64,000 nt of DNA, from the NCBI RefSeq assembly GCF_029761935.1, contig NZ_CP121699.1:372001-436000 (forward strand), read 5' to 3'. Shown piece after piece: positions 1 to 64,000 of the stretch. Below the pieces are notes generated by a model that was given only the letters and a program-made list of their open reading frames with translations, was not told the DNA's origin and did no database searches. How positions within the stretch are numbered: position 1 is the stretch's first letter; each line of letters begins with the position of its first letter. This DNA is from Microbacterium testaceum. Its GTDB lineage: Bacteria; Actinomycetota; Actinomycetes; Actinomycetales; Microbacteriaceae. The position numbers and the translations under genes are program-made.

Positions 1-1
1 G

Positions 2-1063
2 TGGATGAACACGGCGGCCTTCCGACGCGAGGACTTCGAGCCCGTGGCATCCGGGATGCTCGTCGAAGAGGACGCGTTCGAGATCTCGCGCCGTGTGAAC
101 GCCGTCGAGGCCGACGTCGCCGACGCCGCCGTGGAGCGCATGGCCCGCGCGGCCGCGGCTCGCGGGGTCGTGGGTCTCGTCGACCTCGACATGACCTGGA
201 ACGACGCCCCCTGGCAGCGGCGAGCGGCGCGCGGATTCGACACCCTGCGCATCTCGTACGGCACGTACCCGCAGGACCTGGATCGGGCCATCGCCGAGGG
301 CCTTCGCACGGGCGACCCCGTGAGGGGATCGTCGAACGGTCTCGTGCGGGTCGGGCCGCTCAAGGCGATCACCGACGGCTCGCTGGGCACCCGCACCGCG
401 GCGTGCGCCCACCACTATCCGGGCGACACCGGCAACCACGGGTTGCTGACCGTCCCGCCGGAGGAGCTCGTCGACATGATGACGCGGGCCACGGCGGCCG
501 GACTCGAATGCGCGATCCACGCCATCGGCGACGTGGCGAACGCCCACGCGCTCGACGCGTACGCCCTCACCGGCGCGGTGGGCACCATCGAACACGCGCA
601 GCTCGTCGCGCACGCCGACATTCCGCGCTTCGCCCGTCTGGGGGTCGCCGCGAGCGTGCAGCCCGAGCACGCGCTCGACGATCGGGACATGACGGATGCC
701 ATCTGGGCCGAGCAATCCGCGCAACCCTACCCGCTACGGGCCCTGGCCGACAGCGGCGCGAACCTGCGCTTCGGTTCGGACGCGCCCGTCGCGCCCCTCG
801 ACCCCTGGGCCGCGATGGCGTCGGCCGTGTTCCGCACGCGCGACGGACGCGACGCGTGGCAGCCGCACCAGCGGGTCGACATCGACACGGCGATCGCGGC
901 CTCGACGGCGGGGGGATCGACCGCACCCGCCGAGATCTCACCGGGTGCCGTCGCCGATCTCGTCATCGTCGGGGCCGACCCGCTGACCGCCGACGAGCGT
1001 GGACTGCGCGCGATGCCCGTCCGTGCGACGCTGCTCGCGGGTCGCGTCACGCACGGCGCCTGA
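2..1063 (+). CDS. Amidohydrolase family 3 (YtcJ-like), 5'-truncated by window edge
   Basis: The frame is open to the left edge, so only the C-terminal part (about 353 residues) of a larger metal-dependent amidohydrolase is present. Visible family features are GPLKAITDGSLGTRTA, the histidine motif AIHAIGD, an IEHAQ motif, and FGSDAPVAPLDPW, which places the metal-binding Asp near the C-terminus. A short final beta domain ends in LLAGRVTHGA, as in YtcJ-type enzymes. These proteins usually run to about 500-550 residues and hydrolyse amide or ester bonds of unknown substrates. An internal ATG at 5 is probably not the start, because the coding frame continues upstream of it. The family is clear; the substrate is not. 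Confidence 0.85.
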   Translation, partial: WMNTAAFRREDFEPVASGMLVEEDAFEISRRVNAVEADVADAAVERMARAAAARGVVGLVDLDMTWNDAPWQRRAARGFDTLRISYGTYPQDLDRAIAEGLRTGDPVRGSSNGLVRVGPLKAITDGSLGTRTAACAHHYPGDTGNHGLLTVPPEELVDMMTRATAAGLECAIHAIGDVANAHALDAYALTGAVGTIEHAQLVAHADIPRFARLGVAASVQPEHALDDRDMTDAIWAEQSAQPYPLRALADSGANLRFGSDAPVAPLDPWAAMASAVFRTRDGRDAWQPHQRVDIDTAIAASTAGGSTAPAEISPGAVADLVIVGADPLTADERGLRAMPVRATLLAGRVTHGA

Positions 1064-1081
1064 CGCACGGTCGTTCTTTTC

Positions 1082-1146
1082 CGCGTGAGGGGTCACTTTT
1101 TGTCGCTTGGCGCGTCTCCCGACGACAGGAGGTGACCCCTCACGCG
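1082..1146. repeat. Stem-loop repeat family A, copy 1
   Basis: Perfect 15-bp inverted arms CGCGTGAGGGGTCAC (1082-1096) and GTGACCCCTCACGCG (1132-1146) enclose a second pair, TGTCG and CGACA, around a C-rich loop. It lies between the convergent amidohydrolase and dps genes, so it could also end transcription. Copies with the same nested layout occur at 21289-21351 and 37347-37412. Confidence 0.8.
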
Positions 1147-1230
1147 CGCGGCGGAGGGGTGGGGGAGCGGGAGACGTGCCGGAACGACGAAGGGGGCGGT
1201 GCCGAAGCACCGTCCCATTCGAGGAAAGTC

Positions 1231-1716
1231 TTACGCGGCGAGGTGCGCGAACAGGAACCAACGGTCCTTGTCGAGACCGCGCTTGATCTCGATCGCCACA
1301 TCCTGGCTCGACATGTCGATCTCGTCGAGACCCTCGATGGCGGCTTCGATGTCGACGAGCACCGCGTCGATGTCGGCGATCACGGCGCGGATGACCACGT
1401 CGGACTGCGCGAAACCAGCGGGGATCTCAGTGGCCTTCGCCTTGGCGGCGACGGTCGACAGGCGCGAGTCGATGGGAAGACCCAGCGCGACGATGCGCTC
1501 AGCGGCCAGGTCGGCCCACTCCTGCGCGTGAGCGACAACCGAGTCGAGCAGCTCGTGCACGCCGATGAAGTTGGCGCCGCGGACGTGCCAGTGCGCCTGC
1601 TTGCCGTTGACGACGAGCGCCTCGAGGCCGATGACGACGGGGGAGAGGAACTGGGCGGTGCCGGCGGCCATCGTCGGGTCGACGGTGGTGGCGGCGGGGG
1701 TCTGGACGGTGCTCAT
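1231..1716 (-). CDS. dps: Dps family DNA-binding/ferritin-like protein
   Basis: This 161-residue protein should form a dodecameric mini-ferritin that oxidises Fe(II), stores iron and protects DNA under stress. The Dps inter-subunit ferroxidase site is complete and correctly spaced: His42, His54, Asp58, Asp69 and Glu73, within KQAHWHVRG, VHELLDS and DLAAER. The ATG is preceded by AAGGAG at good spacing. A DtxR/IdeR-like iron box lies about 75-90 bp upstream (1791-1806), consistent with iron-dependent control. The gene stands alone, convergent with the amidohydrolase gene. A short N-terminal tail (STVQTPAATTVDP) lacks the Lys-rich DNA-binding extension of E. coli Dps. Confidence 0.93.
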   Translation of the reverse strand: MSTVQTPAATTVDPTMAAGTAQFLSPVVIGLEALVVNGKQAHWHVRGANFIGVHELLDSVVAHAQEWADLAAERIVALGLPIDSRLSTVAAKAKATEIPAGFAQSDVVIRAVIADIDAVLVDIEAAIEGLDEIDMSSQDVAIEIKRGLDKDRWFLFAHLAA

Positions 1717-1790
1717 GGGTGCTCCTTAGGCGACGTTCGAAGTCTCGTTGGATGCAACGCTACTCACGTGGGAGCATTCCGCAAGCAAGA

Positions 1791-1806
1791 TGAGGCTCGG
1801 CTAAAT
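1791..1806. promoter_or_regulatory. Putative DtxR/IdeR-type iron box upstream of dps
   Basis: The + strand reads TGAGGCTCGGCTAAAT, matching about 11 of 15 positions of the actinobacterial iron box core TTAGGTTAGGCTAAC. It lies upstream of dps on the side of the adjoining signal-peptidase gene's 3' end. The match was judged by eye and the assignment is tentative. Confidence 0.4.
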
Positions 1807-1826
1807 CCCTGGTGAATAGGCAATCC

Positions 1827-3047
1827 TCACCTTCCTTGGTCCCGTCTCAGCCCCAGGGCGAGACCGAGGGTCACCACCGCGGCGGCTCCGGCGACGAGCA
1901 TTCCCCAGGGCGTTGATCGGATGCCGGTCCACGCGAGAGATCCTCCGGTGTGGGCCGGGTCCGCGAGGGTCGGACCGGGCTCTCCGGTCGGAGGGTCGGT
2001 CGCTGTCGCATCCGTGAGCCGGACGACGGGCGTCACGACGGCGTCAGCGTTGCGCGAGATGTTGCCGGAGGCGGCATCCATCCTCACTCCGAGGTCGACA
2101 CGCAGCGTGTCACCCGGCGCGATCACCGAGCTCACCCATTGGTCGCCCTGCGGCACCGGGGTCGAGGCCACGACCAGGGTGAGAGAGCGCGCGAACGAGA
2201 TGTCGCGCGGGTCCGTGTCGACGGGGGCGGTATCGAGGCGCAGCCCCGCCCGTGCCGGATCGGGACTCGCGTTTCTGATCCAGAGGGTGGAGGTGAGCGT
2301 GCCACCCGGAACGATGCGGTCCGGCTGGTCGAACAGACGCACCGCTCCGTCGGAGACGAAGCGCGCCCCATCGTCGCTCACGAGCAGCTGGCTGGACGAA
2401 GCCGATGCGGGAGCCGGCGTCAGCAGGGGAGCGGATGCCGTGACGAGGATCAGAGCGAACGCCGTGGTCGTTCTCCGGTGGCGATGCGAACGGAGGAGAT
2501 CGAAGATCAGCAGGACCAGGCCGTAGCCGACGACCGCGACACCGACCGCCGCGATGACGATCCCTCGCTCCTGTCCTCCGAAGATGATCCCCGGGTACCC
2601 GAGATACGGCACCGCGAAGACCACCGTCCCGCGAAGTTGCTCGCTCTGCACCGGGGGATCGTCGGCGTCGTTGGCGTCTCCGCGCGTGATCAGCAGCCGC
2701 GCGCCACCGGTGCTGCTGGTCGTGCCCACCACGCGGTGGGTTACCACGGCGGGTTCGCCCGAGCGCAGCTGATAGGTCACGACATCCCCGACCCTGACGT
2801 CGTCGATCGACGACGGGCGGACCGCGATCAACGTCCCCGGTGGCATGCCCGGTTGCATGCTCGCGGTCAGGACGGTGTACGTCTGCGCGCCGAGGAGCAG
2901 AGGGATCACCACGGTGATCAGGGCAAAAAGCGACACCGCGAAGAGAAGGACAGTGCCCACGATGGCGCGCGCCCGAGTCCACCTCGGCCGTTCCGGCGGC
3001 GGAGTGGTGGAGCCGGGAGTCCGGGGATCCTCGATCAGCTCTGACAT
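1827..3047 (-). CDS. SipW-like signal peptidase I fused to a secreted LAxTG-anchored domain
   Basis: A 406-residue fusion. Residues 27-52 form a membrane anchor. The S26 catalytic Ser63 lies in TASMQPGMPPG and the partner is His104 in VTHRVVG, so this is the Ser-His (ER/SipW-like) class rather than Ser-Lys. A second membrane segment spans 162-184. Residues 186-217 then look like a Sec signal peptide: a basic run RSHRHRR, a hydrophobic core, and an ASA-type cleavage site. The exported part (218-370) is beta-rich, followed by LAWTG at 371-375, a hydrophobic stretch and RRDQGR, which is a class E sortase signal. The gene overlaps the upstream gene by 13 bp and ends a four-gene operon of likely substrates. 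The ATG at 3047 is followed by a typical cytoplasmic N-terminus. Confidence 0.85.
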   Translation of the reverse strand: MSELIEDPRTPGSTTPPPERPRWTRARAIVGTVLLFAVSLFALITVVIPLLLGAQTYTVLTASMQPGMPPGTLIAVRPSSIDDVRVGDVVTYQLRSGEPAVVTHRVVGTTSSTGGARLLITRGDANDADDPPVQSEQLRGTVVFAVPYLGYPGIIFGGQERGIVIAAVGVAVVGYGLVLLIFDLLRSHRHRRTTTAFALILVTASAPLLTPAPASASSSQLLVSDDGARFVSDGAVRLFDQPDRIVPGGTLTSTLWIRNASPDPARAGLRLDTAPVDTDPRDISFARSLTLVVASTPVPQGDQWVSSVIAPGDTLRVDLGVRMDAASGNISRNADAVVTPVVRLTDATATDPPTGEPGPTLADPAHTGGSLAWTGIRSTPWGMLVAGAAAVVTLGLALGLRRDQGR

Positions 3048-3526
3048 GTGACGCCCCCGAGCAGTCCGCCGACCAGGCTGGAGAGGACGATGGGCTGCCC
3101 GTTGCTGGGCGGTGATGTCCACTTCTGGGTGACGGCGGTGACGGTGATCACGACAGTGCCGCCCTCGAGCAGCGCCCTCAGCACCGACGCCAGGAGCGAC
3201 GACAGCACAGAGCCGGTGATATCGATCGTCGTGGCGGTCACGCCCGTCGCGACCACCTGGGTGGCGCCGTTCGCGGAGTTCGTGGCGGTCACGGTGTACG
3301 ACGTCGCGTCGGTGATCGGGGACCACGAGATCTGCGCGTACGACGACAAGCCGAGTACCGCCGGCTTCGACGTGCACGTCGTGACGGGCGCCGCGAGTGC
3401 GGACGTGCTGAGCGAGAACGCCGGCGCGGAGGTGGACGCACGCCACGCGGCCGCGGCGGCGGTGGGCACGGCGAGCGCCAGGGCCAGGGCGGCCGCGAGG
3501 GCGACGACCGCACGACGACGGCTCAC
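3035..3526 (-). CDS. Secreted protein with FN3-like domain, SipW operon
   Basis: A 163-residue exported protein. It starts at GTG (3526), which shares GTGA with the stop of the preceding gene, indicating translational coupling. The N-terminus SRRRAVVAL plus an Ala/Leu core and AAAAAWRAS is a signal peptide. Residues about 45-140 resemble a fibronectin-III fold (ISWSPITDATSYTVT and a later VITVTAVTQ), with Cys near both ends of the mature protein (TTCTS and VTCQS) that might pair. Position between TasA-like genes and a SipW-like peptidase suggests a surface or matrix component. The FN3 call is inferred from pattern only. Confidence 0.75.
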   Translation of the reverse strand: MSRRRAVVALAAALALALAVPTAAAAAWRASTSAPAFSLSTSALAAPVTTCTSKPAVLGLSSYAQISWSPITDATSYTVTATNSANGATQVVATGVTATTIDITGSVLSSLLASVLRALLEGGTVVITVTAVTQKWTSPPSNGQPIVLSSLVGGLLGGVTCQS

Positions 3527-4044
3527 GACGTCGCCTGATCGACGGTGACGGTGATCTGCGGGGTGAGAGCAATCGCCTGGGTCGTGGACGGAGCATTCGG
3601 GTCGAGAGTGACGCGCAGGCACAGGTCGACCGACGCTCCGAGCGCGTATCCGCCAGCTGGGGCGTACCCACCCGCGGGCAGGGGCGTTCCCGTCCCGCAA
3701 GCCCCAACGAACACCTGTGTCGAGACGTATGGCGTGAGCGCTGCCGACACCGACGCCGCGGCGTTCACCCGCCAGCGCAACGTGTCACCCGACCCGGTCG
3801 CACTCACACGCAGGGCCGCGGTGTCGCTGGAGCGCCCCGGCACGAGCGGTTGCCACGCGCTCCAGCTCCCCGCCCAGCTCGCGGTCGCTCCGAGTGAGCC
3901 GGTCGAGGTCACCCCAGCGGTGACCGGGTGGCGGTCCGACCAGACGGCGTGTGCCGCCAGTGTGCCGGGGCCCAGCACGAGCGCTGCGACGAGGACCGCG
4001 GTCCACCGGACGCGCCGTGGAACGCGATCGTCGCGACGGTGCAT
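3523..4044 (-). CDS. SipW-dependent-type exported protein (TasA/CalY-like)
   Basis: 173 residues. A basic N-terminus (MHRRDDRVPRRVRW) precedes a hydrophobic segment and the motif AHAVWSDRH, which resembles the alternate signal peptides (A-x-W-S-D) cut by SipW-like peptidases. The mature part is Ser/Thr/Ala-rich with a GACG...LCLRV Cys pair. It begins 10 bp after the upstream gene and overlaps the downstream one by 4 bp. Probably secreted or assembled at the surface; polymerisation as in TasA fibres cannot be shown from sequence. Confidence 0.75.
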   Translation of the reverse strand: MHRRDDRVPRRVRWTAVLVAALVLGPGTLAAHAVWSDRHPVTAGVTSTGSLGATASWAGSWSAWQPLVPGRSSDTAALRVSATGSGDTLRWRVNAAASVSAALTPYVSTQVFVGACGTGTPLPAGGYAPAGGYALGASVDLCLRVTLDPNAPSTTQAIALTPQITVTVDQATS

Positions 4045-4054
4045 GGGTCGTTCC

Positions 4055-4648
4055 TCAGCTGGAGGCCTGGGTCAGCGAGAACGCGAGCTGGTTGAGGTCT
4101 ACGGGGGTGTTCACGCCCACGAGGTTGGGGGTCGTCGAATCGAAGGTGACCGTGACGGTGGCGGTCAGGGTTCCGGCCGTGGCGGGAGTCACGCGATAGG
4201 TGTTGGTCCCCGTCTGCGCGCCCAGGCCGGTGATGTTCACCGCGACCTTCACGTAGGGGGCTGCGGGACCCGTGACGAAGCTGGCGCCCTGGGTGACCGC
4301 GAGGTCGGCGGCCAGGGTGTCGCCGACGAGGGTGACGGTCACCGGCTGTGTGAGCGTGAGCACGTCGCCGGGGACGATCTTGACGTTGGTGAGGTTCGAC
4401 ACCGACGTCGCCTGCCCGAGGACTCCCTTCAGGCTCCACGAGCCCGTGCCGAGCGACAGGGCGAGGTTCCCGGAACTCACGGTCCCCGCGGTCAACGCGG
4501 TCTGCGTGCTCCAGAACGCGTAGGTGCCGCCCCCGCCGAGAAGCAGGGTCGTGCCGGCCGCGATCGCGAGGATCGCCTTGGTGCGGCGGTGTCGCCGGGC
4601 CGGGCGGTCGGCGCGGGTGCGGGTAGCGGGTTCGGTCGACTGCGACAT
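4055..4648 (-). CDS. Alternate-type signal peptide protein (TasA/CalY-like)
   Basis: 197 residues and first gene of the SipW-like operon. After a basic stretch ([10 protein letters not shown]), residues 25-42 are hydrophobic and are followed by GTYAFWSTQ at 41-49, the hallmark of the alternate (SipW-dependent) signal-peptide family in actinobacteria. The mature domain is a Thr/Val-rich beta protein with strands such as VTVTLVGDTLAADLAV. TasA/CalY homologues form extracellular fibres with their dedicated peptidase; a similar role here is inference. The start lies about 100-140 bp from the CTCGGTAG repeats at 4752-4791. Confidence 0.8.
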   Translation of the reverse strand: MSQSTEPATRTRADRPARRHRRTKAILAIAAGTTLLLGGGGTYAFWSTQTALTAGTVSSGNLALSLGTGSWSLKGVLGQATSVSNLTNVKIVPGDVLTLTQPVTVTLVGDTLAADLAVTQGASFVTGPAAPYVKVAVNITGLGAQTGTNTYRVTPATAGTLTATVTVTFDSTTPNLVGVNTPVDLNQLAFSLTQASS

Positions 4649-4751
4649 GAGGTCTCCAAGGGCGATGCGGGTGTGGTGGGACCGAAACTATGAGCCGTGA
4701 TCAGGATCGCCGCTACTGATCCGCGGGCCGGAGCTACGGTGTTCGTCCGCG

Positions 4752-4791
4752 CTCGGTAGTGCTCTCGCGCTTCTCGGTAGCTCCTCGGTAG
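4752..4791. promoter_or_regulatory. Three helically phased CTCGGTAG direct repeats
   Basis: CTCGGTAG occurs at 4752-4759, 4773-4780 and 4784-4791, with start-to-start spacing of 21 and 11 bp (two turns and one turn). This is the layout of a cooperative OmpR-type activator site. It lies between the divergent SipW/TasA-like operon and the carbonic anhydrase gene, just upstream of the latter's -10 element, so it could control either. Confidence 0.55.
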
Positions 4792-4794
4792 GGC

Positions 4795-4800
4795 TAGCCT
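4795..4800 (+). promoter_or_regulatory. -10 element (TAGCCT) of a leaderless promoter
   Basis: TAGCCT fits the actinobacterial TANNNT -10 consensus and ends 7 bp before the ATG at 4808, so the transcript should begin at or next to the start codon. Confidence 0.6.
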
Positions 4801-4807
4801 CGGGCTC

Positions 4808-5386
4808 ATGCCGATCGCCCTCGATGCCTCTGTTGTCGCTCTCAGCGGAGCCGCTCCGAGCCTGCACGACACCGCGTTCGTGGCATCCGGTGCGCGCATC
4901 ATCGGCGATGTCACTCTCGGCGAACAGGCCAGCGTCTGGTACAACGCCGTCGTGCGCGGTGACAGCGCGCGCATCGTCCTCGGCGCACGCAGCAATCTGC
5001 AGGACAACGTGTCGGTGCACGTCGACGCCGGGCGCCCGGTCACTATCGGTGCCGACGTCTCGGTGGGGCACAACGCCGTTGTGCACGGCTGCACGATCGG
5101 CGACGGCTCGTTGATCGGTATGGGCAGCGTCGTCCTGTCGGGCGCCGACATCGGTCCCGGATGCCTGATCGCCGGGGGAGCTGTCGTGCTCGAGGGCACC
5201 GTCATCCCCGAGGGGTCGCTGGTCGCGGGCGTCCCCGCGAAGGTGAGGCGTGCGCTCACGCCGGAGGAGCGGGCGAAGATCCTCCGTAACGCGCAGACGT
5301 ATCTCGCGCACGTCGAACGCCACGGCTCGGCGACGCGGATTCAGGATGCCGCAACCCCGGCGGACGGCGAGAGTTCCGGCGCGTAA
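4808..5386 (+). CDS. Gamma-class carbonic anhydrase-like (left-handed beta-helix) protein
   Basis: A 192-residue hexapeptide-repeat protein. Repeats typical of the left-handed beta-helix run from about residue 25 to 145 (for example ASVWYNAVVRGD, VSVGHNAVVHGC, SLIGMGSVVLSG). The gamma-CA metal ligands appear as His in VHVDAG, VGHNAV and AVVHGC. The family is a trimeric metalloenzyme hydrating CO2, though many bacterial members have no proven activity. The C-terminal helix (LTPEERAKILRNAQTYL) is typical. No Shine-Dalgarno is seen; a leaderless promoter explains the start. Confidence 0.88.
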   Translation: MPIALDASVVALSGAAPSLHDTAFVASGARIIGDVTLGEQASVWYNAVVRGDSARIVLGARSNLQDNVSVHVDAGRPVTIGADVSVGHNAVVHGCTIGDGSLIGMGSVVLSGADIGPGCLIAGGAVVLEGTVIPEGSLVAGVPAKVRRALTPEERAKILRNAQTYLAHVERHGSATRIQDAATPADGESSGA

Positions 5387-5396
5387 CCTCGCGCGC

Positions 5397-5756
5397 GTGC
5401 ACATCACATCGCTCGCCCCGAACGAGATCTTCGTCTTCGGCTCGAACTCGTCGGGGGCGCACGGCGGGGGAGCGGCACGGTTCGCGATGGACCGCTTCGG
5501 CGCGATCTGGGGTCAGAGCGAAGGCCTGCAGGGTCAGTCGTACGGGATCGACACGATGTCGGGACTCGGCGTCTTCGAGGAGCAGGCGCGGCGCTTCGTC
5601 GCCTTCGCCGCGGAGCATGCCGAGCTGCGCTTCCTCGTCACCGAGGTGGGCTGCGGCATCGCCGGATACCGGCCCGCGCAGGTCGCCCGGTTCTTCGTGG
5701 GCGCGCGCCAGAACGTGGTTCTGCCGCAATCGTTCACGCGGGAGCTCGAGGGCTGA
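5397..5756 (+). CDS. A1S_2505-like conserved protein
   Basis: 119 residues starting at GTG 5397, only 10 bp after the carbonic anhydrase stop, so probably co-transcribed. The motifs IFVFGSNSSGAHGGGAA, GQSYGIDT and VTEVGCGIAGY match a small family often annotated as A1S_2505-type phage non-structural protein, also found on chromosomes. The glycine-rich loops resemble macro-like nucleotide-binding folds, but the biochemical role is unknown. The reading frame is open further upstream; the GTG chosen starts exactly at the conserved N-terminus. Confidence 0.7.
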   Translation: MHITSLAPNEIFVFGSNSSGAHGGGAARFAMDRFGAIWGQSEGLQGQSYGIDTMSGLGVFEEQARRFVAFAAEHAELRFLVTEVGCGIAGYRPAQVARFFVGARQNVVLPQSFTRELEG

Positions 5757-5766
5757 ACCGCCGGCG

Positions 5767-6417
5767 TCAGCGTCCGAACTCGAGCGCTCCTCCGGCGAAG
5801 CTCACGCCGTCGGGCAGTCGGGCGTCGGCGGCCTCAGAGCTCACAGGAAAGTCCAGGTCGAAGGCGTCGACGTCGTCTGCCGTCGCGAAACCCGCGAACG
5901 CGACGCTGTATCGCGCCGGGAGCAGCGAGGCGTAGGTCGACTCGGCCCCCAGGTCGAGGGTGAGCGCGCCCGAGATCACCAGCCGGCCGTCTCCGCCGGC
6001 GGAGCGCAGGATGGTCGGCATACCCGACCACTGCTCGATTCGCGGCGGATCCGCCTGGTTCAGCATCAGATTCAGCTCACGGTCGTCGTCGCCGAGGTGG
6101 TAGTCGACCTGGACGGCGACCTTGCCGTCGACATCCGTGGCGACGGAGATGCGCGCGTCGGCGGGGTGTTCGGCTGCCTTCGCGTAGAACTCGTCGGTCA
6201 TCGCCTCCCGTGGGAACGACGTGGTGTCGGAGAGGTACGTAGACGCCTGTTGCGCGGCACCGCGTTCGAGAGCGGTCATGAACGCGGTCACCGTCTCACG
6301 CTGCGCGCTGAAGTCGCCGCCGGAATCGGGACTGCCGGTGCAGGCAGCGAGACCGGCCCCCATGATCGCTGCGAGCGACAACGCGAGAGCTCGTCGTGTG
6401 ACCGTCGTTCTGCGCAT
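5767..6417 (-). CDS. Putative lipoprotein
   Basis: 216 residues from the ATG at 6417. The N-terminus MRRTTVTRRALALSLAAIMG ends in lipobox GLAAC with Cys26, so the protein should be lipid-anchored outside the membrane. A longer frame reaches 6540 but its extra 41 residues would bury the signal peptide. The mature domain (about 190 residues, alpha/beta with AVQVDYHLGDDDRELNL) resembles NTF2-like actinobacterial lipoproteins, but I do not recognise a specific family. It lies just downstream of a tRNA-Gly gene on the same strand. Confidence 0.75.
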   Translation of the reverse strand: MRRTTVTRRALALSLAAIMGAGLAACTGSPDSGGDFSAQRETVTAFMTALERGAAQQASTYLSDTTSFPREAMTDEFYAKAAEHPADARISVATDVDGKVAVQVDYHLGDDDRELNLMLNQADPPRIEQWSGMPTILRSAGGDGRLVISGALTLDLGAESTYASLLPARYSVAFAGFATADDVDAFDLDFPVSSEAADARLPDGVSFAGGALEFGR

Positions 6418-6544
6418 CGTCCGCCCCGTTCGCCGCCAGCGTGCGCGCCCTCCGCGCACGGCAGAAAACGTAGCGAACACCGGGGCATCAGCGAGAAAGT
6501 CGCGAATCGATGCGCGATGCGCTAGCAACGGCTCGGACAAGAAA

Positions 6545-6618
6545 TGGAGGGGCTGACGAGAATCGAACTCGCATCATCTGTTTGGAAGACAGAGGCTTTA
6601 CCACTAAGCTACAGCCCC
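6545..6618 (-). tRNA. tRNA-Gly (anticodon TCC)
   Basis: On the reverse strand the sequence folds as a cloverleaf: acceptor GGGGCTG with CAGCCCC, T-loop GTTCGATTC, anticodon stem TCTGT/ACAGA around loop CTTCCAA, giving anticodon TCC. A 3' CCA is encoded (TGG at 6545-6547 on the + strand). Confidence 0.96.
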
Positions 6619-6767
6619 GAATTTCCGCGGTTTTCTGACGAACCGCGGAGTCGGACGACCCCTACTCTACGACACCCTGAGGCCCGTCGCGAACGCGGGA
6701 AAGTCGGTATCCCTCCGCTCTCACACGCAAGGGGGTCGGCGAAATCGGCGCAGCCAGGGGGATCGAC

Positions 6768-6773
6768 TAGACT
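6768..6773 (+). promoter_or_regulatory. -10 element upstream of tRNA-Pro and tig
   Basis: TAGACT (TANNNT type) lies 39 bp before the tRNA-Pro 5' end. It probably drives tRNA-Pro and perhaps reads on into tig. Confidence 0.5.
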
Positions 6774-6812
6774 TTCAGCGGTCGTTTCGTCGGCGCGTGC
6801 CGCGCGCCGCCC

Positions 6813-6886
6813 CGGGGCGTAGCTCAGCTTGGTAGAGCGCCCGCTTTGGGAGCGGGAGGCCGCAGGTTCAAATCCTGTCGCCCCGA
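6813..6886 (+). tRNA. tRNA-Pro (anticodon TGG)
   Basis: Cloverleaf with acceptor CGGGGCG/CGCCCCG, anticodon stem CCCGC/GCGGG around TTTGGGA (anticodon TGG) and T-loop GTTCAAATC. The genomic 3' end continues CGA, so CCA is not encoded. It lies 72 bp upstream of tig on the same strand. Confidence 0.96.
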
Positions 6887-6958
6887 CGAACGGCCCCACA
6901 GACCACAGGCCCAATCGGCCCCCGCGTGCGCGCGGGCCACACGAGGAGAACGAACCGC

Positions 6959-8461
6959 ATGGTCAACAGCACCGTCGAGAAGCTCAGCCCCACCCGGGTC
7001 AAGCTGCACATCACGGTTTCGCCCGACGAGCTCAAGCCGAGCATCGCCCACGCCTACGAGCACATCGCCCGCGACGTGCAGATCCCCGGCTTCCGCAAGG
7101 GTAAGGTGCCCGCGCCGATCATCGACCAGCGCATGGGCCGCGGCGCCGTCATCGAGCACGCCGTCAACGAAGGGCTCGACGGGTTCTACCGCGAGGCCGT
7201 CGAGGCCAACGACCTGCGCGTCATCGGTCGTCCGAACGCCGAGATCGTCGAGCTCCCCGAGCTCAAGGACTTCTCGGGCGACCTCATCGTCGACGTCGAG
7301 GTCGACGTTCGCCCCGAGTTCGACCTGCCCGCGTACGACTCGATCACGGTGACGGTCGACGCCGCCGAGGTCGACGAGGCCGGTATCGACGCCGAGCTCG
7401 ACCGCCTGCGTGCGCGCTTCGGCACGCTGATCACGGTCGACCGTCCCGCCAAGACCGGTGACTTCGTCGAGCTCGACCTGGTCGCCACGATCGACGGCAA
7501 CGAGATCGACCGCGCCGAGGGCGTGTCGTACGAGATCGGCTCGGGCGAACTGCTCGAGGGCATCGATGAGGCCATCGAGTCGCTCACGGCCGACGAGCAG
7601 ACCACGTTCCGTTCGAAGCTGGTCGGCGGCGAGCACGCCGGTGAAGAGGCCGAGGTCTCGGTCACCATCACCGCCGTCAAGGAGCGCGAGCTCCCCGAGG
7701 CCGACGACGACTTCGCGCAGATGGCGTCGGAGTTCGACACCATCGCCGAGCTGCGCGAGTCGCTCAGCGAGCGCGTGTCGCAGCAGTCCGTCTTCACCCA
7801 GGGTTCGGCCGCGCGCGACAAGTTCATCGAGGCGCTCCTCGAGGCCGTCGAGATCCCGGTTCCGCCGCAGCTCATCGAGGACGAGGTGCACCAGCACCTC
7901 GAGGGCGAGAACCGCCTCGAAGACGACGAGCACCGCGCCGAGGTCACCGAAGCGAGCGAGAAGCAGTTCCGCACGCAGATGGTGCTCGACAAGATCGCCG
8001 AAGACGCCAACGTCCAGGTGTCGCAGGACGAGCTGACCCAGTACCTGATCCAGTCGGCCGCGCAGTACAACATGGCGCCGCAGGACTTCGTCAACGCGCT
8101 GCAGCAGGGCAACCAGCTGCCCGCGCTCGTCGGTGAGGTCGCTCGCAACAAGGCCCTCGCGATCGCGCTCGGCAAGGTCACCGTCGTCGACACCGACGGC
8201 AAGCCCGTCGACCTGACCGGTTTCGTCGCCGTCGAGGGCGAAGAGCCCGTCGAGGGTGACGACGCTGCGGACGAGGCTCCCGCCGAGGAGGCCGCCGTTG
8301 AGGAGGCTCCCGCGAAGGCTCCCGCCAAGAAGCGCGCCCCCGCGAAGAAGAAGGCCGACGCTGACGAGGCGCCCGCCGCGGAGGAGGCCCCCGCGAAGGC
8401 TCCCGCCAAGAAGCGCGCCCCCGCCAAGAAGAAGACCGACGAAGCCGCCGACAGCGAGTAA
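6959..8461 (+). CDS. tig: Trigger factor with a Lys/Ala/Pro-rich C-terminal tail
   Basis: 500 residues from ATG 6959, preceded by GAGGAG. The ribosome-binding domain holds the signature [12 protein letters not shown] (about residues 41-52), followed by the PPIase-like domain (TGDFVELDL) and the helical chaperone arms. It binds at the ribosome exit tunnel and shields nascent chains. The family is usually 430-470 residues; the excess is a tail after about residue 425, made of two near-identical blocks built on [18 protein letters not shown], followed by an acidic end. The tail resembles histone H1/HupB tails and may bind RNA or ribosomes. The clpP1-clpP2-clpX block downstream on the same strand is a common neighbour. 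Confidence 0.97.
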
Positions 8462-8472
8462 GTCGTGACGAA

Positions 8473-8506
8473 GGGGGCGGATGCCGTGGCATCCGCCCCC
8501 TTTTCC
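8473..8506 (+). terminator. Intrinsic terminator of tig
   Basis: A 13-bp perfect stem, GGGGGCGGATGCC with GGCATCCGCCCCC, has a 2-base gap at the tip and is followed by TTTT. It starts 11 bp after the tig stop. Confidence 0.88.
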
Positions 8507-8540
8507 GTCCCCGGGCGCCGTCCGGGGGAACGACCCCGCT

Positions 8541-8593
8541 GAGTGTCCAGAACACTCGGACCGCATCTCGAGCGTCCCGGGGTGTTCTGAACA
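8541..8593. repeat. Stem-loop repeat family B, copy 1
   Basis: Imperfect inverted arms TGTCCAGAACACTCGGAC (8544-8561) and GTCCCGGGGTGTTCTGAACA (8574-8593). A related element starting GAGTGTCCA and ending in a GGAC arm is at 26474-26529. Confidence 0.6.
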
Positions 8594-8639
8594 TGCAGTG
8601 CGTGAGCGTGGGATCAGAACGATGATGAGGATGCGACAC

Positions 8640-9128
8640 ATGAACGACTGGCAGAGCAGGGTGGATGCCGTCTGGGCCCATGACACGCTGAGCCCCGAGC
8701 TCGTGATCGAGCGGATCGATGAGCTCGCCACCGAGCGCCCGGCGGACGATGCGGTGGCGCTGTTCGAACGCGCCGGGGCGCGCGACTCGGCCGGCGTCGA
8801 AGACGAGGCGGAGGTGCTGTACCGCCGCGCCCTGGAGATCGGGCTCGACGACGAGCGACGCACGCGGGCGACGATCCAACTCGCGAGCACGATCCGCAAC
8901 CTCGGCAAGACCGAAGAGTCGCTCGCGATGCTCGAGGCGGAGTACGAGCGCGAACCGCGCGGGCCTCTGCACGACGCGGCCGCCGCCTTCTACGCCCTCG
9001 CGCTCGTGTCGAACGGCAAGCCCGAGCGGGCGGCATCCATCGCCCTTCAGGCCCTCGCCCCGCACCTGCCGCGCTATGCCCGTTCTGTGACGGGATATGC
9101 GCGAGAAATCGCCGACAACGCGCGCTGA
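8640..9128 (+). CDS. Tetratricopeptide-repeat protein (TPR_5-like)
   Basis: 162 residues, all helical. Repeats are visible at [20 protein letters not shown], a following [15 protein letters not shown], and [18 protein letters not shown], the pattern of the small actinobacterial TPR_5 group. No signal peptide, so probably a cytoplasmic scaffold of unknown partner. Four in-frame ATGs (8622, 8625, 8631, 8640) are possible; 8640 is favoured because GAGG lies about 9 bp ahead of it and conserved sequence begins there. It sits between tig and clpP1. Confidence 0.75.
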
Positions 9129-9205
9129 TCCGCCCGCGGCGAACACGGCATCCCGCTCCGGAACGCGCCGGTAGATTCATTTCAGATCACGGAAGAGGAG
9201 CACAC

Positions 9206-9790
9206 ATGCCCGAACCCCTTATGGCAACGAGCGTCTTCGACAGACTGCTCAAGGACCGCATCATCTGGCTCGGTTCCGAGGTGCGCGACGACAACGCCAA
9301 CGAGATCTGCGCCAAGATCCTGCTGCTTGCCGCAGAAGACCCGCAGAAGGACATCTACCTCTACATCAACTCACCCGGCGGCTCGATCACGGCCGGTATG
9401 GCGATCTACGACACGATGCAGTTCGTGCCGAACGACATCGTCACCGTCGGTATCGGCATGGCGGCCTCGATGGGCCAGCTGCTGCTGACCAGCGGCACCA
9501 AGGGCAAGCGCTACATCACGCCGAACGCGCGCGTGCTGCTGCACCAGCCCCACGGTGGCTTCGGTGGAACGTCGAGCGACATCCAGACGCAGGCGCAGCT
9601 CATCCTCGACATGAAGCGCCGTCTCGCCGAGATCACCGCGGCCCAGACCGGCAAGAGCGTCGAGCAGATCAACGCCGACGGTGACCGCGACCGCTGGTTC
9701 ACCGCTCAGGAAGCCCTCGAGTACGGCTTCGTCGACCACATGCGCGAGCACGCCACCGACGTCACCGGCGGCGGCGGAACCGCGGCCTGA
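9206..9790 (+). CDS. clpP1: ATP-dependent Clp protease proteolytic subunit ClpP1
   Basis: 194 residues starting at ATG 9206 behind GAGGAG. The serine-protease triad is Ser88 (GMAASMG), His113 (LLHQP) and Asp162 (RDRWF), with the oxyanion loop SPGGS at 56-60. With ClpP2 it should form the mixed tetradecamer found in actinobacteria and dock the ATPases ClpX or ClpC for regulated proteolysis. clpP2 follows after 23 bp, so the two are co-transcribed. TAGATT near 9172 is a plausible -10. Confidence 0.96.
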
Positions 9791-9813
9791 GCCGAGAGGA
9801 AAAGGACACCATC

Positions 9814-10476
9814 ATGAACATCCCCACTTTCGGCGGCGCCGCATCGCACATGCCTTCGAGCCGCTACGTCCTTCCTCAGTTCGAGGAGCGCACGGCCTAC
9901 GGCTACAAGCGCCAGGACCCCTATAACAAGCTGTTCGAAGACCGCGTAATCTTCCTCGGCGTGCAGGTCGACGACGCGTCGGCCGATGACGTCATGGCCC
10001 AGCTGCTCGTGCTCGAGTCGCAGGACCCCGACCGCGACATCATCATGTACATCAACTCGCCCGGTGGCTCGTTCACGGCCATGACGGCGATCTACGACAC
10101 GATGCAGTACGTCTCGCCGCAGATCCAGACGGTCGTGCTCGGTCAGGCCGCCTCCGCGGCATCCGTGCTGCTGGCCGCCGGCGCCCCCGGCAAGCGTCTC
10201 GCCCTGCCGAACGCCCGCATCCTGATCCACCAGCCCGCCATGGGCGAGGCCGGACACGGACAGGCGTCCGACATCGAGATTCAGGCGCAGGAGATCCTCC
10301 GCATGCGCACCTGGCTCGAAGAGACCATGGCGCGCCACACCGGTCAGGACGTCGCGAAGGTCAACAAGGACATCGACCGCGACAAGATCCTCTCGGCCGC
10401 CGAGGCGATGGAGTACGGCATCGTCGACCAGGTGCTCACGACCCGCAAGCGCACCCCGGCGGCCCTCACCGCCTGA
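9814..10476 (+). CDS. clpP2: ATP-dependent Clp protease proteolytic subunit ClpP2
   Basis: 220 residues. Catalytic Ser114 lies in GQAASAA and His139 in LIHQP, with Asp in IDRDKIL and the SPGGS loop at 82-86. The N-terminus is about 25 residues longer than ClpP1, as in other actinobacterial ClpP2 subunits, and may be processed. It is co-transcribed with clpP1 and followed by a strong terminator, separating it from clpX. Confidence 0.96.
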   Translation: MNIPTFGGAASHMPSSRYVLPQFEERTAYGYKRQDPYNKLFEDRVIFLGVQVDDASADDVMAQLLVLESQDPDRDIIMYINSPGGSFTAMTAIYDTMQYVSPQIQTVVLGQAASAASVLLAAGAPGKRLALPNARILIHQPAMGEAGHGQASDIEIQAQEILRMRTWLEETMARHTGQDVAKVNKDIDRDKILSAAEAMEYGIVDQVLTTRKRTPAALTA

Positions 10477-10490
10477 CGCGCTCGCGACAC

Positions 10491-10532
10491 GACGAAGCCC
10501 CGCAGACCCGTTTCGGTCTGCGGGGCTTCGTC
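10491..10532 (+). terminator. Intrinsic terminator after clpP2
   Basis: An 18-bp perfect stem (GACGAAGCCCCGCAGACC with its complement, 6-base loop CGTTTC) follows the clpP2 stop by 14 bp. No long T tract follows, as is common in high-GC genomes. Confidence 0.88.
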
Positions 10533-10832
10533 GCGCGTTGGGGGTTGTCGTGCGCGGGGCTCCGGACCGCGAGACCGCATCTGGGTGACGAATCGGCGTC
10601 ACGCTGCAACGGACGCGTCAGCGAGATGCCGTCTCGGCGCCGCCTGCCGCCGCGGCGGGGTGGCCACAGCGGCAGCTCGACGTGCGCGACGATCGGGTGC
10701 GAGACCGGATGCCGGGAGTCCGCCGTGGGCGATCACGACACCGCCGCGCGCGCGAATGCCCTTGGATCACCCGGGCTCGGGTTAGGCTCGGGTAACACAC
10801 CGGCGGGGGCCGGGTGACGGGAGGAACCGGCC
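10533..10832. other. Intergenic region between clpP2 and clpX
   Basis: No convincing gene is seen in these 300 bp. Short open frames exist on both strands but lack start signals and recognisable sequence. A TANNNT element, TAGGCT, at 10783-10788 within a GGCTCGGGT direct repeat probably serves clpX, giving a leader of roughly 35-40 nt. Confidence 0.55.
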
Positions 10833-12101
10833 ATGGCACGTATCGGTGAGAGCGCCGACCTGTTCAAGTGCTCCTTCTGCGGCAAGAGCCAGAAGCAGGT
10901 ACAGCAGCTGATCGCCGGTCCGGGCGTCTACATCTGCGACGAGTGCGTCGAGCTCTGCAACGAGATCATCGAAGAGCGCATGGCCGAATCGTCGGCCGGG
11001 GAGGTCGCCGAGTTCGACCTGCCCAAGCCGCGCGAGATCTTCTCGTTCCTCGAGGAGTACGTCGTCGGGCAGGAGCCCGCCAAGCGCGCCCTCGCCGTGG
11101 CCGTCTACAACCACTACAAGCGCGTGCGCTCGCACGGCACCCTTCAGCCCGCGGAGCAGCGCGCCGAAGAGATCGACATCGCCAAGAGCAACATCCTGCT
11201 GCTCGGGCCCACCGGTTGCGGCAAGACCTACCTCGCCCAGACCCTCGCGAAGCGCCTCAACGTGCCCTTCGCGGTCGCCGATGCCACCGCCCTCACCGAG
11301 GCCGGCTACGTCGGTGAAGACGTCGAGAACATCCTGCTGAAGCTCCTGCAGGCCGCCGACTTCGACGTCAAGCGCGCCGAGACCGGCATCATCTACATCG
11401 ACGAGGTCGACAAGATCGCCCGCAAGGCCGAGAACCCCTCGATCACGCGCGACGTGTCGGGCGAGGGCGTGCAGCAGGCGCTGCTGAAGATCCTCGAGGG
11501 AACGGTCGCTTCGGTTCCGCCGCAGGGCGGCCGCAAGCACCCGCACCAGGAGTTCATCCAGATCGACACGACGAACGTCCTGTTCATCGTGGCCGGGGCC
11601 TTCGCGGGTCTCGAAGAGATCATCTCGGCACGCGTCGGCAAGCACGGCGTCGGTTTCGGCGCTCCGCTGCAGCGCAAGGAAGACGCGCCCGACCTGTTCA
11701 GCGAGGCCCTGCCCGAGGATCTTCACAAGTTCGGCCTGATCCCCGAGTTCATCGGTCGCCTGCCCGTCGTGGCATCCGTCTCGCCCCTGGATCAGGACGC
11801 GTTGATGGAGATCCTCACGGCACCGCGCAACGCGCTGGTCAAGCAGTACCAGCGGATGTTCGAGCTCGACGGTGTGCAGCTCGAGTTCGAAGAGGACGCG
11901 CTGCGCGCGATCGCCGACCTCGCCGTTCTGCGGAAGACCGGCGCGCGCGGTCTGCGCGCGATCCTCGAAGACGTCCTGGGCCCGATCATGTTCGACGTGC
12001 CCTCGGCCGACGACATCGCTAAGGTCGTCATCACGCGTGCGGCCGTCGAAGACCGCGCGCAGCCGACCATCGTGCTGGCGCAGAAGCGACGGAGCGCGTA
12101 A
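10833..12101 (+). CDS. clpX: ATP-dependent Clp protease ATP-binding subunit ClpX
   Basis: 422 residues, the usual ClpX length. The N-terminal zinc finger uses Cys13, Cys16, Cys35 and Cys38 (CSFC...CDEC) and binds adaptors and substrates. The AAA+ module has Walker A GPTGCGKT (125-132) and Walker [10 protein letters not shown] with Asp190-Glu191, plus a GAFAGL region near the IGF-type ClpP docking loop. It unfolds tagged proteins and feeds them to ClpP1P2, encoded just upstream. GAGG precedes the ATG. Confidence 0.97.
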
Positions 12102-12143
12102 CCCGCTCCGCTCACACCTTCACCTACGGACCGGGGGGACCGA

Positions 12144-13340
12144 ATGGATGTCGATACCGACCAGCTGTCGCTTGCGCAGCAGGTGCTCGAGAGGCAGGCC
12201 GAACACGGGCAGGCGATCGGGGAACACCTCGAAACGTACGCCCGCCTGAATGCGGGAGAGTTGGGCCTCATCCTGCAGCTGTTTCAGCCGATCAGCGACG
12301 GCATCGTCGACGTCGGAAAACGCGTGGCCGACATGTCGTCGCAGGCTTTCGGCATCGGCACCGAGCGGATGGGCGAGACGGTCGCCGCGTACCGCGCTGC
12401 CGAGCAGACGGCGCACGACGCGATCGCTCAGGTCGCCGCGTCTCTCGGCGTCGACACGCCGCCGTATGCGCCTGGCACCGCGCCGATTCTCGGCGCTGCA
12501 CAGGGCGGGGCATCGAGACGCTACGGCGAGCCCGACGGGAACCTGTTCAACCAAGCCTTCTGGGACGGCTACTCGGCCGTCGAGTGGGCCGACGGGACGG
12601 CATCGGGAATCTCCGACCGCGTGGGAGACGGACTCTCCGCGTCTCGAACGGTCACCGAGAAGCAGGACGTGCGCTCCTTCCTCTCTCGACCCCAGGGCGA
12701 GGATCCCGAGATCGAGAGCATCCGTTGGAAGGCTGGTCCGATCTTCGGCGGAGTGGACTGGCTCTTCGAAGAGCTCGTCGGCTACTCACTATTGGAAGAG
12801 GTGACGAAGCCCTTCTCGGGCGACTGGGAGCGCATGCGCGAGGCACAGTTCGCCTGGACGCACGCGGGGGACGCCATGAGCGCGATCGGTCAGAACGCGA
12901 TGGGGCTTCTGCCGCCCCTCGCGTCGTGGACCGGCAAGGGCTCCGAGGCGTTCGTCGCGGCGGCCGGCGTGATGTCGCAGGCCCACACCGTCGTGGCAGG
13001 ACCCGCGGGCACCGTGGCGACGGCGATCAAGGTGCTGATCCTGCTGTGCAAAGAAGCCGTCGGTCGGATCTTGAAGATCCTGGCTCGGCTGTCGGAAGAT
13101 CTTCTTCGTATTGCCGCAGCCGCAGCCGTGCCGGTCGGTGGCTGGGTCGTGGCGGCGGTGAATGCAGGAGTTACGGTCTACAAGCTCATCGAGGATGCAC
13201 GATGGGCGTACAAGTGGATCAACATGATTTACGACCTCGTATCCGGAATGGTGAGCAACATCGGCACGATGACGGACAGTGCGATGCGAATGGCTGATCT
13301 TTACGAGGGACTTGCTCGCGGTGCGGCGGTGAGAGTTTGA
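12144..13340 (+). CDS. Type VII-like (WXG/ESX) large helical protein
   Basis: 398 residues and first gene of a four-gene coupled cassette. Residues 1-100 are helical and LXG/ESX-like. Residues 237-280 (AWTHAGDAMSAIGQ, then WTGKGSEAF with W262-T-G) match a WXG100-type hairpin. The segment 285-350 is strongly hydrophobic and could insert into membrane; a helix near the end (KWINMIYDLVSGM) is amphipathic. No enzymatic toxin domain is recognised. A GGGGG run 6 bp before the ATG may serve as ribosome site. Likely a secreted substrate or partner of a type VII system encoded elsewhere; the exact role is unknown. Confidence 0.65.
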   Translation: MDVDTDQLSLAQQVLERQAEHGQAIGEHLETYARLNAGELGLILQLFQPISDGIVDVGKRVADMSSQAFGIGTERMGETVAAYRAAEQTAHDAIAQVAASLGVDTPPYAPGTAPILGAAQGGASRRYGEPDGNLFNQAFWDGYSAVEWADGTASGISDRVGDGLSASRTVTEKQDVRSFLSRPQGEDPEIESIRWKAGPIFGGVDWLFEELVGYSLLEEVTKPFSGDWERMREAQFAWTHAGDAMSAIGQNAMGLLPPLASWTGKGSEAFVAAAGVMSQAHTVVAGPAGTVATAIKVLILLCKEAVGRILKILARLSEDLLRIAAAAAVPVGGWVVAAVNAGVTVYKLIEDARWAYKWINMIYDLVSGMVSNIGTMTDSAMRMADLYEGLARGAAVRV

Positions 13341-13843
13341 TGGCCCCAATGCATGACGCGTTTCCAGATCACATCCCCGGACCCGACGACGAGCGTCTGG
13401 TCGGTGACTTCCGAACCATGGCCGAGACTTTTGCACGTTTGCTGCAAGAGGACGTCGAGCGTGAGGATCGGCGGTCCGCCATCGAGGCGGAGGCGCGACG
13501 AGAAGCCGACGAGAGTCGCGCGGCCCGCGCTCGCGCGGGCGAAATGGGCGCGGATTGGCGCATCGTGCAGTCTCGGATCGATCTAGGCGAGACAAGTTTG
13601 CGCGCGGTTTTCGGAGGAGACGACCAGAGCGCGGCGGCGCAAGCGTTGCGCAAGATGTCACTGGACAACGTGCGCTCGCTTCGCGACTCCTGGAACGAGG
13701 CCGACGATGGAGAAGAATCGGACACTAACCGCACCGCGCCCGACGCCGAGTTCGACGCTGCCGTTCGACAATCGCGGGAGCGCCACGCTGAGGCATTGAC
13801 CAAGATCCGCGACGCGCTGGACCTCGCGCGTCGCGGACCGTGA
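13340..13843 (+). CDS. Hypothetical helical protein of the type VII-like cassette
   Basis: 167 residues from ATG 13340, which overlaps the previous stop as TGATG. It is highly charged and coiled-coil-like (ETFARLLQEDVEREDRRS and later EARREADESRAARA), with no signal peptide or membrane segment. It may be a chaperone for a neighbouring WXG-type protein, judged only from position and helicity. No known family recognised. Codon use is less GC-rich at third positions than in clpX. Confidence 0.6.
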   Translation: MAPMHDAFPDHIPGPDDERLVGDFRTMAETFARLLQEDVEREDRRSAIEAEARREADESRAARARAGEMGADWRIVQSRIDLGETSLRAVFGGDDQSAAAQALRKMSLDNVRSLRDSWNEADDGEESDTNRTAPDAEFDAAVRQSRERHAEALTKIRDALDLARRGP

Positions 13844-13860
13844 AGAGGAGCATTGAATCA

Positions 13861-14151
13861 ATGACGATCTTCTCCATCAAGCCGGACAGTCTTATCGACA
13901 CGGCGTCCTCGATCGATGCCGCGGCGCACCGCATTGCGTCTGAGACGGCAACACTCTCATCTGCCCGCGACGCGCTCCTTGGCGCATGGAAGGGCGAAGC
14001 GGCGACCTCCTACGCCGCCAAGCAGACGACCTGGCTCAACGACGTGACTCACATGGTTGATGTCGGCCGTGCGGCCGCCGAAGCTGCCCGCGTGGCCGCC
14101 CAGGCATACCGCGATGCTGATGACGCCGTCGCGAGAGCGTGGTCGCTGTGA
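13861..14151 (+). CDS. WXG100 family protein
   Basis: 96 residues with the EsxA/B layout: two helices joined by the turn WKGEAA near residue 43-48, preceded by IDAAAHRIA and followed by a long helix ending in AYRDADDAVARAW. AAGAGGAG lies 10 bp ahead of the ATG at 13861, which decides it over the in-frame GTG at 13840. WXG100 proteins are secreted as dimers by type VII systems and act as chaperones or effectors. Confidence 0.8.
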   Translation: MTIFSIKPDSLIDTASSIDAAAHRIASETATLSSARDALLGAWKGEAATSYAAKQTTWLNDVTHMVDVGRAAAEAARVAAQAYRDADDAVARAWSL

Positions 14152-14717
14152 CCTCGAGAGATCGCGGCGAGGACGCGCACGTCGCCCCGCTTCGGTGGAA
14201 CGGAATCGATCCCGGCGGGGCACGGCTCGTCGTGAACGAAGATCCTGTCGACCTTCTCCGCACGGCGGTAGACGTGCTCGTGCGCTCCGGTTTCGTAGAC
14301 GGCGGTGATGCTTATGCGAACGCCATCCGCCAGCTCGGCTCGGAGTGGGTTGTGCGTGACGTTCGCCTCGGAGACATCAAACAGTCACGGAAGCGGAGCG
14401 TGCTGGAATTCTTCGCCGAGGGCACGGGGCTGGAGTTCTTTCCGCGGTTCTGGCGTGGCGCGACTCCGACCCTCGTCGTCGCTGCAGCCCGGTCGCTAGG
14501 TGACGCGTCAGAGCTCGTGGTCTATCCGCATTACTCGACCCGCGGTGGCTCGTACGCCAACGACGCCGCCCCTCTCCTCCGGGGAGCGGTCACGGAGATT
14601 ACCGATCTGTACCGTTCGAGAAACCGGCTCGTCTCCAGCGAGAAGCTGCTCTCCATCAAGAACGACGGCTCACCGGCGTCGCAAGCAGTCGTGCGCGAGG
14701 TGCTCGGCTGGCGCTGA
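14148..14717 (+). CDS. Hypothetical protein, last gene of the type VII-like cassette
   Basis: 189 residues from GTG 14148, which shares GTGA with the WXG100 stop. It is an alpha/beta soluble protein with LVVAAARSLGDASELVVYPHYSTRGG and ends in VVREVLGWR. No family is recognised. As the last gene of an ESX-type cassette it could be an immunity or cytoplasmic accessory protein; this rests on position alone. Confidence 0.65.
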   Translation: MTSRDRGEDAHVAPLRWNGIDPGGARLVVNEDPVDLLRTAVDVLVRSGFVDGGDAYANAIRQLGSEWVVRDVRLGDIKQSRKRSVLEFFAEGTGLEFFPRFWRGATPTLVVAAARSLGDASELVVYPHYSTRGGSYANDAAPLLRGAVTEITDLYRSRNRLVSSEKLLSIKNDGSPASQAVVREVLGWR

Positions 14718-14730
14718 CGCGCACGGCAAG

Positions 14731-15249
14731 ATGGAGAACGTGCTCTCCGACCTCGATCTGCCCACGACGGTGACCGCCCGCATCGGCGAGGTGACCGTCC
14801 GCCGGGCGAAGCCGACCGACCTGCCCGCGTTGATGGCGCTCCTGGCAGATGACCCCGTCAGTGCGGCGCGCGGCGATCGCGCCGATGCCTCGGACGAGGG
14901 AACGTACGCCACCGCATTGCGGAGCGTCCTCGAGGCGCCGTTGAATGATCTGATCGTCGTCGACGACGCGGCGGGGGTGGTGATCGGCACCCTGCAACTC
15001 ACTGTCATCCCCGGCATGGCACGTCAGGGGGCCACCCGGCTGCTCGTCGAGGCGGTCAGGGTGTCTTCGAGTGTGCGTTCCGGTGGGATCGGCAGCGCGG
15101 TGATGCGCTGGGTGATGCACGTCGCCGCACCCGCGACCGGCGCGGCCCTCGTGCAGCTGACCTCCGACGCTGCGCGCGTGGACGCCCACCGGTTCTACAC
15201 GCGTCTCGGTTTCGCCGACTCGCACGTCGGCTTCAAGTACGCACTCTGA
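14731..15249 (+). CDS. GNAT family N-acetyltransferase
   Basis: 172 residues. The GNAT fold shows as VTVRRAKPTDLPALMALL at the start, an acetyl-CoA-binding region VSSSVRSGGIGSAVMRW (the usual R/Q-x-x-G-x-G/A), and the end DAHRFYTRLGFADSHVGFKYAL, where RFYTRLGF is the classical motif B. It transfers an acetyl group to an unknown amine. ATG 14731 is taken as start; GTG 14740 is an alternative. It is 13 bp beyond the type VII-like cassette but unrelated in family. Confidence 0.88.
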   Translation: MENVLSDLDLPTTVTARIGEVTVRRAKPTDLPALMALLADDPVSAARGDRADASDEGTYATALRSVLEAPLNDLIVVDDAAGVVIGTLQLTVIPGMARQGATRLLVEAVRVSSSVRSGGIGSAVMRWVMHVAAPATGAALVQLTSDAARVDAHRFYTRLGFADSHVGFKYAL

Positions 15250-15291
15250 CGCTACGTGCCCGGACGCCGAGAGCGGCCGGGCACGTCGACC

Positions 15292-17343
15292 TCAGCCGGC
15301 GAGACCGCGGCGCTGCAGAAGCGGCTGGATCTCGGCATCACGGCCCCGGAAATCCCGGTAGGCGGCAAGAGGATCGCCGGAACCACCGACTCCCAGCAGC
15401 TTCTGGCGGAACCGGTCGCCGTTCTCGCGCGTGAGGCCGCCGTTCTCGCGGAACCACTCCACGGTATCGGCGTCGAGCACCTCGCTCCAGATGTACGAGT
15501 AGTACCCGGCGCTGTAACCGCCCGAGAACACGTGGGCGAAGTACGTCGAGGCGTAGCGGGTGGGGACGGCGGGATTGTCGAGTCCGATGTCCGCGAGGGC
15601 CGCCGCCTCGAAGGCCGCGACGTCGATGTCGGCCGACGCCTCCTCGACCGAGAGGCCGTGCCACGCCTGGTCGATCCAGGACGCGGCGAGGTACTCGCTC
15701 GTGGCGAAGCCCTGGTTGAACGCCTCGGAGGCGTGCAGACGCTCGACAACATCGGTCGGCAGCGGCTCGTCGGTGTCGATGTGACGGGCGTAGTTGGTCA
15801 GGATCTCGGGCCAGAGGATCCACATCTCGTTCACCTGACTGGGGAACTCGACGAAGTCGCGGTAGACGGCCGTTCCCCCGAAGTGCGGGTACGTGACAGT
15901 GGCGAACAGTCCGTGCAGGGCGTGGCCGAACTCGTGGAAGAGCGTGGTGACCTCGTCCAGCGTCAGCAGCGTCGGGGTGCCGGGGGCGGGCTTGTTCACG
16001 TTCAGGTTGTTGACGACGACCGGGGCGGTGCCGCGGAGGGCCGACTGCGTCACGATCGAGTTCATCCACGCCCCGCCGCGCTTGCTGTCACGCGTGTACA
16101 GGTCGAGCAGGAACAGCCCGAGCTCGCTGCCGTCGGCGTTGTGCACCTCGAAGACGCGAACGTCGGGGTGATAGCCCTGAAGGTCGTGGCGTTCGGTCAT
16201 GCGGATGCCGTAGAGCTTCTCGGCCGCGAAGAACACGCCGTCGCGCAGCACCCGCTCTGCCTCGAACCACGGACGCAGGGCTGCGCGGTCGAGGTCGTAG
16301 CGCTCGGCGCGGACCTTCTCGGTGTAGAAGGCCCAGTCGTGGGCTTCGATCCGGATGCCATCGGCCTCGGCAATCTTCTGCAGAGCCTCTTGCTCGGCCC
16401 GGGTGTTGGCGGCAGCGGGGGTGGCGAGTCGGCGCAGCAGGTCGCGCGCGGCATCCGGAGAACCCGCCGTCTGATCGGCGAGGACGGCGGCGGCGTGTGA
16501 GGGGTAGCCGAGTACCGCGGCGCGCTCGGCGCGCAGGCGCACGATCTCGCGGAGGACCGCGCGGTTGTCGTTGTCGTTGCCGCGCGTGGCGCGCGAGCGC
16601 GAGGCCTCGAGCAGACGGCGACGGCTCTCTCGGTTCGTCAGCGACGCGAGCAGAGGGTGACCGGTGTACAGCGTGAGGTTCACGACGTAGCGCCCGTCGA
16701 GGCCGCGACTCGTGGCCGCCTGCGCCGCCGCCGAGAGCTCACCGTCGCTGAGGCCGTCGAGCTCGTCGGCGGAGTCGAACACCACCGCGAGCCCGTTGGT
16801 GTCGGCGAGCAGGTTCTTCTCGAACGTGGTCGTCAGCACCGACAGTCGCTGGTTCAGCTCCGTCAGCTCCTGCTTCTGCGCATCGTCGAGACCGGCGCCG
16901 GCCAACGACATCTCGCGGTGGTACCGCTCGACGAGGTAACGGCTCTCGGCGTCGAGGCCGAGGGAGTCGAGCTGCGCGTGCACGGCGGCGATCCGGGCGA
17001 ACAGATCGGCGTCGAGGTGGATCGCATCGCGGTGCGCCGACATGAGGGGAGCGAGCTCCTCCTCGACGGCCTGGATCGCGAGCGTGCCGTCGGCGGAGGC
17101 CACGGTGTAGAAGGTGCGCGCGACGCGGTCGAGCATCTGCCCGCTGCGCTCCAGGGCGACCAGTGTGTTCTCGAACGTGGCCGCGTCGCTCTGCGCGGTG
17201 ATCGCGTCGACCTCCGCCCGCTGCGCGGCGAAACCGGCGCGGAAGGCGGGGAGGTAGTGCTCGACGTCGATGCTGCCGTAGGGCGGCAGGTCGTAGGGGA
17301 GCGAGGGCGGCGCGAGGAGGGGATTGTTCACGGCATCCGTCAT
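15292..17343 (-). CDS. dcp: Peptidyl-dipeptidase Dcp / M3 family oligopeptidase
   Basis: 683 residues, the normal length. The zinc motif HEFGHALHG carries the two His ligands and catalytic Glu, with a downstream Glu in FVEFPSQVNE. Upstream, LYTRDSKRGGAWM is also characteristic of Dcp/OpdA enzymes. It removes dipeptides from the C-termini of oligopeptides in the cytoplasm. It starts at ATG 17343 and is divergent from an ArsR-like regulator whose operator lies between the two genes, so it may be co-regulated. Confidence 0.93.
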   Translation of the reverse strand: MTDAVNNPLLAPPSLPYDLPPYGSIDVEHYLPAFRAGFAAQRAEVDAITAQSDAATFENTLVALERSGQMLDRVARTFYTVASADGTLAIQAVEEELAPLMSAHRDAIHLDADLFARIAAVHAQLDSLGLDAESRYLVERYHREMSLAGAGLDDAQKQELTELNQRLSVLTTTFEKNLLADTNGLAVVFDSADELDGLSDGELSAAAQAATSRGLDGRYVVNLTLYTGHPLLASLTNRESRRRLLEASRSRATRGNDNDNRAVLREIVRLRAERAAVLGYPSHAAAVLADQTAGSPDAARDLLRRLATPAAANTRAEQEALQKIAEADGIRIEAHDWAFYTEKVRAERYDLDRAALRPWFEAERVLRDGVFFAAEKLYGIRMTERHDLQGYHPDVRVFEVHNADGSELGLFLLDLYTRDSKRGGAWMNSIVTQSALRGTAPVVVNNLNVNKPAPGTPTLLTLDEVTTLFHEFGHALHGLFATVTYPHFGGTAVYRDFVEFPSQVNEMWILWPEILTNYARHIDTDEPLPTDVVERLHASEAFNQGFATSEYLAASWIDQAWHGLSVEEASADIDVAAFEAAALADIGLDNPAVPTRYASTYFAHVFSGGYSAGYYSYIWSEVLDADTVEWFRENGGLTRENGDRFRQKLLGVGGSGDPLAAYRDFRGRDAEIQPLLQRRGLAG

Positions 17344-17388
17344 TCATCCAGCCTAGGCGCAGTCGTGGACGGGGTGCAGAGAAGATGT

Positions 17389-17420
17389 TGCAAAGGATTC
17401 CGTGCAAAGGTATCTTTGCA
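17389..17420. promoter_or_regulatory. Operator TGCAAAG-N4-CTTTGCA with an extra half-site
   Basis: A perfect inverted repeat TGCAAAG-GTAT-CTTTGCA spans 17403-17420, with a further TGCAAAG half-site at 17389-17395, 14 bp away. The -10-like TATCTT (17411-17416) of the downstream regulator overlaps the palindrome and ends 7 bp before its ATG, so binding there would block transcription directly. Confidence 0.75.
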
Positions 17421-17423
17421 TTC

Positions 17424-18020
17424 ATGGTCGACAGGTCGGAGCCCCGCGAAGAGCGTGTTCTGGATGCCGGCGCGCTCCGCGCCCTGGCGCACCCGCTGCG
17501 CGTGCGGCTCTACGACATCCTCAGCCAGTACGGCCCGCAGACCGCGAGCAGCCTCGCGGAGCTGACGGGGGAGTCCACCGGAGCGACGAGCTACCACCTG
17601 CGGGCGCTGGCCCGTCACGACCTCATCCGCGAAGTCGCCGATCGCGGAACCGCCCGCGAACGCTGGTGGGAGCGTCCGGCCGGCAGCGTCACGCTGACCA
17701 ACCCCGAGCTCGAGCACACGCCGTCGGGACGCGCCGTGCTGGAAGCCGTTCACTCCGAGACCCTGACGCTGCGTCACCAGCAGCTCATGCACTTCGCCAC
17801 GCACGGCTGGGACGAGGACGAAGAGTGGCGCGACGCGTCCGTGATCTCGACCGCGACCGCGCGCCTGACCGCCGAGCAGTCGCGGGATCTCGTGCAGCGC
17901 ATCGGGGCGCTCATCGATGAGACCGTCCAGCGTTACCGCGATCAGGAGGGCGAGGGCGTCCGCCCCGTGACGATCCGCAACGACGTCTTCCCGCTGCCGA
18001 CCGAGAGGGGCTCCGCATGA
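17424..18020 (+). CDS. ArsR-type winged-helix transcriptional regulator
   Basis: 198 residues. The winged-helix domain occupies about residues 10-80 with ALAHPLRVRLYDILSQYGP and the recognition region SLAELTGESTGATSYHLRALARHDLI. The C-terminal half is a helical ligand or dimer domain typical of ArsR/HTH_20 regulators paired with transporters. It has a palindromic operator overlapping its own leaderless promoter, so it is probably autorepressed. The divergent neighbour is dcp. No metal-binding Cys cluster is visible, so it is probably not a metal sensor. Confidence 0.88.
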   Translation: MVDRSEPREERVLDAGALRALAHPLRVRLYDILSQYGPQTASSLAELTGESTGATSYHLRALARHDLIREVADRGTARERWWERPAGSVTLTNPELEHTPSGRAVLEAVHSETLTLRHQQLMHFATHGWDEDEEWRDASVISTATARLTAEQSRDLVQRIGALIDETVQRYRDQEGEGVRPVTIRNDVFPLPTERGSA

Positions 18021-18229
18021 CCGCCGTCACCCGCACCATCGCCCTGCCGGTGCGTCCCACCCGACTCGAGGCCGCGCTGCTCGCGCTGTCGCGAGCGATG
18101 GCCCGCGCCGCCGAAGAGCGGATGCGCCGTCGCGCGTGGGCCGTCGAGGCGGAGCCCGCGCGGCGAGCCGGACGTGCCGCGTCGCTGGCGATGTCGGCGG
18201 ATGCCGCGCGGTACCTGCTGCCGCGGTGA
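18017..18229 (+). CDS. Small Arg/Ala-rich hypothetical protein
   Basis: 70 residues starting in an ATGA overlap with the ArsR-like gene. It is mostly helical and basic (RAMARAAEERMRRRAW), without membrane segment. The overlap and codon use support a real gene; its function is unknown, although co-translation with the regulator suggests a related role. Confidence 0.6.
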   Translation: MTAVTRTIALPVRPTRLEAALLALSRAMARAAEERMRRRAWAVEAEPARRAGRAASLAMSADAARYLLPR

Positions 18230-18242
18230 CGCCTCAGGGCCC

Positions 18243-18302
18243 GGGGCTTGTCGAGGCCCGCGACCGGTGAACCGCCGGTGGCTTCGACAGGCCCAGCCAC
18301 CC
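18243..18302. repeat. Stem-loop repeat family C, copy 1
   Basis: GGGCTTGTCGAGGCC pairs imperfectly with GGTGGCTTCGACAGGCCC, and the latter block GGTGGCTTCGACAGGCCCAG runs on into CCACC, itself a palindrome-like unit. A relative lies at 32417-32450. Such GGTGGCTGAGC...TCGAAGCC elements are common between genes in Microbacteriaceae. Confidence 0.55.
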
Positions 18303-18317
18303 GAGAAACGCAACGCA

Positions 18318-18355
18318 CAGAGCCCGCCGACGCGCGAAGGCGTCGACGGGCTCTG
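18318..18355. terminator. Bidirectional terminator between convergent genes
   Basis: Arms CAGAGCCCGCCGACGC and GCGTCGACGGGCTCTG (15 of 16 paired, 6-base loop) lie between the convergent small-protein genes at 18017 and 18375. Confidence 0.75.
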
Positions 18356-18374
18356 CGATCGCGAGCGGTGAGGC

Positions 18375-18623
18375 TCAGGCGAACTCGGCGTCGTCGTCGT
18401 AACGCACGACGACCTCGCCCGCGGCATCCTGGCTCACGATGACCCCCGTGTCGAGCTCGGCGACGGGGCGCCCCTCGAGGAAGGTCAGCGTCCACTTCGG
18501 AGCGGGCGCGCTGAGCCCATCGGGGTTCAGCGCGGCTTCGACGGCGGCGATCTGGGCGTGGAGCACCTCGGGAACAGCCTTCGGTGGCTGTTCGCGGGCG
18601 GTCCAGCGGGTTCCGAGTTGCAT
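18375..18623 (-). CDS. Small conserved hypothetical protein downstream of valS
   Basis: 82 residues whose ATG overlaps the valS stop as TGATG, so it is translated after ValS. It begins MQLGTRWTAREQPPKAVPE and has a C-terminal beta region (WTLTFLEGRPVAELDTGVIV) ending in acidic DDDAEF. No signal peptide or known domain. The coupling suggests a conserved partner, but function is unknown. Confidence 0.75.
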   Translation of the reverse strand: MQLGTRWTAREQPPKAVPEVLHAQIAAVEAALNPDGLSAPAPKWTLTFLEGRPVAELDTGVIVSQDAAGEVVVRYDDDAEFA

Positions 18624-21190
18624 CAGGCCTCCTGGGGTGCGAACACGATGTCGGTCACGGTGGTGGTGTCGGCCTCGGCGAACGAGATCATCTCGATGCG
18701 GCCCACGGCGCGCAGGTCGCCCTCGGCGAGGCGCAGAGCCTCGACGTGCGGCCCCGACACGGTGAGCGAGGTCACCGGCGTCTTCTGCGAGGCCTTCGCC
18801 TCGGTCTTGGCGCGACGGATGCCGATGAGCGCAGCACTCACGGCGGTGAGCACGGCCGGGTCGCCCTCGATGCCGAGCGGCTCGGGCCAGGCCGCGGTGT
18901 GCACCGAACCCTCTTCGAACCACGACCACACCTCTTCGGACGCGAACGACAGCACGGGCGCGAACAGACGGACGAGCGTCGACAGGGCCGTGCGCAGGGC
19001 AAGGGCGGCCGAGGCCTGGCCCACGTCGGACTGGTCGTACGCGCGCTCCTTGACGAGCTCGAGGTAGTCGTCGCAGAACGTCCAGAAGAACGACTCCGTG
19101 ATCTCGAGCGCCCGCGCGTGGTCGTACGCCTCGAACGCCGCGGTCGCGTCGCGCACCACGGCATCCAGCGTCGCGAGCATCGACGCATCGAGCGCGTGCG
19201 TCACCTCGGCGCCCTCGGGCACGGGGAACGACAGCACGAACTTCGCGGCGTTCAGGAGCTTGATCGCGAGGCGGCGACCGATCTTCACCTGCGTGGGGTT
19301 CTGGGGGTCGAACGCCGCGTCGGTGCCGAGGCGGCTCGACGCCGACCAGTAGCGCACCGCGTCGGAGCCGTGCTGCTTCAGGATGTCGGCGGGCGTGACG
19401 ACGTTGCCCTTCGACTTCGACATCTTTTTGCGGTCGGGGTCGACGATGAAGCCCGAGATGGCGGCATCCGTCCACGGGCTGCGGTCGTCTTCGAGGGCGC
19501 TGCGCAGCATGGTCGAGAAGAGCCACGTGCGGATGATGTCCTGACCCTGCGGCCGCAGGTCGAACGGCGACACGAGATTCCACAGCTCCTCGTCGCGCTG
19601 CCAGCCACCGGCCAGCTGCGGGGTGAGCGACGAGGTCGCCCAGGTGTCGAGGATGTCGCGCTCGGCGTCGAACCCTCCGGCCACGCCGCGCTGGTCTTCG
19701 GTGTATCCCGGGGGCACGTCCACTGTGGGGTCGACCGGCAGCGCCGCGAGGTCGGGCGTCAGCACGCGCGAGTAGTCGCGCTCACCGCTGTCGTCGAGGC
19801 CGTACCAGACCGGGATCGGCACGCCGAAGAAGCGCTGCCGCGACACGAGCCAGTCGCCGGTGAGGCCGCTGGTCCAGTTCTCGAATCGCACGCGCATGAA
19901 GTCGGGATGCCACGACATCTCGCGACCGAGCGAGATGAGGCGCTCGCGCAGCTCGGCATCCCGTGCTCCGTTGCGGATGTACCACTGGCGCGTCGACACG
20001 ATCTCGAGCGGGCGGTCCCCCTTCTCGAAGAACTTCACGGGGTGGGTGAAGGGCTTGGGAGCCCCCTCCATAGTGCCGGACTCCTGCAGCAGCTCGACGA
20101 TGCGCTTCTTGGCGCTGAACACGGTCTTGCCCGCGAGCTCGTCGTAGGCCGCCTTCGCGGCATCCGTCACGATCACATCGGGAGCCTCGGCCACGATCCG
20201 GCCGTCCTTGCCGATGATCGTGCGGTTGGGGAGGTCGAGCTCGCGCCACCAGATGATGTCGGTCACATCGCCGAAGGTGCAGATCATGGCGATGCCCGAT
20301 CCCTTGTCCTTCTGCGCGAGGGGGTGCGCGAGCACGGGCACCTCGACGTCGAACAGCGGGGTGCGCACGGTCGTGCCGAACAGCGGCTGGTAGCGCTCGT
20401 CGTCGGGGTTGGCGACGAGGGCCACGCACGCGGGCAGCAGCTCGGGGCGGGTCGTCTCGATGAACACGTCACCCGAGCCGTCGGTCTTGGCGAAGCCCAC
20501 GCGGTGGTAGGCCGCGGGCTGGTCGCGATCCTCGAGCTCGGCCTGCGCGATCGCGGAACGGAAGTCCACGTCCCACAGCGTCGGCGCGAGGGCCTGGTAC
20601 GCCTCGCCGCGCTCGATGTTGCGCAGGAACGCCAGCTGGCTCGTGCGGATCGAGTCGTCGGAGATCGTGCGGTAGGTCTGGGTCCAGTCGACGCTGAGGC
20701 CCAGCTCGCGGAAGAGATCTTCGAACTGCTTCTCATCTTCGACGGTCAGCTGCTCACAGAGCTCGATGAAGTTGCGGCGGCTGATGGGCACCTGGTCGGC
20801 GGCCTTGCTGCTCTTGTTGTCGCCACCCGCGAACGGCGGGGTGGAGTCGGCGTCGTAGGGGAGCGAGGGGTCGCAGCGCACGCCGTAGTAGTTCTGCACG
20901 CGGCGCTCGGTCGGCAGGCCGTTGTCGTCCCAGCCCATGGGGTAGAACACGGTCTTGCCGCGCATGCGCTCGAAGCGCACCTTCACGTCGGTGTGCGTGA
21001 ACGAGAACACGTGGCCGATGTGGAGACTTCCGGATGCCGTCGGCGGCGGGGTGTCGACGGAGTACACGCCCTGGCGGCCGAGCTCGGCTGCGCGCAGGCG
21101 GTCGAAGACGTACGTGCCGCGTTCACGCCACGCGGCGTCCCACTTCTGCTCGAGGCCTTCCAGGGCGGGCTTGTCGGGAATGGTGGCCAT
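18623..21190 (-). CDS. valS: Valine--tRNA ligase
   Basis: 855 residues. Class I signatures are present: HIGH as GSLHIGHVFSF near residue 56-66 and KMSKS as [10 protein letters not shown] near 590. The editing (CP1) domain includes FIETTRPELLP. It charges tRNA-Val and hydrolyses mischarged Thr-tRNA. Compared with E. coli ValRS (about 950) it is short, because the C-terminal coiled coil is missing, as in many actinobacteria. A small gene is coupled to its 3' end. No T-box is visible upstream. Confidence 0.96.
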   Translation of the reverse strand: MATIPDKPALEGLEQKWDAAWRERGTYVFDRLRAAELGRQGVYSVDTPPPTASGSLHIGHVFSFTHTDVKVRFERMRGKTVFYPMGWDDNGLPTERRVQNYYGVRCDPSLPYDADSTPPFAGGDNKSSKAADQVPISRRNFIELCEQLTVEDEKQFEDLFRELGLSVDWTQTYRTISDDSIRTSQLAFLRNIERGEAYQALAPTLWDVDFRSAIAQAELEDRDQPAAYHRVGFAKTDGSGDVFIETTRPELLPACVALVANPDDERYQPLFGTTVRTPLFDVEVPVLAHPLAQKDKGSGIAMICTFGDVTDIIWWRELDLPNRTIIGKDGRIVAEAPDVIVTDAAKAAYDELAGKTVFSAKKRIVELLQESGTMEGAPKPFTHPVKFFEKGDRPLEIVSTRQWYIRNGARDAELRERLISLGREMSWHPDFMRVRFENWTSGLTGDWLVSRQRFFGVPIPVWYGLDDSGERDYSRVLTPDLAALPVDPTVDVPPGYTEDQRGVAGGFDAERDILDTWATSSLTPQLAGGWQRDEELWNLVSPFDLRPQGQDIIRTWLFSTMLRSALEDDRSPWTDAAISGFIVDPDRKKMSKSKGNVVTPADILKQHGSDAVRYWSASSRLGTDAAFDPQNPTQVKIGRRLAIKLLNAAKFVLSFPVPEGAEVTHALDASMLATLDAVVRDATAAFEAYDHARALEITESFFWTFCDDYLELVKERAYDQSDVGQASAALALRTALSTLVRLFAPVLSFASEEVWSWFEEGSVHTAAWPEPLGIEGDPAVLTAVSAALIGIRRAKTEAKASQKTPVTSLTVSGPHVEALRLAEGDLRAVGRIEMISFAEADTTTVTDIVFAPQEA

Positions 21191-21288
21191 AGGAGTACTC
21201 CTCGAGCGATATGGGCGGCACTGTGTGAGCGTGCCTGATGGGTTCTAGGTCCCACGATACCGGGGGTCGCGCGCGAGGCGGGAATCTT

Positions 21289-21351
21289 GCGTGACTCGCC
21301 AGGAATTGTCGCTTCGCGTCCCCCTGGGCGACAATTTCTGGCGACTCGCGC
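21289..21351. repeat. Stem-loop repeat family A, copy 2
   Basis: Arms of 24 nt, GCGTGACTCGCCAGGAATTG with GTCGC and the matching right arm from 21328, pair at 21 of 24 positions around the loop TTCGCGTCCCCCTGG. Size and nested layout match the copies at 1082 and 37347. It lies between divergent valS and the ABC binding-protein gene. Confidence 0.75.
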
Positions 21352-21424
21352 GGAGGATGCGCGGCCGTTCGCTGCCGGCGAGCACCCCGCGCCGGGGTTT
21401 CCGCACCCGGTCCAGGAACCCCGG

Positions 21425-21430
21425 TAAGCT
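21425..21430 (+). promoter_or_regulatory. -10 element upstream of the ABC importer operon
   Basis: TAAGCT fits TANNNT and lies 35 bp before the ATG at 21466, following the family A repeat. Confidence 0.45.
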
Positions 21431-21465
21431 GAAAGCCTTCCCACCAGAGATTCCGAGGTTTCTCC

Positions 21466-23079
21466 ATGCCTTCTTCGCTTTCGCGTCGCGTGCTGTCGGC
21501 GGTCGCCGTCGCGGCCGTCTCCGCCCTCTCGCTCTCCTCCTGCGCCGGGTCGGACCCCGCCGCGCAGGGCGACGGCGAGGTCGTCTGGGCGATCGAGGGA
21601 GCGAACCTCTCGGCCGGGCACATGGACCCGCAGACCAGCCAGCTCGACGTGTCGGCGATGGTGCAGCGCGCGGTGCTCGACTCGCTCGTGTTCCAGGAGG
21701 CCGACGGCACGTTCTCGCCGTGGCTCGCCGAGTCGTGGGACGTCGAGGACGGCGGCGCGAGCTACCTCTTCCGTCTGCGCACCGACGTGACCTTCCACGA
21801 CGGCACGCCCTTCGACGCGGCCGCGGTCAAGGCGAACTTCGACCGCATCGTGAACCCCGACACCGCGTCGGCGCAGGCCGCCAGCATGCTCGGCGGCGAG
21901 CTGTACGCCGGCACCGACGTGGTCGACGAGCACACCGTGCGCGTGCGGTTCACGCAGCCCTACGCTCCGTTCCTGCAGGCCGCCAGCACCGCGCTTCTCG
22001 GCTTCTACTCGCCGAAGGTGCTCGAGACCAAGGCCGACCAGCTGAAGGCCGGCGGCCCCGACGTGACCGTCGGCACCGGCCCGTTCGAGCTCACCGAATA
22101 CACGCCCGACCAGGACATCGTGTATACCCGCAACGACGACTACACCTGGGGTCCCGACGGCGGCGGTAAGCCGAGCTTCAAGACGCTGCGCGTCGACATC
22201 CTGCCCGAGGCGTCGGTGCGCGTGGGCGCGCTGTCGAGCGGCCAGACCGACGTGGTCACCAACCTGCCGCCGAACCTCGTCGCGCAGGTTCCCTCTGACG
22301 ACACCGTGAAGTCGATCGCCTACCCGGGACTGCCGTACTCGCTGTTCCTCAACGAGAAGTACGGCGTGTTCGCCGACCAGAAGGTGCGTCAGGCCTTCAC
22401 CCGCGCGATCGACGTTGACGCCGCGGTGAAGGAGATCTTCTTCGGCCAGTACCCCCGCGCTTGGAGCGTCCTGGGCGCGACGACCCCCGGCTACGACGCG
22501 AGCCTCGAGAACTCGTGGCCCTTCGACCAGGCTCAGGCCAACGCCCTCCTCGACGAGGCCGGCTGGACGGGACGGGATGCCGACGGCATCCGCACCAAGA
22601 ATGGTCAGCGCCTCACCGCGCGCTGGATCGCGTGGACTCCGGTTCCCGACGACCGCGCCGCGCTCGCCAACGCCGTGCAGAGCGACCTGAAGGCCGTGGG
22701 CTTCGACCTGCAGCGCGAGGTGCTCGAGCCGGGCGCCTACAACGAGCAGTACGGACCGAAGACCTACGACGTCACCGACTGGGGCTTCTCGGGCGTCGAC
22801 GCCGATCTGCTGCGCAGCCACCTCGCCACCGACGGGTTCCAGAACGCCTCGCAGGTGAGCGACCCCGCGCTCGACGCGCTGCTCGAGCAGGGCGCCTCGA
22901 CGACCGACCCGGCCGCACGCAACGCGATCTACGCCCAGGTGCAGCAGTGGAACGCCGAGCAGGCCGCGATCGTGCCTCTGTACAGCCCGGCCCTGATCAG
23001 CGCCGTCGCCCCGAAGGTCTCGGGCCTGACGTTCGACCTGTACGGCCGCCCGCTGTTCGCGACCGCCTCGGTCGGCTGA
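21466..23079 (+). CDS. ABC transporter substrate-binding lipoprotein, peptide/nickel type (SBP_bac_5)
   Basis: 537 residues. A signal peptide ends in lipobox LSLSSC with Cys26. The mature protein has the cluster C binding-protein features, such as SYLFRLRTDVTFHDGTPFDA near residue 100 and VGTGPFELTEYTPDQDIVYTRN near 195. It captures a peptide-like ligand outside the cell and delivers it to the permeases encoded next. It begins the operon 21466-26441. The ligand (oligopeptide, nickel chelate or other) cannot be settled from sequence. Confidence 0.92.
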   Translation: MPSSLSRRVLSAVAVAAVSALSLSSCAGSDPAAQGDGEVVWAIEGANLSAGHMDPQTSQLDVSAMVQRAVLDSLVFQEADGTFSPWLAESWDVEDGGASYLFRLRTDVTFHDGTPFDAAAVKANFDRIVNPDTASAQAASMLGGELYAGTDVVDEHTVRVRFTQPYAPFLQAASTALLGFYSPKVLETKADQLKAGGPDVTVGTGPFELTEYTPDQDIVYTRNDDYTWGPDGGGKPSFKTLRVDILPEASVRVGALSSGQTDVVTNLPPNLVAQVPSDDTVKSIAYPGLPYSLFLNEKYGVFADQKVRQAFTRAIDVDAAVKEIFFGQYPRAWSVLGATTPGYDASLENSWPFDQAQANALLDEAGWTGRDADGIRTKNGQRLTARWIAWTPVPDDRAALANAVQSDLKAVGFDLQREVLEPGAYNEQYGPKTYDVTDWGFSGVDADLLRSHLATDGFQNASQVSDPALDALLEQGASTTDPAARNAIYAQVQQWNAEQAAIVPLYSPALISAVAPKVSGLTFDLYGRPLFATASVG

Positions 23080-23107
23080 GCCGCCGGGTTTCAGACACAC
23101 TATTCGG

Positions 23108-24085
23108 ATGCCACGTTCTCGCTCGCGCGCCCTGCTGAGGCGCCTCGGCGGGATCGTGGCATCCGTCGTCCTGGTGCTGTGGGGGGCGGCGACGCTGGCG
23201 TTCGTGGCGTTCCGGATCATCCCGGGCGACCCGGTCGACGTGCTGCTCGGACCGCAGGCGCAGGTGAGCGAGGCGGTCAAGGCGGGCATCCGCAGCGACC
23301 TGGGGCTCGACCGGCCCGTGCTCGAGCAGTATGCGACGTTCCTCGGCCGACTCGTGCGCGGCGACCTCGGCGAGTCGTATCAGCTGCGCCAGCCGGTCGT
23401 CGAGGTCATCGGGCGCCAGCTCGCCCCGACCCTGCAGCTCTCGGCTCTCGCGCTGGTCATCGCCGTCGTGCTGGCCCTCGCTTCGTCGTTGATGGTGCGC
23501 GGGCGGACCGGTCGGGCCGTGGCATCCGGAATCGAACTCGTCGTGCTGTCGTCGCCGGTGTTCTGGACGGGGCTGCTGCTGCTGAGCGTCTTCTCGTTCC
23601 AGCTCGGGTGGTTCCCGGTATCGGGGGCGCGGGATGCCGCGGCGATCGTGCTGCCCGCGGTGACCCTGGCCCTGCCGGTCGCGGCCCTGCTGTCGCAGGT
23701 GCTGCGCGACGGGGTCGAGGCGGCCGAGCGCGAGCCGTTCCTCACCACCGTGCGCGCCCGCGGCGCGACACCCCTGCGTGAGAGCGTGCACCACACGCTG
23801 CGCCACGCGAGCGTCGGGGGAGTGACGCTCGCCGCCTATCTCGTCGGGTCGTTGCTCGGCGGTGCGGTGCTCGTCGAAACCGTGTTCGCCCGGCCCGGCA
23901 TCGGGCGCGTGACGCTGACCGCGATCACGGATCGCGACCTGCCGGTGATCACCGGCGTGATCCTGCTGAGCGCCCTTGTCTTCGTCGTGGTGAACACCGT
24001 GGTCGACCTCGTGGTGCCCCTGATCGACCCGCGGCTGCGGACGGCGGCCCCGGCGCTGGCCGCACGCACGGCGGTGCCCTCATGA
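23108..24085 (+). CDS. ABC transporter permease (DppB-type)
   Basis: 325 residues with six predicted membrane segments, starting RLGGIVASVVLVLWGAATLA and including the DppB hallmark FRIIPGDPVDVLLG at 40-52. The inner-membrane coupling motif lies in RARGATPLRESVHHTLRHA. The stop overlaps the next permease start (ATGA). It forms the translocation channel with the second permease. Confidence 0.93.
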   Translation: MPRSRSRALLRRLGGIVASVVLVLWGAATLAFVAFRIIPGDPVDVLLGPQAQVSEAVKAGIRSDLGLDRPVLEQYATFLGRLVRGDLGESYQLRQPVVEVIGRQLAPTLQLSALALVIAVVLALASSLMVRGRTGRAVASGIELVVLSSPVFWTGLLLLSVFSFQLGWFPVSGARDAAAIVLPAVTLALPVAALLSQVLRDGVEAAEREPFLTTVRARGATPLRESVHHTLRHASVGGVTLAAYLVGSLLGGAVLVETVFARPGIGRVTLTAITDRDLPVITGVILLSALVFVVVNTVVDLVVPLIDPRLRTAAPALAARTAVPS

Positions 24086-24897
24086 AGCGCCGCGGCCAGG
24101 CCGTGGCGCTCGGGATCGCCGGTGCCGTGCTCGCCGTCATCGCCCTGGCCGCCGTCGCCCCGGGTCTGCTCGCCACGCACGACCCGCTACTGACCGACGT
24201 GCGCGCGACCCTGCAGCCGCCGAGCGCGGCGCATTGGTTCGGCACCGATCAGAGCGGCCGCGACGTGTACTCCCGCGTGGTCTACGGGGCCGGCCGTTCG
24301 GTCGGCATCGGCCTGCTCGCCACCGGCCTAGCGCTGGTCGTCGGGGTGATCGCCGGTTCGCTGTCGGCCGTCGCGCCCAGATGGGCGGATGCCGCGGCCA
24401 TGCGCGTCGTCGACGTGCTGCTGGCGTTTCCCGAGTTCCTGGTCGCCCTGCTGGTCGTCGCGGTGCTCGGCCCCGGCCCGGTCAACGTCGCGGTCGCGGT
24501 GACCATCGCCGCGGTACCCGTGTACATCCGCCTGGCGCGGGCGCAGACGCGCACCCTCGCCGCCGCGGAGCACGTCGAGGCCGCACGGACCATCGGGGTT
24601 CCCGCCGCCGTCGTGCACGTGCGGCACGTGCTGCCGGGCGTGCTGGGTGCGGTGAGCGTGCTGGCCACGATCGGCATCGGCACCTCGATCCTCGCGGCGG
24701 CCGGGCTCAGCTTCCTCGGCCTCGGCCCGACCGAGCCCACCGCCGAATGGGGCCTCATGCTCTCGGCCGGACGCAACCTGCTGCTGCAGGCGCCGTGGGT
24801 CGCCGTGTTCCCCGGGCTCGCGATCACCGCGACCGTCGTGAGCGTCAGCGTGATCGGCCGCGTCCTGCGGGCTCGAGCCGAGGAACGCGACGCATGA
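24082..24897 (+). CDS. ABC transporter permease (DppC-type)
   Basis: 271 residues. The DppC features are HWFGTDQSGRDVYSRVVYGA near residue 52-70, a row of membrane helices, and the EAA loop EAARTIGVPAAVVHVRHVLPG near 170. The start and stop both overlap neighbouring genes by 4 bp. It pairs with the DppB-type permease. Confidence 0.93.
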   Translation: MKRRGQAVALGIAGAVLAVIALAAVAPGLLATHDPLLTDVRATLQPPSAAHWFGTDQSGRDVYSRVVYGAGRSVGIGLLATGLALVVGVIAGSLSAVAPRWADAAAMRVVDVLLAFPEFLVALLVVAVLGPGPVNVAVAVTIAAVPVYIRLARAQTRTLAAAEHVEAARTIGVPAAVVHVRHVLPGVLGAVSVLATIGIGTSILAAAGLSFLGLGPTEPTAEWGLMLSAGRNLLLQAPWVAVFPGLAITATVVSVSVIGRVLRARAEERDA

Positions 24898-26441
24898 GCG
24901 GATTGCGGCTGCGCGGTCTGCGCATCGACGGCCCGGCCGGTGCGATCGTGCGCGGGCTGGACCTCGACGTCGCCCCGGGCGAATGCGTGGCGATCGTGGG
25001 GGAGTCGGGCACCGGCAAGTCGGTGAGCGCCCGTGCCCTGCTCGGGCTCGTGCCCGCGGGCCTCACGGCGCGCACCGACGAGCTCGAGATCGACGGCGTC
25101 GACGCCCGCTCGTTCGGTGAGCGGCAGTGGCGCGGGCTGCGCGGCCACCGGATCGCCCTGGTCTCACAGGACGCCCTCGTCTCTCTCGACCCGCTGCGAC
25201 GCATCGGCGCCGAGGTGGCCGAGCCCGTGCGCATCCACGAGCCCGAGGTGCGCGGAGCGGCGCTCGCCGCACGCGTGCGCGAGAGCCTCGAGCGCGTCTC
25301 GCTCCCCGAGCCCGACGCGCGAGCGCGGCAGTACCCCCACGAGCTGTCCGGCGGTCTGCGGCAGCGCGCGCTGATCGCCTCGGTGCTGGCCGCGAACCCC
25401 GCCGTACTGGTTGCCGACGAGCCCACCACCGCGCTGGATGCCACCGTTCAGGCCCGCGTGCTCGACCTGCTGCGTCGCATCGCCGACGACGGCGTGGCCG
25501 TGGTCTTCATCAGCCACGACCTCGGGGCGGTCGCCCGCGTGGCGGATCGCGTCGTCGTGATGCACGAGGGACGCGTCGTCGAGACCGGGCCGACCGCCGA
25601 GGTGCTCGCCGCTCCGCGCGACCCGCACACGCGCGCGCTCGTCGCGGCGGTGTCGCACGAGCCGCTCCGCCGGGCACCGCGCACGGACGCCCCGATCTTC
25701 ACCGCCGACGCACTGATCAAACGTTTCGGCGAGCGGGCCGCGGTCGACGACGTGTCGATCGAGGTGCGCCGCGGTCGGACCCTCGCGGTCGTGGGGGAGT
25801 CGGGGTCGGGCAAGACAACCCTTGCGCGCCTGATCGTCGGAGTGGCGGATCCGGATTCCGGGACCATGACGTTCGCGGGACGCCCCTGGTCGCCCGGGGT
25901 CGCCCGCGGCGCCGCGCGCACCCGCGTACAGCTCGTGCAGCAGAACCCGTGGGGCGCCCTCGACCCCCGCTGGACCGTGGGTCGCACGCTCACCGAGGCC
26001 GTAGCCGCCGGGGGAGTCCCGCGCTCCGAGCGTCGCACTAACGTCGCCGCCCTGCTCGAAGAGGTGGGCCTCTCGCCCGCGTTCGTCCGGCGCCGACCCG
26101 CACAGCTGTCGGGCGGACAGCGACAGCGCGTCGCGATCGCCCGCGCCCTCGCCGTGACGCCGGACCTTCTCGTACTCGACGAGCCGGTGTCGGCGCTCGA
26201 CGCGTCGGTGCGCGCTCGGATCCTCGACCGCCTACGCGCCCTGCAGGCCGAACGCGACCTCGCCATGGTGTTCGTCACGCACGACCTCGACGTGGTCGCC
26301 GGTATCGCCGATGACGTGATCGTGATGAAGGACGGGCGCGTCGTCGACTCGGGCACCGTGTCGTGCGTGTTCGCCGCCCCGCGGCATCCGTTCACTCGGG
26401 AACTGCTGGCCGCGGCCGGTCTGGGCGTGCCCGGCGCGTGA
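24894..26441 (+). CDS. Fused dual ABC ATPase (DppD-DppF type)
   Basis: 515 residues with two complete nucleotide-binding domains in one chain. Domain 1: Walker A GESGTGKS (about 38-45), signature LSGGLRQR, Walker B VLVADEPTTALD. Domain 2 (from about 265): GESGSGKTT, LSGGQRQR, LLVLDEPVSALD. The usual DppD and DppF are separate proteins; fused versions are frequent in actinobacteria. It powers the importer formed by the three preceding genes. The ATG at 24894 overlaps the permease stop. Confidence 0.93.
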   Translation: MSGLRLRGLRIDGPAGAIVRGLDLDVAPGECVAIVGESGTGKSVSARALLGLVPAGLTARTDELEIDGVDARSFGERQWRGLRGHRIALVSQDALVSLDPLRRIGAEVAEPVRIHEPEVRGAALAARVRESLERVSLPEPDARARQYPHELSGGLRQRALIASVLAANPAVLVADEPTTALDATVQARVLDLLRRIADDGVAVVFISHDLGAVARVADRVVVMHEGRVVETGPTAEVLAAPRDPHTRALVAAVSHEPLRRAPRTDAPIFTADALIKRFGERAAVDDVSIEVRRGRTLAVVGESGSGKTTLARLIVGVADPDSGTMTFAGRPWSPGVARGAARTRVQLVQQNPWGALDPRWTVGRTLTEAVAAGGVPRSERRTNVAALLEEVGLSPAFVRRRPAQLSGGQRQRVAIARALAVTPDLLVLDEPVSALDASVRARILDRLRALQAERDLAMVFVTHDLDVVAGIADDVIVMKDGRVVDSGTVSCVFAAPRHPFTRELLAAAGLGVPGA

Positions 26442-26473
26442 GCCGGGGGTCGTGTCCGGCCTCTGCCTGCGCC

Positions 26474-26529
26474 GAGTGTCCATGACACCCGGACGAGTCC
26501 GCCCCTGCGTCCGTGTTTCTCGGACGCTC
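26474..26529. repeat. Stem-loop repeat family B, copy 2
   Basis: Arms GAGTGTCCATGACACCCGGA (from 26474) and CGTCCGTGTTTCTCGGACGC (to about 26529) pair at 17 of 22 positions over a short C-rich loop. It shares the GAGTGTCCA start and GGAC arm end with 8541-8593. It may also help end the ABC operon. Confidence 0.55.
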
Positions 26530-26571
26530 GACGGCCGCGCACACCCCGCAGCGCACCCCGCGCGGCTCGCG

Positions 26572-26776
26572 TAGACTGGATGTACACGCACCGATCCGGC
26601 CATCACCGGGGAGCACGCGGAAGAAACGGGTTCAGGCCCGGAGTAGAACCGCGCGGGGCAGGCCCGTCACAGCCGCAGTGAGAGTGGCGCCGGTCCCGAA
26701 CGGGGGCGGCGCAACGCGGGGTGGTACCGCGGTCCGCACGGATCGTCCCCGCAGGTGGATCCCAACCTGCGGAGAG
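26572..26776 (+). promoter_or_regulatory. Translational T-box riboswitch of ileS, with its promoter
   Basis: A -10 element TAGACT (26572-26577) starts the leader. A very short Stem I, CCGG...CCGG around ATC at 26602-26604, displays the Ile codon as specifier. The T-box core GTGGTACCGCGG (26721-26732) follows, and then a hairpin CCGCAGGT/ACCTGCGG (26749-26756 with 26765-26772) takes in the first bases of the GGAGAG ribosome site. This is the actinobacterial ultrashort-Stem-I class that frees the ribosome site when uncharged tRNA-Ile binds. Confidence 0.9.
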
Positions 26777-26778
26777 AC

Positions 26779-29700
26779 ATGACCTACCCACGCCCCTCAT
26801 CCTTCGGCCCGGCCGCCGACGCGGCATCCGTCGTTCCGAGCCCCCGCTTCCCGTCGATCGAGAATGACACGCTCGCCTTCTGGGCGCACGACGACACCTT
26901 CCGCGCGTCGATCGCGAACCGCGAGGGCGCCGAGGAGTGGGTCTTCTACGACGGCCCCCCGTTCGCCAACGGCCTGCCGCACTACGGCCACCTGCTCACC
27001 GGGTATGCGAAGGACGTCTTCCCGCGCTTCCAGACGATGCGCGGCAAGAAGGTCGACCGCGTCTTCGGGTGGGACACGCACGGCCTTCCCGCCGAGCTCG
27101 AGGCGATGAAGCAGCTCGGGATCACCGAGAAGGACGAGATCGAGGCGATGGGGGTCGCGACCTTCAACGCCAAGGCCCGCGAGTCGGTGCTCGAGTACAC
27201 GCGCGACTGGCAAGACTACGTCACGCGTCAGGCCCGCTGGGTCGACTTCGAGCGCGGCTACAAGACGCTCGACACGACCTACATGGAGAGCGTGCTGTGG
27301 GCGTTCAAGACGCTCCACGACAAGGGCCTCGCCTACGAGGGCTACCGCGTGCTGCCGTACTGCTGGCGCGACGAGACGCCCCTGTCCACGCACGAACTGC
27401 GCATGGACGACGACGTCTACAAGATGCGTCAGGACCCCTCGGTCACCGTGACCTTCCCGCTGGTCGGGGCCAAGGCCGAGGCGCTGGGTCTCACGGGCGT
27501 CCGCGCACTGGCGTGGACGACGACGCCGTGGACGCTGCCGACGAACCTCGCGCTGGCCGTGGGTCCCGGCATCCGCTATGCCGTGATCGAGGGCGGACCG
27601 AACGGTGCCGCCGACGTGCACCGCGCTCCCGACGGCACGCCCGACGAGGCCTTCGAGGCCGTCGCCCACCGCTACCTGCTGGCCGAAGACCTGCTGCCCG
27701 GCTACGCCAAAGACCTCGGATACGAGAGCGCGGATGCCGCCCGCGAGGCCGTCCAGTCCACGATCCTGGGCTCCGAGCTCGAGGGCGTGTCGTACGACCG
27801 CCTCTTCGACTACTACGCCGACGCTTCTGTCTGGGGCACGCAGGACGCGTGGAAGGTCCTCGTCGACGACTACGTCACCGTCAGCGACGGCACGGGCATC
27901 GTGCACCAGGCTCCCGCCTACGGTGAGGACGACAAGCGCCTGGCGGATGCCGCGGGCCTGCCGACGATCATCTCGCTCGACGATAGCGGCCGCTTCCTCT
28001 CCGCGGTCACCGACGTCGCCGGCGAGCTGTGGATGGAGGCCAACCGCCCCCTCATCCGCCTGCTCAAGCAGGACGGCCGACTGCTGCGCGAAGCCTCGTA
28101 CGAGCACTCGTACCCGCACTGCTGGCGCTGCCGGAACCCCCTCATCTACAAGGCCGTGTCGAGCTGGTTCGTGCGCGTGACCGACATCAAGGACGACCTG
28201 CTGGCGAACAACCAGCAGATCACCTGGGTGCCCGAGAACGTCAAGGAGGGCCAGTTCGGCAAGTGGCTCGAGGGCGCGCGCGACTGGTCGATCAGCCGCA
28301 ACCGCTACTGGGGTTCGCCGATCCCGGTGTGGAAGAGCGACAACCCCGACTACCCGCGCGTCGACGTGTACGGCTCCCTCGCCGACATGGAGGCCGACTT
28401 CGGCCGCCTGCCGGTGAACGCCGACGGCGAGGTCGACCTGCACCGTCCCTACATCGACGACCTCACGCGTCCGAACCCCGACGACCCGACCGGCACGTCG
28501 ACGATGCGTCGCATCGAAGACGTGCTCGACGTGTGGTTCGACTCGGGATCGATGCCGTTCGCGCAGGTGCACTACCCGTTCGAGAACCACGAGTGGTTCG
28601 ACGAGCACGCCCCCGCCGACTTCATCGTCGAGTACATCGGGCAGACCCGCGGCTGGTTCTATGTGATGCACGTGCTCTCGACCGCGCTCTTCGACCGCCC
28701 GGCCTTCACCGGGGTTTCGTGCCATGGCATCGTGCTCGGCAACGACGGACAGAAGATGTCGAAGTCGCTGCGCAACTACCCCGACGTGCGTGAGGTGTTC
28801 GATCGCGACGGCTCGGATGCCATGCGGTGGTTCCTCATGTCGAGCTCGGTGCTGCGCGGGGGCAACCTCGTCGTGACCGAGGAGGGCATCCGTTCGGGCG
28901 TGCGCGAGTTCCTGCTGCCGCTGTGGAACGCGTGGTACTTCTTCGCGACCTACGCGAATGCCTCGGGCGCGGGCGGGTACGAAGCCGAGTGGCGCACCGA
29001 CTCCACCGACGTTCTCGACCGCTACATCCTGGCGCTCACCGGCGACCTCGTCACGAACGTCGCGGCCGACCTCGAGGGGCTCGACTCCACGACGGCCGCC
29101 GAGCGTCTGCGCGACTTCGCCGAGGTGCTGACCAACTGGTACATCCGCCGGTCGCGCGACCGCTTCTGGGTGGGCGTGACCGACGACCCGCGTAGCCGTG
29201 AGGCCTTCGACACGCTCTACACCGTGCTCGAGACGCTGACCCGCGTCGCCGCCCCGTTGCTGCCGCTGGTCACCGAGCGCGTGTGGCAGGGCCTCACGGG
29301 CGGCCGGAGCGTCCACCTGACCGACTGGCCGGACGCGTCGGCGTTCCCCGCAGCCGTTGACATCCGCACCGCGATGGACACCGTGCGCGAGGTCTCGAGC
29401 GTCGCCAACGCGCTGCGCAAGCGCGAGGGAAAGCGTGTGCGCCTGCCGCTGCCGCGTCTGACGGTGGTGACTCCGGATGCCGCGGGCCTGGCGCAGTTCG
29501 AGGACCTCGTGCGCGAGGAACTCAACGTCAAGGACGTCAAGCTGGTGGAGCTGAACCTGCAGTCGTTCGATGAGTTCGGTCTCGCGCAGCGCCTCGTGGT
29601 CAACGCTCGCGCCGCGGGACCGCGTTTGGGCAAGCGCGTGCAGCAGGTCATCCAGGCCGCGAAGGTCGGGAACTGGGCGGAGACCGACCGCGGCATCGTC

Positions 29701-30174
29701 GTCCAGACGCCGGACGGTGAAGTCGTCCTCGGCCCCACCGAGGGCACCCTCGAGACCGATGCCTCGCGCCTCGCGGAGGGAGAAGCGGTGGCCCTCCTGA
29801 ACGCCGCCGACGGCTTCCTCCTCCTCGACACCGTCACCACCCCCGAGCTCGAGGCCGAGGGCCTGGCGCGCGACATGATCCGCGGCATCCAGGACACCCG
29901 CAAGGCCGCCGGCTTCGACGTGAGCGACCGGATCGCCCTCACCCTCGCATTCGACGACGCCGGGGACGCGGCCGCCGTCGCCCAGGCGTTCGATGTCGCG
30001 GGCGTGGCATCCGAGACCCTCGCCGAAGGCGTCGTGCTGGCCAGCCGTACCGAACGGCTCATCGAGCGCGGGAACGTGGGCGAGCCCGAGTTCGAGAACG
30101 TCCTCACCGCCAAGACCTACGCGAACGTCGGCGCCGTCACGGTGGCCGTCGCCCGGATCGGAGCCCCCGCATGA
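26779..30174 (+). CDS. ileS: Isoleucine--tRNA ligase, type 2 (IleS2-like)
   Basis: 1131 residues from ATG 26779, right behind the T-box-controlled GGAGAG; an in-frame GTG at 26755 lies inside the riboswitch hairpin and is rejected. The active site has HYGH in [10 protein letters not shown] and KMSKS in [10 protein letters not shown]; an editing domain lies between, with [14 protein letters not shown]. The length and HYGH form fit the eukaryote-like type 2 enzymes, which are usually tolerant of mupirocin. It charges tRNA-Ile. folC overlaps the stop by 4 bp. Confidence 0.96.
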
Positions 30175-31523
30175 GCGATCGCACCAGGGCGGATGCCGTC
30201 TACTCGGCGCTGCTCGAACGACAGGGCGAGCAGTGGGTGCAGCCGCGCGTCGAGCGCACGCGCCGCGTGCTCGAGCTGCTCGCCGACCCGCAGCGCACGT
30301 ACCGCGTCATCCACGTGACCGGCACGAACGGCAAGACCTCGACCAGCCGCATGATCGAGAGCCTGCTGCGCGCGATGGGGCTGCGGACGGGCCTGTTCAC
30401 CAGCCCGCACCTCGAGCGCTTCACCGAGCGGATCCTCATCGACGGAGAACCCGTGGCCGACGCCGCGATCGCCGACGCGTGGGACGAGATCCAGCCATTC
30501 GTCGGCATGGTCGACGGCGAGCTCGAGGCCGCCGGGGACGCCCCGCTGACGTTCTTCGAGCTGCTCACGGTGCTCGCGTTCGTCGTCGCCGCCGACGCGC
30601 CGATCGACGTGCTCGTGCTCGAGGTCGGCATGGGCGGGGAGTGGGACTCCACCAACACCGCCGACGGCGACGTCGCGGTCTTCGCGCCGATCGACATCGA
30701 TCACACCGACCGCCTGGGGTCGACGATCGCCGAGATCGCGACGGTGAAGGCCGGCATCATCAAGCCGGGTGCCGCCGTCGTCTCGGCCGCCCAGCCCGAC
30801 GAGGCCCTGCGCGCGATCCGCGCTCGCGCCGAGAAAGAGGGAGCGACGGTCGCGGTGGCCCCCGACGGCTTCGCCCTCGAGGGTCAGACCCTCGCCGTCG
30901 GCGGACAGCAGCTCGACATCCGCGGAGTCGCGGGCACGTACCGCGAGGTCTACCTGCCGATGTACGGCGCGCACCAGGGTTCCAACGCGGCCCTGGCCGT
31001 GGCGGCGGTCGAGTCACTCATCGGCGGCGGCACCCAACCCCTCGCCGCCGACGTCGTGGCCGACGGCCTCGGCAACGCGACTTCTCCCGGCCGCCTGCAG
31101 CTCGTCGGCACGGCGCCGACGGTGTTCGTCGATGCGGCGCACAACCCGCACGGCGCGCGGGCCCTGGTCGCCGCCCTCGACGAGTCGTTCGACATCGACG
31201 AGTGGGGCGCGGTGGTCGGCATCCTCGACGGGAAGGACGCCGTCGGCATCATGTCGGCGCTCGTGCCCGCCGTGGTCCGGGTGTTCGCGACGGCGCCCGA
31301 CAGTGACCGCGCGACCGACCCCGACGTGATCGCCGACGTGGCCGAGGCCGCCGACCTTCCCGTGACGGTGCACCCGACCCTCGAAGACGCCGCCGACGCG
31401 GCGCGCGCATGGGCCGCGGAGTCCGACCGCCGTGCGGTGGTCATCGCCGGATCCGTCGTCCTCGCCGGTGAGGCCCTGCGCCTGTCGGAGCTCGAGGACT
31501 GGAAGTCGGGGTGGCAGGGGTGA
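30171..31523 (+). CDS. folC: Folylpolyglutamate synthase / dihydrofolate synthase
   Basis: 450 residues, an ATP-dependent ligase adding glutamate to dihydropteroate and folates. The P-loop [14 protein letters not shown] is near residue 47-60, with the Mur-ligase features [13 protein letters not shown] and [15 protein letters not shown], and a C-terminal [15 protein letters not shown]. It starts at ATGA overlapping ileS and shares GTGA with the next gene, continuing a four-gene operon. Confidence 0.95.
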
Positions 31524-31933
31524 GCCCGCGCGAACCCCGTGCTCCCCGCGTTCGTCGTCAGCGCGGTGCGCAGGAGTCGCTCGGTGCCGTCGTCCTCGGC
31601 TTCGAGTCGATCATCGTCTTCCTCGGCGGTCTCGTCGTCTACGGCCTCAAGGTGGTCCCCGCGGGCATCGAGCCGTGGTGGGGGATCGTCGGCGGCGTCG
31701 TCATGGCGATCGCGATGGTGGCGGTGTCGGGATCGCTCCGGCACCGGTGGGCGTTGTTCGCCGGGTGGGCTCTGCAGGTGATCCTGCTGCTCGGCGGTCT
31801 GCTCGTTCCGGCCCTCGCCGTGGTCGCCGTCATTTTCGGTGGCATGTGGGCGTATGCGACGATCAAGGGAGCGGCGCTCGATCGTCAGAACGCACGACGC
31901 GCCGCTTCCCCCGACCTCTCGAACGGAGAATGA
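31520..31933 (+). CDS. DUF4233 membrane protein
   Basis: 137 residues starting at GTG 31520 in a GTGA overlap with folC. Hydrophobic segments are at about 18-40, 45-63 and 70-108 (three to four helices), after a basic N-terminus. This family is conserved between folC and ndk in actinobacteria, as here; its function is not known. Confidence 0.85.
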   Translation: MSPREPRAPRVRRQRGAQESLGAVVLGFESIIVFLGGLVVYGLKVVPAGIEPWWGIVGGVVMAIAMVAVSGSLRHRWALFAGWALQVILLLGGLLVPALAVVAVIFGGMWAYATIKGAALDRQNARRAASPDLSNGE

Positions 31934-31936
31934 CCC

Positions 31937-32353
31937 ATGGCTACCGAAGAGACCCTCGTCCTGGTCAAGCCCGACGGCGTCGCCCGCGGCCTGACCGGCG
32001 CCATCCTGGCCCGTATCGAGGCGAAGGGCTACGCCCTCGTCGACATCCGCCTCGTCGAGCCCGACCGCGAGACCCTCGCCCAGCACTACGCCGAGCACGA
32101 GGGAAAGCCGTTCTACGAGCCGCTGCTCGAGTTCATGATGTCGGGCCCCTCCGTCGCGATCCGCCTCGCCGGCAACCGCGTCATCGAGGGCTTCCGCTCG
32201 CTCGCGGGCACGACCGATCCCACCACCGCCGCCCCCGGCACGATCCGCGGCGACTTCGGCCGCGACTGGGGCCTCAAGGTGCAGCAGAACCTCGTCCACG
32301 GATCCGACAGCGTCGAGTCCGCCGAGCGCGAGCTCGCAATCTGGTTCGCCTGA
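31937..32353 (+). CDS. ndk: Nucleoside-diphosphate kinase
   Basis: 138 residues. The phosphohistidine is His121 in NLVHGSDS, and LVLVKPDGV at the N-terminus binds nucleotide. It balances NTP and dNTP pools by transferring phosphate between nucleotides. It follows the DUF4233 gene by 3 bp and ends the operon at a terminator. Confidence 0.97.
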   Translation: MATEETLVLVKPDGVARGLTGAILARIEAKGYALVDIRLVEPDRETLAQHYAEHEGKPFYEPLLEFMMSGPSVAIRLAGNRVIEGFRSLAGTTDPTTAAPGTIRGDFGRDWGLKVQQNLVHGSDSVESAERELAIWFA

Positions 32354-32366
32354 TCCCGGATGCCAT

Positions 32367-32400
32367 GAAGGCCGCCGCCCCGCGTGGGGTGGCGGCCTTC
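32367..32400 (+). terminator. Intrinsic terminator of the ileS-ndk operon
   Basis: A 10-bp stem GAAGGCCGCC/GGCGGCCTTC encloses CCCC/GGGG pairing, 13 bp after the ndk stop. Confidence 0.85.
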
Positions 32401-32416
32401 GTCGTTCGAGGGCGAG

Positions 32417-32450
32417 GTGGCTGAGCTTCGCGAGGTCGCCGAGCCTGTCA
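32417..32450. repeat. Repeat family C, copy 2
   Basis: GGTGGCTGAGCTTCGCGAGG followed by TCGCCGAGCCTGTC resembles, in reverse, the block at 18277-18301. It lies between the ndk terminator and a convergent gene. Confidence 0.45.
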
Positions 32451-32479
32451 GAGCAACGGGCCCCCGCGGGGCAGGTCCG

Positions 32480-32710
32480 TCAGGAGCGCGAGACCCGTGC
32501 CCGGCGTCCCGCCGCCATCCATGACACCGGTCCGAGTACGGGGACCATCACGATCACCAGCGCCCACGTCAGCACACCGGTCGACGGGAGGTGTCTGGCA
32601 CGCCGGGAGAGGCTCACGATGGCCCACGCGGCAAGACCGAACGCCACGAGCGCGACCGCCGACCAGACGAGGTCGTACGCGGCGGTCATCAGTGGGTTCA
32701 CGGCATCCAT
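32480..32710 (-). CDS. Small membrane protein with PLDc_N-like domain
   Basis: 76 residues with two membrane helices (AYDLVWSAVALVAFGLAAWA and TWALVIVMVPVLGPVSWMAA); the second, with its PVLGP turn, is typical of the phospholipase D N-terminal (PLDc_N) family of small membrane proteins. Start choice is uncertain: ATG 32710 lies directly on GAGGG, while GTG 32701 has better spacing. It follows the VKOR gene on the same strand. Confidence 0.7.
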   Translation of the reverse strand: MDAVNPLMTAAYDLVWSAVALVAFGLAAWAIVSLSRRARHLPSTGVLTWALVIVMVPVLGPVSWMAAGRRARVSRS

Positions 32711-32748
32711 CCCTCGACGCGAGGACACGAGGGGCCACGCCCACCCGG

Positions 32749-33345
32749 TCAGAGCTGGGCGAGAACGTTCAGCCGCACCTGCGCGATCACTGCGACCACC
32801 GCGAACGCCACGATCGTCATGAGCGGCACCCATGCCATGAGCCGGTCGGCGATCTCGCGGACCCGCTCTCGAGGAATCACGCCCTCGCGCAGCACGTGCA
32901 GCGTCACGACGAAGAACGACGGGATCACGACCGACCACGTCACCATGCACCAGGGGCACAGCGTCGCCAGGACGAAGAGGCTCTGCGTGATGAGCCAGAT
33001 CACGAAGGTCAGGGCGAAGGCGAAACCGACCCAGAACAGCGCCCAGAACCACCGCGCGAACCGCGCGCCGGCCAGCAGCGCCGTTCCGACGACGATGGGC
33101 GCGATCCACGCGGCGAGCCCGATGATCGGGTTCGGGAAGCCGAACACGCTGCCCTGGGACGACTGCAGATTCGTCGAGCACTGGACCAGCACGCTGAAGT
33201 CACAGGATGCCGCACTGCCCGGGTTCTCGAGCTGGTGGAAGCGCTCCATGGTGAGCGAGAACGCCGCCCACCAGCCCACGACGCCCGCGAAGATCAGCCA
33301 GATCGCGACCACGACCGGACGGCGGGGGGTGACGGTTTCACTCAT
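32749..33345 (-). CDS. Vitamin K epoxide reductase family protein
   Basis: 198 residues with four to five membrane helices. The redox motif CPWC lies in LATLCPWCMVTW near residue 130, and the loop Cys pair is in AASCDFSVLVQCS near 48-56. Bacterial VKOR re-oxidises thioredoxin-like DsbA proteins using quinone, so it drives disulfide formation outside the cell. No fused thioredoxin domain is present, so a separate partner is needed. Confidence 0.92.
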   Translation of the reverse strand: MSETVTPRRPVVVAIWLIFAGVVGWWAAFSLTMERFHQLENPGSAASCDFSVLVQCSTNLQSSQGSVFGFPNPIIGLAAWIAPIVVGTALLAGARFARWFWALFWVGFAFALTFVIWLITQSLFVLATLCPWCMVTWSVVIPSFFVVTLHVLREGVIPRERVREIADRLMAWVPLMTIVAFAVVAVIAQVRLNVLAQL

Positions 33346-33546
33346 GCCGCGATTCTCTCACCGACGCCCTATGGGGTCGCTTTGAAGGCGGTCGCTCCAC
33401 CTTGGTTCGTCTGACGATGGACTCGCGCCGTCGCGGGGTCGGCAGGCGATGTCGCGTCCGAGCGCAGCAACGGTCCGGGAGCGCTCGCTCGTGAGTGCGG
33501 TGAACGATGTGGTCTACGACCTGCGCCGAGAGGCCGGTCTATGCGT
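33346..33546. other. Intergenic region, nothing recognised
   Basis: No gene, clear promoter or repeat could be supported here. Confidence 0.4.
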
Positions 33547-33993
33547 TCACCGTTGTGCGTCCTTCGCAATGCTCTCGGTGTCCTCCATCGAGATGGAGCC
33601 ATCGCTTCTCACCGGCACATCAAATTGTTGGAGCGTCGAGCCCAGGTCGATGAGCGTGTCCTCCGAGTCACGGAACGACAGCTCCAGGTAGGTGGAAGGG
33701 GGTGGCGTGTTGCTGAGCACGACGTCGATGACTTCGCTGACGAGCCGGGGGGAGACGGCTTCGTTCGCATCCTCGGCGGCGTCGAGGGTTCCTCCCACGT
33801 GCAGCGCCTCCACGAAGTCCGACAGACCGACATCAGCCCACGCTGCAGAGATTCCCAGCTCAGCTTGCTCCAGCGCCTCGGGAATCCGTGCTTCGTACGA
33901 CTCGTCGTGAAACGGGAGTTGACTGCATCCGGCCGCGCCCCCGACGGCGAACATCATCGATGCGAGCGCGATCACGCGCGTGCGGCGCCTCAC
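33547..33993 (-). CDS. Putative lipoprotein in an EspC-like cassette
   Basis: 148 residues starting at GTG, which shares GTGA with the upstream gene. The lipobox GGAAGC gives Cys23. The mature protein is acidic and unrecognised, with ALEQAELGISAAWADVGLSD and a Thr/Pro-rich segment. Because it is coupled to an EspC-like gene, it may be a surface-located partner or protective (immunity-like) protein; this is inference. Confidence 0.72.
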   Translation of the reverse strand: MRRRTRVIALASMMFAVGGAAGCSQLPFHDESYEARIPEALEQAELGISAAWADVGLSDFVEALHVGGTLDAAEDANEAVSPRLVSEVIDVVLSNTPPPSTYLELSFRDSEDTLIDLGSTLQQFDVPVRSDGSISMEDTESIAKDAQR

Positions 33994-34301
33994 GCGTTCA
34001 CCCCCGAACCCACCGCGTCCTGCTGCACTGTGGAGGAGACCATCGAGGCGTCGTCCACTCCGTCCGCAACTCGATCCGCCGGATCCTGCGCCGACGTCGG
34101 CAGTTCCCGCGCTCGAGCGGCGACGATGTTCGCAAGGGGCACGACTAAGCCTCTGTTCAGAAGACCGAAAGCGTCCTCGGATAGATCCGCTCGCACGTCG
34201 TGCCCCGTCGAGTTGGAGGCTCGGGATGCATCACGAGCCAGCGCGGCCTGCATTTTCAGGCCGCCACCGTCGATCTCGATGCGTTGATTCGCTGCGGTCA
34301 T
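33990..34301 (-). CDS. EspC/DUF2580-like small protein
   Basis: 103 residues, mostly helical. The start RIEIDGGGLKMQAALARDAS resembles the EspC/DUF2580 family of type VII-linked proteins, and length fits. No membrane or signal segment. It overlaps the small upstream frame by ATGA and the lipoprotein gene downstream by GTGA. Family membership is suggested by pattern and neighbours rather than a firm motif. Confidence 0.6.
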   Translation of the reverse strand: MTAANQRIEIDGGGLKMQAALARDASRASNSTGHDVRADLSEDAFGLLNRGLVVPLANIVAARARELPTSAQDPADRVADGVDDASMVSSTVQQDAVGSGVNA

Positions 34302-34426
34302 CGTCCGGCCCCCTCGGAAATCGTCCTGGCCTCGTCCATGGTTCGGCGCCAAGGCTCTCCGACATCCGTCGGACGGCGGCGTCCGCCGCGTCCCGCTGCG
34401 CATCGCGAACGGCTGGACAAGGTCAT
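34298..34426 (-). CDS. Small ORF with a near-perfect Shine-Dalgarno (possibly frameshifted)
   Basis: 42 residues behind AAGGAGGT (34431-34438) and ending in an ATGA overlap with the next gene. Another frame in the same interval reads AVRDAQRDAADAAVRRMSES, which looks more protein-like, so the gene may carry compensating indels or be a remnant of a longer helical protein. Either way the ribosome site marks the start of a coupled cassette. Confidence 0.45.
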   Translation of the reverse strand: MTLSSRSRCAAGRGGRRRPTDVGEPWRRTMDEARTISEGAGR

Positions 34427-34497
34427 GGTGACCTCCTTCGCCGGAACTTCGACCGTACCGAGCCGCCGCTTCGTGCGGGAAGCCTCTGTGGATAAGT

Positions 34498-34521
34498 GCC
34501 CACGACCGCGCGGTCGTGGGC
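34498..34521. repeat. Perfect 24-bp palindrome GCCCACGACCGC/GCGGTCGTGGGC
   Basis: The two 12-bp halves are exact reverse complements with no spacer. It lies between the divergent EspC-like cassette and rne, 18 bp upstream of the GATAAT -10. It may be an operator or a hairpin in RNA. Confidence 0.7.
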
Positions 34522-34539
34522 GTTCTCCGCGGTTCGTGC

Positions 34540-34732
34540 GATAATGAAGGCTGATGTGACCGCGGCCGCGCCGCAGGAACATCACCCAGAAGACTTCGGG
34601 CGATGACCGCCCTTCGCAGCACGAGCCGCAGGCCGGCTGCAGACCGAGTGAGTTCGCGGCCCCGCCGGGTGCGGCGCTGCATGAGATTTCGTCGGACGAC
34701 GCGCGGTGTCGTCCGCCAGGGAGTACCCCGAC
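34540..34732 (+). promoter_or_regulatory. rne promoter and long 5' leader
   Basis: A good -10, GATAAT, is at 34540-34545, and the next start codon with a ribosome site is at 34733, giving a leader of about 180 nt. Long leaders on RNase E genes often take part in autoregulation by cleavage; that role is inferred here. No protein is seen in the leader. Confidence 0.55.
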
Positions 34733-37333
34733 ATGGCCGATGTGACAGACGAACAGAACCCCACCGACGAGACGCCGATCTCTCCGGACACCGCCACCTC
34801 CGACGTCACCCCCGCGGTCGATGAAGAAGAGGCGGCGGTCCAGGATGCCGAAGACGCGGCCGCCGACGACACCGAGGCGCCCGCGGTGCTCGACGTGGAG
34901 GACATCCCCGCCGCCACGGACGACCCGTCCGAGGTGGACGCGTCGGAGCAGTCCGCCCCGGCCGCGGACAAGGCCGAGCCGATCGCGGAGGCCGAGGTGC
35001 CGGCATCCGCTTCTGTTGCGGATGAGTCGGCGTCGACCGCAACGGCGACGGAGCAGCCCAAGGTCGCTCTCGCCCCGGCCGAGACCCCCGCCGAGACCGA
35101 GACTCCGGCTCAGCCCGAGACCCCCGCCGAGCCCGAGAAGCCCGCCCGTCCGACCGCCGTGTCGCTCGGCCTGCTCCCCGAGAACTTCGTGTCCGCCGTC
35201 TCGACGGCCCTTCACTTCTACGCGCCCGCGCTTCCGCCCGTCGTGATCCGCGATGACTTCGATGACCGCGACGACGAGGGCCCCAGCGAGCGTGCCTCGG
35301 CGAACGCCCGCCGTCGCAACCGCCGCCGCGGGGGACCGAACGACAACCGCGACGATGCCCCCGAGGCTCCCGCCGCGCCCCCCGTGCGTCAGCGCGCGGT
35401 CGAGGTCATCACCGAGCCGCAGCGCATCAAGGGTTCCACGCGTCTCGAGGCGAAGAAGCAGCGTCGCCGCGACGGTCGCGAGGCCGGGCGCCGTCGCCCC
35501 GTCGTCACCGAGGCCGAGTTCCTCGCCCGCCGCGAGGCCGTCGACCGCGTCATGGTGGTGCGTTCCAAGGCCGGTCGCATCCAGATCGCCGTGCTCGAAG
35601 ACAACGTGCTCGTGGAGCACTACGTCGCCCGCAACCAGGACGCCTCGCTCATCGGCAATGTCTACCTCGGCCGCGTGCAGAACGTGCTGCCCAGCATGGA
35701 GGCCGCGTTCGTCGACATCGGTCGCGGCCGCAACGCCGTGCTGTACTCCGGCGAGGTCGACTGGGACGGCGTCGAGACCAACAACCAGCCGCGTCGCATC
35801 GAGCTCGCCCTCAAGTCGGGCGACCGCGTTCTCGTGCAGGTCACGAAGGACCCCGTGGGCCACAAGGGCGCGCGTCTGACGAGCCAGATCTCGCTCCCGG
35901 GCCGCTACCTGGTCTACGTGCCCAACGGAACGATGAACGGCATCTCGCGCAAGCTCCCCGACACCGAGCGCGCGCGTCTGAAGAAGATCCTCAAGGAGGT
36001 GCTCCCCGAGTCGTCGGGCGTGATCGTGCGCACCGCCGCCGAGGGCGCCACCGAAGAGCAGCTGACCCTCGACGTGCAGCGCCTCACCTCGCAGTGGGAG
36101 CACGTCTCGAGCCAGGTCAAGACGATCCAGGCGCCCGCCCTGCTGCACTCCGAGCCCGACCTTCTGGTCAAGATCGTGCGCGACGTCTTCAACGAGGACT
36201 TCACCCGCATGCTCATCCAGGGCGACGAGGCGCTGCAGACGATCTCGTCGTACCTGCAGGGCGTCGCCCCCGACCTGCTCGAGCGGGTCGAGAAGTACGA
36301 GGGCGAGCAGGACCCGTTCGACGCGTTCCGCGTGACCGAGCAGATCGAGAAGGCGCTCGACCGCAAGGTCTGGCTGCCCTCGGGCGGCTCGCTCGTGATC
36401 GACCGCACCGAGGCCATGACGGTCGTCGACGTCAACACCGGCAAGTTCGTCGGCTCGGGCGGAAACCTCGAAGAGACCGTCACCAAGAACAACCTCGAAG
36501 CGGCCGAAGAGATCGTGCGCCAGCTGCGCCTGCGCGACATCGGTGGCATCATCGTCGTCGACTTCATCGACATGGTGCTCGAGTCCAACCGCGACCTCGT
36601 GCTGCGCCGCCTCATCGAGTGCCTGAGCCGCGACCGCACGAAGCACCAGGTCGCCGAGGTGACCTCGCTGGGTCTCGTGCAGATGACCCGCAAGAAGCTC
36701 GGTCTCGGTCTGCTCGAAACCTTCAGCGAGGCGTGCGAGGTGTGCGCAGGTCGCGGCGTCATCGTGCACCACGACCCCGTCGTCAAGCACCGCCCCGCGG
36801 GTTCGTCGAGCAACGGAGGCGGCAACGCGAACGGCGGATCGTCGAACCGTCGCGGACGCGGTGGCAACGGCGGCTCGAACGGCAACGCGTCAACCGGTGG
36901 CGGCAACGGCGGTAACGCCGCGCAGGGCAACGGCGGGGCGAACGGCAACGGGGGAGCGGCGGCGCAGGCCGGCGGCACCCACGTCATCACCGAGGGCGTC
37001 AAGTCCGCTCTCGCGCAGATCGCGGCGTCGACCGTCAAGCCCACCATCGACGACCCGGCCCTCGTCGAGGCGGCGGTCGTGGCATCCGTCGAGGCCGTCC
37101 TCGAGGCGAAGACCGAGTCGGCGTCCGAGGCGCCCGCCCCGGCTCGCGAGAAGCGCCCCCGCAAGAAGCGCGAGCCCAAGGCGCCCCGCACCGAGAAGGA
37201 CGCCCTGCTCGAGTCGGTCCTCGAGGCTCTGCCCGAGCCCAAGGCCCCCGGTCAGGGACGCTCGCGTCGTCGCGTCACCACTGCGGCTCTCACCGGCACC
37301 CCGGTGAACGCTCAGCCTTCGTCGGAGGCCTGA
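34733..37333 (+). CDS. rne: Ribonuclease E/G
   Basis: 866 residues from ATG 34733 behind a GGGAG site. Residues 1-150 are acidic and Glu/Pro/Ala-rich. A basic linker (ANARRRNRRRGG) leads into the catalytic half: an S1-like RNA-binding region (LIGNVYLGRVQNVLPSMEAA), the DNase-I-like active site with TVVDVNTGKF and IGGIIVVDFIDM, and the zinc-link CEVCAGRG. After it comes a Gly/Asn-rich low-complexity stretch and a basic C-terminus (KRPRKKREPK). It processes rRNA and starts mRNA decay; the ends probably organise a degradosome. Confidence 0.95.
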   Translation: MADVTDEQNPTDETPISPDTATSDVTPAVDEEEAAVQDAEDAAADDTEAPAVLDVEDIPAATDDPSEVDASEQSAPAADKAEPIAEAEVPASASVADESASTATATEQPKVALAPAETPAETETPAQPETPAEPEKPARPTAVSLGLLPENFVSAVSTALHFYAPALPPVVIRDDFDDRDDEGPSERASANARRRNRRRGGPNDNRDDAPEAPAAPPVRQRAVEVITEPQRIKGSTRLEAKKQRRRDGREAGRRRPVVTEAEFLARREAVDRVMVVRSKAGRIQIAVLEDNVLVEHYVARNQDASLIGNVYLGRVQNVLPSMEAAFVDIGRGRNAVLYSGEVDWDGVETNNQPRRIELALKSGDRVLVQVTKDPVGHKGARLTSQISLPGRYLVYVPNGTMNGISRKLPDTERARLKKILKEVLPESSGVIVRTAAEGATEEQLTLDVQRLTSQWEHVSSQVKTIQAPALLHSEPDLLVKIVRDVFNEDFTRMLIQGDEALQTISSYLQGVAPDLLERVEKYEGEQDPFDAFRVTEQIEKALDRKVWLPSGGSLVIDRTEAMTVVDVNTGKFVGSGGNLEETVTKNNLEAAEEIVRQLRLRDIGGIIVVDFIDMVLESNRDLVLRRLIECLSRDRTKHQVAEVTSLGLVQMTRKKLGLGLLETFSEACEVCAGRGVIVHHDPVVKHRPAGSSSNGGGNANGGSSNRRGRGGNGGSNGNASTGGGNGGNAAQGNGGANGNGGAAAQAGGTHVITEGVKSALAQIAASTVKPTIDDPALVEAAVVASVEAVLEAKTESASEAPAPAREKRPRKKREPKAPRTEKDALLESVLEALPEPKAPGQGRSRRRVTTAALTGTPVNAQPSSEA

Positions 37334-37346
37334 GCCCTGCTCATCC

Positions 37347-37412
37347 CGCGTGAGGGGTCGTTTTCCGTCGCCGAGCATCGCTCCCGGCGACGGAGATCGG
37401 CCCCTCACACGT
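37347..37412. repeat. Stem-loop repeat family A, copy 3
   Basis: Outer arms CGCGTGAGGGG and CCCCTCACACG and an inner perfect 9-bp pair CCGTCGCCG/CGGCGACGG give the same nested layout and size as 1082-1146. It lies between convergent rne and the DUF4031 gene. Confidence 0.78.
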
Positions 37413-37483
37413 GTGTGCGGACGGGGGACGGATGCCGCGGACTCGCTCCCGTCGTCAGGGATGCAGCCCGTGGAGCCGGACGC

Positions 37484-37759
37484 TCAGGGGTGAGGGCGCC
37501 GCTCGCGTGCGGTGATCCGCAGTCCCGAGGCACGCAGGCGCCGCACGAGCTCCTTGCCGCCGACGTGCTCCGCCCCCGCGCGGACGAGGTCGGCGTGGCG
37601 CTCGTCGGGCACGTCATAATGGTCGAGGTCGAACGCGCGGCGCGGGATTCCGGCCGCTGCGGCGAATGCGTGCAGTTCGTCGAGATCGCTGTCGCTGACC
37701 AGGTGAGCCCACAAACGTCCGTGCGCGGGCCACTGGGGATCATCGATCAGGATTGCCAT
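37484..37759 (-). CDS. DUF4031 protein
   Basis: 91 residues starting MAILIDDPQWPAHGRLWAHL, the DUF4031 signature, with the later FDLDHYDVPDERH. A small soluble protein found in many actinobacteria; function unknown. It is divergent from rplU and convergent with rne. Confidence 0.85.
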   Translation of the reverse strand: MAILIDDPQWPAHGRLWAHLVSDSDLDELHAFAAAAGIPRRAFDLDHYDVPDERHADLVRAGAEHVGGKELVRRLRASGLRITARERRPHP

Positions 37760-37819
37760 TCCGCGATCCTACGGTCGACACGCGGGTCGAATGCTTTTGC
37801 CGGATGCCTCCGGGTGAGC

Positions 37820-37973
37820 TAAACTTGACCCTTGGTGCGTCGCGTCCACTCCTGACAGGAGCGTGACCCCGCGGGCTCTGCTCGCCGGATCGCACCGAGA
37901 CTTGGGTCGTCAGACCCTCCCGACGTCATCAGACAACCGGAGCTCCGCGCTCCCGAACGAAAACAGGTGTGAA
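37820..37973 (+). promoter_or_regulatory. rplU-rpmA promoter and leader
   Basis: TAAACT (37820-37825) is a good -10 and precedes a leader of about 140 nt before the GTG start of rplU. The leader contains short stem-loops (for example CTCCTGACAGGAG). Ribosomal protein leaders can be autoregulatory, but no known L21 leader class could be matched. Confidence 0.5.
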
Positions 37974-38282
37974 GTGGTTTACGCAGTTGTGCGCGCCGGC
38001 GGCCGCCAGGAGAAGGTCCAGGTCGGCACGGTCGTCGTGCTCGACCGCCAGAAGGCGAAGATCGGCGAGAGCATCCAGCTGCCCGCCGTCCTGTTCGTCG
38101 ACGGCGACGCGGTCACGACCGACGCCGACAAGCTCGCGAAGGTCTCGGTCACGGCCGAGGTGCTCGGCGAGGAGCGCGGTCCGAAGATCGTGATCCAGAA
38201 GTTCAAGAACAAGACCGGCTACAAGAAGCGCCAGGGCCACCGTCAGGACCTCACGCGCGTCAAGATCACCGGCATCAAGTAA
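37974..38282 (+). CDS. rplU: 50S ribosomal protein L21
   Basis: 102 residues starting at GTG 37974. The sequence begins [17 protein letters not shown] and holds the L21 signature [20 protein letters not shown]. It binds 23S rRNA in the large subunit. The frame is open further upstream but homologues start here. rpmA follows after 18 bp. Confidence 0.96.
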
Positions 38283-38300
38283 GAGCCAGGAGACGCAGAG

Positions 38301-41038
<2,738 letters not shown>

Positions 41039-41042
<4 letters not shown>

Positions 41043-42298
41043 CCGTGATCGCCGCCTCCGTCGACGAGCGCCTGCGTCTGGCCAAGGACGCGGCGCGAGA
41101 GATCGGTCTGCTCGATTCCGCGCGTAAGACGGCCCTCCTGCACGCCGTCGCCGACGCGCTCGAGACCTCGTCGTCAGAGATCGTCGCGGCCAACGCCGAG
41201 GATCTCGACAGAGGGCGCCACGATGCCATCGGCGAGGCGCTCCTCGACCGGCTGCGTCTCGACGACACGCGCGTGGCCGCCCTCGCCGCGGCGGTCCGCG
41301 ATGTCGCGGAGCTTCCCGATCCGGTCGGCCGTGTGCTCGACCGCCGGACCCTGCCCAACGGCTTGCAGCTCGAGAAGGTCGCGGTGCCCTTCGGTGTGGT
41401 CGGGTCGATCTACGAGGCCCGACCCAACGTGACCGTCGACATCGCCTCGCTCGCTCTGCGTTCCGGCAACGCCGTGGTCCTGCGCGGAGGGTCGGCGGCG
41501 CAGAGCAGCAATGCCACGCTCGTCCGGGTCATGCGCGACGCGCTCTCGAACCACGGGGTGAGCCCCGAGGCCATCCAGAGCGTCGACGACTTCGGTCGAG
41601 ACGGAGCGAAGGCCCTGATGAACGCGCGCGGGCTCGTCGACGTGCTCGTGCCGCGGGGGAGCGCCGGTCTCATCGAGACCGTCGTCACCGAGTCGACCGT
41701 GCCGGTGATCGAGACCGGCGCCGGGGTGGTCCACGTCTACCTCGACGCCACGGCCCGTGACGACTGGGCCCGCGACATCGTCCTCAACGCGAAGACGCAG
41801 CGGCCGAGCGTCTGCAACGCCGTCGAGACCTTGCTCGTGCACCGCGAGGCCGCCGACCGGTTGCTGCCCGAGCTCCTGGCATCCCTCGTCGACGCCGGCG
41901 TCACGGTGCACGGCGACGCCGACACGCGGGCGCACGATGCGCGGGTCGTGCCGGCCACCGACGAGGACTGGTCGCTCGAGTACGGCACCCTCGACCTGGC
42001 CGTCCGCGTGGTGGACGACCTCGATGACGCCCTCGCGCACATCCGCCGCTACTCGACCCACCACACCGAGTCGATCATCACCGACGATCCCGCGGTCGCC
42101 GATCGTTTCCTCGCCGAGGTCGACTCCGCCGTGGTCCTGGTGAACGCCTCGACGCGCTTCACCGACGGAGGCGAGTTCGGCTTCGGGGCCGAGGTCGGCA
42201 TCTCCACCCAGAAACTTCACGCCCGCGGACCCATGGGCCTCGCCGAGCTGACGAGCACCAAGTGGCTCGGGCGCGGCGACGGCCAGGTACGCGCCTGA
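41039..42298 (+). CDS. proA: Glutamate-5-semialdehyde dehydrogenase
   Basis: 419 residues, normal length. It reduces glutamyl phosphate to glutamate semialdehyde with NADPH, the second step of proline synthesis. The catalytic Cys lies in TQRPSVCNAVETLLVH. Other signatures are GVVGSIYEARPNVTVD and EFGFGAEVGISTQKLHARGP. The ATG overlaps the proB stop, so the ProB-ProA pair is coupled. Confidence 0.96.
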
Positions 42299-42303
42299 CC
42301 GCC

Positions 42304-42309
42304 TAAAAT
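42304..42309 (+). promoter_or_regulatory. -10 element upstream of the 74-residue membrane protein gene
   Basis: TAAAAT lies 6 bp after the proA stop and 39 bp before ATG 42349, suggesting a fresh promoter for the nadD-rsfS operon. Confidence 0.5.
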
Positions 42310-42348
42310 GAGACGCGCGCCTCGCGCAGACCTCTGATCGGAGCACTG

Positions 42349-42573
42349 ATGACTTTCGTCGCACTTCTGGCCCACGCCGCAGAAGAAGGCGCCCACCACG
42401 GTGGCAACGTGCAGGCCCAGACCTTCTGGTACGGCGCCGTCGCGTTCCTCACCTTCGTGGCCCTGAGCCTCGTGACGCTGTCGTACCGCAACGTGTCGAA
42501 CCGTCACGCGCACAAGGCGGCGGCGTACACCCAGAAGCACGGGACGCCCACCCCCGAGGCGCACGGCCACTGA
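42349..42573 (+). CDS. Small His-rich membrane protein
   Basis: 74 residues with one membrane helix ([19 protein letters not shown], about 26-44). His-rich ends ([11 protein letters not shown] before it and RHAHKAA...EAHGH after it) could bind metal but may simply be charge-poor tails. A similar small protein sits between proA and nadD in related genomes, to my knowledge. It is 10 bp from nadD. Confidence 0.75.
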
Positions 42574-42583
42574 GGCCCACCGT

Positions 42584-43180
42584 ATGTCGGTGACGCGCGC
42601 CCCTCGCATCGGGGTCATGGGTGGGACATTCGATCCCATCCATCACGGTCACCTGGTCGCCGCCAGCGAGGTCGCCCAATCGTTCGATCTCGATGAGGTC
42701 GTCTTCGTGCCGACGGGGCGTCCGTGGCAGAAGGACGACGTCACCGAGAGCGAGCACCGCTACCTCATGACGGTGATCGCCACGGCATCCAATCCCCAGT
42801 TCACGGTGAGCCGCGTCGACATCGATCGTGCGGGGCCCACATACACGATCGACACCTTGCGCGACCTGCAAGAGCAGCGTCCCGGTGCGGAGCTGTTCTT
42901 CATCACCGGCGCCGACGCGGTCGCGCAGATCCTCAGCTGGCGCAACCACCAGGAGCTCTGGGATCTGGCGCACTTCGTGGCGGTGTCCCGGCCGGGTCAC
43001 GTCCTCACGACCGAGGGGCTCCCGTCCCAGAACGTGAGCCAGTTGGAGATCCCCGCCCTGTCGATCTCGTCCACAGACTGCCGCGCCCGTGTGCGCCGAG
43101 GCCACCCCGTGTGGTACCTCGTGCCCGACGGCGTCGTGCAGTACATCGCGAAGCACCACCTCTACCGGAGCACAGCATGA
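42584..43180 (+). CDS. nadD: Nicotinate-nucleotide adenylyltransferase
   Basis: 198 residues. The nucleotidyltransferase core is [15 protein letters not shown] (T/HxGH motif) at the N-terminus and the [13 protein letters not shown] motif near the end. It joins nicotinate mononucleotide to AMP in NAD synthesis. It overlaps the next gene by ATGA. Confidence 0.96.
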
Positions 43181-44274
43181 GCACTCCCGAGAACCCCGAG
43201 ACTCCCGCGCTGACCCGCCGTCAGCTGCGCGAGCTCCGCCAGACCGGCGCGACGCCCATCATCGTTCCGCAGCCCGAGGGCGAGACTCCGGATGCCGAGA
43301 CCCCGGCCGCTCCGGTCGAGTCGGCCGAGGCGCCGATCGTCGATCGCGTGCCCGAGCGCGGCGTCGACGAGAGTGCGGGCGAGGGGCACGCCGCGTCGGA
43401 CCGCGCCGAGGCCGAGGCCGAGCCCGCGTCGGCGGAGCACGAGCCCGCCGTGTCCGAGGAGCCCGCGCCCGTCGAGCAGCGCGACGAGCCCTTCGCACCC
43501 GCTCTGCGCCCCGACTCGTTCGACGGGTCCTTCGGCGACGGCGACTTCGGTGTCACCGGTCTCACGCGTCGACAGGTCCGTGCGCAGGAGAAGATCCGCA
43601 CGGCCGCGGTCCCCGTCATCAGCTCCGACCTCGAGTCGTCGATGTCGCGCCAGAACACCGCTCCGGCACCGCAGGCCGAAGAAGAGTCCGCTCCGCCCGC
43701 CATCTTCCGCCCCGCCGCCCCCGACACCGCCGAGAGCCCGATCTCGTCGGACGAGAACGGACCCGGCGCCTCGGTCGTCAACCCCGCCCTCGGCTCCGAG
43801 CTGCTGGACGGGGCGACCCCCGAGGTCTCGCTCCCCGCGTCGTTCGATCAGCTCATCTCACGCAACGCCGCAGCGAGCGGCGCCGTGTCGACCCCGAACG
43901 CGCTGATCCTGTCGCAGACCCCCGCCGGCGTTCCGCTGGTCGGGCCCGTCACCGCGACCGGTGAGGTCATGATCACGGGCACGTTCGAGCTGCCCGAGGG
44001 TCTGGGGTCGGTCGGTCACGCTCCCGGCACCACCGACGGCCGCGACGCCGACGCCGTGCTCCTCGACGGCGAGCTTCCGCCCGCCTCGTCCCCCACCCCG
44101 ATCGCGGCGAGTGCCGCAATCAGCACCGTGAAGCAGCCCGGCGAGATCATCCGCCCGCCGGCGCCCGAAAAGGGGAGCAAGCTCCTCATCGGGCTCATCA
44201 TCACGACCGGTGCTCTCTTCCTGGCGGTGGCCGTCACCCTCGGCCTCGCCTTCACGACAGGAGTCTTCCGATGA
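43177..44274 (+). CDS. Membrane-anchored acidic protein with duplicated LTRRQ motif
   Basis: 365 residues. The long N-terminal part is disordered and Glu/Pro/Ala-rich; one membrane helix near the C-terminus ([20 protein letters not shown]) leaves about 8 residues beyond it. The motif LTRRQ(L/V)R followed by a P-hydrophobic-I occurs at 12-29 and again at 129-145. Both ends overlap neighbours by ATGA (nadD and rsfS). The function is unknown; its operon position is shared with related actinobacteria. Confidence 0.8.
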
Positions 44275-44651
44275 CAGCCACCGACAACGGTCGCGAGATG
44301 GCGCAGATCGCCGCCCTCGCCGCCGACGCGAAGGGCGGCGACGACATCGTCGCGCTCGACGTGTCCGAACCCCTCCCGCTCGTCGACATCTTCCTCCTCG
44401 TCACCGGTCGCAACGAGCGCAACGTCGCCGCGATCGCCGACGAGGTCGAAGAGAAGCTCCTCGAGCACGGCCACAAGCGCGTGCGTCGCGAGGGCCGACA
44501 GGAGTCCCGCTGGGTCCTGCTCGACTTCGGCGACCTGGTCGTCCACGTCTTCCACGAGGAAGAGCGTGTCTACTACGGCCTCGAGCGGCTCTGGAAGGAC
44601 TGCCCGGTCGTCCCGATCGAGCTGCCGACCCCGGCGAACGCCACCGACTGA
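44271..44651 (+). CDS. rsfS: Ribosomal silencing factor RsfS
   Basis: 126 residues. Typical features are the N-terminal helix region MAQIAALAADAKGGDDIVALDVSE (read in parts) and GRQESRWVLLDFGDLVVHVF, with the ending RVYYGLERLWKDCP. It binds L14 and blocks subunit joining in starvation. It follows nadD by one gene, a widely conserved neighbourhood. Confidence 0.95.
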   Translation: MTATDNGREMAQIAALAADAKGGDDIVALDVSEPLPLVDIFLLVTGRNERNVAAIADEVEEKLLEHGHKRVRREGRQESRWVLLDFGDLVVHVFHEEERVYYGLERLWKDCPVVPIELPTPANATD

Positions 44652-44674
44652 TGATGCTGCCGTCGACGCCCTCT

Positions 44675-44698
44675 GCCCCCGCGGCAGGGGGCGTTCTC
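44675..44698 (+). terminator. Short GC hairpin after rsfS
   Basis: GCCCCC/GGGGGC with loop GCGGCA, followed by GTTCTCGTT, lies 23 bp after the rsfS stop. It is a modest terminator candidate. Confidence 0.55.
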
Positions 44699-44742
44699 GT
44701 TCGTACGCCGGATTCATAGACGCGACAGCGCATGCTGGGTCG

Positions 44743-45990
44743 GTGTCACCGACCTCGCACCGCGTCCGCCGCAACCGGCGTCGACTCCTGCTCATCGTCG
44801 CCGCCGTCGTCACCACGGCCGTCGTGGGCACCGTGGCCTTCGTCGCGGTCAATCTCGCCGGCGCAGCCAACGGCATCCATCATTCCGATGCCGAGCTGCC
44901 CACCGCCGCTCCGGGCGTCGCCCAAGACGAGGGCGAGCAGAACATCCTCATCATGGGCCTGGACAGTCGGGTCGACGAGGACGGCAAGCCCTACCCCCAG
45001 GAGATCTACGACGCGATCCACGCCGAGGACGCATCGGTGGGCGGCTACAACACCAACGTGCTCATGTACGTGCACATCCCCGCCGGCGGCGGGCAAGCGG
45101 TCGCCGTGTCGATCCCGCGCGACGACTACGTCGACTACGCGGGCGCCCCCGGTGGGACGAAGAAGGGCAAGATCAAAGAGGCGTACGGGCGGGCTTTCGC
45201 CGCGAAGAACGACGAGCTCCGCGCGGCGGGCGTCGCGGAGGACGACGCGTATCAGCAGGCCCGCGACGCCGCACGCACCGAAGAGATGCAGACCGTGTCG
45301 CAGTTCTTGGGCGGCGTCCCGATCGACCACTTCGTCGAGGTGACGATGGCGGCGTTCTACCGGGTCGCACAGGCCGTCCAGCCGATCTCGGTGTGCCTCA
45401 ACCACGCGACCGCCGACACCTACTCGGGAGCGGACTTCGTCGCGGGGGAGCAGCAGATCGACGCCGCACAGGCGATGGCGTTCGTCCGCCAGCGTCGCGA
45501 CACGAAGTACGACGACGTCTTCCTCACCGACCTCGACCGCACGCGCCGTCAGCAGGCGTTCATGGTGTCGCTGGCGCTGAAGCTGCGCGACGCGCAGACC
45601 TTCACCGACTTCGGGCGCCTGCAGGACCTGCTCGACACCGCGAAGCAGTACGTGGCCGTCGACAAGGGCTTCGACCTGCTCAGCCTCGCCTCGACGGCCC
45701 AGCGCCTCGCCGGGGGAGACGTGACGTTCCAGACGCTCCCCGTCGAGCGCTTCGGCACCGTCGACGGCGAGAGCGTGAACATCGTCGACCAGAAGGCCAT
45801 CGCGGCTCAGGTCGGTGCCCTGCTCCACCCGGCTCCAGCGGCGACGACGGACCCCGGGACGGATGTCACCCCGAACCTGACCGATGCGCCCGCGACGAGC
45901 GCTCCGGCGGCGTCTCCTTCCCCGACGTCGTCGGTGTACACCGACTCGCAGCAGCCGATGCGCGCGGGGTCGGTGCCCTGCGTGAACTGA
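44743..45990 (+). CDS. LCP (LytR-CpsA-Psr) family cell-wall ligase
   Basis: 415 residues from GTG 44743. A basic N-terminus (SHRVRRNRRR) and one membrane helix (about 14-37) place the domain outside. The LCP domain has NILIMGLDSRV, VSIPRDDYVDY and the Arg-rich MAFVRQRRDTKYDD...DLDRTRRQQAF. LCP enzymes move polymers such as arabinogalactan-like glycans or teichoic acids from lipid carrier to peptidoglycan. The tail after residue 370 is Pro/Thr/Ser-rich and ends with a Cys near the C-terminus. The start has a weak ribosome site. Confidence 0.9.
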   Translation: MSPTSHRVRRNRRRLLLIVAAVVTTAVVGTVAFVAVNLAGAANGIHHSDAELPTAAPGVAQDEGEQNILIMGLDSRVDEDGKPYPQEIYDAIHAEDASVGGYNTNVLMYVHIPAGGGQAVAVSIPRDDYVDYAGAPGGTKKGKIKEAYGRAFAAKNDELRAAGVAEDDAYQQARDAARTEEMQTVSQFLGGVPIDHFVEVTMAAFYRVAQAVQPISVCLNHATADTYSGADFVAGEQQIDAAQAMAFVRQRRDTKYDDVFLTDLDRTRRQQAFMVSLALKLRDAQTFTDFGRLQDLLDTAKQYVAVDKGFDLLSLASTAQRLAGGDVTFQTLPVERFGTVDGESVNIVDQKAIAAQVGALLHPAPAATTDPGTDVTPNLTDAPATSAPAASPSPTSSVYTDSQQPMRAGSVPCVN

Positions 45991-46092
45991 GGCGAGCGAT
46001 TGGGCGATGCAAGGCCAATCGGATTGAGGGGACCACCCGACCATTGGTGATGCCCTCTGCGTGCCGACGAAGACCAATGAGAGATCGACTTC

Positions 46093-46374
46093 CTATTGCC
46101 AGAGGGCGCTAACTCTCACTTCTGCCGCCTGCAATATCGCCCTCGACACTTCGAGTGACTTCGTGGTCTCATCAAGCACCTTCTCCATTGCGCGGACGGC
46201 ACTCATCCATTCGGCCTGCGCCCGATCGTATTCTTGACGCGCTTCGCCCGTCCACTGGCTGCGTAGTTCTGAGCTTCTCTTCGATAGCTCATCCAGCTCG
46301 GCTCGTATTTCGCGTGTCGCGCCCCTCAGGCGGTCCACGAATTGAGCGTGTTGCTCGGTGTCGAGAGAGATCAC
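46093..46374 (-). CDS. WXG100-like protein, end of toxin island
   Basis: 93 residues: two helices joined at QWTGEARQEY (W41-T-G), the WXG100 layout, with LRGATREIRAELDELSKRSS before it. It starts with ATGA overlapping the putative immunity gene. The surrounding 2.3 kb is less GC-rich than the flanks. It is likely a type VII substrate or chaperone linked to the toxin upstream. Confidence 0.72.
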   Translation of the reverse strand: MISLDTEQHAQFVDRLRGATREIRAELDELSKRSSELRSQWTGEARQEYDRAQAEWMSAVRAMEKVLDETTKSLEVSRAILQAAEVRVSALWQ

Positions 46375-46820
46375 GATTCCGGCAGGGTCACTGGTCGGAA
46401 CGCTACCGAATTCGGCGGCCTTTCGGCTTGCAAGTAATGACAGAAGATCTCAGCAGCTTCCTCTGGACCGAAATAGTCGTCGGGTCCGCCTATGCCCGAT
46501 GTCTCTTCGTTTTCAAGGGCTCCGCCGATGTGAGAGAGACGTGACAGAACCCACTCGTCCGACTCCCAGCGGCCCCATTCGATGATGAGTCCCGCGGGCG
46601 TGCGAGCGGTCTGTAGGAATGGGGCATCATCATTCCTGAAGGTGGACACCTCTTTGTCATCCGGAACCCGCTGAACCACAAGAGTGTTGCCCACGCTTGG
46701 CAGGCCAAGCCTGTCTACCAGGCGCCGTATCGTTCGCTCGGCACTGGAAGCGCCACGCGGCAGAGTGGTCACAGTGCCACTGTCAGTCGAGTAAGCAAAT
46801 TTGCCAATTCTGTCGATCAC
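46371..46820 (-). CDS. Putative immunity protein
   Basis: 149 residues, cytoplasmic and acidic overall, with GLIIEWGRWESDEWVLSRLS and FGPEEAAEIFCHYL. The ATG overlaps the toxin gene stop (ATGA), the usual order of polymorphic toxin then immunity. No family was recognised; the immunity role is based on position and coupling. Confidence 0.55.
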   Translation of the reverse strand: MIDRIGKFAYSTDSGTVTTLPRGASSAERTIRRLVDRLGLPSVGNTLVVQRVPDDKEVSTFRNDDAPFLQTARTPAGLIIEWGRWESDEWVLSRLSHIGGALENEETSGIGGPDDYFGPEEAAEIFCHYLQAERPPNSVAFRPVTLPES

Positions 46821-48086
46821 GGTACCTCCGTCGGCATACGAACACCAACGACGTCGGTGATCTTGATCTGCTCACCGTTAAGCCTAGCCGTGGCCGGCGT
46901 GCCACTATTGACGATGTCGTCGAATATTCTCTGGTCAGCTGTTTTCGATGCTCCTCCTGATTTTACTTCGATGGCGGTCCACGTGCCGTCGCCGTTGTCG
47001 ACAAGACCGTCGTACTTGCGCCCGTTGGGATTGCCCCCATCCACTTTGGCGGCAACCTGGTCTCGTACGACGGTTACATCGTTTTGGTCCGCATACTCAT
47101 CGAGTCCGCGCTGCTCGGCGGTCTTGCCGGGTGGTGACGAACCGTCCCCTTGAGCGAAGCGCCCTCGTTGGTCGCGCGGTTGCACCATCTGCACGCGTCC
47201 ATCGCCGATAGCGTCGGTCGTTATCTGAGCGGCGCCAGCCCCTGCGAGCGCCAGTCCAGAGCCGGCGACCGCTAGCCCACCGGCTATGGCGGGTGCGCCC
47301 ACCGTGGCTCCAACGCCTGTCAATGACGCGGCACCCCCGTGCCCATCATCGCTCCACCGCCCGCAACGAGCCCGACGCCCCCGAGGAGCGCTAGTAGGGC
47401 GTCCGGATTTCGGATCATCGAATTCAAGGCGGACGCCACTCCATTAATGGAACCGACTGCTACATCGACGGTCGAGCCGATCAGCAGCTCGCCCCAGACG
47501 GAAGCAAGACCCTCGGGACAGCCCACGGAGATAGTTCGGGCGGCTCAAGCGACTCTAGCTGCGACGCAGCTACGTCGCCCGCCGTCCTCAACTCCTCCCG
47601 CGCTCCCTCAAGCACAGCCGTTGCCTCGCTGCGAGCCGGCTCCCCCCCTATCGCGGTAGTACGGCAGTATCTCGGTGGGTCGCGCTCGAGTCAGGAGGGA
47701 TCGGTACTCAGCCAGCCCTCTAGCGCTGTCGAGCTCGCCCTTTTCCCACAATTCGATCGCCCTCGCCGCCTCACCCTGCGCCCACTCGAGCACACCTGCG
47801 TAGTTCTCCGTCAGATTGGCGAGCAACAGCAGGTGGATGGCAGCTTCATCCCACGTCGAAGCGGCCGCTTCTAGTCGAGTGGCAAAGCCAACCGAAGCTT
47901 CGCCGTCCCACCATCCGGGGGAGCAAGTGTCCTGAGTTGAGAAGCAACATATTCCGCCTTCGACGATCTCATACGCCACGATGTAGCCAGCTCATACACA
48001 CTCGCCGACGATCCGGGCACAAGCGCCGTCGGATCTCGCGTCTGTCCCAGCTCAGGCAACTCCTCACCCGTCCCTAGTAGACGCAT
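46817..48086 (-). pseudogene. Type VII-type polymorphic toxin, broken by several frameshifts
   Basis: Pieces in different frames join into one toxin. Piece 1 (from about 48086) has the actinobacterial T7SS-signal start ELGQTRDPTALVPG. Piece 2 has WWDGEAS...FATRLEAAASTWDEAA and ENYAGVLEWAQGEAARAI. Piece 3 (from about 47560) has CPEGLASVWGELL and a hydrophobic stretch. Piece 4 (to 46817) has KYDGLVDNGDGTWTAIEVKSG, a D-x(n)-ExK pattern of a PD-(D/E)XK nuclease. Breaks fit single-base changes at the G run 47917-47921, C run 47642-47648, near 47543-47550, and C run 47334-47338. It may be a true pseudogene or carry sequence errors. Confidence 0.75.
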
Positions 48087-48330
48087 GCAGGTCGGACCGT
48101 TCATAAAGATCGGCGCTGGATCGAAGCCTCACAGCTACCTCGTCGATGAAGGACGTTGCACCTGACCAAAGTGATGTGGCTTCTCCGACAGCTTGCGACA
48201 GGCGTGCCTCTAGCGCAGAGTGTCCGCAGTTCGGGACGCACGTCTCGCTCATGGGGCTCAGGCTGTTGTGCAAATCATCGAGCGCTCGCGCTGCTCGTCT
48301 CAACTGCTCCGGATCGGCGGAAAACTGCAT
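48064..48330 (-). CDS. EspC/WXG-like small protein upstream of the toxin
   Basis: 88 residues from ATG 48330, behind AAGGAGGAGG. It is helical (DPEQLRRAARALDDLHNSL, then a pair of Cys in ETCVPNCGHS, then ATSLWSGATSFIDEVA with WSG). This suits an ESX-type partner of the toxin that follows on the same strand and overlaps it. Lower-GC codon use matches the rest of the island. Confidence 0.65.
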   Translation of the reverse strand: MQFSADPEQLRRAARALDDLHNSLSPMSETCVPNCGHSALEARLSQAVGEATSLWSGATSFIDEVAVRLRSSADLYERSDLHASTRDG

Positions 48331-48445
48331 CCTCAACCTCCTCCTTCGTCGATGGACACTACCTAGTCGCGCCGCACGTCGCCATAGGGCTTCGGCCTGT
48401 CTTCATTCCCGCCTCGGGCCTGCGATCTCTCAGGAAGCGGGCCCC

Positions 48446-49378
48446 TCAGCCGTACCGCTCGCGGTACCGAAGCTCGGCCGCCGGGTGAAGGGCGATCGGC
48501 GAGGTGTCGATGAGACTCGCCGGTGTCAGATATTGGATGCCGAGGGCATCGGGCGCAACGAGCTCGGGGGCGTCGTCGATGAGGGCGTCGACGAGGGCGC
48601 GAGCGAGCGAATCGGCGAGGTCGGCGCGCGCGAGCAGGAGGTTCGCGACACCGATCGTGGGGACGGCCCTGGTGGCGCCGTAGACGCCGGAGGGGATCGT
48701 CGTGGCGGCGTACACGTCCGGGAACCGCGCGCTGAGCTCCGCGAGAGCGGGGGTCGTGTCGATCACCGAGACCGGGACCTGCTCGGCGAGGGTGGCGATC
48801 TGCGGGGTCGGCACCCCGCCCGACCAGAAGAACGCGTCGATCCGTCCCGCGGCGAGATCGTCGACGGCTCCGCGGAACGTACGTTCCACCGTCCGGGGTC
48901 CCGCGCCGCTCGACGGGTCGAGTCCGGAGGCGTCGAGCACCCGCCGCGCCGTCGCCGCAGCGCCCGACCCCGGGGCGCCGAGCGACACGGTGCGCCCCGC
49001 CAGGTCGGCGAGCCGCGAGATCCCCGCGTCCGCGCGCACGATGCACTGCAGGTAGTTCTGGTAGACGCGTCCGATCGCGACGATGTCGTCGGCGGCATCC
49101 GCTGCCGAATCCACCAGCGAGAGGCCGAGGTCCACGCGGCGCTCCCGCAGAAGGCGGAGGTTGTCGATGCTGCCCTCGCTCTGCAGCGGCGAGACCGAGA
49201 CCGCGGTCGACGCCGCGGTCGCGGCCGCGAGCAGTTGACCGAACTCGAGGTAGCTGCCGCCCGGCTCGCCGCAGCCGAGGACGAGGGGCGTCGATGCGGG
49301 CGCGGAGCAGGCGGCGAGCGAGAGGACACCGGCACCCGCGACGACCGAGAAGAACGCGCGTCGGGTCAGAGCCGTCAT
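48446..49378 (-). CDS. TAXI family TRAP-type solute-binding lipoprotein
   Basis: 310 residues from ATG 49378, which overlaps the kinase stop as TGATG. A twin-Arg start (LTRRAFF) and lipobox LAAC (Cys24) suggest a Tat-exported lipoprotein. The TAXI fold shows LVLGCGEPGGSYLEFGQLLA, the periplasmic hinge LRLLRERRVDLGLSLVDSA and AFFWSGGVPTPQIATLAE. TRAP permease genes are absent; instead it is joined to a two-component system, so it may act as the extracellular sensor of a carboxylate for the kinase. Confidence 0.88.
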   Translation of the reverse strand: MTALTRRAFFSVVAGAGVLSLAACSAPASTPLVLGCGEPGGSYLEFGQLLAAATAASTAVSVSPLQSEGSIDNLRLLRERRVDLGLSLVDSAADAADDIVAIGRVYQNYLQCIVRADAGISRLADLAGRTVSLGAPGSGAAATARRVLDASGLDPSSGAGPRTVERTFRGAVDDLAAGRIDAFFWSGGVPTPQIATLAEQVPVSVIDTTPALAELSARFPDVYAATTIPSGVYGATRAVPTIGVANLLLARADLADSLARALVDALIDDAPELVAPDALGIQYLTPASLIDTSPIALHPAAELRYRERYG

Positions 49379-50763
49379 CACCGCCTCCACTCGAGTCGCG
49401 CGGCGAGGCCGCCCATGGCCGAGCGCTCGAGGTGCAGAGTGCCGCCGGCCGCCCGCATCAGCTCGGCCACGATCGCCAGGCCCAGGCCGGTTCCCGGGGT
49501 CGACCGGGAGGCGCCCGCGCGCCAGAACCGGGTGCCCATGCTCTCGAGGTCGGCGTCGGCGAGATGCGCGCCCGAATCGTCGACGCGCAGTGTCACGCCC
49601 TCACCGTCGTCGTCCAGGGTCAGACGCACACGGGCTCCTCGCCCGGCGTAGTTGGCGGCGTTGTCGAGCAGCACCTGCACCATCTCTTCGAGGTCCGCCC
49701 GGCCGCACGGCACCGCGACGACCATGTCGTCCGCGTCCTCCAGCGTCACGCCCGCCTCGTCGAGCCGCCACCGGTGCAGATCCCCGAGCTCGGATGCCGA
49801 CACCCGGCACTCGCGCTCCGCCCCCTCGTCGCGCGCGGCGTCGTACCCCTGCCGCGAGGCCGAGGCCCGGTGCTCGGCGTTCGCGAGCGTCAGCATGCGT
49901 TCGACGGTGTGCTCCAGCCGATCGAGGTCGTGGTCGACCGCGGCGAGGTCGTCAGCGGCATCCGGATCCCGGGGGAGTGAGTCCACCCGCAAGCGGATGG
50001 CGGCCAGGGGAGTACGCAACTGGTGCGACGCGTCGGCCACGAAGCCGCGCTGCTGCTCGAGCGTGTTCTCGACCTCGTCGGTCATGGTCGTGAACGCCCG
50101 GCTGAGCCGGCGGAGCTCGGGCGGCCCGGTCGGACGAAGGGGAACGGGCTCGCGGTGGGCGGTGAGCGCCGCGACTGCGGAATCGAGGGCGCGCACCGGC
50201 CGCAGGATCCACCGCGTCCACAGCAACGATGCGCCCATGAGTGCGGCGAGGAGGAGGAAGCCGACGACCGCCACGAGCGCCCACGCCGCACCGACATCGG
50301 CCTTCGCGCGTGCGAGGTCGACCTCCAGCACCACCACACCGGTCGACAGATCGCCCGCGGCGATGACGGGGACGGCGACCAGTGCCGTGTCCGGCGCCCA
50401 CGGGGTGACGCGCGGAAGAGACACCTGCGGGATCGCCCGCGACGCCGCCCCGGCGATGGAGCGCACATCGACGTCGGGCGAGAGGCCCCCGGCCGATGCC
50501 ACCGCGTCACCGCTCTCGTCGAGCACGAGCACGGCCTCGCCGTACACCGCGTAAAAGCGGTCGGCGTAGGTCTGCAGGCTGGACGTTCCGCCCTGCACGA
50601 GAGCCGTTCGGGCGCGCTGGACGACCTGATCGAGCGACGCCTGGCGCTGCAGGGCGACCTGCTGCGTCCGCGAGTCGGCGATCGACTGGGCGACGGGGAT
50701 GAGCACCGCGATCACGGCGATGAGCCCGAACACCAGCAACGGGAGCAGGACGCGTAGCTTCAC
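49378..50763 (-). CDS. Sensor histidine kinase (TctE-like)
   Basis: 461 residues from GTG 50763, which overlaps the regulator stop (GTGA). Two membrane helices (about 5-25 and 162-184) flank an external sensor domain. Then follow HAMP, the H-box ASHQLRTPLAAIRLR, N-box LLDNAANYAGRG, and G-box GTGLGLAIV. The order regulator-kinase-binding protein and the external domain fit TctDE-type carboxylate sensing. The phosphate passes to the regulator encoded next to it. Confidence 0.92.
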   Translation of the reverse strand: MKLRVLLPLLVFGLIAVIAVLIPVAQSIADSRTQQVALQRQASLDQVVQRARTALVQGGTSSLQTYADRFYAVYGEAVLVLDESGDAVASAGGLSPDVDVRSIAGAASRAIPQVSLPRVTPWAPDTALVAVPVIAAGDLSTGVVVLEVDLARAKADVGAAWALVAVVGFLLLAALMGASLLWTRWILRPVRALDSAVAALTAHREPVPLRPTGPPELRRLSRAFTTMTDEVENTLEQQRGFVADASHQLRTPLAAIRLRVDSLPRDPDAADDLAAVDHDLDRLEHTVERMLTLANAEHRASASRQGYDAARDEGAERECRVSASELGDLHRWRLDEAGVTLEDADDMVVAVPCGRADLEEMVQVLLDNAANYAGRGARVRLTLDDDGEGVTLRVDDSGAHLADADLESMGTRFWRAGASRSTPGTGLGLAIVAELMRAAGGTLHLERSAMGGLAARLEWRR

Positions 50764-51416
50764 CCGGCATCCTCGAGGCGGTATCCGAACCCGCGGACCG
50801 TCGTGATCGTGACCTCGGGAAGCTTCTGCCGCACCTGGCCCATGTGCACGTCGAACGATCGCGACGACGCCGCGTACGCGTCGCCCCACACCTCGTCGAG
50901 GATGACTCGGCGACTCACGACGGTCCCCGCGCGACGGGCGAGGGACAGCAGGATGCCGAATTCGTTGGGCGTGAGCGACACCTCACGGTGTGCGACGCTG
51001 ACGCGGCGGGCGTCGACGTCGATCGACACCTGGGAGGTCTCCACGCGCATCGGCTCTTCGGGCGGACTGTACCGGCGCGTGACGGCGATGAGTCGGGCGA
51101 GGAGTTCGTGCAAGCGTACGGGCTTGACGAGGTAGTCGTCGGCACCGAGCGACAGCGCGCGGACCGTCGAACGTTCGTCGCCTCTCGCCGTCACGACGAT
51201 CACCGGGATCTGGGAGACCTCGCGCAGGTCGCGGAGCACGTCGAGGCCGTCGCAATCCTCGAGGCCGAGGTCGAGGAGCACCGCCTGCGCGTCTCGGTGA
51301 CGGAGGAGCACATCGCTGCCCCGTGACACCCGGGTGCACGTGTGACCGGCGCGGCCGAGGGCCGAGACGAGGGCCGCGGCGACGGAGCCGTCGTCCTCAG
51401 CGACGAGTACGTGCAT
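50760..51416 (-). CDS. OmpR-family response regulator (TctD-like)
   Basis: 218 residues. Receiver domain: acidic pair EDD near residue 7, phospho-Asp in VLLDLGLED, Lys in YLVKPVRL. Winged helix: VSLTPNEFGILLSLARRAG and the end SFDVHMGQVRQKLPE with TTVRGFGYRLE. It is divergent from a metabolite:H+ symporter gene, and direct repeats at 51460-51477 between them are a likely binding site. Confidence 0.94.
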   Translation of the reverse strand: MHVLVAEDDGSVAAALVSALGRAGHTCTRVSRGSDVLLRHRDAQAVLLDLGLEDCDGLDVLRDLREVSQIPVIVVTARGDERSTVRALSLGADDYLVKPVRLHELLARLIAVTRRYSPPEEPMRVETSQVSIDVDARRVSVAHREVSLTPNEFGILLSLARRAGTVVSRRVILDEVWGDAYAASSRSFDVHMGQVRQKLPEVTITTVRGFGYRLEDAG

Positions 51417-51459
51417 GCTCCATCGTAGGCACAGGCTCCGCGGCCTCGCGGCCCACGAA

Positions 51460-51477
51460 TGTAAGGCGACTGTAAGG
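51460..51477. promoter_or_regulatory. TGTAAGG direct repeats, likely response-regulator site
   Basis: TGTAAGG at 51460-51466 and 51471-51477, start to start 11 bp (one helical turn), is the usual OmpR-family arrangement. It lies between the divergent regulator and MHS transporter genes. Confidence 0.65.
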
Positions 51478-51597
51478 ATCTCGCCCGGCGGCGTCGGCGG
51501 CGGCCACGATGGCCGATACGCCTCGTCACCGCTGCCGGAGGCCTCTTCCGACGGCGGTGACGAGACGACCAACGTCCCTCGACCGATCGGATTCCTC

Positions 51598-52962
51598 ATG
51601 TCAACGACGACGACGATCCCCACGAGTCTGCGGCGTTCGATCTCGAACACGCTCAAAGGCTCGGCCGGCAACCTCGTGGAGTGGTACGACGTCTACGTCT
51701 ACTCCGTGTTCGCGGTGTACTTCGAGTCGCAGTTCTTCAGCTCCGACGACAAGAACTCCACCATCTACGTGTGGGCGATCTTCGCCGTCACCTTCCTCAT
51801 GCGGCCGATCGGCTCGTGGTTCTTCGGCCGCTTCGCCGACCGGTACGGTCGCCGTCTGTCGTTGACGGTGTCGGTGTCGCTCATGGCGTTCTGTTCGCTG
51901 GTGATCGCGTTCGCCCCCACGGCCGAGATGATCGGCGTCGGTGCCGTCATCATCCTCGTCTTTGCCCGTCTCGTTCAGGGCTTCGCGACCGGAGGCGAGT
52001 ACGGCACGAGCGCGACCTACATGTCCGAGGCCGCCATGCCCGGTCGCCGCGGCTTCCTCTCGTCGTTCCACTACGTCACCCTCGTCGGCGGTCACGTGCT
52101 CGCACAGACCACGCTGCTCATCATGGTGCTCACCCTCGATGACGAGGCCATCACCGCGTGGGGCTGGCGCGTCGCCTTCGCGATCGGCGGTGTCGCCGCC
52201 GTGGCCGTGTTCTGGATGCGCCGCACGATGGACGAATCCCTCGAGAAGCACGTGCTCGACGACAACAAGGCGGGCCGCGCGAAGGACTCGGGCTCGATGC
52301 GCGATCTGCTCGTCAACAACTGGCGCCCGCTCCTGCTGTGCTTCGCGGTCACGGCCGGCGGCACCGTCGCGTTCTACACGTACTCGGTCACGGGGCCGAA
52401 CATCGCCAAGACCGCGTTCTCGGGCGGCGATGTCGTCACCGGTACCGTGATCAACCTCATCGCGCTGACGGCCCTCATGCTCATGCAGCCCCTGGGCGGC
52501 TGGCTGTCCGACAAGGTCGGTCGCAAGTCGCTGCTCGTCTTCTTCGGCGTCGGCGGCGTGCTCTACACGTGGTTCCTCATCACGATGCTCCCGCAGCAGA
52601 CCAACGAGTTCGCGGCCTTCGCGATCCTGCTCGGGGGCTTCGTCATCCTGACCGGTTACACCTCGATCAACGCGCTCGTGAAGGCGCAGCTCTTCCCGAC
52701 GCACGTGCGAGCCCTGGGCGTCGGCCTCGGGTATGCGCTGGCCAACTCGCTCTTCGGCGGCACGGCGCCCTTGCTGTACGCCGGAGCGCAGTCGACTTCG
52801 CAGGTGCCGATGTTCATCGTGTACGTCACGGTCATCATCGCCGCCTCGCTCGCGGTCTACATCTTCGCGCTTCGCAACAAGGCGCCCAACTGGCTCGACG
52901 ACGAGCTGGTCATGCGCGAGACGCGCGAGGCGAAGTCCCGCGAGGCGGTGTCGTCCCGCTGA
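51598..52962 (+). CDS. MFS metabolite:H+ symporter (KgtP-like)
   Basis: 454 residues, 12 membrane helices. The MFS motif GRFADRYGRRLSL is near residue 80 and its repeat GWLSDKVGRKSLL near 300. The start TLKGSAGNLVEWYDVYVYS and YTYSVTGPNIAKTAFSG are typical of the metabolite:H+ symporter (alpha-ketoglutarate/citrate/proline) group. Divergence from the carboxylate-type two-component system suggests its control by that system. Substrate is unproven. The ATG at 51598 has no strong ribosome site. Confidence 0.9.
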   Translation: MSTTTTIPTSLRRSISNTLKGSAGNLVEWYDVYVYSVFAVYFESQFFSSDDKNSTIYVWAIFAVTFLMRPIGSWFFGRFADRYGRRLSLTVSVSLMAFCSLVIAFAPTAEMIGVGAVIILVFARLVQGFATGGEYGTSATYMSEAAMPGRRGFLSSFHYVTLVGGHVLAQTTLLIMVLTLDDEAITAWGWRVAFAIGGVAAVAVFWMRRTMDESLEKHVLDDNKAGRAKDSGSMRDLLVNNWRPLLLCFAVTAGGTVAFYTYSVTGPNIAKTAFSGGDVVTGTVINLIALTALMLMQPLGGWLSDKVGRKSLLVFFGVGGVLYTWFLITMLPQQTNEFAAFAILLGGFVILTGYTSINALVKAQLFPTHVRALGVGLGYALANSLFGGTAPLLYAGAQSTSQVPMFIVYVTVIIAASLAVYIFALRNKAPNWLDDELVMRETREAKSREAVSSR

Positions 52963-52974
52963 CACGCTCACGAG

Positions 52975-53010
52975 GGGCGCCTTCTTCGTCGAGGGGAGGC
53001 GCCCTTCGTC
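52975..53010 (+). terminator. Intrinsic terminator of the MFS gene
   Basis: Stem GGGCGCC/GGCGCCC with a 16-base loop containing the internal pairs TTC/GAG; it follows the stop by 12 bp. Confidence 0.65.
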
Positions 53011-53199
53011 GTGCGCGTGCCGGTGAGGCGGTTGTCGCGGGATGCCGCGTGCCCGGCGCACGGCGTGACCTCAGCGATCCGCGCGGATTCGGTGGCATCC
53101 CGCGCTTTCGGGCTGAGGTCGTGCGAATCACCGAGGTTGTGCGGAGCGGAGGGATACCGTGAGCTCCGCCCACCGGGACAGGCCGTCTCCGGAAACGAC

Positions 53200-53227
53200 G
53201 AAAGCCCCCGCCGAAGCGGAGGCTTTC
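53200..53227 (-). terminator. Terminator of tRNA-Ala
   Basis: GAAAGCC..CGC and GCG..GGCTTTC form an 11-bp stem with a CGAA/TTCG loop, directly after the tRNA in its direction and followed there by CGTCGTTTCC. Confidence 0.85.
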
Positions 53228-53232
53228 TCTCG

Positions 53233-53308
53233 TGGTGGACCTGAGGGGACTCGAACCCCTGACCCCCTGCATGCCATGCAGGTGCGCTACCAGCTGCGCC
53301 ACAGGCCC
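53233..53308 (-). tRNA. tRNA-Ala (anticodon GGC)
   Basis: Reverse-strand cloverleaf with acceptor GGGCCTG/CAGGTCC (one G-T pair), T-loop GTTCGAGTC, anticodon stem CCTGC/GCAGG with loop ATGGCAT, so anticodon GGC. CCA is encoded. It serves Ala GCC codons, the commonest in this genome. Confidence 0.96.
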
Positions 53309-53348
53309 GTTTTTTGTTTTCCGCCCCGTTTGAGGCAACTCCATGAGC

Positions 53349-54257
53349 TTACAACACAGATCGCGGACGCAAGAAATCGGCGCCGTCGGGCGTGTCGCCC
53401 GCTTCGGTTACGGCGACAACGACCGCCCGCCGAAGAGCCTGCCCGCGCTCGCTCAACGCGCGCTGGCGCACGACGTACTCGGCTTTGCCCTCGGGGGTCT
53501 CGATCGCCACCGGCGCGTACCCCCAGTCGGTCAGGTCGTAGGGGGAGGCCTGCATGTCGAGCGTGCGGATGTCGCGCGCCAGCTCGAACGCGTCGAGCAG
53601 CATCGACCCGGGGACCAGCGGCCCGAGCTTCACCGCCCATTTGTAGACGTCCATCCCCGCGTGCAGACAGCCCGGCTGTTCCCTCGCCACCTGGTCGTCG
53701 CGACGGAGGGGGGTCCGGTTGAGCGGAACGGCCTCGGGCGTGAAGAAGCGGAACGCATCGAAGTGCGTGCACTTGAGGTCGTGGGCGTCGACCACCGCGT
53801 CGGTGCCGTCGCGACCCATGCGCAGCGGAACGGCGTGCCGGACCTCGTCGGCGCGGTAGGCCATCGCCCACTCGTGCAGACCGAAGCACCCGAACTGCGC
53901 AGGTCGATCGAGGGTGGCGCGCAGCAGGTTGACGATGCCGCGGTACATCGACCCTTTCTCGGTGCGGAAGCGTTTGGCATCCACGCGCATGCCCCCGGGC
54001 TCGGCCCGGTACCACCTCCACGCGGCGCGTTCGTCGGCCCCTTCGAGCACGACCCCGGGGCCCGGATGCCACCGCCGCAGGATGGCGGGCTTGTAGGAGT
54101 AGTACGTGAAGAGGAAGTCTTCGACGGGATGCTTCTGCGCGCGGCTCGCGCGGGCACGGTGATCGGCGGTGAGCGCGTCGGCGCGATGCGCGTGCTGTTC
54201 GGCGGCGTCCGTCCACTCCGCGTGCGTCAGGACGGTACGGGTCGCGTCCAGGGTCAC
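53349..54257 (-). CDS. 3-methyladenine DNA glycosylase-like protein
   Basis: 302 residues from GTG 54257, which overlaps the SRAP stop by GTGA. The features HPVEDFLFTYYSYKPAIL, RWHPGPGVVLEG, and HFDAFRFFTPEA are shared with actinobacterial proteins annotated as 3-methyladenine DNA glycosylases; I could not identify a helix-hairpin-helix or other proven active site. Pairing with an SRAP gene supports a DNA-damage role. No signal peptide. Confidence 0.65.
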   Translation of the reverse strand: MTLDATRTVLTHAEWTDAAEQHAHRADALTADHRARASRAQKHPVEDFLFTYYSYKPAILRRWHPGPGVVLEGADERAAWRWYRAEPGGMRVDAKRFRTEKGSMYRGIVNLLRATLDRPAQFGCFGLHEWAMAYRADEVRHAVPLRMGRDGTDAVVDAHDLKCTHFDAFRFFTPEAVPLNRTPLRRDDQVAREQPGCLHAGMDVYKWAVKLGPLVPGSMLLDAFELARDIRTLDMQASPYDLTDWGYAPVAIETPEGKAEYVVRQRALSERGQALRRAVVVAVTEAGDTPDGADFLRPRSVL

Positions 54258-54964
54258 TCGACCGACTCGATGAGGTCGGGGGAGTCGTTGCGGACGTTGC
54301 CCACCGCCGCCGACACCACGTGGTCGTCGAGCGTCTCGGCCATGTCGGGCGCGGCGTCGATGGCCGCGTCGAGGATGTCTCCGACGTTCTCGGTCGTGGG
54401 GTCGAGCCAGGCGTCGGCGAAGTCGGGATCCATGAACAGCGGCATGCGGTCGTGGATGGAGCCGAGTCGTCCGATCGCATCGCGCGTGAGGATCGTGCAG
54501 CTCAGCACCCAGCGGGCGGGGTCGTCGTCGGCGAGGGCGGGGTTCTTCCACCACTCGTAGAGCCCCGCGAAGAACAGCGGCGAACCGTCGGCGGGGTGGA
54601 TGTAGTGGGGCGTCTTGCCCTCGTCGGTGGTCTTCCACTCGTAGTAGCCGGATGCCGGGATCACGGCGCGCCGCTTGATGAGGGCGTTACGGAACATGGG
54701 CTTGTCTTCGACCTCTTCGGATCGCGCGTTGAAGGCCCGTGCGCCGATCTTGACGTCTTTCGCCCACCCCGGGATGAGGCCCCAGCGCGCGACCTCGAGT
54801 CGGCGGACCGGGGGCTCGCTCTTGATCGAGTCGAGCACGATGCCGACCTGCGACGTCGGAGCGATGTTGTACGAGGGCCGGGGTAGCTCGTCGGCCTCGA
54901 CGTCGACGCGCAGCACCCCCACGAGCTCGGAGGCTACATTGGCTACGACGAAACGACCGCACAT
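54254..54964 (-). CDS. SOS response-associated peptidase (SRAP/YedK-HMCES family)
   Basis: 236 residues. The active-site set is complete: Cys2 (becomes the N-terminus), Asn79 in AFNARSE, Glu109 in SGYYEWK and His171 in SIHDRMP. SRAP proteins form a thiazolidine crosslink to abasic sites in single-stranded DNA, protecting them during replication. It overlaps the glycosylase-like gene, so a base remover and abasic-site shield are made together. Confidence 0.95.
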   Translation of the reverse strand: MCGRFVVANVASELVGVLRVDVEADELPRPSYNIAPTSQVGIVLDSIKSEPPVRRLEVARWGLIPGWAKDVKIGARAFNARSEEVEDKPMFRNALIKRRAVIPASGYYEWKTTDEGKTPHYIHPADGSPLFFAGLYEWWKNPALADDDPARWVLSCTILTRDAIGRLGSIHDRMPLFMDPDFADAWLDPTTENVGDILDAAIDAAPDMAETLDDHVVSAAVGNVRNDSPDLIESVE

Positions 54965-55038
54965 GCCTCCACCGTACGCGCCACCTCCGACATCGGGCCT
55001 CGCGCTCGGTCGGTCGCGCTCCGCGCGTGCTCAGCCGG

Positions 55039-55064
55039 GAGACGTGAGATTCCATGGACGTCTC
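55039..55064. repeat. Small inverted repeat GAGACGT-N12-ACGTCTC
   Basis: A perfect 7-bp repeat lies in the gap between the App1-like gene and SRAP. It may be an operator or weak terminator; it does not match repeat families A-C. Confidence 0.4.
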
Positions 55065-55102
55065 GCGAACGTAAGGTGACGCCGACACCGCGGCATCCGG
55101 GA

Positions 55103-56134
55103 TCAGGCCTCGTTCGAGATGACGCCCGTGCTACGCAGCCGCTCGAGGAGGCCCGCGCCGTCCGACGCCGTCACCCAGGGCACCTCGGCGGCGGAGTGGT
55201 CGTCGACGACCGTCCGTCCACCGGCGAGCACCGCTTCGGCGGGGAGCAACCGCCGGATCGCGACGGCCGCGACGTTCTCGGGGTGCTCGATCGCGAAGCT
55301 GGTGTAGATCGCGTCGTCGTGCTGGCCGTCGTCGCCGACCAGGAGCCACTTCACGTCCGGGAACTCCGCGGCCAGGCGTCGGAGGTTCTGCTCCTTGTGC
55401 TCTCGCCCGCTGCGGAACCACCGGTCGTGGGTCGGGCCCCAGTCGGTGAGCAGGAACGATCCGGCGGGGAAGAGGTGGCGGCGCATGAAGCGGGTGAGCG
55501 TGGGCGCCACGTTCCAGGCGCCGGTCGACAGATAGACGACGGGTGTCCCCGGGTGTTCGCGCGTGAGTCGCTCGAGCATGACCGCCATCCCGGGGACGGG
55601 CTGGCGCGCGTGCTCGTCGACGACGAAGGAGTTCCACGCGGCGAGCAGGGGGCGGGGGAGCAGCGTCACCATGACGGTGTCATCGACGTCGCTCACCACG
55701 CCGAAGCGCACGTCGGACCCCACGATGAACACGCGCGTCTGGGCCGGCTCGCTGCCTTCGACCGACATCGTGATGCTCTGCCAGCCGGGGCTGAGCGTTG
55801 CGGGGAGCTTGGCGTCGATCACTCCGCCGCGGTCGGCGACGACGCGGTGCGTGACGCCGTCGATCGTGACGTCGACCTGTCCGAAGCCGACCGGCACGGC
55901 CGCGAAGCTGCGCCACCCGCGCAAGCTCGCGAACTCACCCGTCGACGTGCGCTTGATCGGCGGGGCGATGAGCACGCGGCCCAGCACGCGGACCCATTCC
56001 TCGGTCCCGTACCCCGGGAAACCCGTGACGGCGGGACGCAGTCCGCGGGCGCGCGCTCGACGTTCGCGCCAGCGGTGGAAACGGCGCTCGAGTCGGGCGA
56101 ACCAGAGCACTTTGGCGCGAGGGGAACGAGGCAT
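55103..56134 (-). CDS. App1-like phosphatase (DUF2183)
   Basis: 343 residues. The HAD-like catalytic motif D149-VDDT153 (GVVSDVDDTVMVT) matches the App1 (phosphatidate phosphatase) domain, followed by a VVYLSTGAWNVAPTL motif II and a later LLVGDDGQHDDAIY. In yeast App1 dephosphorylates phosphatidic acid; the bacterial substrate is unknown. A basic N-terminal region precedes an N-terminal beta domain. It starts 5 bp after the DedA gene stop. Confidence 0.88.
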   Translation of the reverse strand: MPRSPRAKVLWFARLERRFHRWRERRARARGLRPAVTGFPGYGTEEWVRVLGRVLIAPPIKRTSTGEFASLRGWRSFAAVPVGFGQVDVTIDGVTHRVVADRGGVIDAKLPATLSPGWQSITMSVEGSEPAQTRVFIVGSDVRFGVVSDVDDTVMVTLLPRPLLAAWNSFVVDEHARQPVPGMAVMLERLTREHPGTPVVYLSTGAWNVAPTLTRFMRRHLFPAGSFLLTDWGPTHDRWFRSGREHKEQNLRRLAAEFPDVKWLLVGDDGQHDDAIYTSFAIEHPENVAAVAIRRLLPAEAVLAGGRTVVDDHSAAEVPWVTASDGAGLLERLRSTGVISNEA

Positions 56135-56139
56135 CGTCC

Positions 56140-56820
56140 TCAGTCTTTCACGTCACCGTCCACCGATTCGAGAGGAGCGGTTTCGTCGGCGAGGTGGCGA
56201 CGTTCGAGCCGCTCGATGATCTTCTTGCCGATGAAGACGAGAACGATGAAGGCGACGAGGATGCCGACGAAGATATAGCCCGCGCCGTGGATGCGGTCGG
56301 ACAGCTCGCGGTACGTTCCCGCAGCGGACGCGGCGACCGTCACGTACAGGCTCGCCCACACGACGCACGCGGGGGTGGTCCAGGCGAGGAAGCGGCGGTA
56401 GCTGTAGCCGCTCATTCCCACCGTCAGGGGCACGAGCGAGTGCAGCACGGGGAGAAAGCGCGACAGGAAGATCGCGGGTCCGCCGCGACGACGGAGGTAC
56501 CGGTCGGCCCGCTCCCAGTTGCGTTCGCCGAGCTTCTGGCCGAGGCGCGAGGCGCGAATGCGCGGACCGAAGTAGCGACCGAGCCAGAACCCGAGGCTCT
56601 CACCAATCAGTGCGCCCACCACGATCGCCGCGGCCAGCACGACCCCTTCGACCGGAGACGCGACGGCGGTGCCCGCAACGATGACCATCGTGTCGCCCGG
56701 AACGACGAGCCCCACGAGCACGCTGGTCTCGAGCATGACCGCGATCCCGGCGATGATCGTGCGCAGCACGGGGTCGACGTTCTGGACGACGTCGAGCAAC
56801 CAGGTGAGGATCTCGTTCAC
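56140..56820 (-). CDS. DedA family membrane protein
   Basis: 226 residues with about five membrane helices. Family motifs: ETSVLVGLVVPGDTMVIVAG, GALIGESLGFWLGRYFG and FLSRFLPVLHSLVPLTVGMSGYS (SRFLP-type, quoted in part). DedA proteins flip or recycle membrane lipids such as undecaprenyl phosphate. It starts at GTG 56820, 7 bp after a TANNNT element, so it is probably leaderless; GGAG abuts the start too closely to act as a ribosome site. It is followed by the App1-like gene. Confidence 0.93.
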   Translation of the reverse strand: MNEILTWLLDVVQNVDPVLRTIIAGIAVMLETSVLVGLVVPGDTMVIVAGTAVASPVEGVVLAAAIVVGALIGESLGFWLGRYFGPRIRASRLGQKLGERNWERADRYLRRRGGPAIFLSRFLPVLHSLVPLTVGMSGYSYRRFLAWTTPACVVWASLYVTVAASAAGTYRELSDRIHGAGYIFVGILVAFIVLVFIGKKIIERLERRHLADETAPLESVDGDVKD

Positions 56821-56827
56821 CTCCGTC

Positions 56828-56856
56828 AGCCTAGGGCCGGATCCCCGCTCTAGCCT
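56828..56856. promoter_or_regulatory. Divergent leaderless promoters of the DedA and pabB genes
   Basis: TAGGCT on the reverse strand (56828-56833) ends 7 bp before the DedA GTG, and TAGCCT on the forward strand (56851-56856) ends 6 bp before the pabB GTG. Both look like leaderless promoters with facing upstream regions only about 17 bp apart, so they should interfere with each other. Confidence 0.6.
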
Positions 56857-56862
56857 GGGAGC

Positions 56863-58101
56863 GTGCCCCACTCCGCCCCTCCGTTCACCCTGTCGCGGTG
56901 GGTCGACCCCGAGGCGGCTTTCCTGCACGTCTTCGCGGCGGGCGGGGACGTGTTCTGGCTGGACGCCGGACGCGAGTCGTCGACGGGGTGGAGCTGGATG
57001 GGCGCGGGTCGCCTCGACGACGCCTCGGCACCCCTGCGGAGGGATGCCGCCCCCGCCGGCGGACCGGCGGATGCCAGCGGCCCGTTCCGTGGCGGCTGGG
57101 TCGGCTGGCGCTCGTACGAAGGACGGGACGCCTGGCTGCGCGTCGACGCCCTCGTCGCGTTCGACCACGCCCTCCGCCGCGTCCACGTCTTCGGCGACGG
57201 CGACCTCGCCGCGCGGGTCGCGGGCGCGCCGCACCCGGTGACCGTGGGCGCGGCGGAGCCCCGGGGTATGGCATCCGGCCGAGTAGAGCCCGAGCGGTAC
57301 GCCGAGCTCATCAGCGCTTGTCGCGAGCGGATCCGCGAGGGCGACGCGTACCAGCTGTGCCTCACCACCCGCTTCACCGTGCCCGGGCGGCACGACGCGG
57401 TCGCGGTGTTCCGCCGGCTGCGGCAGGCCTCGGCCTCGCACCACGCGGGTCTCATCCGCATCGGCGGCACCACCCTGGTCAGCTCGTCTCCCGAGCGCTT
57501 CCTCGAGGTGCGCGACGGTCGCGTGCACACCCACCCCATCAAGGGCACGCGTCCTCGCTCGACCGACCCGGACCGCGACCGGGCGCTCGCCGAGCACCTG
57601 CGAGCGGACCCCAAGGAACAGGCCGAGAACGTCATGATCGTCGACCTCATGCGCAACGACCTCTCCCGGGTGTGCGACCCCTCGACGGTCGGGGTCGACC
57701 GGCTGCTCGACGTCGAGACGTACCCCACCGTGCACCAACTGGTGAGCGAGGTGTCGGGGCGGCTCATGCCGGGCACCACGATCGGCGGGCTGCTCGATGC
57801 CGCGTTCCCCGCCGGGAGCATGACGGGCGCGCCCAAGCAGTCCGCGATGCAGATCCTCGCCGGGCTCGAAGGCGAGGAACGGGGGATCTACTCGGGAGCC
57901 TTCGGGTGGATCGGCGACGACGGGACCGCGGACCTCGCGATGGTCATCCGGAGCGTCGTCGTGGAGCAGGATGCCGCCTGGGTCGGGGCAGGAGGGGGCA
58001 TCACGTGGCGCTCGGTCGCGGCATCCGAAGTCGCCGAAGTGGGGATCAAGGCCCGGGCTCCGCTGGCGGCCCTGGGAGCCGAGGTCCCGCCTGGGTGGTG
58101 A
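56863..58101 (+). CDS. pabB: Aminodeoxychorismate synthase component I
   Basis: 412 residues from GTG 56863. The chorismate-utilising signatures are HPIKGTRPRS, NVMIVDLMRNDLSRV, MTGAPKQSAM and AWVGAGGGI. It converts chorismate to aminodeoxychorismate for folate, with ammonia from a PabA partner. A 120-residue N-terminal domain precedes the core. Related anthranilate and isochorismate synthases are alternatives; the short length and KGTRPR form favour PabB. Confidence 0.85.
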   Translation: MPHSAPPFTLSRWVDPEAAFLHVFAAGGDVFWLDAGRESSTGWSWMGAGRLDDASAPLRRDAAPAGGPADASGPFRGGWVGWRSYEGRDAWLRVDALVAFDHALRRVHVFGDGDLAARVAGAPHPVTVGAAEPRGMASGRVEPERYAELISACRERIREGDAYQLCLTTRFTVPGRHDAVAVFRRLRQASASHHAGLIRIGGTTLVSSSPERFLEVRDGRVHTHPIKGTRPRSTDPDRDRALAEHLRADPKEQAENVMIVDLMRNDLSRVCDPSTVGVDRLLDVETYPTVHQLVSEVSGRLMPGTTIGGLLDAAFPAGSMTGAPKQSAMQILAGLEGEERGIYSGAFGWIGDDGTADLAMVIRSVVVEQDAAWVGAGGGITWRSVAASEVAEVGIKARAPLAALGAEVPPGW

Positions 58102-58114
58102 CCTGCGCGTCCGA

Positions 58115-58120
58115 TAGCCT
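58115..58120 (+). promoter_or_regulatory. -10 element of leuS
   Basis: TAGCCT lies 14 bp after the pabB stop and 48 bp before the leuS GTG. No T-box is visible in the leader. Confidence 0.5.
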
Positions 58121-58167
58121 GGAGGTTGGCCCCCGCGGCCTCCCGACCTTCACGATTGGCTTCATCC

Positions 58168-60741
58168 GTGTCTCAGAACTCCGCACCAGACCCCCGCGAG
58201 GGGGGCTTCGACACCCACGCCATCCAGGCGAAGTGGCAGCAGGCTTGGGCCGAGAAAGACCCGTTCCGCGCCGGTGGCGACGACGACACGCGCCCCCGCA
58301 AGTACGTGCTCGCGATGTTCCCGTACCCCTCGGGCGATCTCCACATGGGTCACGCCGAGAACTACCTCTACTCCGACATCGTGGCCCGCTTCTGGCGACA
58401 CCGCGGGTACAACGTGCTCAACCCCATCGGGTGGGACTCGTTCGGCCTGCCCGCCGAGAACGCCGCCATCAAGCGCGGCGCCGACCCCGTCGAGTGGACC
58501 TACGCGAACATCGCCCAGCAGAAGGCGAGCCTGAAGGACTACGGCGTCTCGTTCGACTGGAGCCGCGTCCTGCACACGAGCGACCCCGAGTACTACCGAT
58601 GGAACCAGTGGCTGTTCCAGAAGCTGTACGAGAAGGGCCTCGCCTACCGCAAGGACGCCCTGGTCAACTGGGATCCGGTGGACCAGACCGTCCTCGCCAA
58701 CGAGCAGGTGCTGCCCGACGGCACCAGCGAGCGCAGCGGCGCCGTCGTCGTCAAGAAGAAGCTGACGCAGTGGTTCCTGCGCATCACCGACTACGCCGAC
58801 CGCCTGCTCGACGACCTCAACCAGCTCGAAGGCTTCTGGCCGAGCAAGGTCATCCAGATGCAGCGAAACTGGATCGGCCGTTCCGTCGGCGCCGACATCG
58901 CGTTCGAGATCGAAGGTCGCGACGAGAAGATCACGGTCTTCTCCACGCGCCCCGACACCCTGCACGGCGCGACGTTCTTCGTCGTGGCCCCCGAGTCCGA
59001 CCTGGCCGCCGAGCTCGCGGCATCGGCTGATCAGGGTCTGCGCGAGAGCTTCGAGGCCTACCTCGCCCAGGTGCAGCGCGCGACCGACATCGAGCGTCAG
59101 GCCACCGACCGCCCGAAGACCGGCGTGTTCCTCGGCCACTACGCGATCAACCCGATCAACGGCGAGAAGCTGCCGATCTGGGCCGCCGACTACGTGCTCG
59201 CCGACTACGGACACGGCGCGGTCATGGCCGTGCCCGCGCACGACCAGCGCGACCTCGACTTCGCGCGCGCGTTCGACCTGCCCGTGAAGGTCGTCGTCGA
59301 CACGACCGCGCCGATCACCGGCGCGATCCCGGTGATCGAGCTCGACGACGAGGGCGTGCCGATCGACCCGCTCGGCGACATCGACGACCTGGATCCCGTC
59401 AAGACCGGCATGGCGCTCACCGGAGACGGTCGCATGATGAACTCGGGCTCGCTCAACGGGCTCTCGAAGCGTCACGCAATCGCCCGCATGATCGAGGAGC
59501 TCGAGGCCAAGGGCGTCGGCCGCGCCGCCAAGACGTACCGCCTGCGCGACTGGCTCATTTCGCGTCAGCGCTACTGGGGGACGCCCATTCCGATGCTTCA
59601 CGGCGAGGACGGCTCGATCACGCCCGTTCCCGCCGACCAGCTGCCGGTGACGCTGCCCTCGGTCGAGGGGCTCGACCTGAAGCCCAAGGGAACCTCGCCC
59701 CTCGGCGCGGCCACCGACTGGGTGCAGGTGACCGACCCCGAGACGGGCCAGACGCTGCTGCGCGACCCTGACACAATGGACACGTTCGTCGACAGCTCGT
59801 GGTACTACCTCCGCTTCCTCTCGCCGAACAGTGAGACCGAGGCGTTCTCGGCCCGCGAGGCGAACAAGTGGGGCCCCGTCGACTTCTACATCGGCGGCGT
59901 CGAGCACGCGATCCTGCACCTGCTGTACGCGCGCTTCATCACCAAGGCGCTGTTCGACATGGGTCTGGTGGACTTCACCGAGCCGTTCTCGAGCCTCATC
60001 AACCAGGGCATGGTCATCCTCGACGGCACGAAGATGTCGAAGAGCAAGGGCAACCTGGTGCTGTTCCAGGAGGAGCTCGACGCCCACGGCGCCGACGCCC
60101 TGCGCGTGGCCCTGGCCTTCGCGGGTCCGGTGGAGGACGACAAGGACTGGAACGACGTCTCGACCACCGGTGCGGCGAAGTTCCTCGCCCGCGCCCTGCG
60201 CATCGCGCACGACGTCGACAGCGAGATCGACGTGGTCTGGGCCGAGGGAGACGCCTCGCTGCGCCGAGTGACGCACCGCCTGCTGGGCGATGCCGCGAAC
60301 CTCGTCGAGCAGACGAAGTTCAACGTGGTCGTCGCGCGCCTGATGGAGCTGGTGAACGCCACCCGCAAGGCCATCGACGGCACGCCCGGTGCGAGCGACC
60401 CCGCCGTGCGCGAGGCCGCCGAGGTCATCGCGATGACCCTCGACCTGTTCGCCCCGCACACCGCCGAGGAGATGTGGGCGACGCTCGGGTACGACGGATT
60501 CGTCGGGCTCGCGACCTGGCGCCAGGCCGACCCCACGCTGCTCGTCGAAGACACCGTCACCGCGGTCGTGCAGATCGACGGCAAGGTGCGCGGCACGCTC
60601 GAGGTCTCGGCCAAGATCGGCGCCGACGAACTCGAGGCCATGGCCCGCGCCGACGAGAAGGTGCTGCGCGCGCTCGGCGAGCGCCAGATCGTGCGCGCGG
60701 TCGTGCGCCCGCCGAAGGTGGTCAGCTTCTCGACGAAATAG
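58168..60741 (+). CDS. leuS: Leucine--tRNA ligase
   Basis: 857 residues from GTG 58168. Class I motifs HMGH ([11 protein letters not shown]) and KMSKS (TKMSKSKGN) are present, and the editing domain with [13 protein letters not shown] and [16 protein letters not shown]. The short zinc-binding insert pattern and [13 protein letters not shown] are typical of bacterial LeuRS. The frame is open upstream to 58126, but homologues begin near VSQNSAPDP. No clear ribosome site is seen. Confidence 0.95.
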
Positions 60742-60752
60742 GTTCTCTGATT

Positions 60753-60803
60753 CCGGATGCCACCCCACCGGCGCTCTGCGGAGTGCGGGGGCGTGGCATC
60801 CGG
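60753..60803 (+). terminator. Terminator after leuS
   Basis: An 11-bp perfect stem CCGGATGCCAC/GTGGCATCCGG with a GC-rich loop follows the leuS stop by 11 bp. It carries the GGATGCC motif in its stem, as does the tig terminator. Confidence 0.75.
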
Positions 60804-60886
60804 CGTCTTCTGACCGTGTGGAGGAGCGGCGCTCGAAGAGACGTGCGCCTCGCCGAATCGTTGCGAGGTGAGTGCCCGCGGAGCGG

Positions 60887-61384
60887 TCAGCGGGCGCGAG
60901 AGTAGGCGCCGCCGTCGCGGGAGCGCTCGAGGAGCCCGGCATCGACCAGATACCGGCGCATCGCCGCGACGTCGTCGACGATCGCCGCCAACCGGTCGTT
61001 GACCGCCCGTTCGGTGAGGATCTCGCCCGGCTCGGTCATTCGCCCGACGATGTGGAGAAGGACGGCGTCGCGGTCGGCGGCTCGAGAGGGGGAGACCGCG
61101 AGACGGCCGTCGACGAAGAAGCGGTCGATGCCCGTCGCGCGGGGCGCGGCCGGTGCGGAGCGCAGGGCGTCGCGGAATACCTCGGGCTCGGTTCGCCATC
61201 CTGCGCCGTCAGGGGAGATGAGCCCTGCCGAGAGCAGCGTGTCGAGGAGGCGTCGACGCTTTCCGGGTGACAGGGCGTCGAGGGCTTCATCAACCGGCTG
61301 GGCGAGCACGATCCGCGCGTACACGTCGCGTGCGCGATCGTCGGCGAGGGCTGAGACCACGGCGCGCCATGTGTTCGTAGACAT
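60887..61384 (-). CDS. DUF2087 protein
   Basis: 165 residues. The C-terminal half (IDRFFVDGRLAVSPSRAADR and later RRYLVDAGLLERSRDG) is the DUF2087 domain, often found behind winged-helix regions. The N-terminal half has LDALSPGKRRRLLDTLLSAGLI, a plausible winged-helix-like part. It may be a small regulator. Convergent with leuS, divergent from comEA. Confidence 0.83.
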   Translation of the reverse strand: MSTNTWRAVVSALADDRARDVYARIVLAQPVDEALDALSPGKRRRLLDTLLSAGLISPDGAGWRTEPEVFRDALRSAPAAPRATGIDRFFVDGRLAVSPSRAADRDAVLLHIVGRMTEPGEILTERAVNDRLAAIVDDVAAMRRYLVDAGLLERSRDGGAYSRAR

Positions 61385-61480
61385 CGCTCCAGCGTAGGTG
61401 CGGGTTCTGCACAGCGCGGGAATCCGTCCGGCTGTCCACGAAAGATCGATCTTGTGCCGCGCGCCGGCAGCCTCGGTGCC

Positions 61481-61486
61481 TAGCGT
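61481..61486 (+). promoter_or_regulatory. -10 element of a leaderless comEA promoter
   Basis: TAGCGT ends 6 bp before the GTG at 61493 and fits TANNNT. Confidence 0.5.
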
Positions 61487-61492
61487 CGTGGC

Positions 61493-62227
61493 GTGACCGA
61501 ACCGTCCTCCTCCTCGTCCCTTCGCGAGGAGTCGCAGCGCACGGTGATGCGGGGAGCGTCGATGAAGCAGTCCCGTTCCCCGTCGAACGCGGGTGGCACG
61601 GAATCAGAAGAGCGCGACGCTGCGAATCCACTCCCGCGCGCTCTTCCCCCGCGAGCGCGCCTCGGCATCGGCGCGGTCATCGTCCTGGTGCTGCTCGCCT
61701 TCGCCGTGACGATCGGCATCGGCATGCTGCGGGGCGCCACCGGTGCCGAGATCGTCGACGAAACGGCATCCCCCTCGACGTCTTCCGCCGCCTTGCCCGC
61801 GGAGGCGGGACTGTACGCCCACGTCGCGGGAGCGGTGCGCGAGCCCGGGCTGTACCGACTCGATGCCGGTGACAGGGTCGCCGACGCGATCGCCCGGGCG
61901 GGAGGCTTCGCCGACGACGCGCAACGCGACGGGGTCAACCTCGCCAGGCCTGTGGCCGACGGTGAACAGATCGTCGTCCCGGTGGTCGGGGCAGAGACTG
62001 CCGCACCCGCCTCGGGCGGCGGCGGCAGCACGGGTGGCGCGCTCGACCTGAACACCGCGACGCGCGAGCAGCTCGACGAGCTCCCGCGCATCGGGCCGGC
62101 GATGGCCGACCGCATCCTCGCGTGGCGCGAAGCGAACGGTCGTTTCACGAGCGTGGACGATCTGCTTTCGGTGCCGGGGATCGGGGAGAAGATGCTCGCG
62201 GGCATCCGAGACCTGGTGCGCGTGTGA
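61493..62227 (+). CDS. comEA: ComEA family DNA-binding competence protein
   Basis: 244 residues. A cytoplasmic tail (1-57), one membrane helix (about 58-80), an SLBB domain (VAGAVREPGLYRLDAGDRVA), a Gly/Ser linker and a pair of helix-hairpin-helix motifs (LNTATREQLDELPRIGPAMA and VDDLLSVPGIGEKML). It binds incoming DNA outside the membrane and hands it to the ComEC channel encoded next with a GTGA overlap. Confidence 0.94.
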   Translation: MTEPSSSSSLREESQRTVMRGASMKQSRSPSNAGGTESEERDAANPLPRALPPRARLGIGAVIVLVLLAFAVTIGIGMLRGATGAEIVDETASPSTSSAALPAEAGLYAHVAGAVREPGLYRLDAGDRVADAIARAGGFADDAQRDGVNLARPVADGEQIVVPVVGAETAAPASGGGGSTGGALDLNTATREQLDELPRIGPAMADRILAWREANGRFTSVDDLLSVPGIGEKMLAGIRDLVRV

Positions 62228-64000
62228 GGGGGCGTCCCGGCGCGCGCCGCCGATCCCTCCGGGCGGTCTCGGTCGCCGTGGCGACCTGGGCGACCGCGGG
62301 TGCGAGCACGATGATTCCGGATGCCACCCCGCTCGCGGTGGTCCTCGCCCTCGCTGCGTGCGCGACCACCGCGGTCGCGTGGCGGCGGTCGGCGGTGCTC
62401 GCGATCGTCGCGGTCGCGCTCGCCTGCTCGGCCGCGGCGGCGGGGACCGTGGCGACGGCGGGATCGACGCGGGCGCAGATCGCCGCCCTCGAGGCCGACG
62501 GAGGGCGCCACCTCGAGCTGGAGGTCACCGTCAGCGGGCGCATCGACGGCTCTCCTGACGGCGGCGCGTGGTTCGACGCCGTCGCCACGCGGGTGCGCGC
62601 GGGCGCTCTCGCCGTCACGGGGAGTGTCCCCGCGCGGATCCTCGTCGATGCCGAGGGACGGTCGGCGCTGGAAGCGGCGAGCATGGGCAGCGAGGTGCGG
62701 CTGAGGGGGCGGGCCGTCCCCTCCGACCCGGGGGAGCGCGCCGCCCTCGTCGTCCGGACGAGTTCCATCGAGTCGGCTTCGACCCCGGCGGGCGTGTGGG
62801 CGTTCTTCGAGGGACTGCGCGACGGCCTCGTCGCGTCGACCCGCGGCCTGCCCCAGCCGGGAGCGGGTCTGGTGCCGGGGCTCGCCGTGGGTGACACGAC
62901 GAGCCTCGACCCCGACACCGAGGCCGCGATGAACGCCTCGTCGCTGTCACATCTCACGGCAGTGTCGGGGGCGAACTGCGCGATCGTCGTGGGTGCGGCA
63001 TTCGCCCTGCTGGCGATGTGCGGTGCGTCCCGCGGCGGGAGGGTGGTGGGGGCGATGCTGGTGCTGGCGGCGTTCGTCGCGCTGGTGACCCCCGAGCCGA
63101 GTGTCATCCGCGCGGCCGCGATGGCGGCGGTGGCGATGCTCGCGCTCGCACTCGGTCGACCGGCGATCGGCGTGGCCGTCCTGTCCCTCGCGGTGACGGT
63201 TCTGCTGGTGGTCGACCCGTGGCTCTCCCGCTCCCTCGGCTTCGCCCTCTCGGCCGCGGCGACCGGGGCCCTCCTCCATCTCGCGCGCCCCCTGGCCGGC
63301 GGATTGGCGCGATGGATGCCGCGCGCCCTCGCCCTCGCCCTTGCGGTGCCCACGTCGGCCCAGCTCGTCTGCGGCCCGCTGATCGTCCTCATCGACCCGC
63401 ACGTACCCCTTCTCGGTGTCGCGGCCAACCTCGTCGCCGACCCCGCTGCGGCGCCCGCCACGGTCGCGGGAGCCCTCGCCTGCATCGCCCCGTTTCCCTG
63501 GCTAAGGGACGGTCTGACGGCCCTCGCCTGGGTGCCGGCCGCGTGGATCGCGGCTGTCGCGCATACGACCACGGCGGTGTCGGCCCAGAACCTGCCGTGG
63601 CCCGACGGTCTCGTCGGGGCGGCGTTGCTCGCCGGCGTCGGCGCGGCGGTCAGCATCGCCGTCGTCAGACCGCGCCGGTTGCCCCGGATCACCGCGATCT
63701 CATCCGCAGCCGTCGCCGTGGTCGTCGGCCTCGTCCTGGGGCAGACGGCGGTCCGCACCGTCGCAGGGCCCCTCACCGTGCCCGCGGCGTGGCAGGTGGC
63801 CATGTGCGATGTCGGTCAGGGCGACGCGACGCTCTGGCGGTCCGGAGACGCCGTGGCGCTGGTCGACACGGGACCCGAACCCGAGGCACTGACCCGATGC
63901 CTGAAGACGTTCGGGGTGGACCATCTCGCCCTCGTCGTCCTGACGCACTTCGACCTCGACCACGTCGGCGGGTCCGCGGCGGTGATGGGGCGGGTCGATC
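62224..64000 (+). CDS. comEC: ComEC/Rec2 DNA-uptake channel, cut by the window edge
   Basis: 592 residues visible, starting at GTG 62224, which shares GTGA with the comEA stop. After two membrane helices comes the OB-like region (LEVTVSGRIDG), then the competence-domain motif HLTAVSGANCAIVVGAAFALL, a multi-helix membrane part, and the start of the metallo-beta-lactamase domain (CDVGQGDATLWRSGD, LTHFDLDHVGG). It carries single-stranded DNA into the cell. The window ends inside the metallo-beta-lactamase region. Confidence 0.94.
   Translation, partial: MRGRPGARRRSLRAVSVAVATWATAGASTMIPDATPLAVVLALAACATTAVAWRRSAVLAIVAVALACSAAAAGTVATAGSTRAQIAALEADGGRHLELEVTVSGRIDGSPDGGAWFDAVATRVRAGALAVTGSVPARILVDAEGRSALEAASMGSEVRLRGRAVPSDPGERAALVVRTSSIESASTPAGVWAFFEGLRDGLVASTRGLPQPGAGLVPGLAVGDTTSLDPDTEAAMNASSLSHLTAVSGANCAIVVGAAFALLAMCGASRGGRVVGAMLVLAAFVALVTPEPSVIRAAAMAAVAMLALALGRPAIGVAVLSLAVTVLLVVDPWLSRSLGFALSAAATGALLHLARPLAGGLARWMPRALALALAVPTSAQLVCGPLIVLIDPHVPLLGVAANLVADPAAAPATVAGALACIAPFPWLRDGLTALAWVPAAWIAAVAHTTTAVSAQNLPWPDGLVGAALLAGVGAAVSIAVVRPRRLPRITAISSAAVAVVVGLVLGQTAVRTVAGPLTVPAAWQVAMCDVGQGDATLWRSGDAVALVDTGPEPEALTRCLKTFGVDHLALVVLTHFDLDHVGGSAAVMGRVD

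Follow-up and report, generated by a model that had tools for sequence, protein, structure and literature searches.

A SipW-like signal peptidase fused to a sortase-signal surface domain in Microbacterium testaceum, probably serving a biofilm-fibre system

According to the accessible text of the papers on which this comparison draws, TasA-type fibres are known from Bacillus, Clostridium and archaea. In the tapA-sipW-tasA operon of Bacillus subtilis, an archaeal/ER-type signal peptidase is encoded together with small exported proteins whose cleavage site has an aromatic residue at P2' (PMC10151520, PMC10269814). The stop codon of tapA overlaps the start codon of sipW, and TapA starts the TasA fibres (PMC10151520). 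For the sipW-bsaABCRSD operon of Clostridium perfringens, SipW is needed for export of the fibre protein and a sortase gene flanks the operon, although this sortase gene is dispensable for BsaA polymers, BsaA has no LPXTG motif and the available text describes no fusion (PMC7395162). Class E sortases use the motif LAXTG, as in the chaplins of Streptomyces, whose chain carries no peptidase in the available description (PMC5148588). Finally, SipA of Streptococcus pyogenes is reported to be a signal-peptidase-like protein essential for pilus polymerisation.

Here we analysed a window of 64,000 nucleotides from the genome of Microbacterium testaceum (contig NZ_CP121699.1), in which a single gene encodes both a SipW-like signal peptidase and a surface domain with a sortase signal (Table 1). 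This gene is the last of an operon, behind three small exported proteins, S1, S2 and S3. The operon type shares with tapA-sipW-tasA the combination of an archaeal/ER-type peptidase with small exported proteins whose P2' is aromatic and, in relatives where the two parts are separate, a stop/start overlap between the peptidase gene and the accessory-protein gene. However, the accessory part in Microbacterium ends in a sortase signal and is joined to the C-terminal end of the peptidase, and no sequence match to TapA was found for its C-terminal domain. The identity between the fused protein and SipA of S. pyogenes is 14% over 92 residues. The SipW-type operon is of a known kind, and the new part appears to be the peptidase fused to a sortase-signal partner. 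A preliminary description of this DNA, made from its letters, knew of no such fusion as a described system; in the accessible, mainly open-access literature on class E sortases and on SipW, TasA, TapA and BsaA, we likewise found none, and no actinobacterial SipW operon was described there either.

The fused gene and its predicted parts

The gene reads from an ATG at position 3047 to a stop codon ending at 1827, without any internal stop. The uninterrupted frame of the preliminary description, which named no strand, is thus on the minus strand, and positions 1827-3047 read on the plus strand do not give this gene. A scan of positions 1700-4900 for promoters and terminators detected none. The adjoining gene on the minus strand, at window positions 1231-1716, may, judged by eye, encode a Dps-type protein.

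Table 1. Parts of the fused gene and the small exported proteins encoded in the same operon (positions in the window)
Feature	Position	Strand	Basis
Fused gene: SipW-like signal peptidase and sortase-signal surface domain, 406 aa	1827..3047	-	single copy in genome
First transmembrane helix, residues 22-52	2892..2984	-	helix in model; membrane role inferred
Catalytic domain, residues 53-156; Ser63, His104, Asp124, Asp130	2580..2891	-	TIGR02228; conservation 54/54; matches signal peptidases
Second transmembrane helix, residues 158-187	2487..2576	-	helix in model; membrane role inferred
Putative internal signal peptide, residues 188-216: basic run, hydrophobic core, A-S-A	2400..2486	-	sequence; -3/-1 conserved
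C-terminal beta domain, residues 217-346	2010..2399	-	model; homologous to separate adjoining gene in relatives
Sorting signal, residues 371-406: LAWTG, hydrophobic helix, basic end	1830..1937	-	sequence; LxxTG-type motif 54/54
S3, small exported protein, site AAA/AW	3035..3526	-	start codon chosen by overlap with S2
S2, distant S1 relative, site AHA/VW	3523..4044	-	no family match; found by S1 profile
S1, TIGR04089 exported protein, SipW-type site TYA/FW, proposed fibre subunit	4055..4648	-	126.5 bits, cut-off 60; model and fold search

A protein search yielded 95 relatives; P0001 and these 95 were reduced to an alignment of 54 members, including the window's protein. The short, chimeric, frameshifted or cut entries P0042, P0049, P0055, P0056 and P0057 were left out, together with the solo peptidases and distant matches P0058-P0096, except P0074 and P0081. 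The alignment used for structure prediction contained 51 of those 54 members and 7 solo peptidases.

The first half of the protein matches Peptidase_S26 (24.3 bits, cut-off 22.9) and, over residues 33-173, the model TIGR02228 sigpep_I_arch (85 bits, cut-off 51.85). Its score against the Bacillus SipW model NF046067 is 65.7 bits, below the cut-off of 190, and we therefore call the peptidase SipW-like and not SipW. Ser63, His104, Asp124, Asp130, Leu371 and Gly375 are identical in all 54 aligned members. The Ser63/His104 pair of an S26 peptidase, as first read from the DNA, is thus kept in every aligned member, and a Ser-His instead of a Ser-Lys pair is given as a mark of ER-type signal peptidases in the accessible text of PMC10269814.

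The second signal peptide claimed in the preliminary description is likewise conserved, with Ala at -1 in 53 and at -3 in 52 of the 54 members, which is the pattern expected if the internal signal is cut. The beta-rich domain said to follow it is predicted at residues 221-346 in the full-length model, with block pLDDT values of 86-97, while the join between the two halves has low model confidence and a short predicted helix (194-204). No in-frame ATG, GTG or TTG that would allow an internal restart occurs at the join of the window's gene; some other fused loci have in-frame start codons there, at no position common to all.

Searched against Pfam and NCBIfam, LPXTG models included, the C-terminal half matched no family at E<=1. 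The sorting signal therefore rests on its motif and the conservation of this motif: LAWTG at residues 371-375 is followed by a helix (381-405) and by RR close to the C-terminus in sequence and model, and an LxxTG-type motif lies within the last 60 residues in 54 out of 54 members (Thr374 in 53, Ser in one). Among 22 C halves that were scanned, anchor profiles did give matches at E<=1 (PF00746 in 8, NF058582 in 11, TIGR01167 in 10). Apart from these anchor motifs of relatives and single stray matches, the C domain belongs to no named family in Pfam or NCBIfam. A profile search of this domain against solved structures gave nothing usable (best E 0.01, a coat protein), and TapA was absent among the best 50 matches listed for the full-length model.

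The preliminary description had assigned the signal to class E sortases. Its sortase-signal part stands, whereas the class label would follow from LAWTG, the window's protein has no anchor-profile match and the motif in most listed relatives is LPxTG, not LAxTG; in this the fused relatives differ from the chaplins. The sortase E gene that was to be sought does exist in the genome (G000:C1:2129098-2129487; NF033747, 236.3 bits, cut-off 160), and the C domain may be attached to the wall by this enzyme. Two further sortase-like genes were noted in the same genome. L113:1165-2124:+ reaches 58.1 bits against the class E cut-off of 160, only the first part of the profile being matched, and L112:1495-3132:- encodes a chain that ends in a class F sortase (178 bits, cut-off 166) and begins with a region similar to the endoglucanase BcsZ (121.7 bits, below the cut-off of 299).

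Conservation and origin of the fusion

Some match was found in 222 of 366 Microbacterium genomes, and the peptidase and the C half share one open frame in 15 of the 366, according to a profile check on the loci; G344 and G130 look fused and are outside these 15. Could the fusion come from a sequencing error or a chance read-through across two genes? The frameshift that one relative (G322) shows shortly past the signal peptide would fit such an artefact, but its probability is negligible: the single frame recurs in the 15 genomes and in the 54 aligned proteins, and the ratio Ka/Ks over the junction with the signal is 0.33 when M. testaceum NBRC 12675 (L032) is taken as reference. With the same reference, Ka/Ks is 0.19 for the whole gene, 0.10 for the peptidase, 0.21 for the C domain, 0.24 for the linker and sorting end and 0.49 for the N-terminal 24 residues, so that every part of the fused frame is under purifying selection. 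Together, these data rule out an artefact, and the conserved peptidase-anchor fusion is confirmed. A search for homologues with both S26 and anchor domains had been proposed, and these are the homologues that it returned. The preliminary description had also named what would overturn it, i.e. a frameshift or missing stop between the domains, or homologues without the internal signal and the LAxTG end; the fusion stood, but two relatives depart from it. These are L133 (G322), frameshifted directly 3' of the signal peptide, and L132 (G142), in which the peptidase lies in the same operon and the C half has no detectable match.

Fused relatives with a source name are annotated 'signal peptidase I', with one 'hypothetical protein'; the former annotation hides half of each fused protein. 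The carriers of the fusion are some soil and plant bacteria, and their relatives keep the anchored protein as a separate adjoining gene. The C half alone, used as protein query, found just 3 proteins, and the separate partners were therefore sought through DNA loci. Scanning named genomes confirmed 276 loci, the best 80 of which were kept, and profiles were built for both halves; a separate C-half set took in 22 of the 61 listed C halves. The halves are adjoining genes in loci of Cellulomonas, Rhodococcus, Arthrobacter and Nocardioides, and the C half of these split relatives has its own signal peptide. Counting only the 35 loci whose C domain starts no more than 200 bases from the peptidase stop, the start codon of the C gene overlaps this stop in 34, by four bases in 29 (ATGA, GTGA; TTGA in L045) and by one base in 5 (TAATG or TGATG), L014 being the exception. 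L091, with its C domain at 300 bases, is treated as split in the tree and is outside the 35. Since the 34 overlapping pairs share one shifted frame, a small insertion or deletion could have joined the halves.

Of the 98 peptidase rows in a tree, 13 are fused forms; the C gene follows the peptidase in 36 and precedes it in 8, and none was found in 41. L035, a copy of L002, was excluded, and L041 was scored as lacking a C gene in this tree only through a contig end, then dropped from a later quick tree. The 12 fused Microbacterium-type rows and L041 form one clade (support 100/98) that adjoins split Cellulomonas (94/79), while the fused form of Myceligenerans salitolerans groups with split Isoptericola (97/92). 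As these two fused groups are apart in the tree, the fusion arose at least twice. The preliminary suggestion that separate peptidase and anchored-protein genes had fused is supported by the overlapping split pairs and by the position of the fused clade beside Cellulomonas. Further fused forms were found in Promicromonospora thailandica (P0099) and Myceligenerans cantabricum (P0081). More than two origins were considered because the quick tree separates P0074 and P0104 from both fused groups; this tree was not relied on, the fused labels of several rows coming from a weak first-listed domain match.

By a rule-based call, 29 of 44 separate C partners have an LxxTG end and 15 do not. The same rule found no LxxTG end in the Rhodococcus partners L045, L047, L048, L052, L053, L055 and L072, which keep the C domain.

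The operon and the proposed fibre base

The preliminary description had not noted the exported proteins upstream, the relatives with separate genes or another fused peptidase in this genome. Matches to S1, S2 and S3 were found upstream of the peptidase in all 15 fused Microbacterium loci, and S1-type genes were detected by profile across the loci. S1 is a TIGR04089 protein and scores 14.6 against TIGR04088, below the cut-off of 19; S3 has no Pfam match and no meaningful NCBIfam match. A SipW-type signal peptide, as in substrates of TasA type, characterizes S1: Trp occupies P2' in 50 out of 50 S1 relatives (hand-picked out of 199 stretches). Foldseek ranks the TasA fibre first for the S1 model (E 0.015), a weak fold match, and a profile search of S1 against solved structures gave doubtful matches only (PBP4, E 0.0024; archaeal AbpX, E 0.54).

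The fusion probably serves a biofilm-fibre system. More precisely, and with a confidence that falls a little short of even, we propose that it combines export and anchoring in a TasA-like fibre operon of Actinobacteria, its C domain being a wall-fixed fibre base. Several observations lead to this proposal: the overlapping split pairs and the two separate fused groups, the constant presence of S1-S3 upstream, the family and TasA match of S1, the conserved Ala residues of the internal signal and its contrast at P2' with the S1 relatives (see below), a LepB-type signal peptidase I and a class E sortase in the genome and, from the accessible text of PMC10151520, the tapA/sipW overlap and the role of TapA as TasA starter. 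The chain would cross the membrane outward and then back in, and the internal signal peptide would export the C-terminal domain. The peptidase half would remain in the membrane and cut S1-S3, while the cut after A-S-A in the internal signal would most likely fall to the housekeeping LepB-type enzyme. The class E sortase would then join the freed C domain to the wall at LAWTG. A C domain that is kept next to the peptidase, exported along with the fibre subunits and then attached to the wall would be a natural base or starter for an S1 fibre, with a TapA-like role. The fusion would thereby provide one anchor per peptidase, both at one exit site.

Alternatively, the C domain could act as a surface adhesin unrelated to the fibre or could assist the peptidase, sharing no more than the operon with the fibre proteins. 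The domain has no named family, Ig-like folds are common and part of the separate partners have no sorting signal, all of which would suit such a role. We nevertheless regard it as unlikely, given the overlap with the peptidase gene in nearly all split loci and the S1-type genes detected across loci. With the fibre base as preferred reading, the operon points to a parallel fibre system that many Actinobacteria would have and that also uses sortase anchoring. The Microbacterium operon puts the peptidase and its presumed anchor on one chain, and such a fusion shows which small protein pairs with which peptidase.

Predicted cleavage of the internal signal and related fusions

The preliminary description suggested that the peptidase may cut its own internal signal peptide. 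On this view, the protein is a self-processing polyprotein whose peptidase frees the C half of the same chain or of a second copy. The two parts share one chain and would come together at the outer face of the membrane, the A-x-A site is conserved, and other peptidases of this type carry a fused tail whose site is truly of SipW type, so that peptidase-substrate fusion recurs. But an aromatic residue at P2' of the internal signal was found in 0 of the 54 fused members, against Trp in every one of the 50 hand-picked S1 relatives; among the 44 separate C partners, a rough rule found an aromatic P2' in only 3. The internal signal therefore resembles a standard Sec signal, and a LepB-type signal peptidase I encoded in the genome (128 bits) could act on such an A-x-A site. 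Self-cleavage by the fused peptidase is thus possible but not favoured, and the self-processing polyprotein seems rather improbable. Of the preliminary interpretation as a whole, the joining of two genes and the presence of a sortase E stand, and self-cleavage is the part that we do not favour.

Even less probable is the absence of any cleavage, with the internal segment as a third membrane helix, the C domain staying on the peptidase and the sortase linking the whole chain to the wall. The low model confidence and the short helix at the join would be compatible with this arrangement, cleavage being a prediction from the sequence, but it fits poorly with the conserved A-x-A site and with the separate signal peptide on the C half of split relatives. 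Cleavage by the LepB-type enzyme is retained as the preferred reading, and the fusion permits direct tests of whether a signal peptidase is able to act on its own chain.

TIGR02228 has three matches in the genome, the fused gene included. Another of the three, L116:955-1947:- (near G000:C1:2544215), is likewise a peptidase fused to a second signal and a secreted tail; it scores 51.9 bits against the TIGR02228 cut-off of 51.85, has no Pfam match at E<=0.1 and has an internal site of SipW type (PAAA/SF). Beside it, L116:1955-2542:- encodes a camelysin-like exported protein (PF12389, 22.6 bits, cut-off 22.5). In other loci, 27 frames combine a weaker peptidase match with a tail of >=150 residues, and 15 of them have a SipW-type site by eye (e.g. 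TWAAW, QAAF), against 18 by a regular expression, some of them wrong. L045:7628-9292, L071:7123-8895, L109:7227-8891, L060:7701-8897 and others are paralogue peptidases with long exported tails after a second signal, located near split pairs in Rhodococcus, Nocardioides and Arthrobacter-type loci. Judging from their sequences, chains of the L116 type and these second paralogues are better candidates for self-cleavage than the gene at 1827..3047.

A broader and more speculative proposal is that of an undescribed, often sortase-anchored TasA-like fibre system in Actinobacteria, in which the overlapping gene pair of peptidase and wall anchor would have fused at least twice; fusion of a SipW-like peptidase with its substrate would then be a general tactic, with truly self-cleaving versions among the second paralogues (L116 and those of the Nocardioides, Arthrobacter and Rhodococcus loci). 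L021:1483-2679 (G011), L026:769-2685 (G034) and P0093 are more distant SipW-like peptidases that appear to be fused to LxxTG-ended tails (LAPTG, LAGTG and LAWTG) and are possibly further fusions of the same kind. In addition, P0088 (Pseudobutyrivibrio sp. UC1225) is a SipW-like peptidase apparently fused to a class B sortase domain (PF04203), which is another link between a signal peptidase and a sortase.
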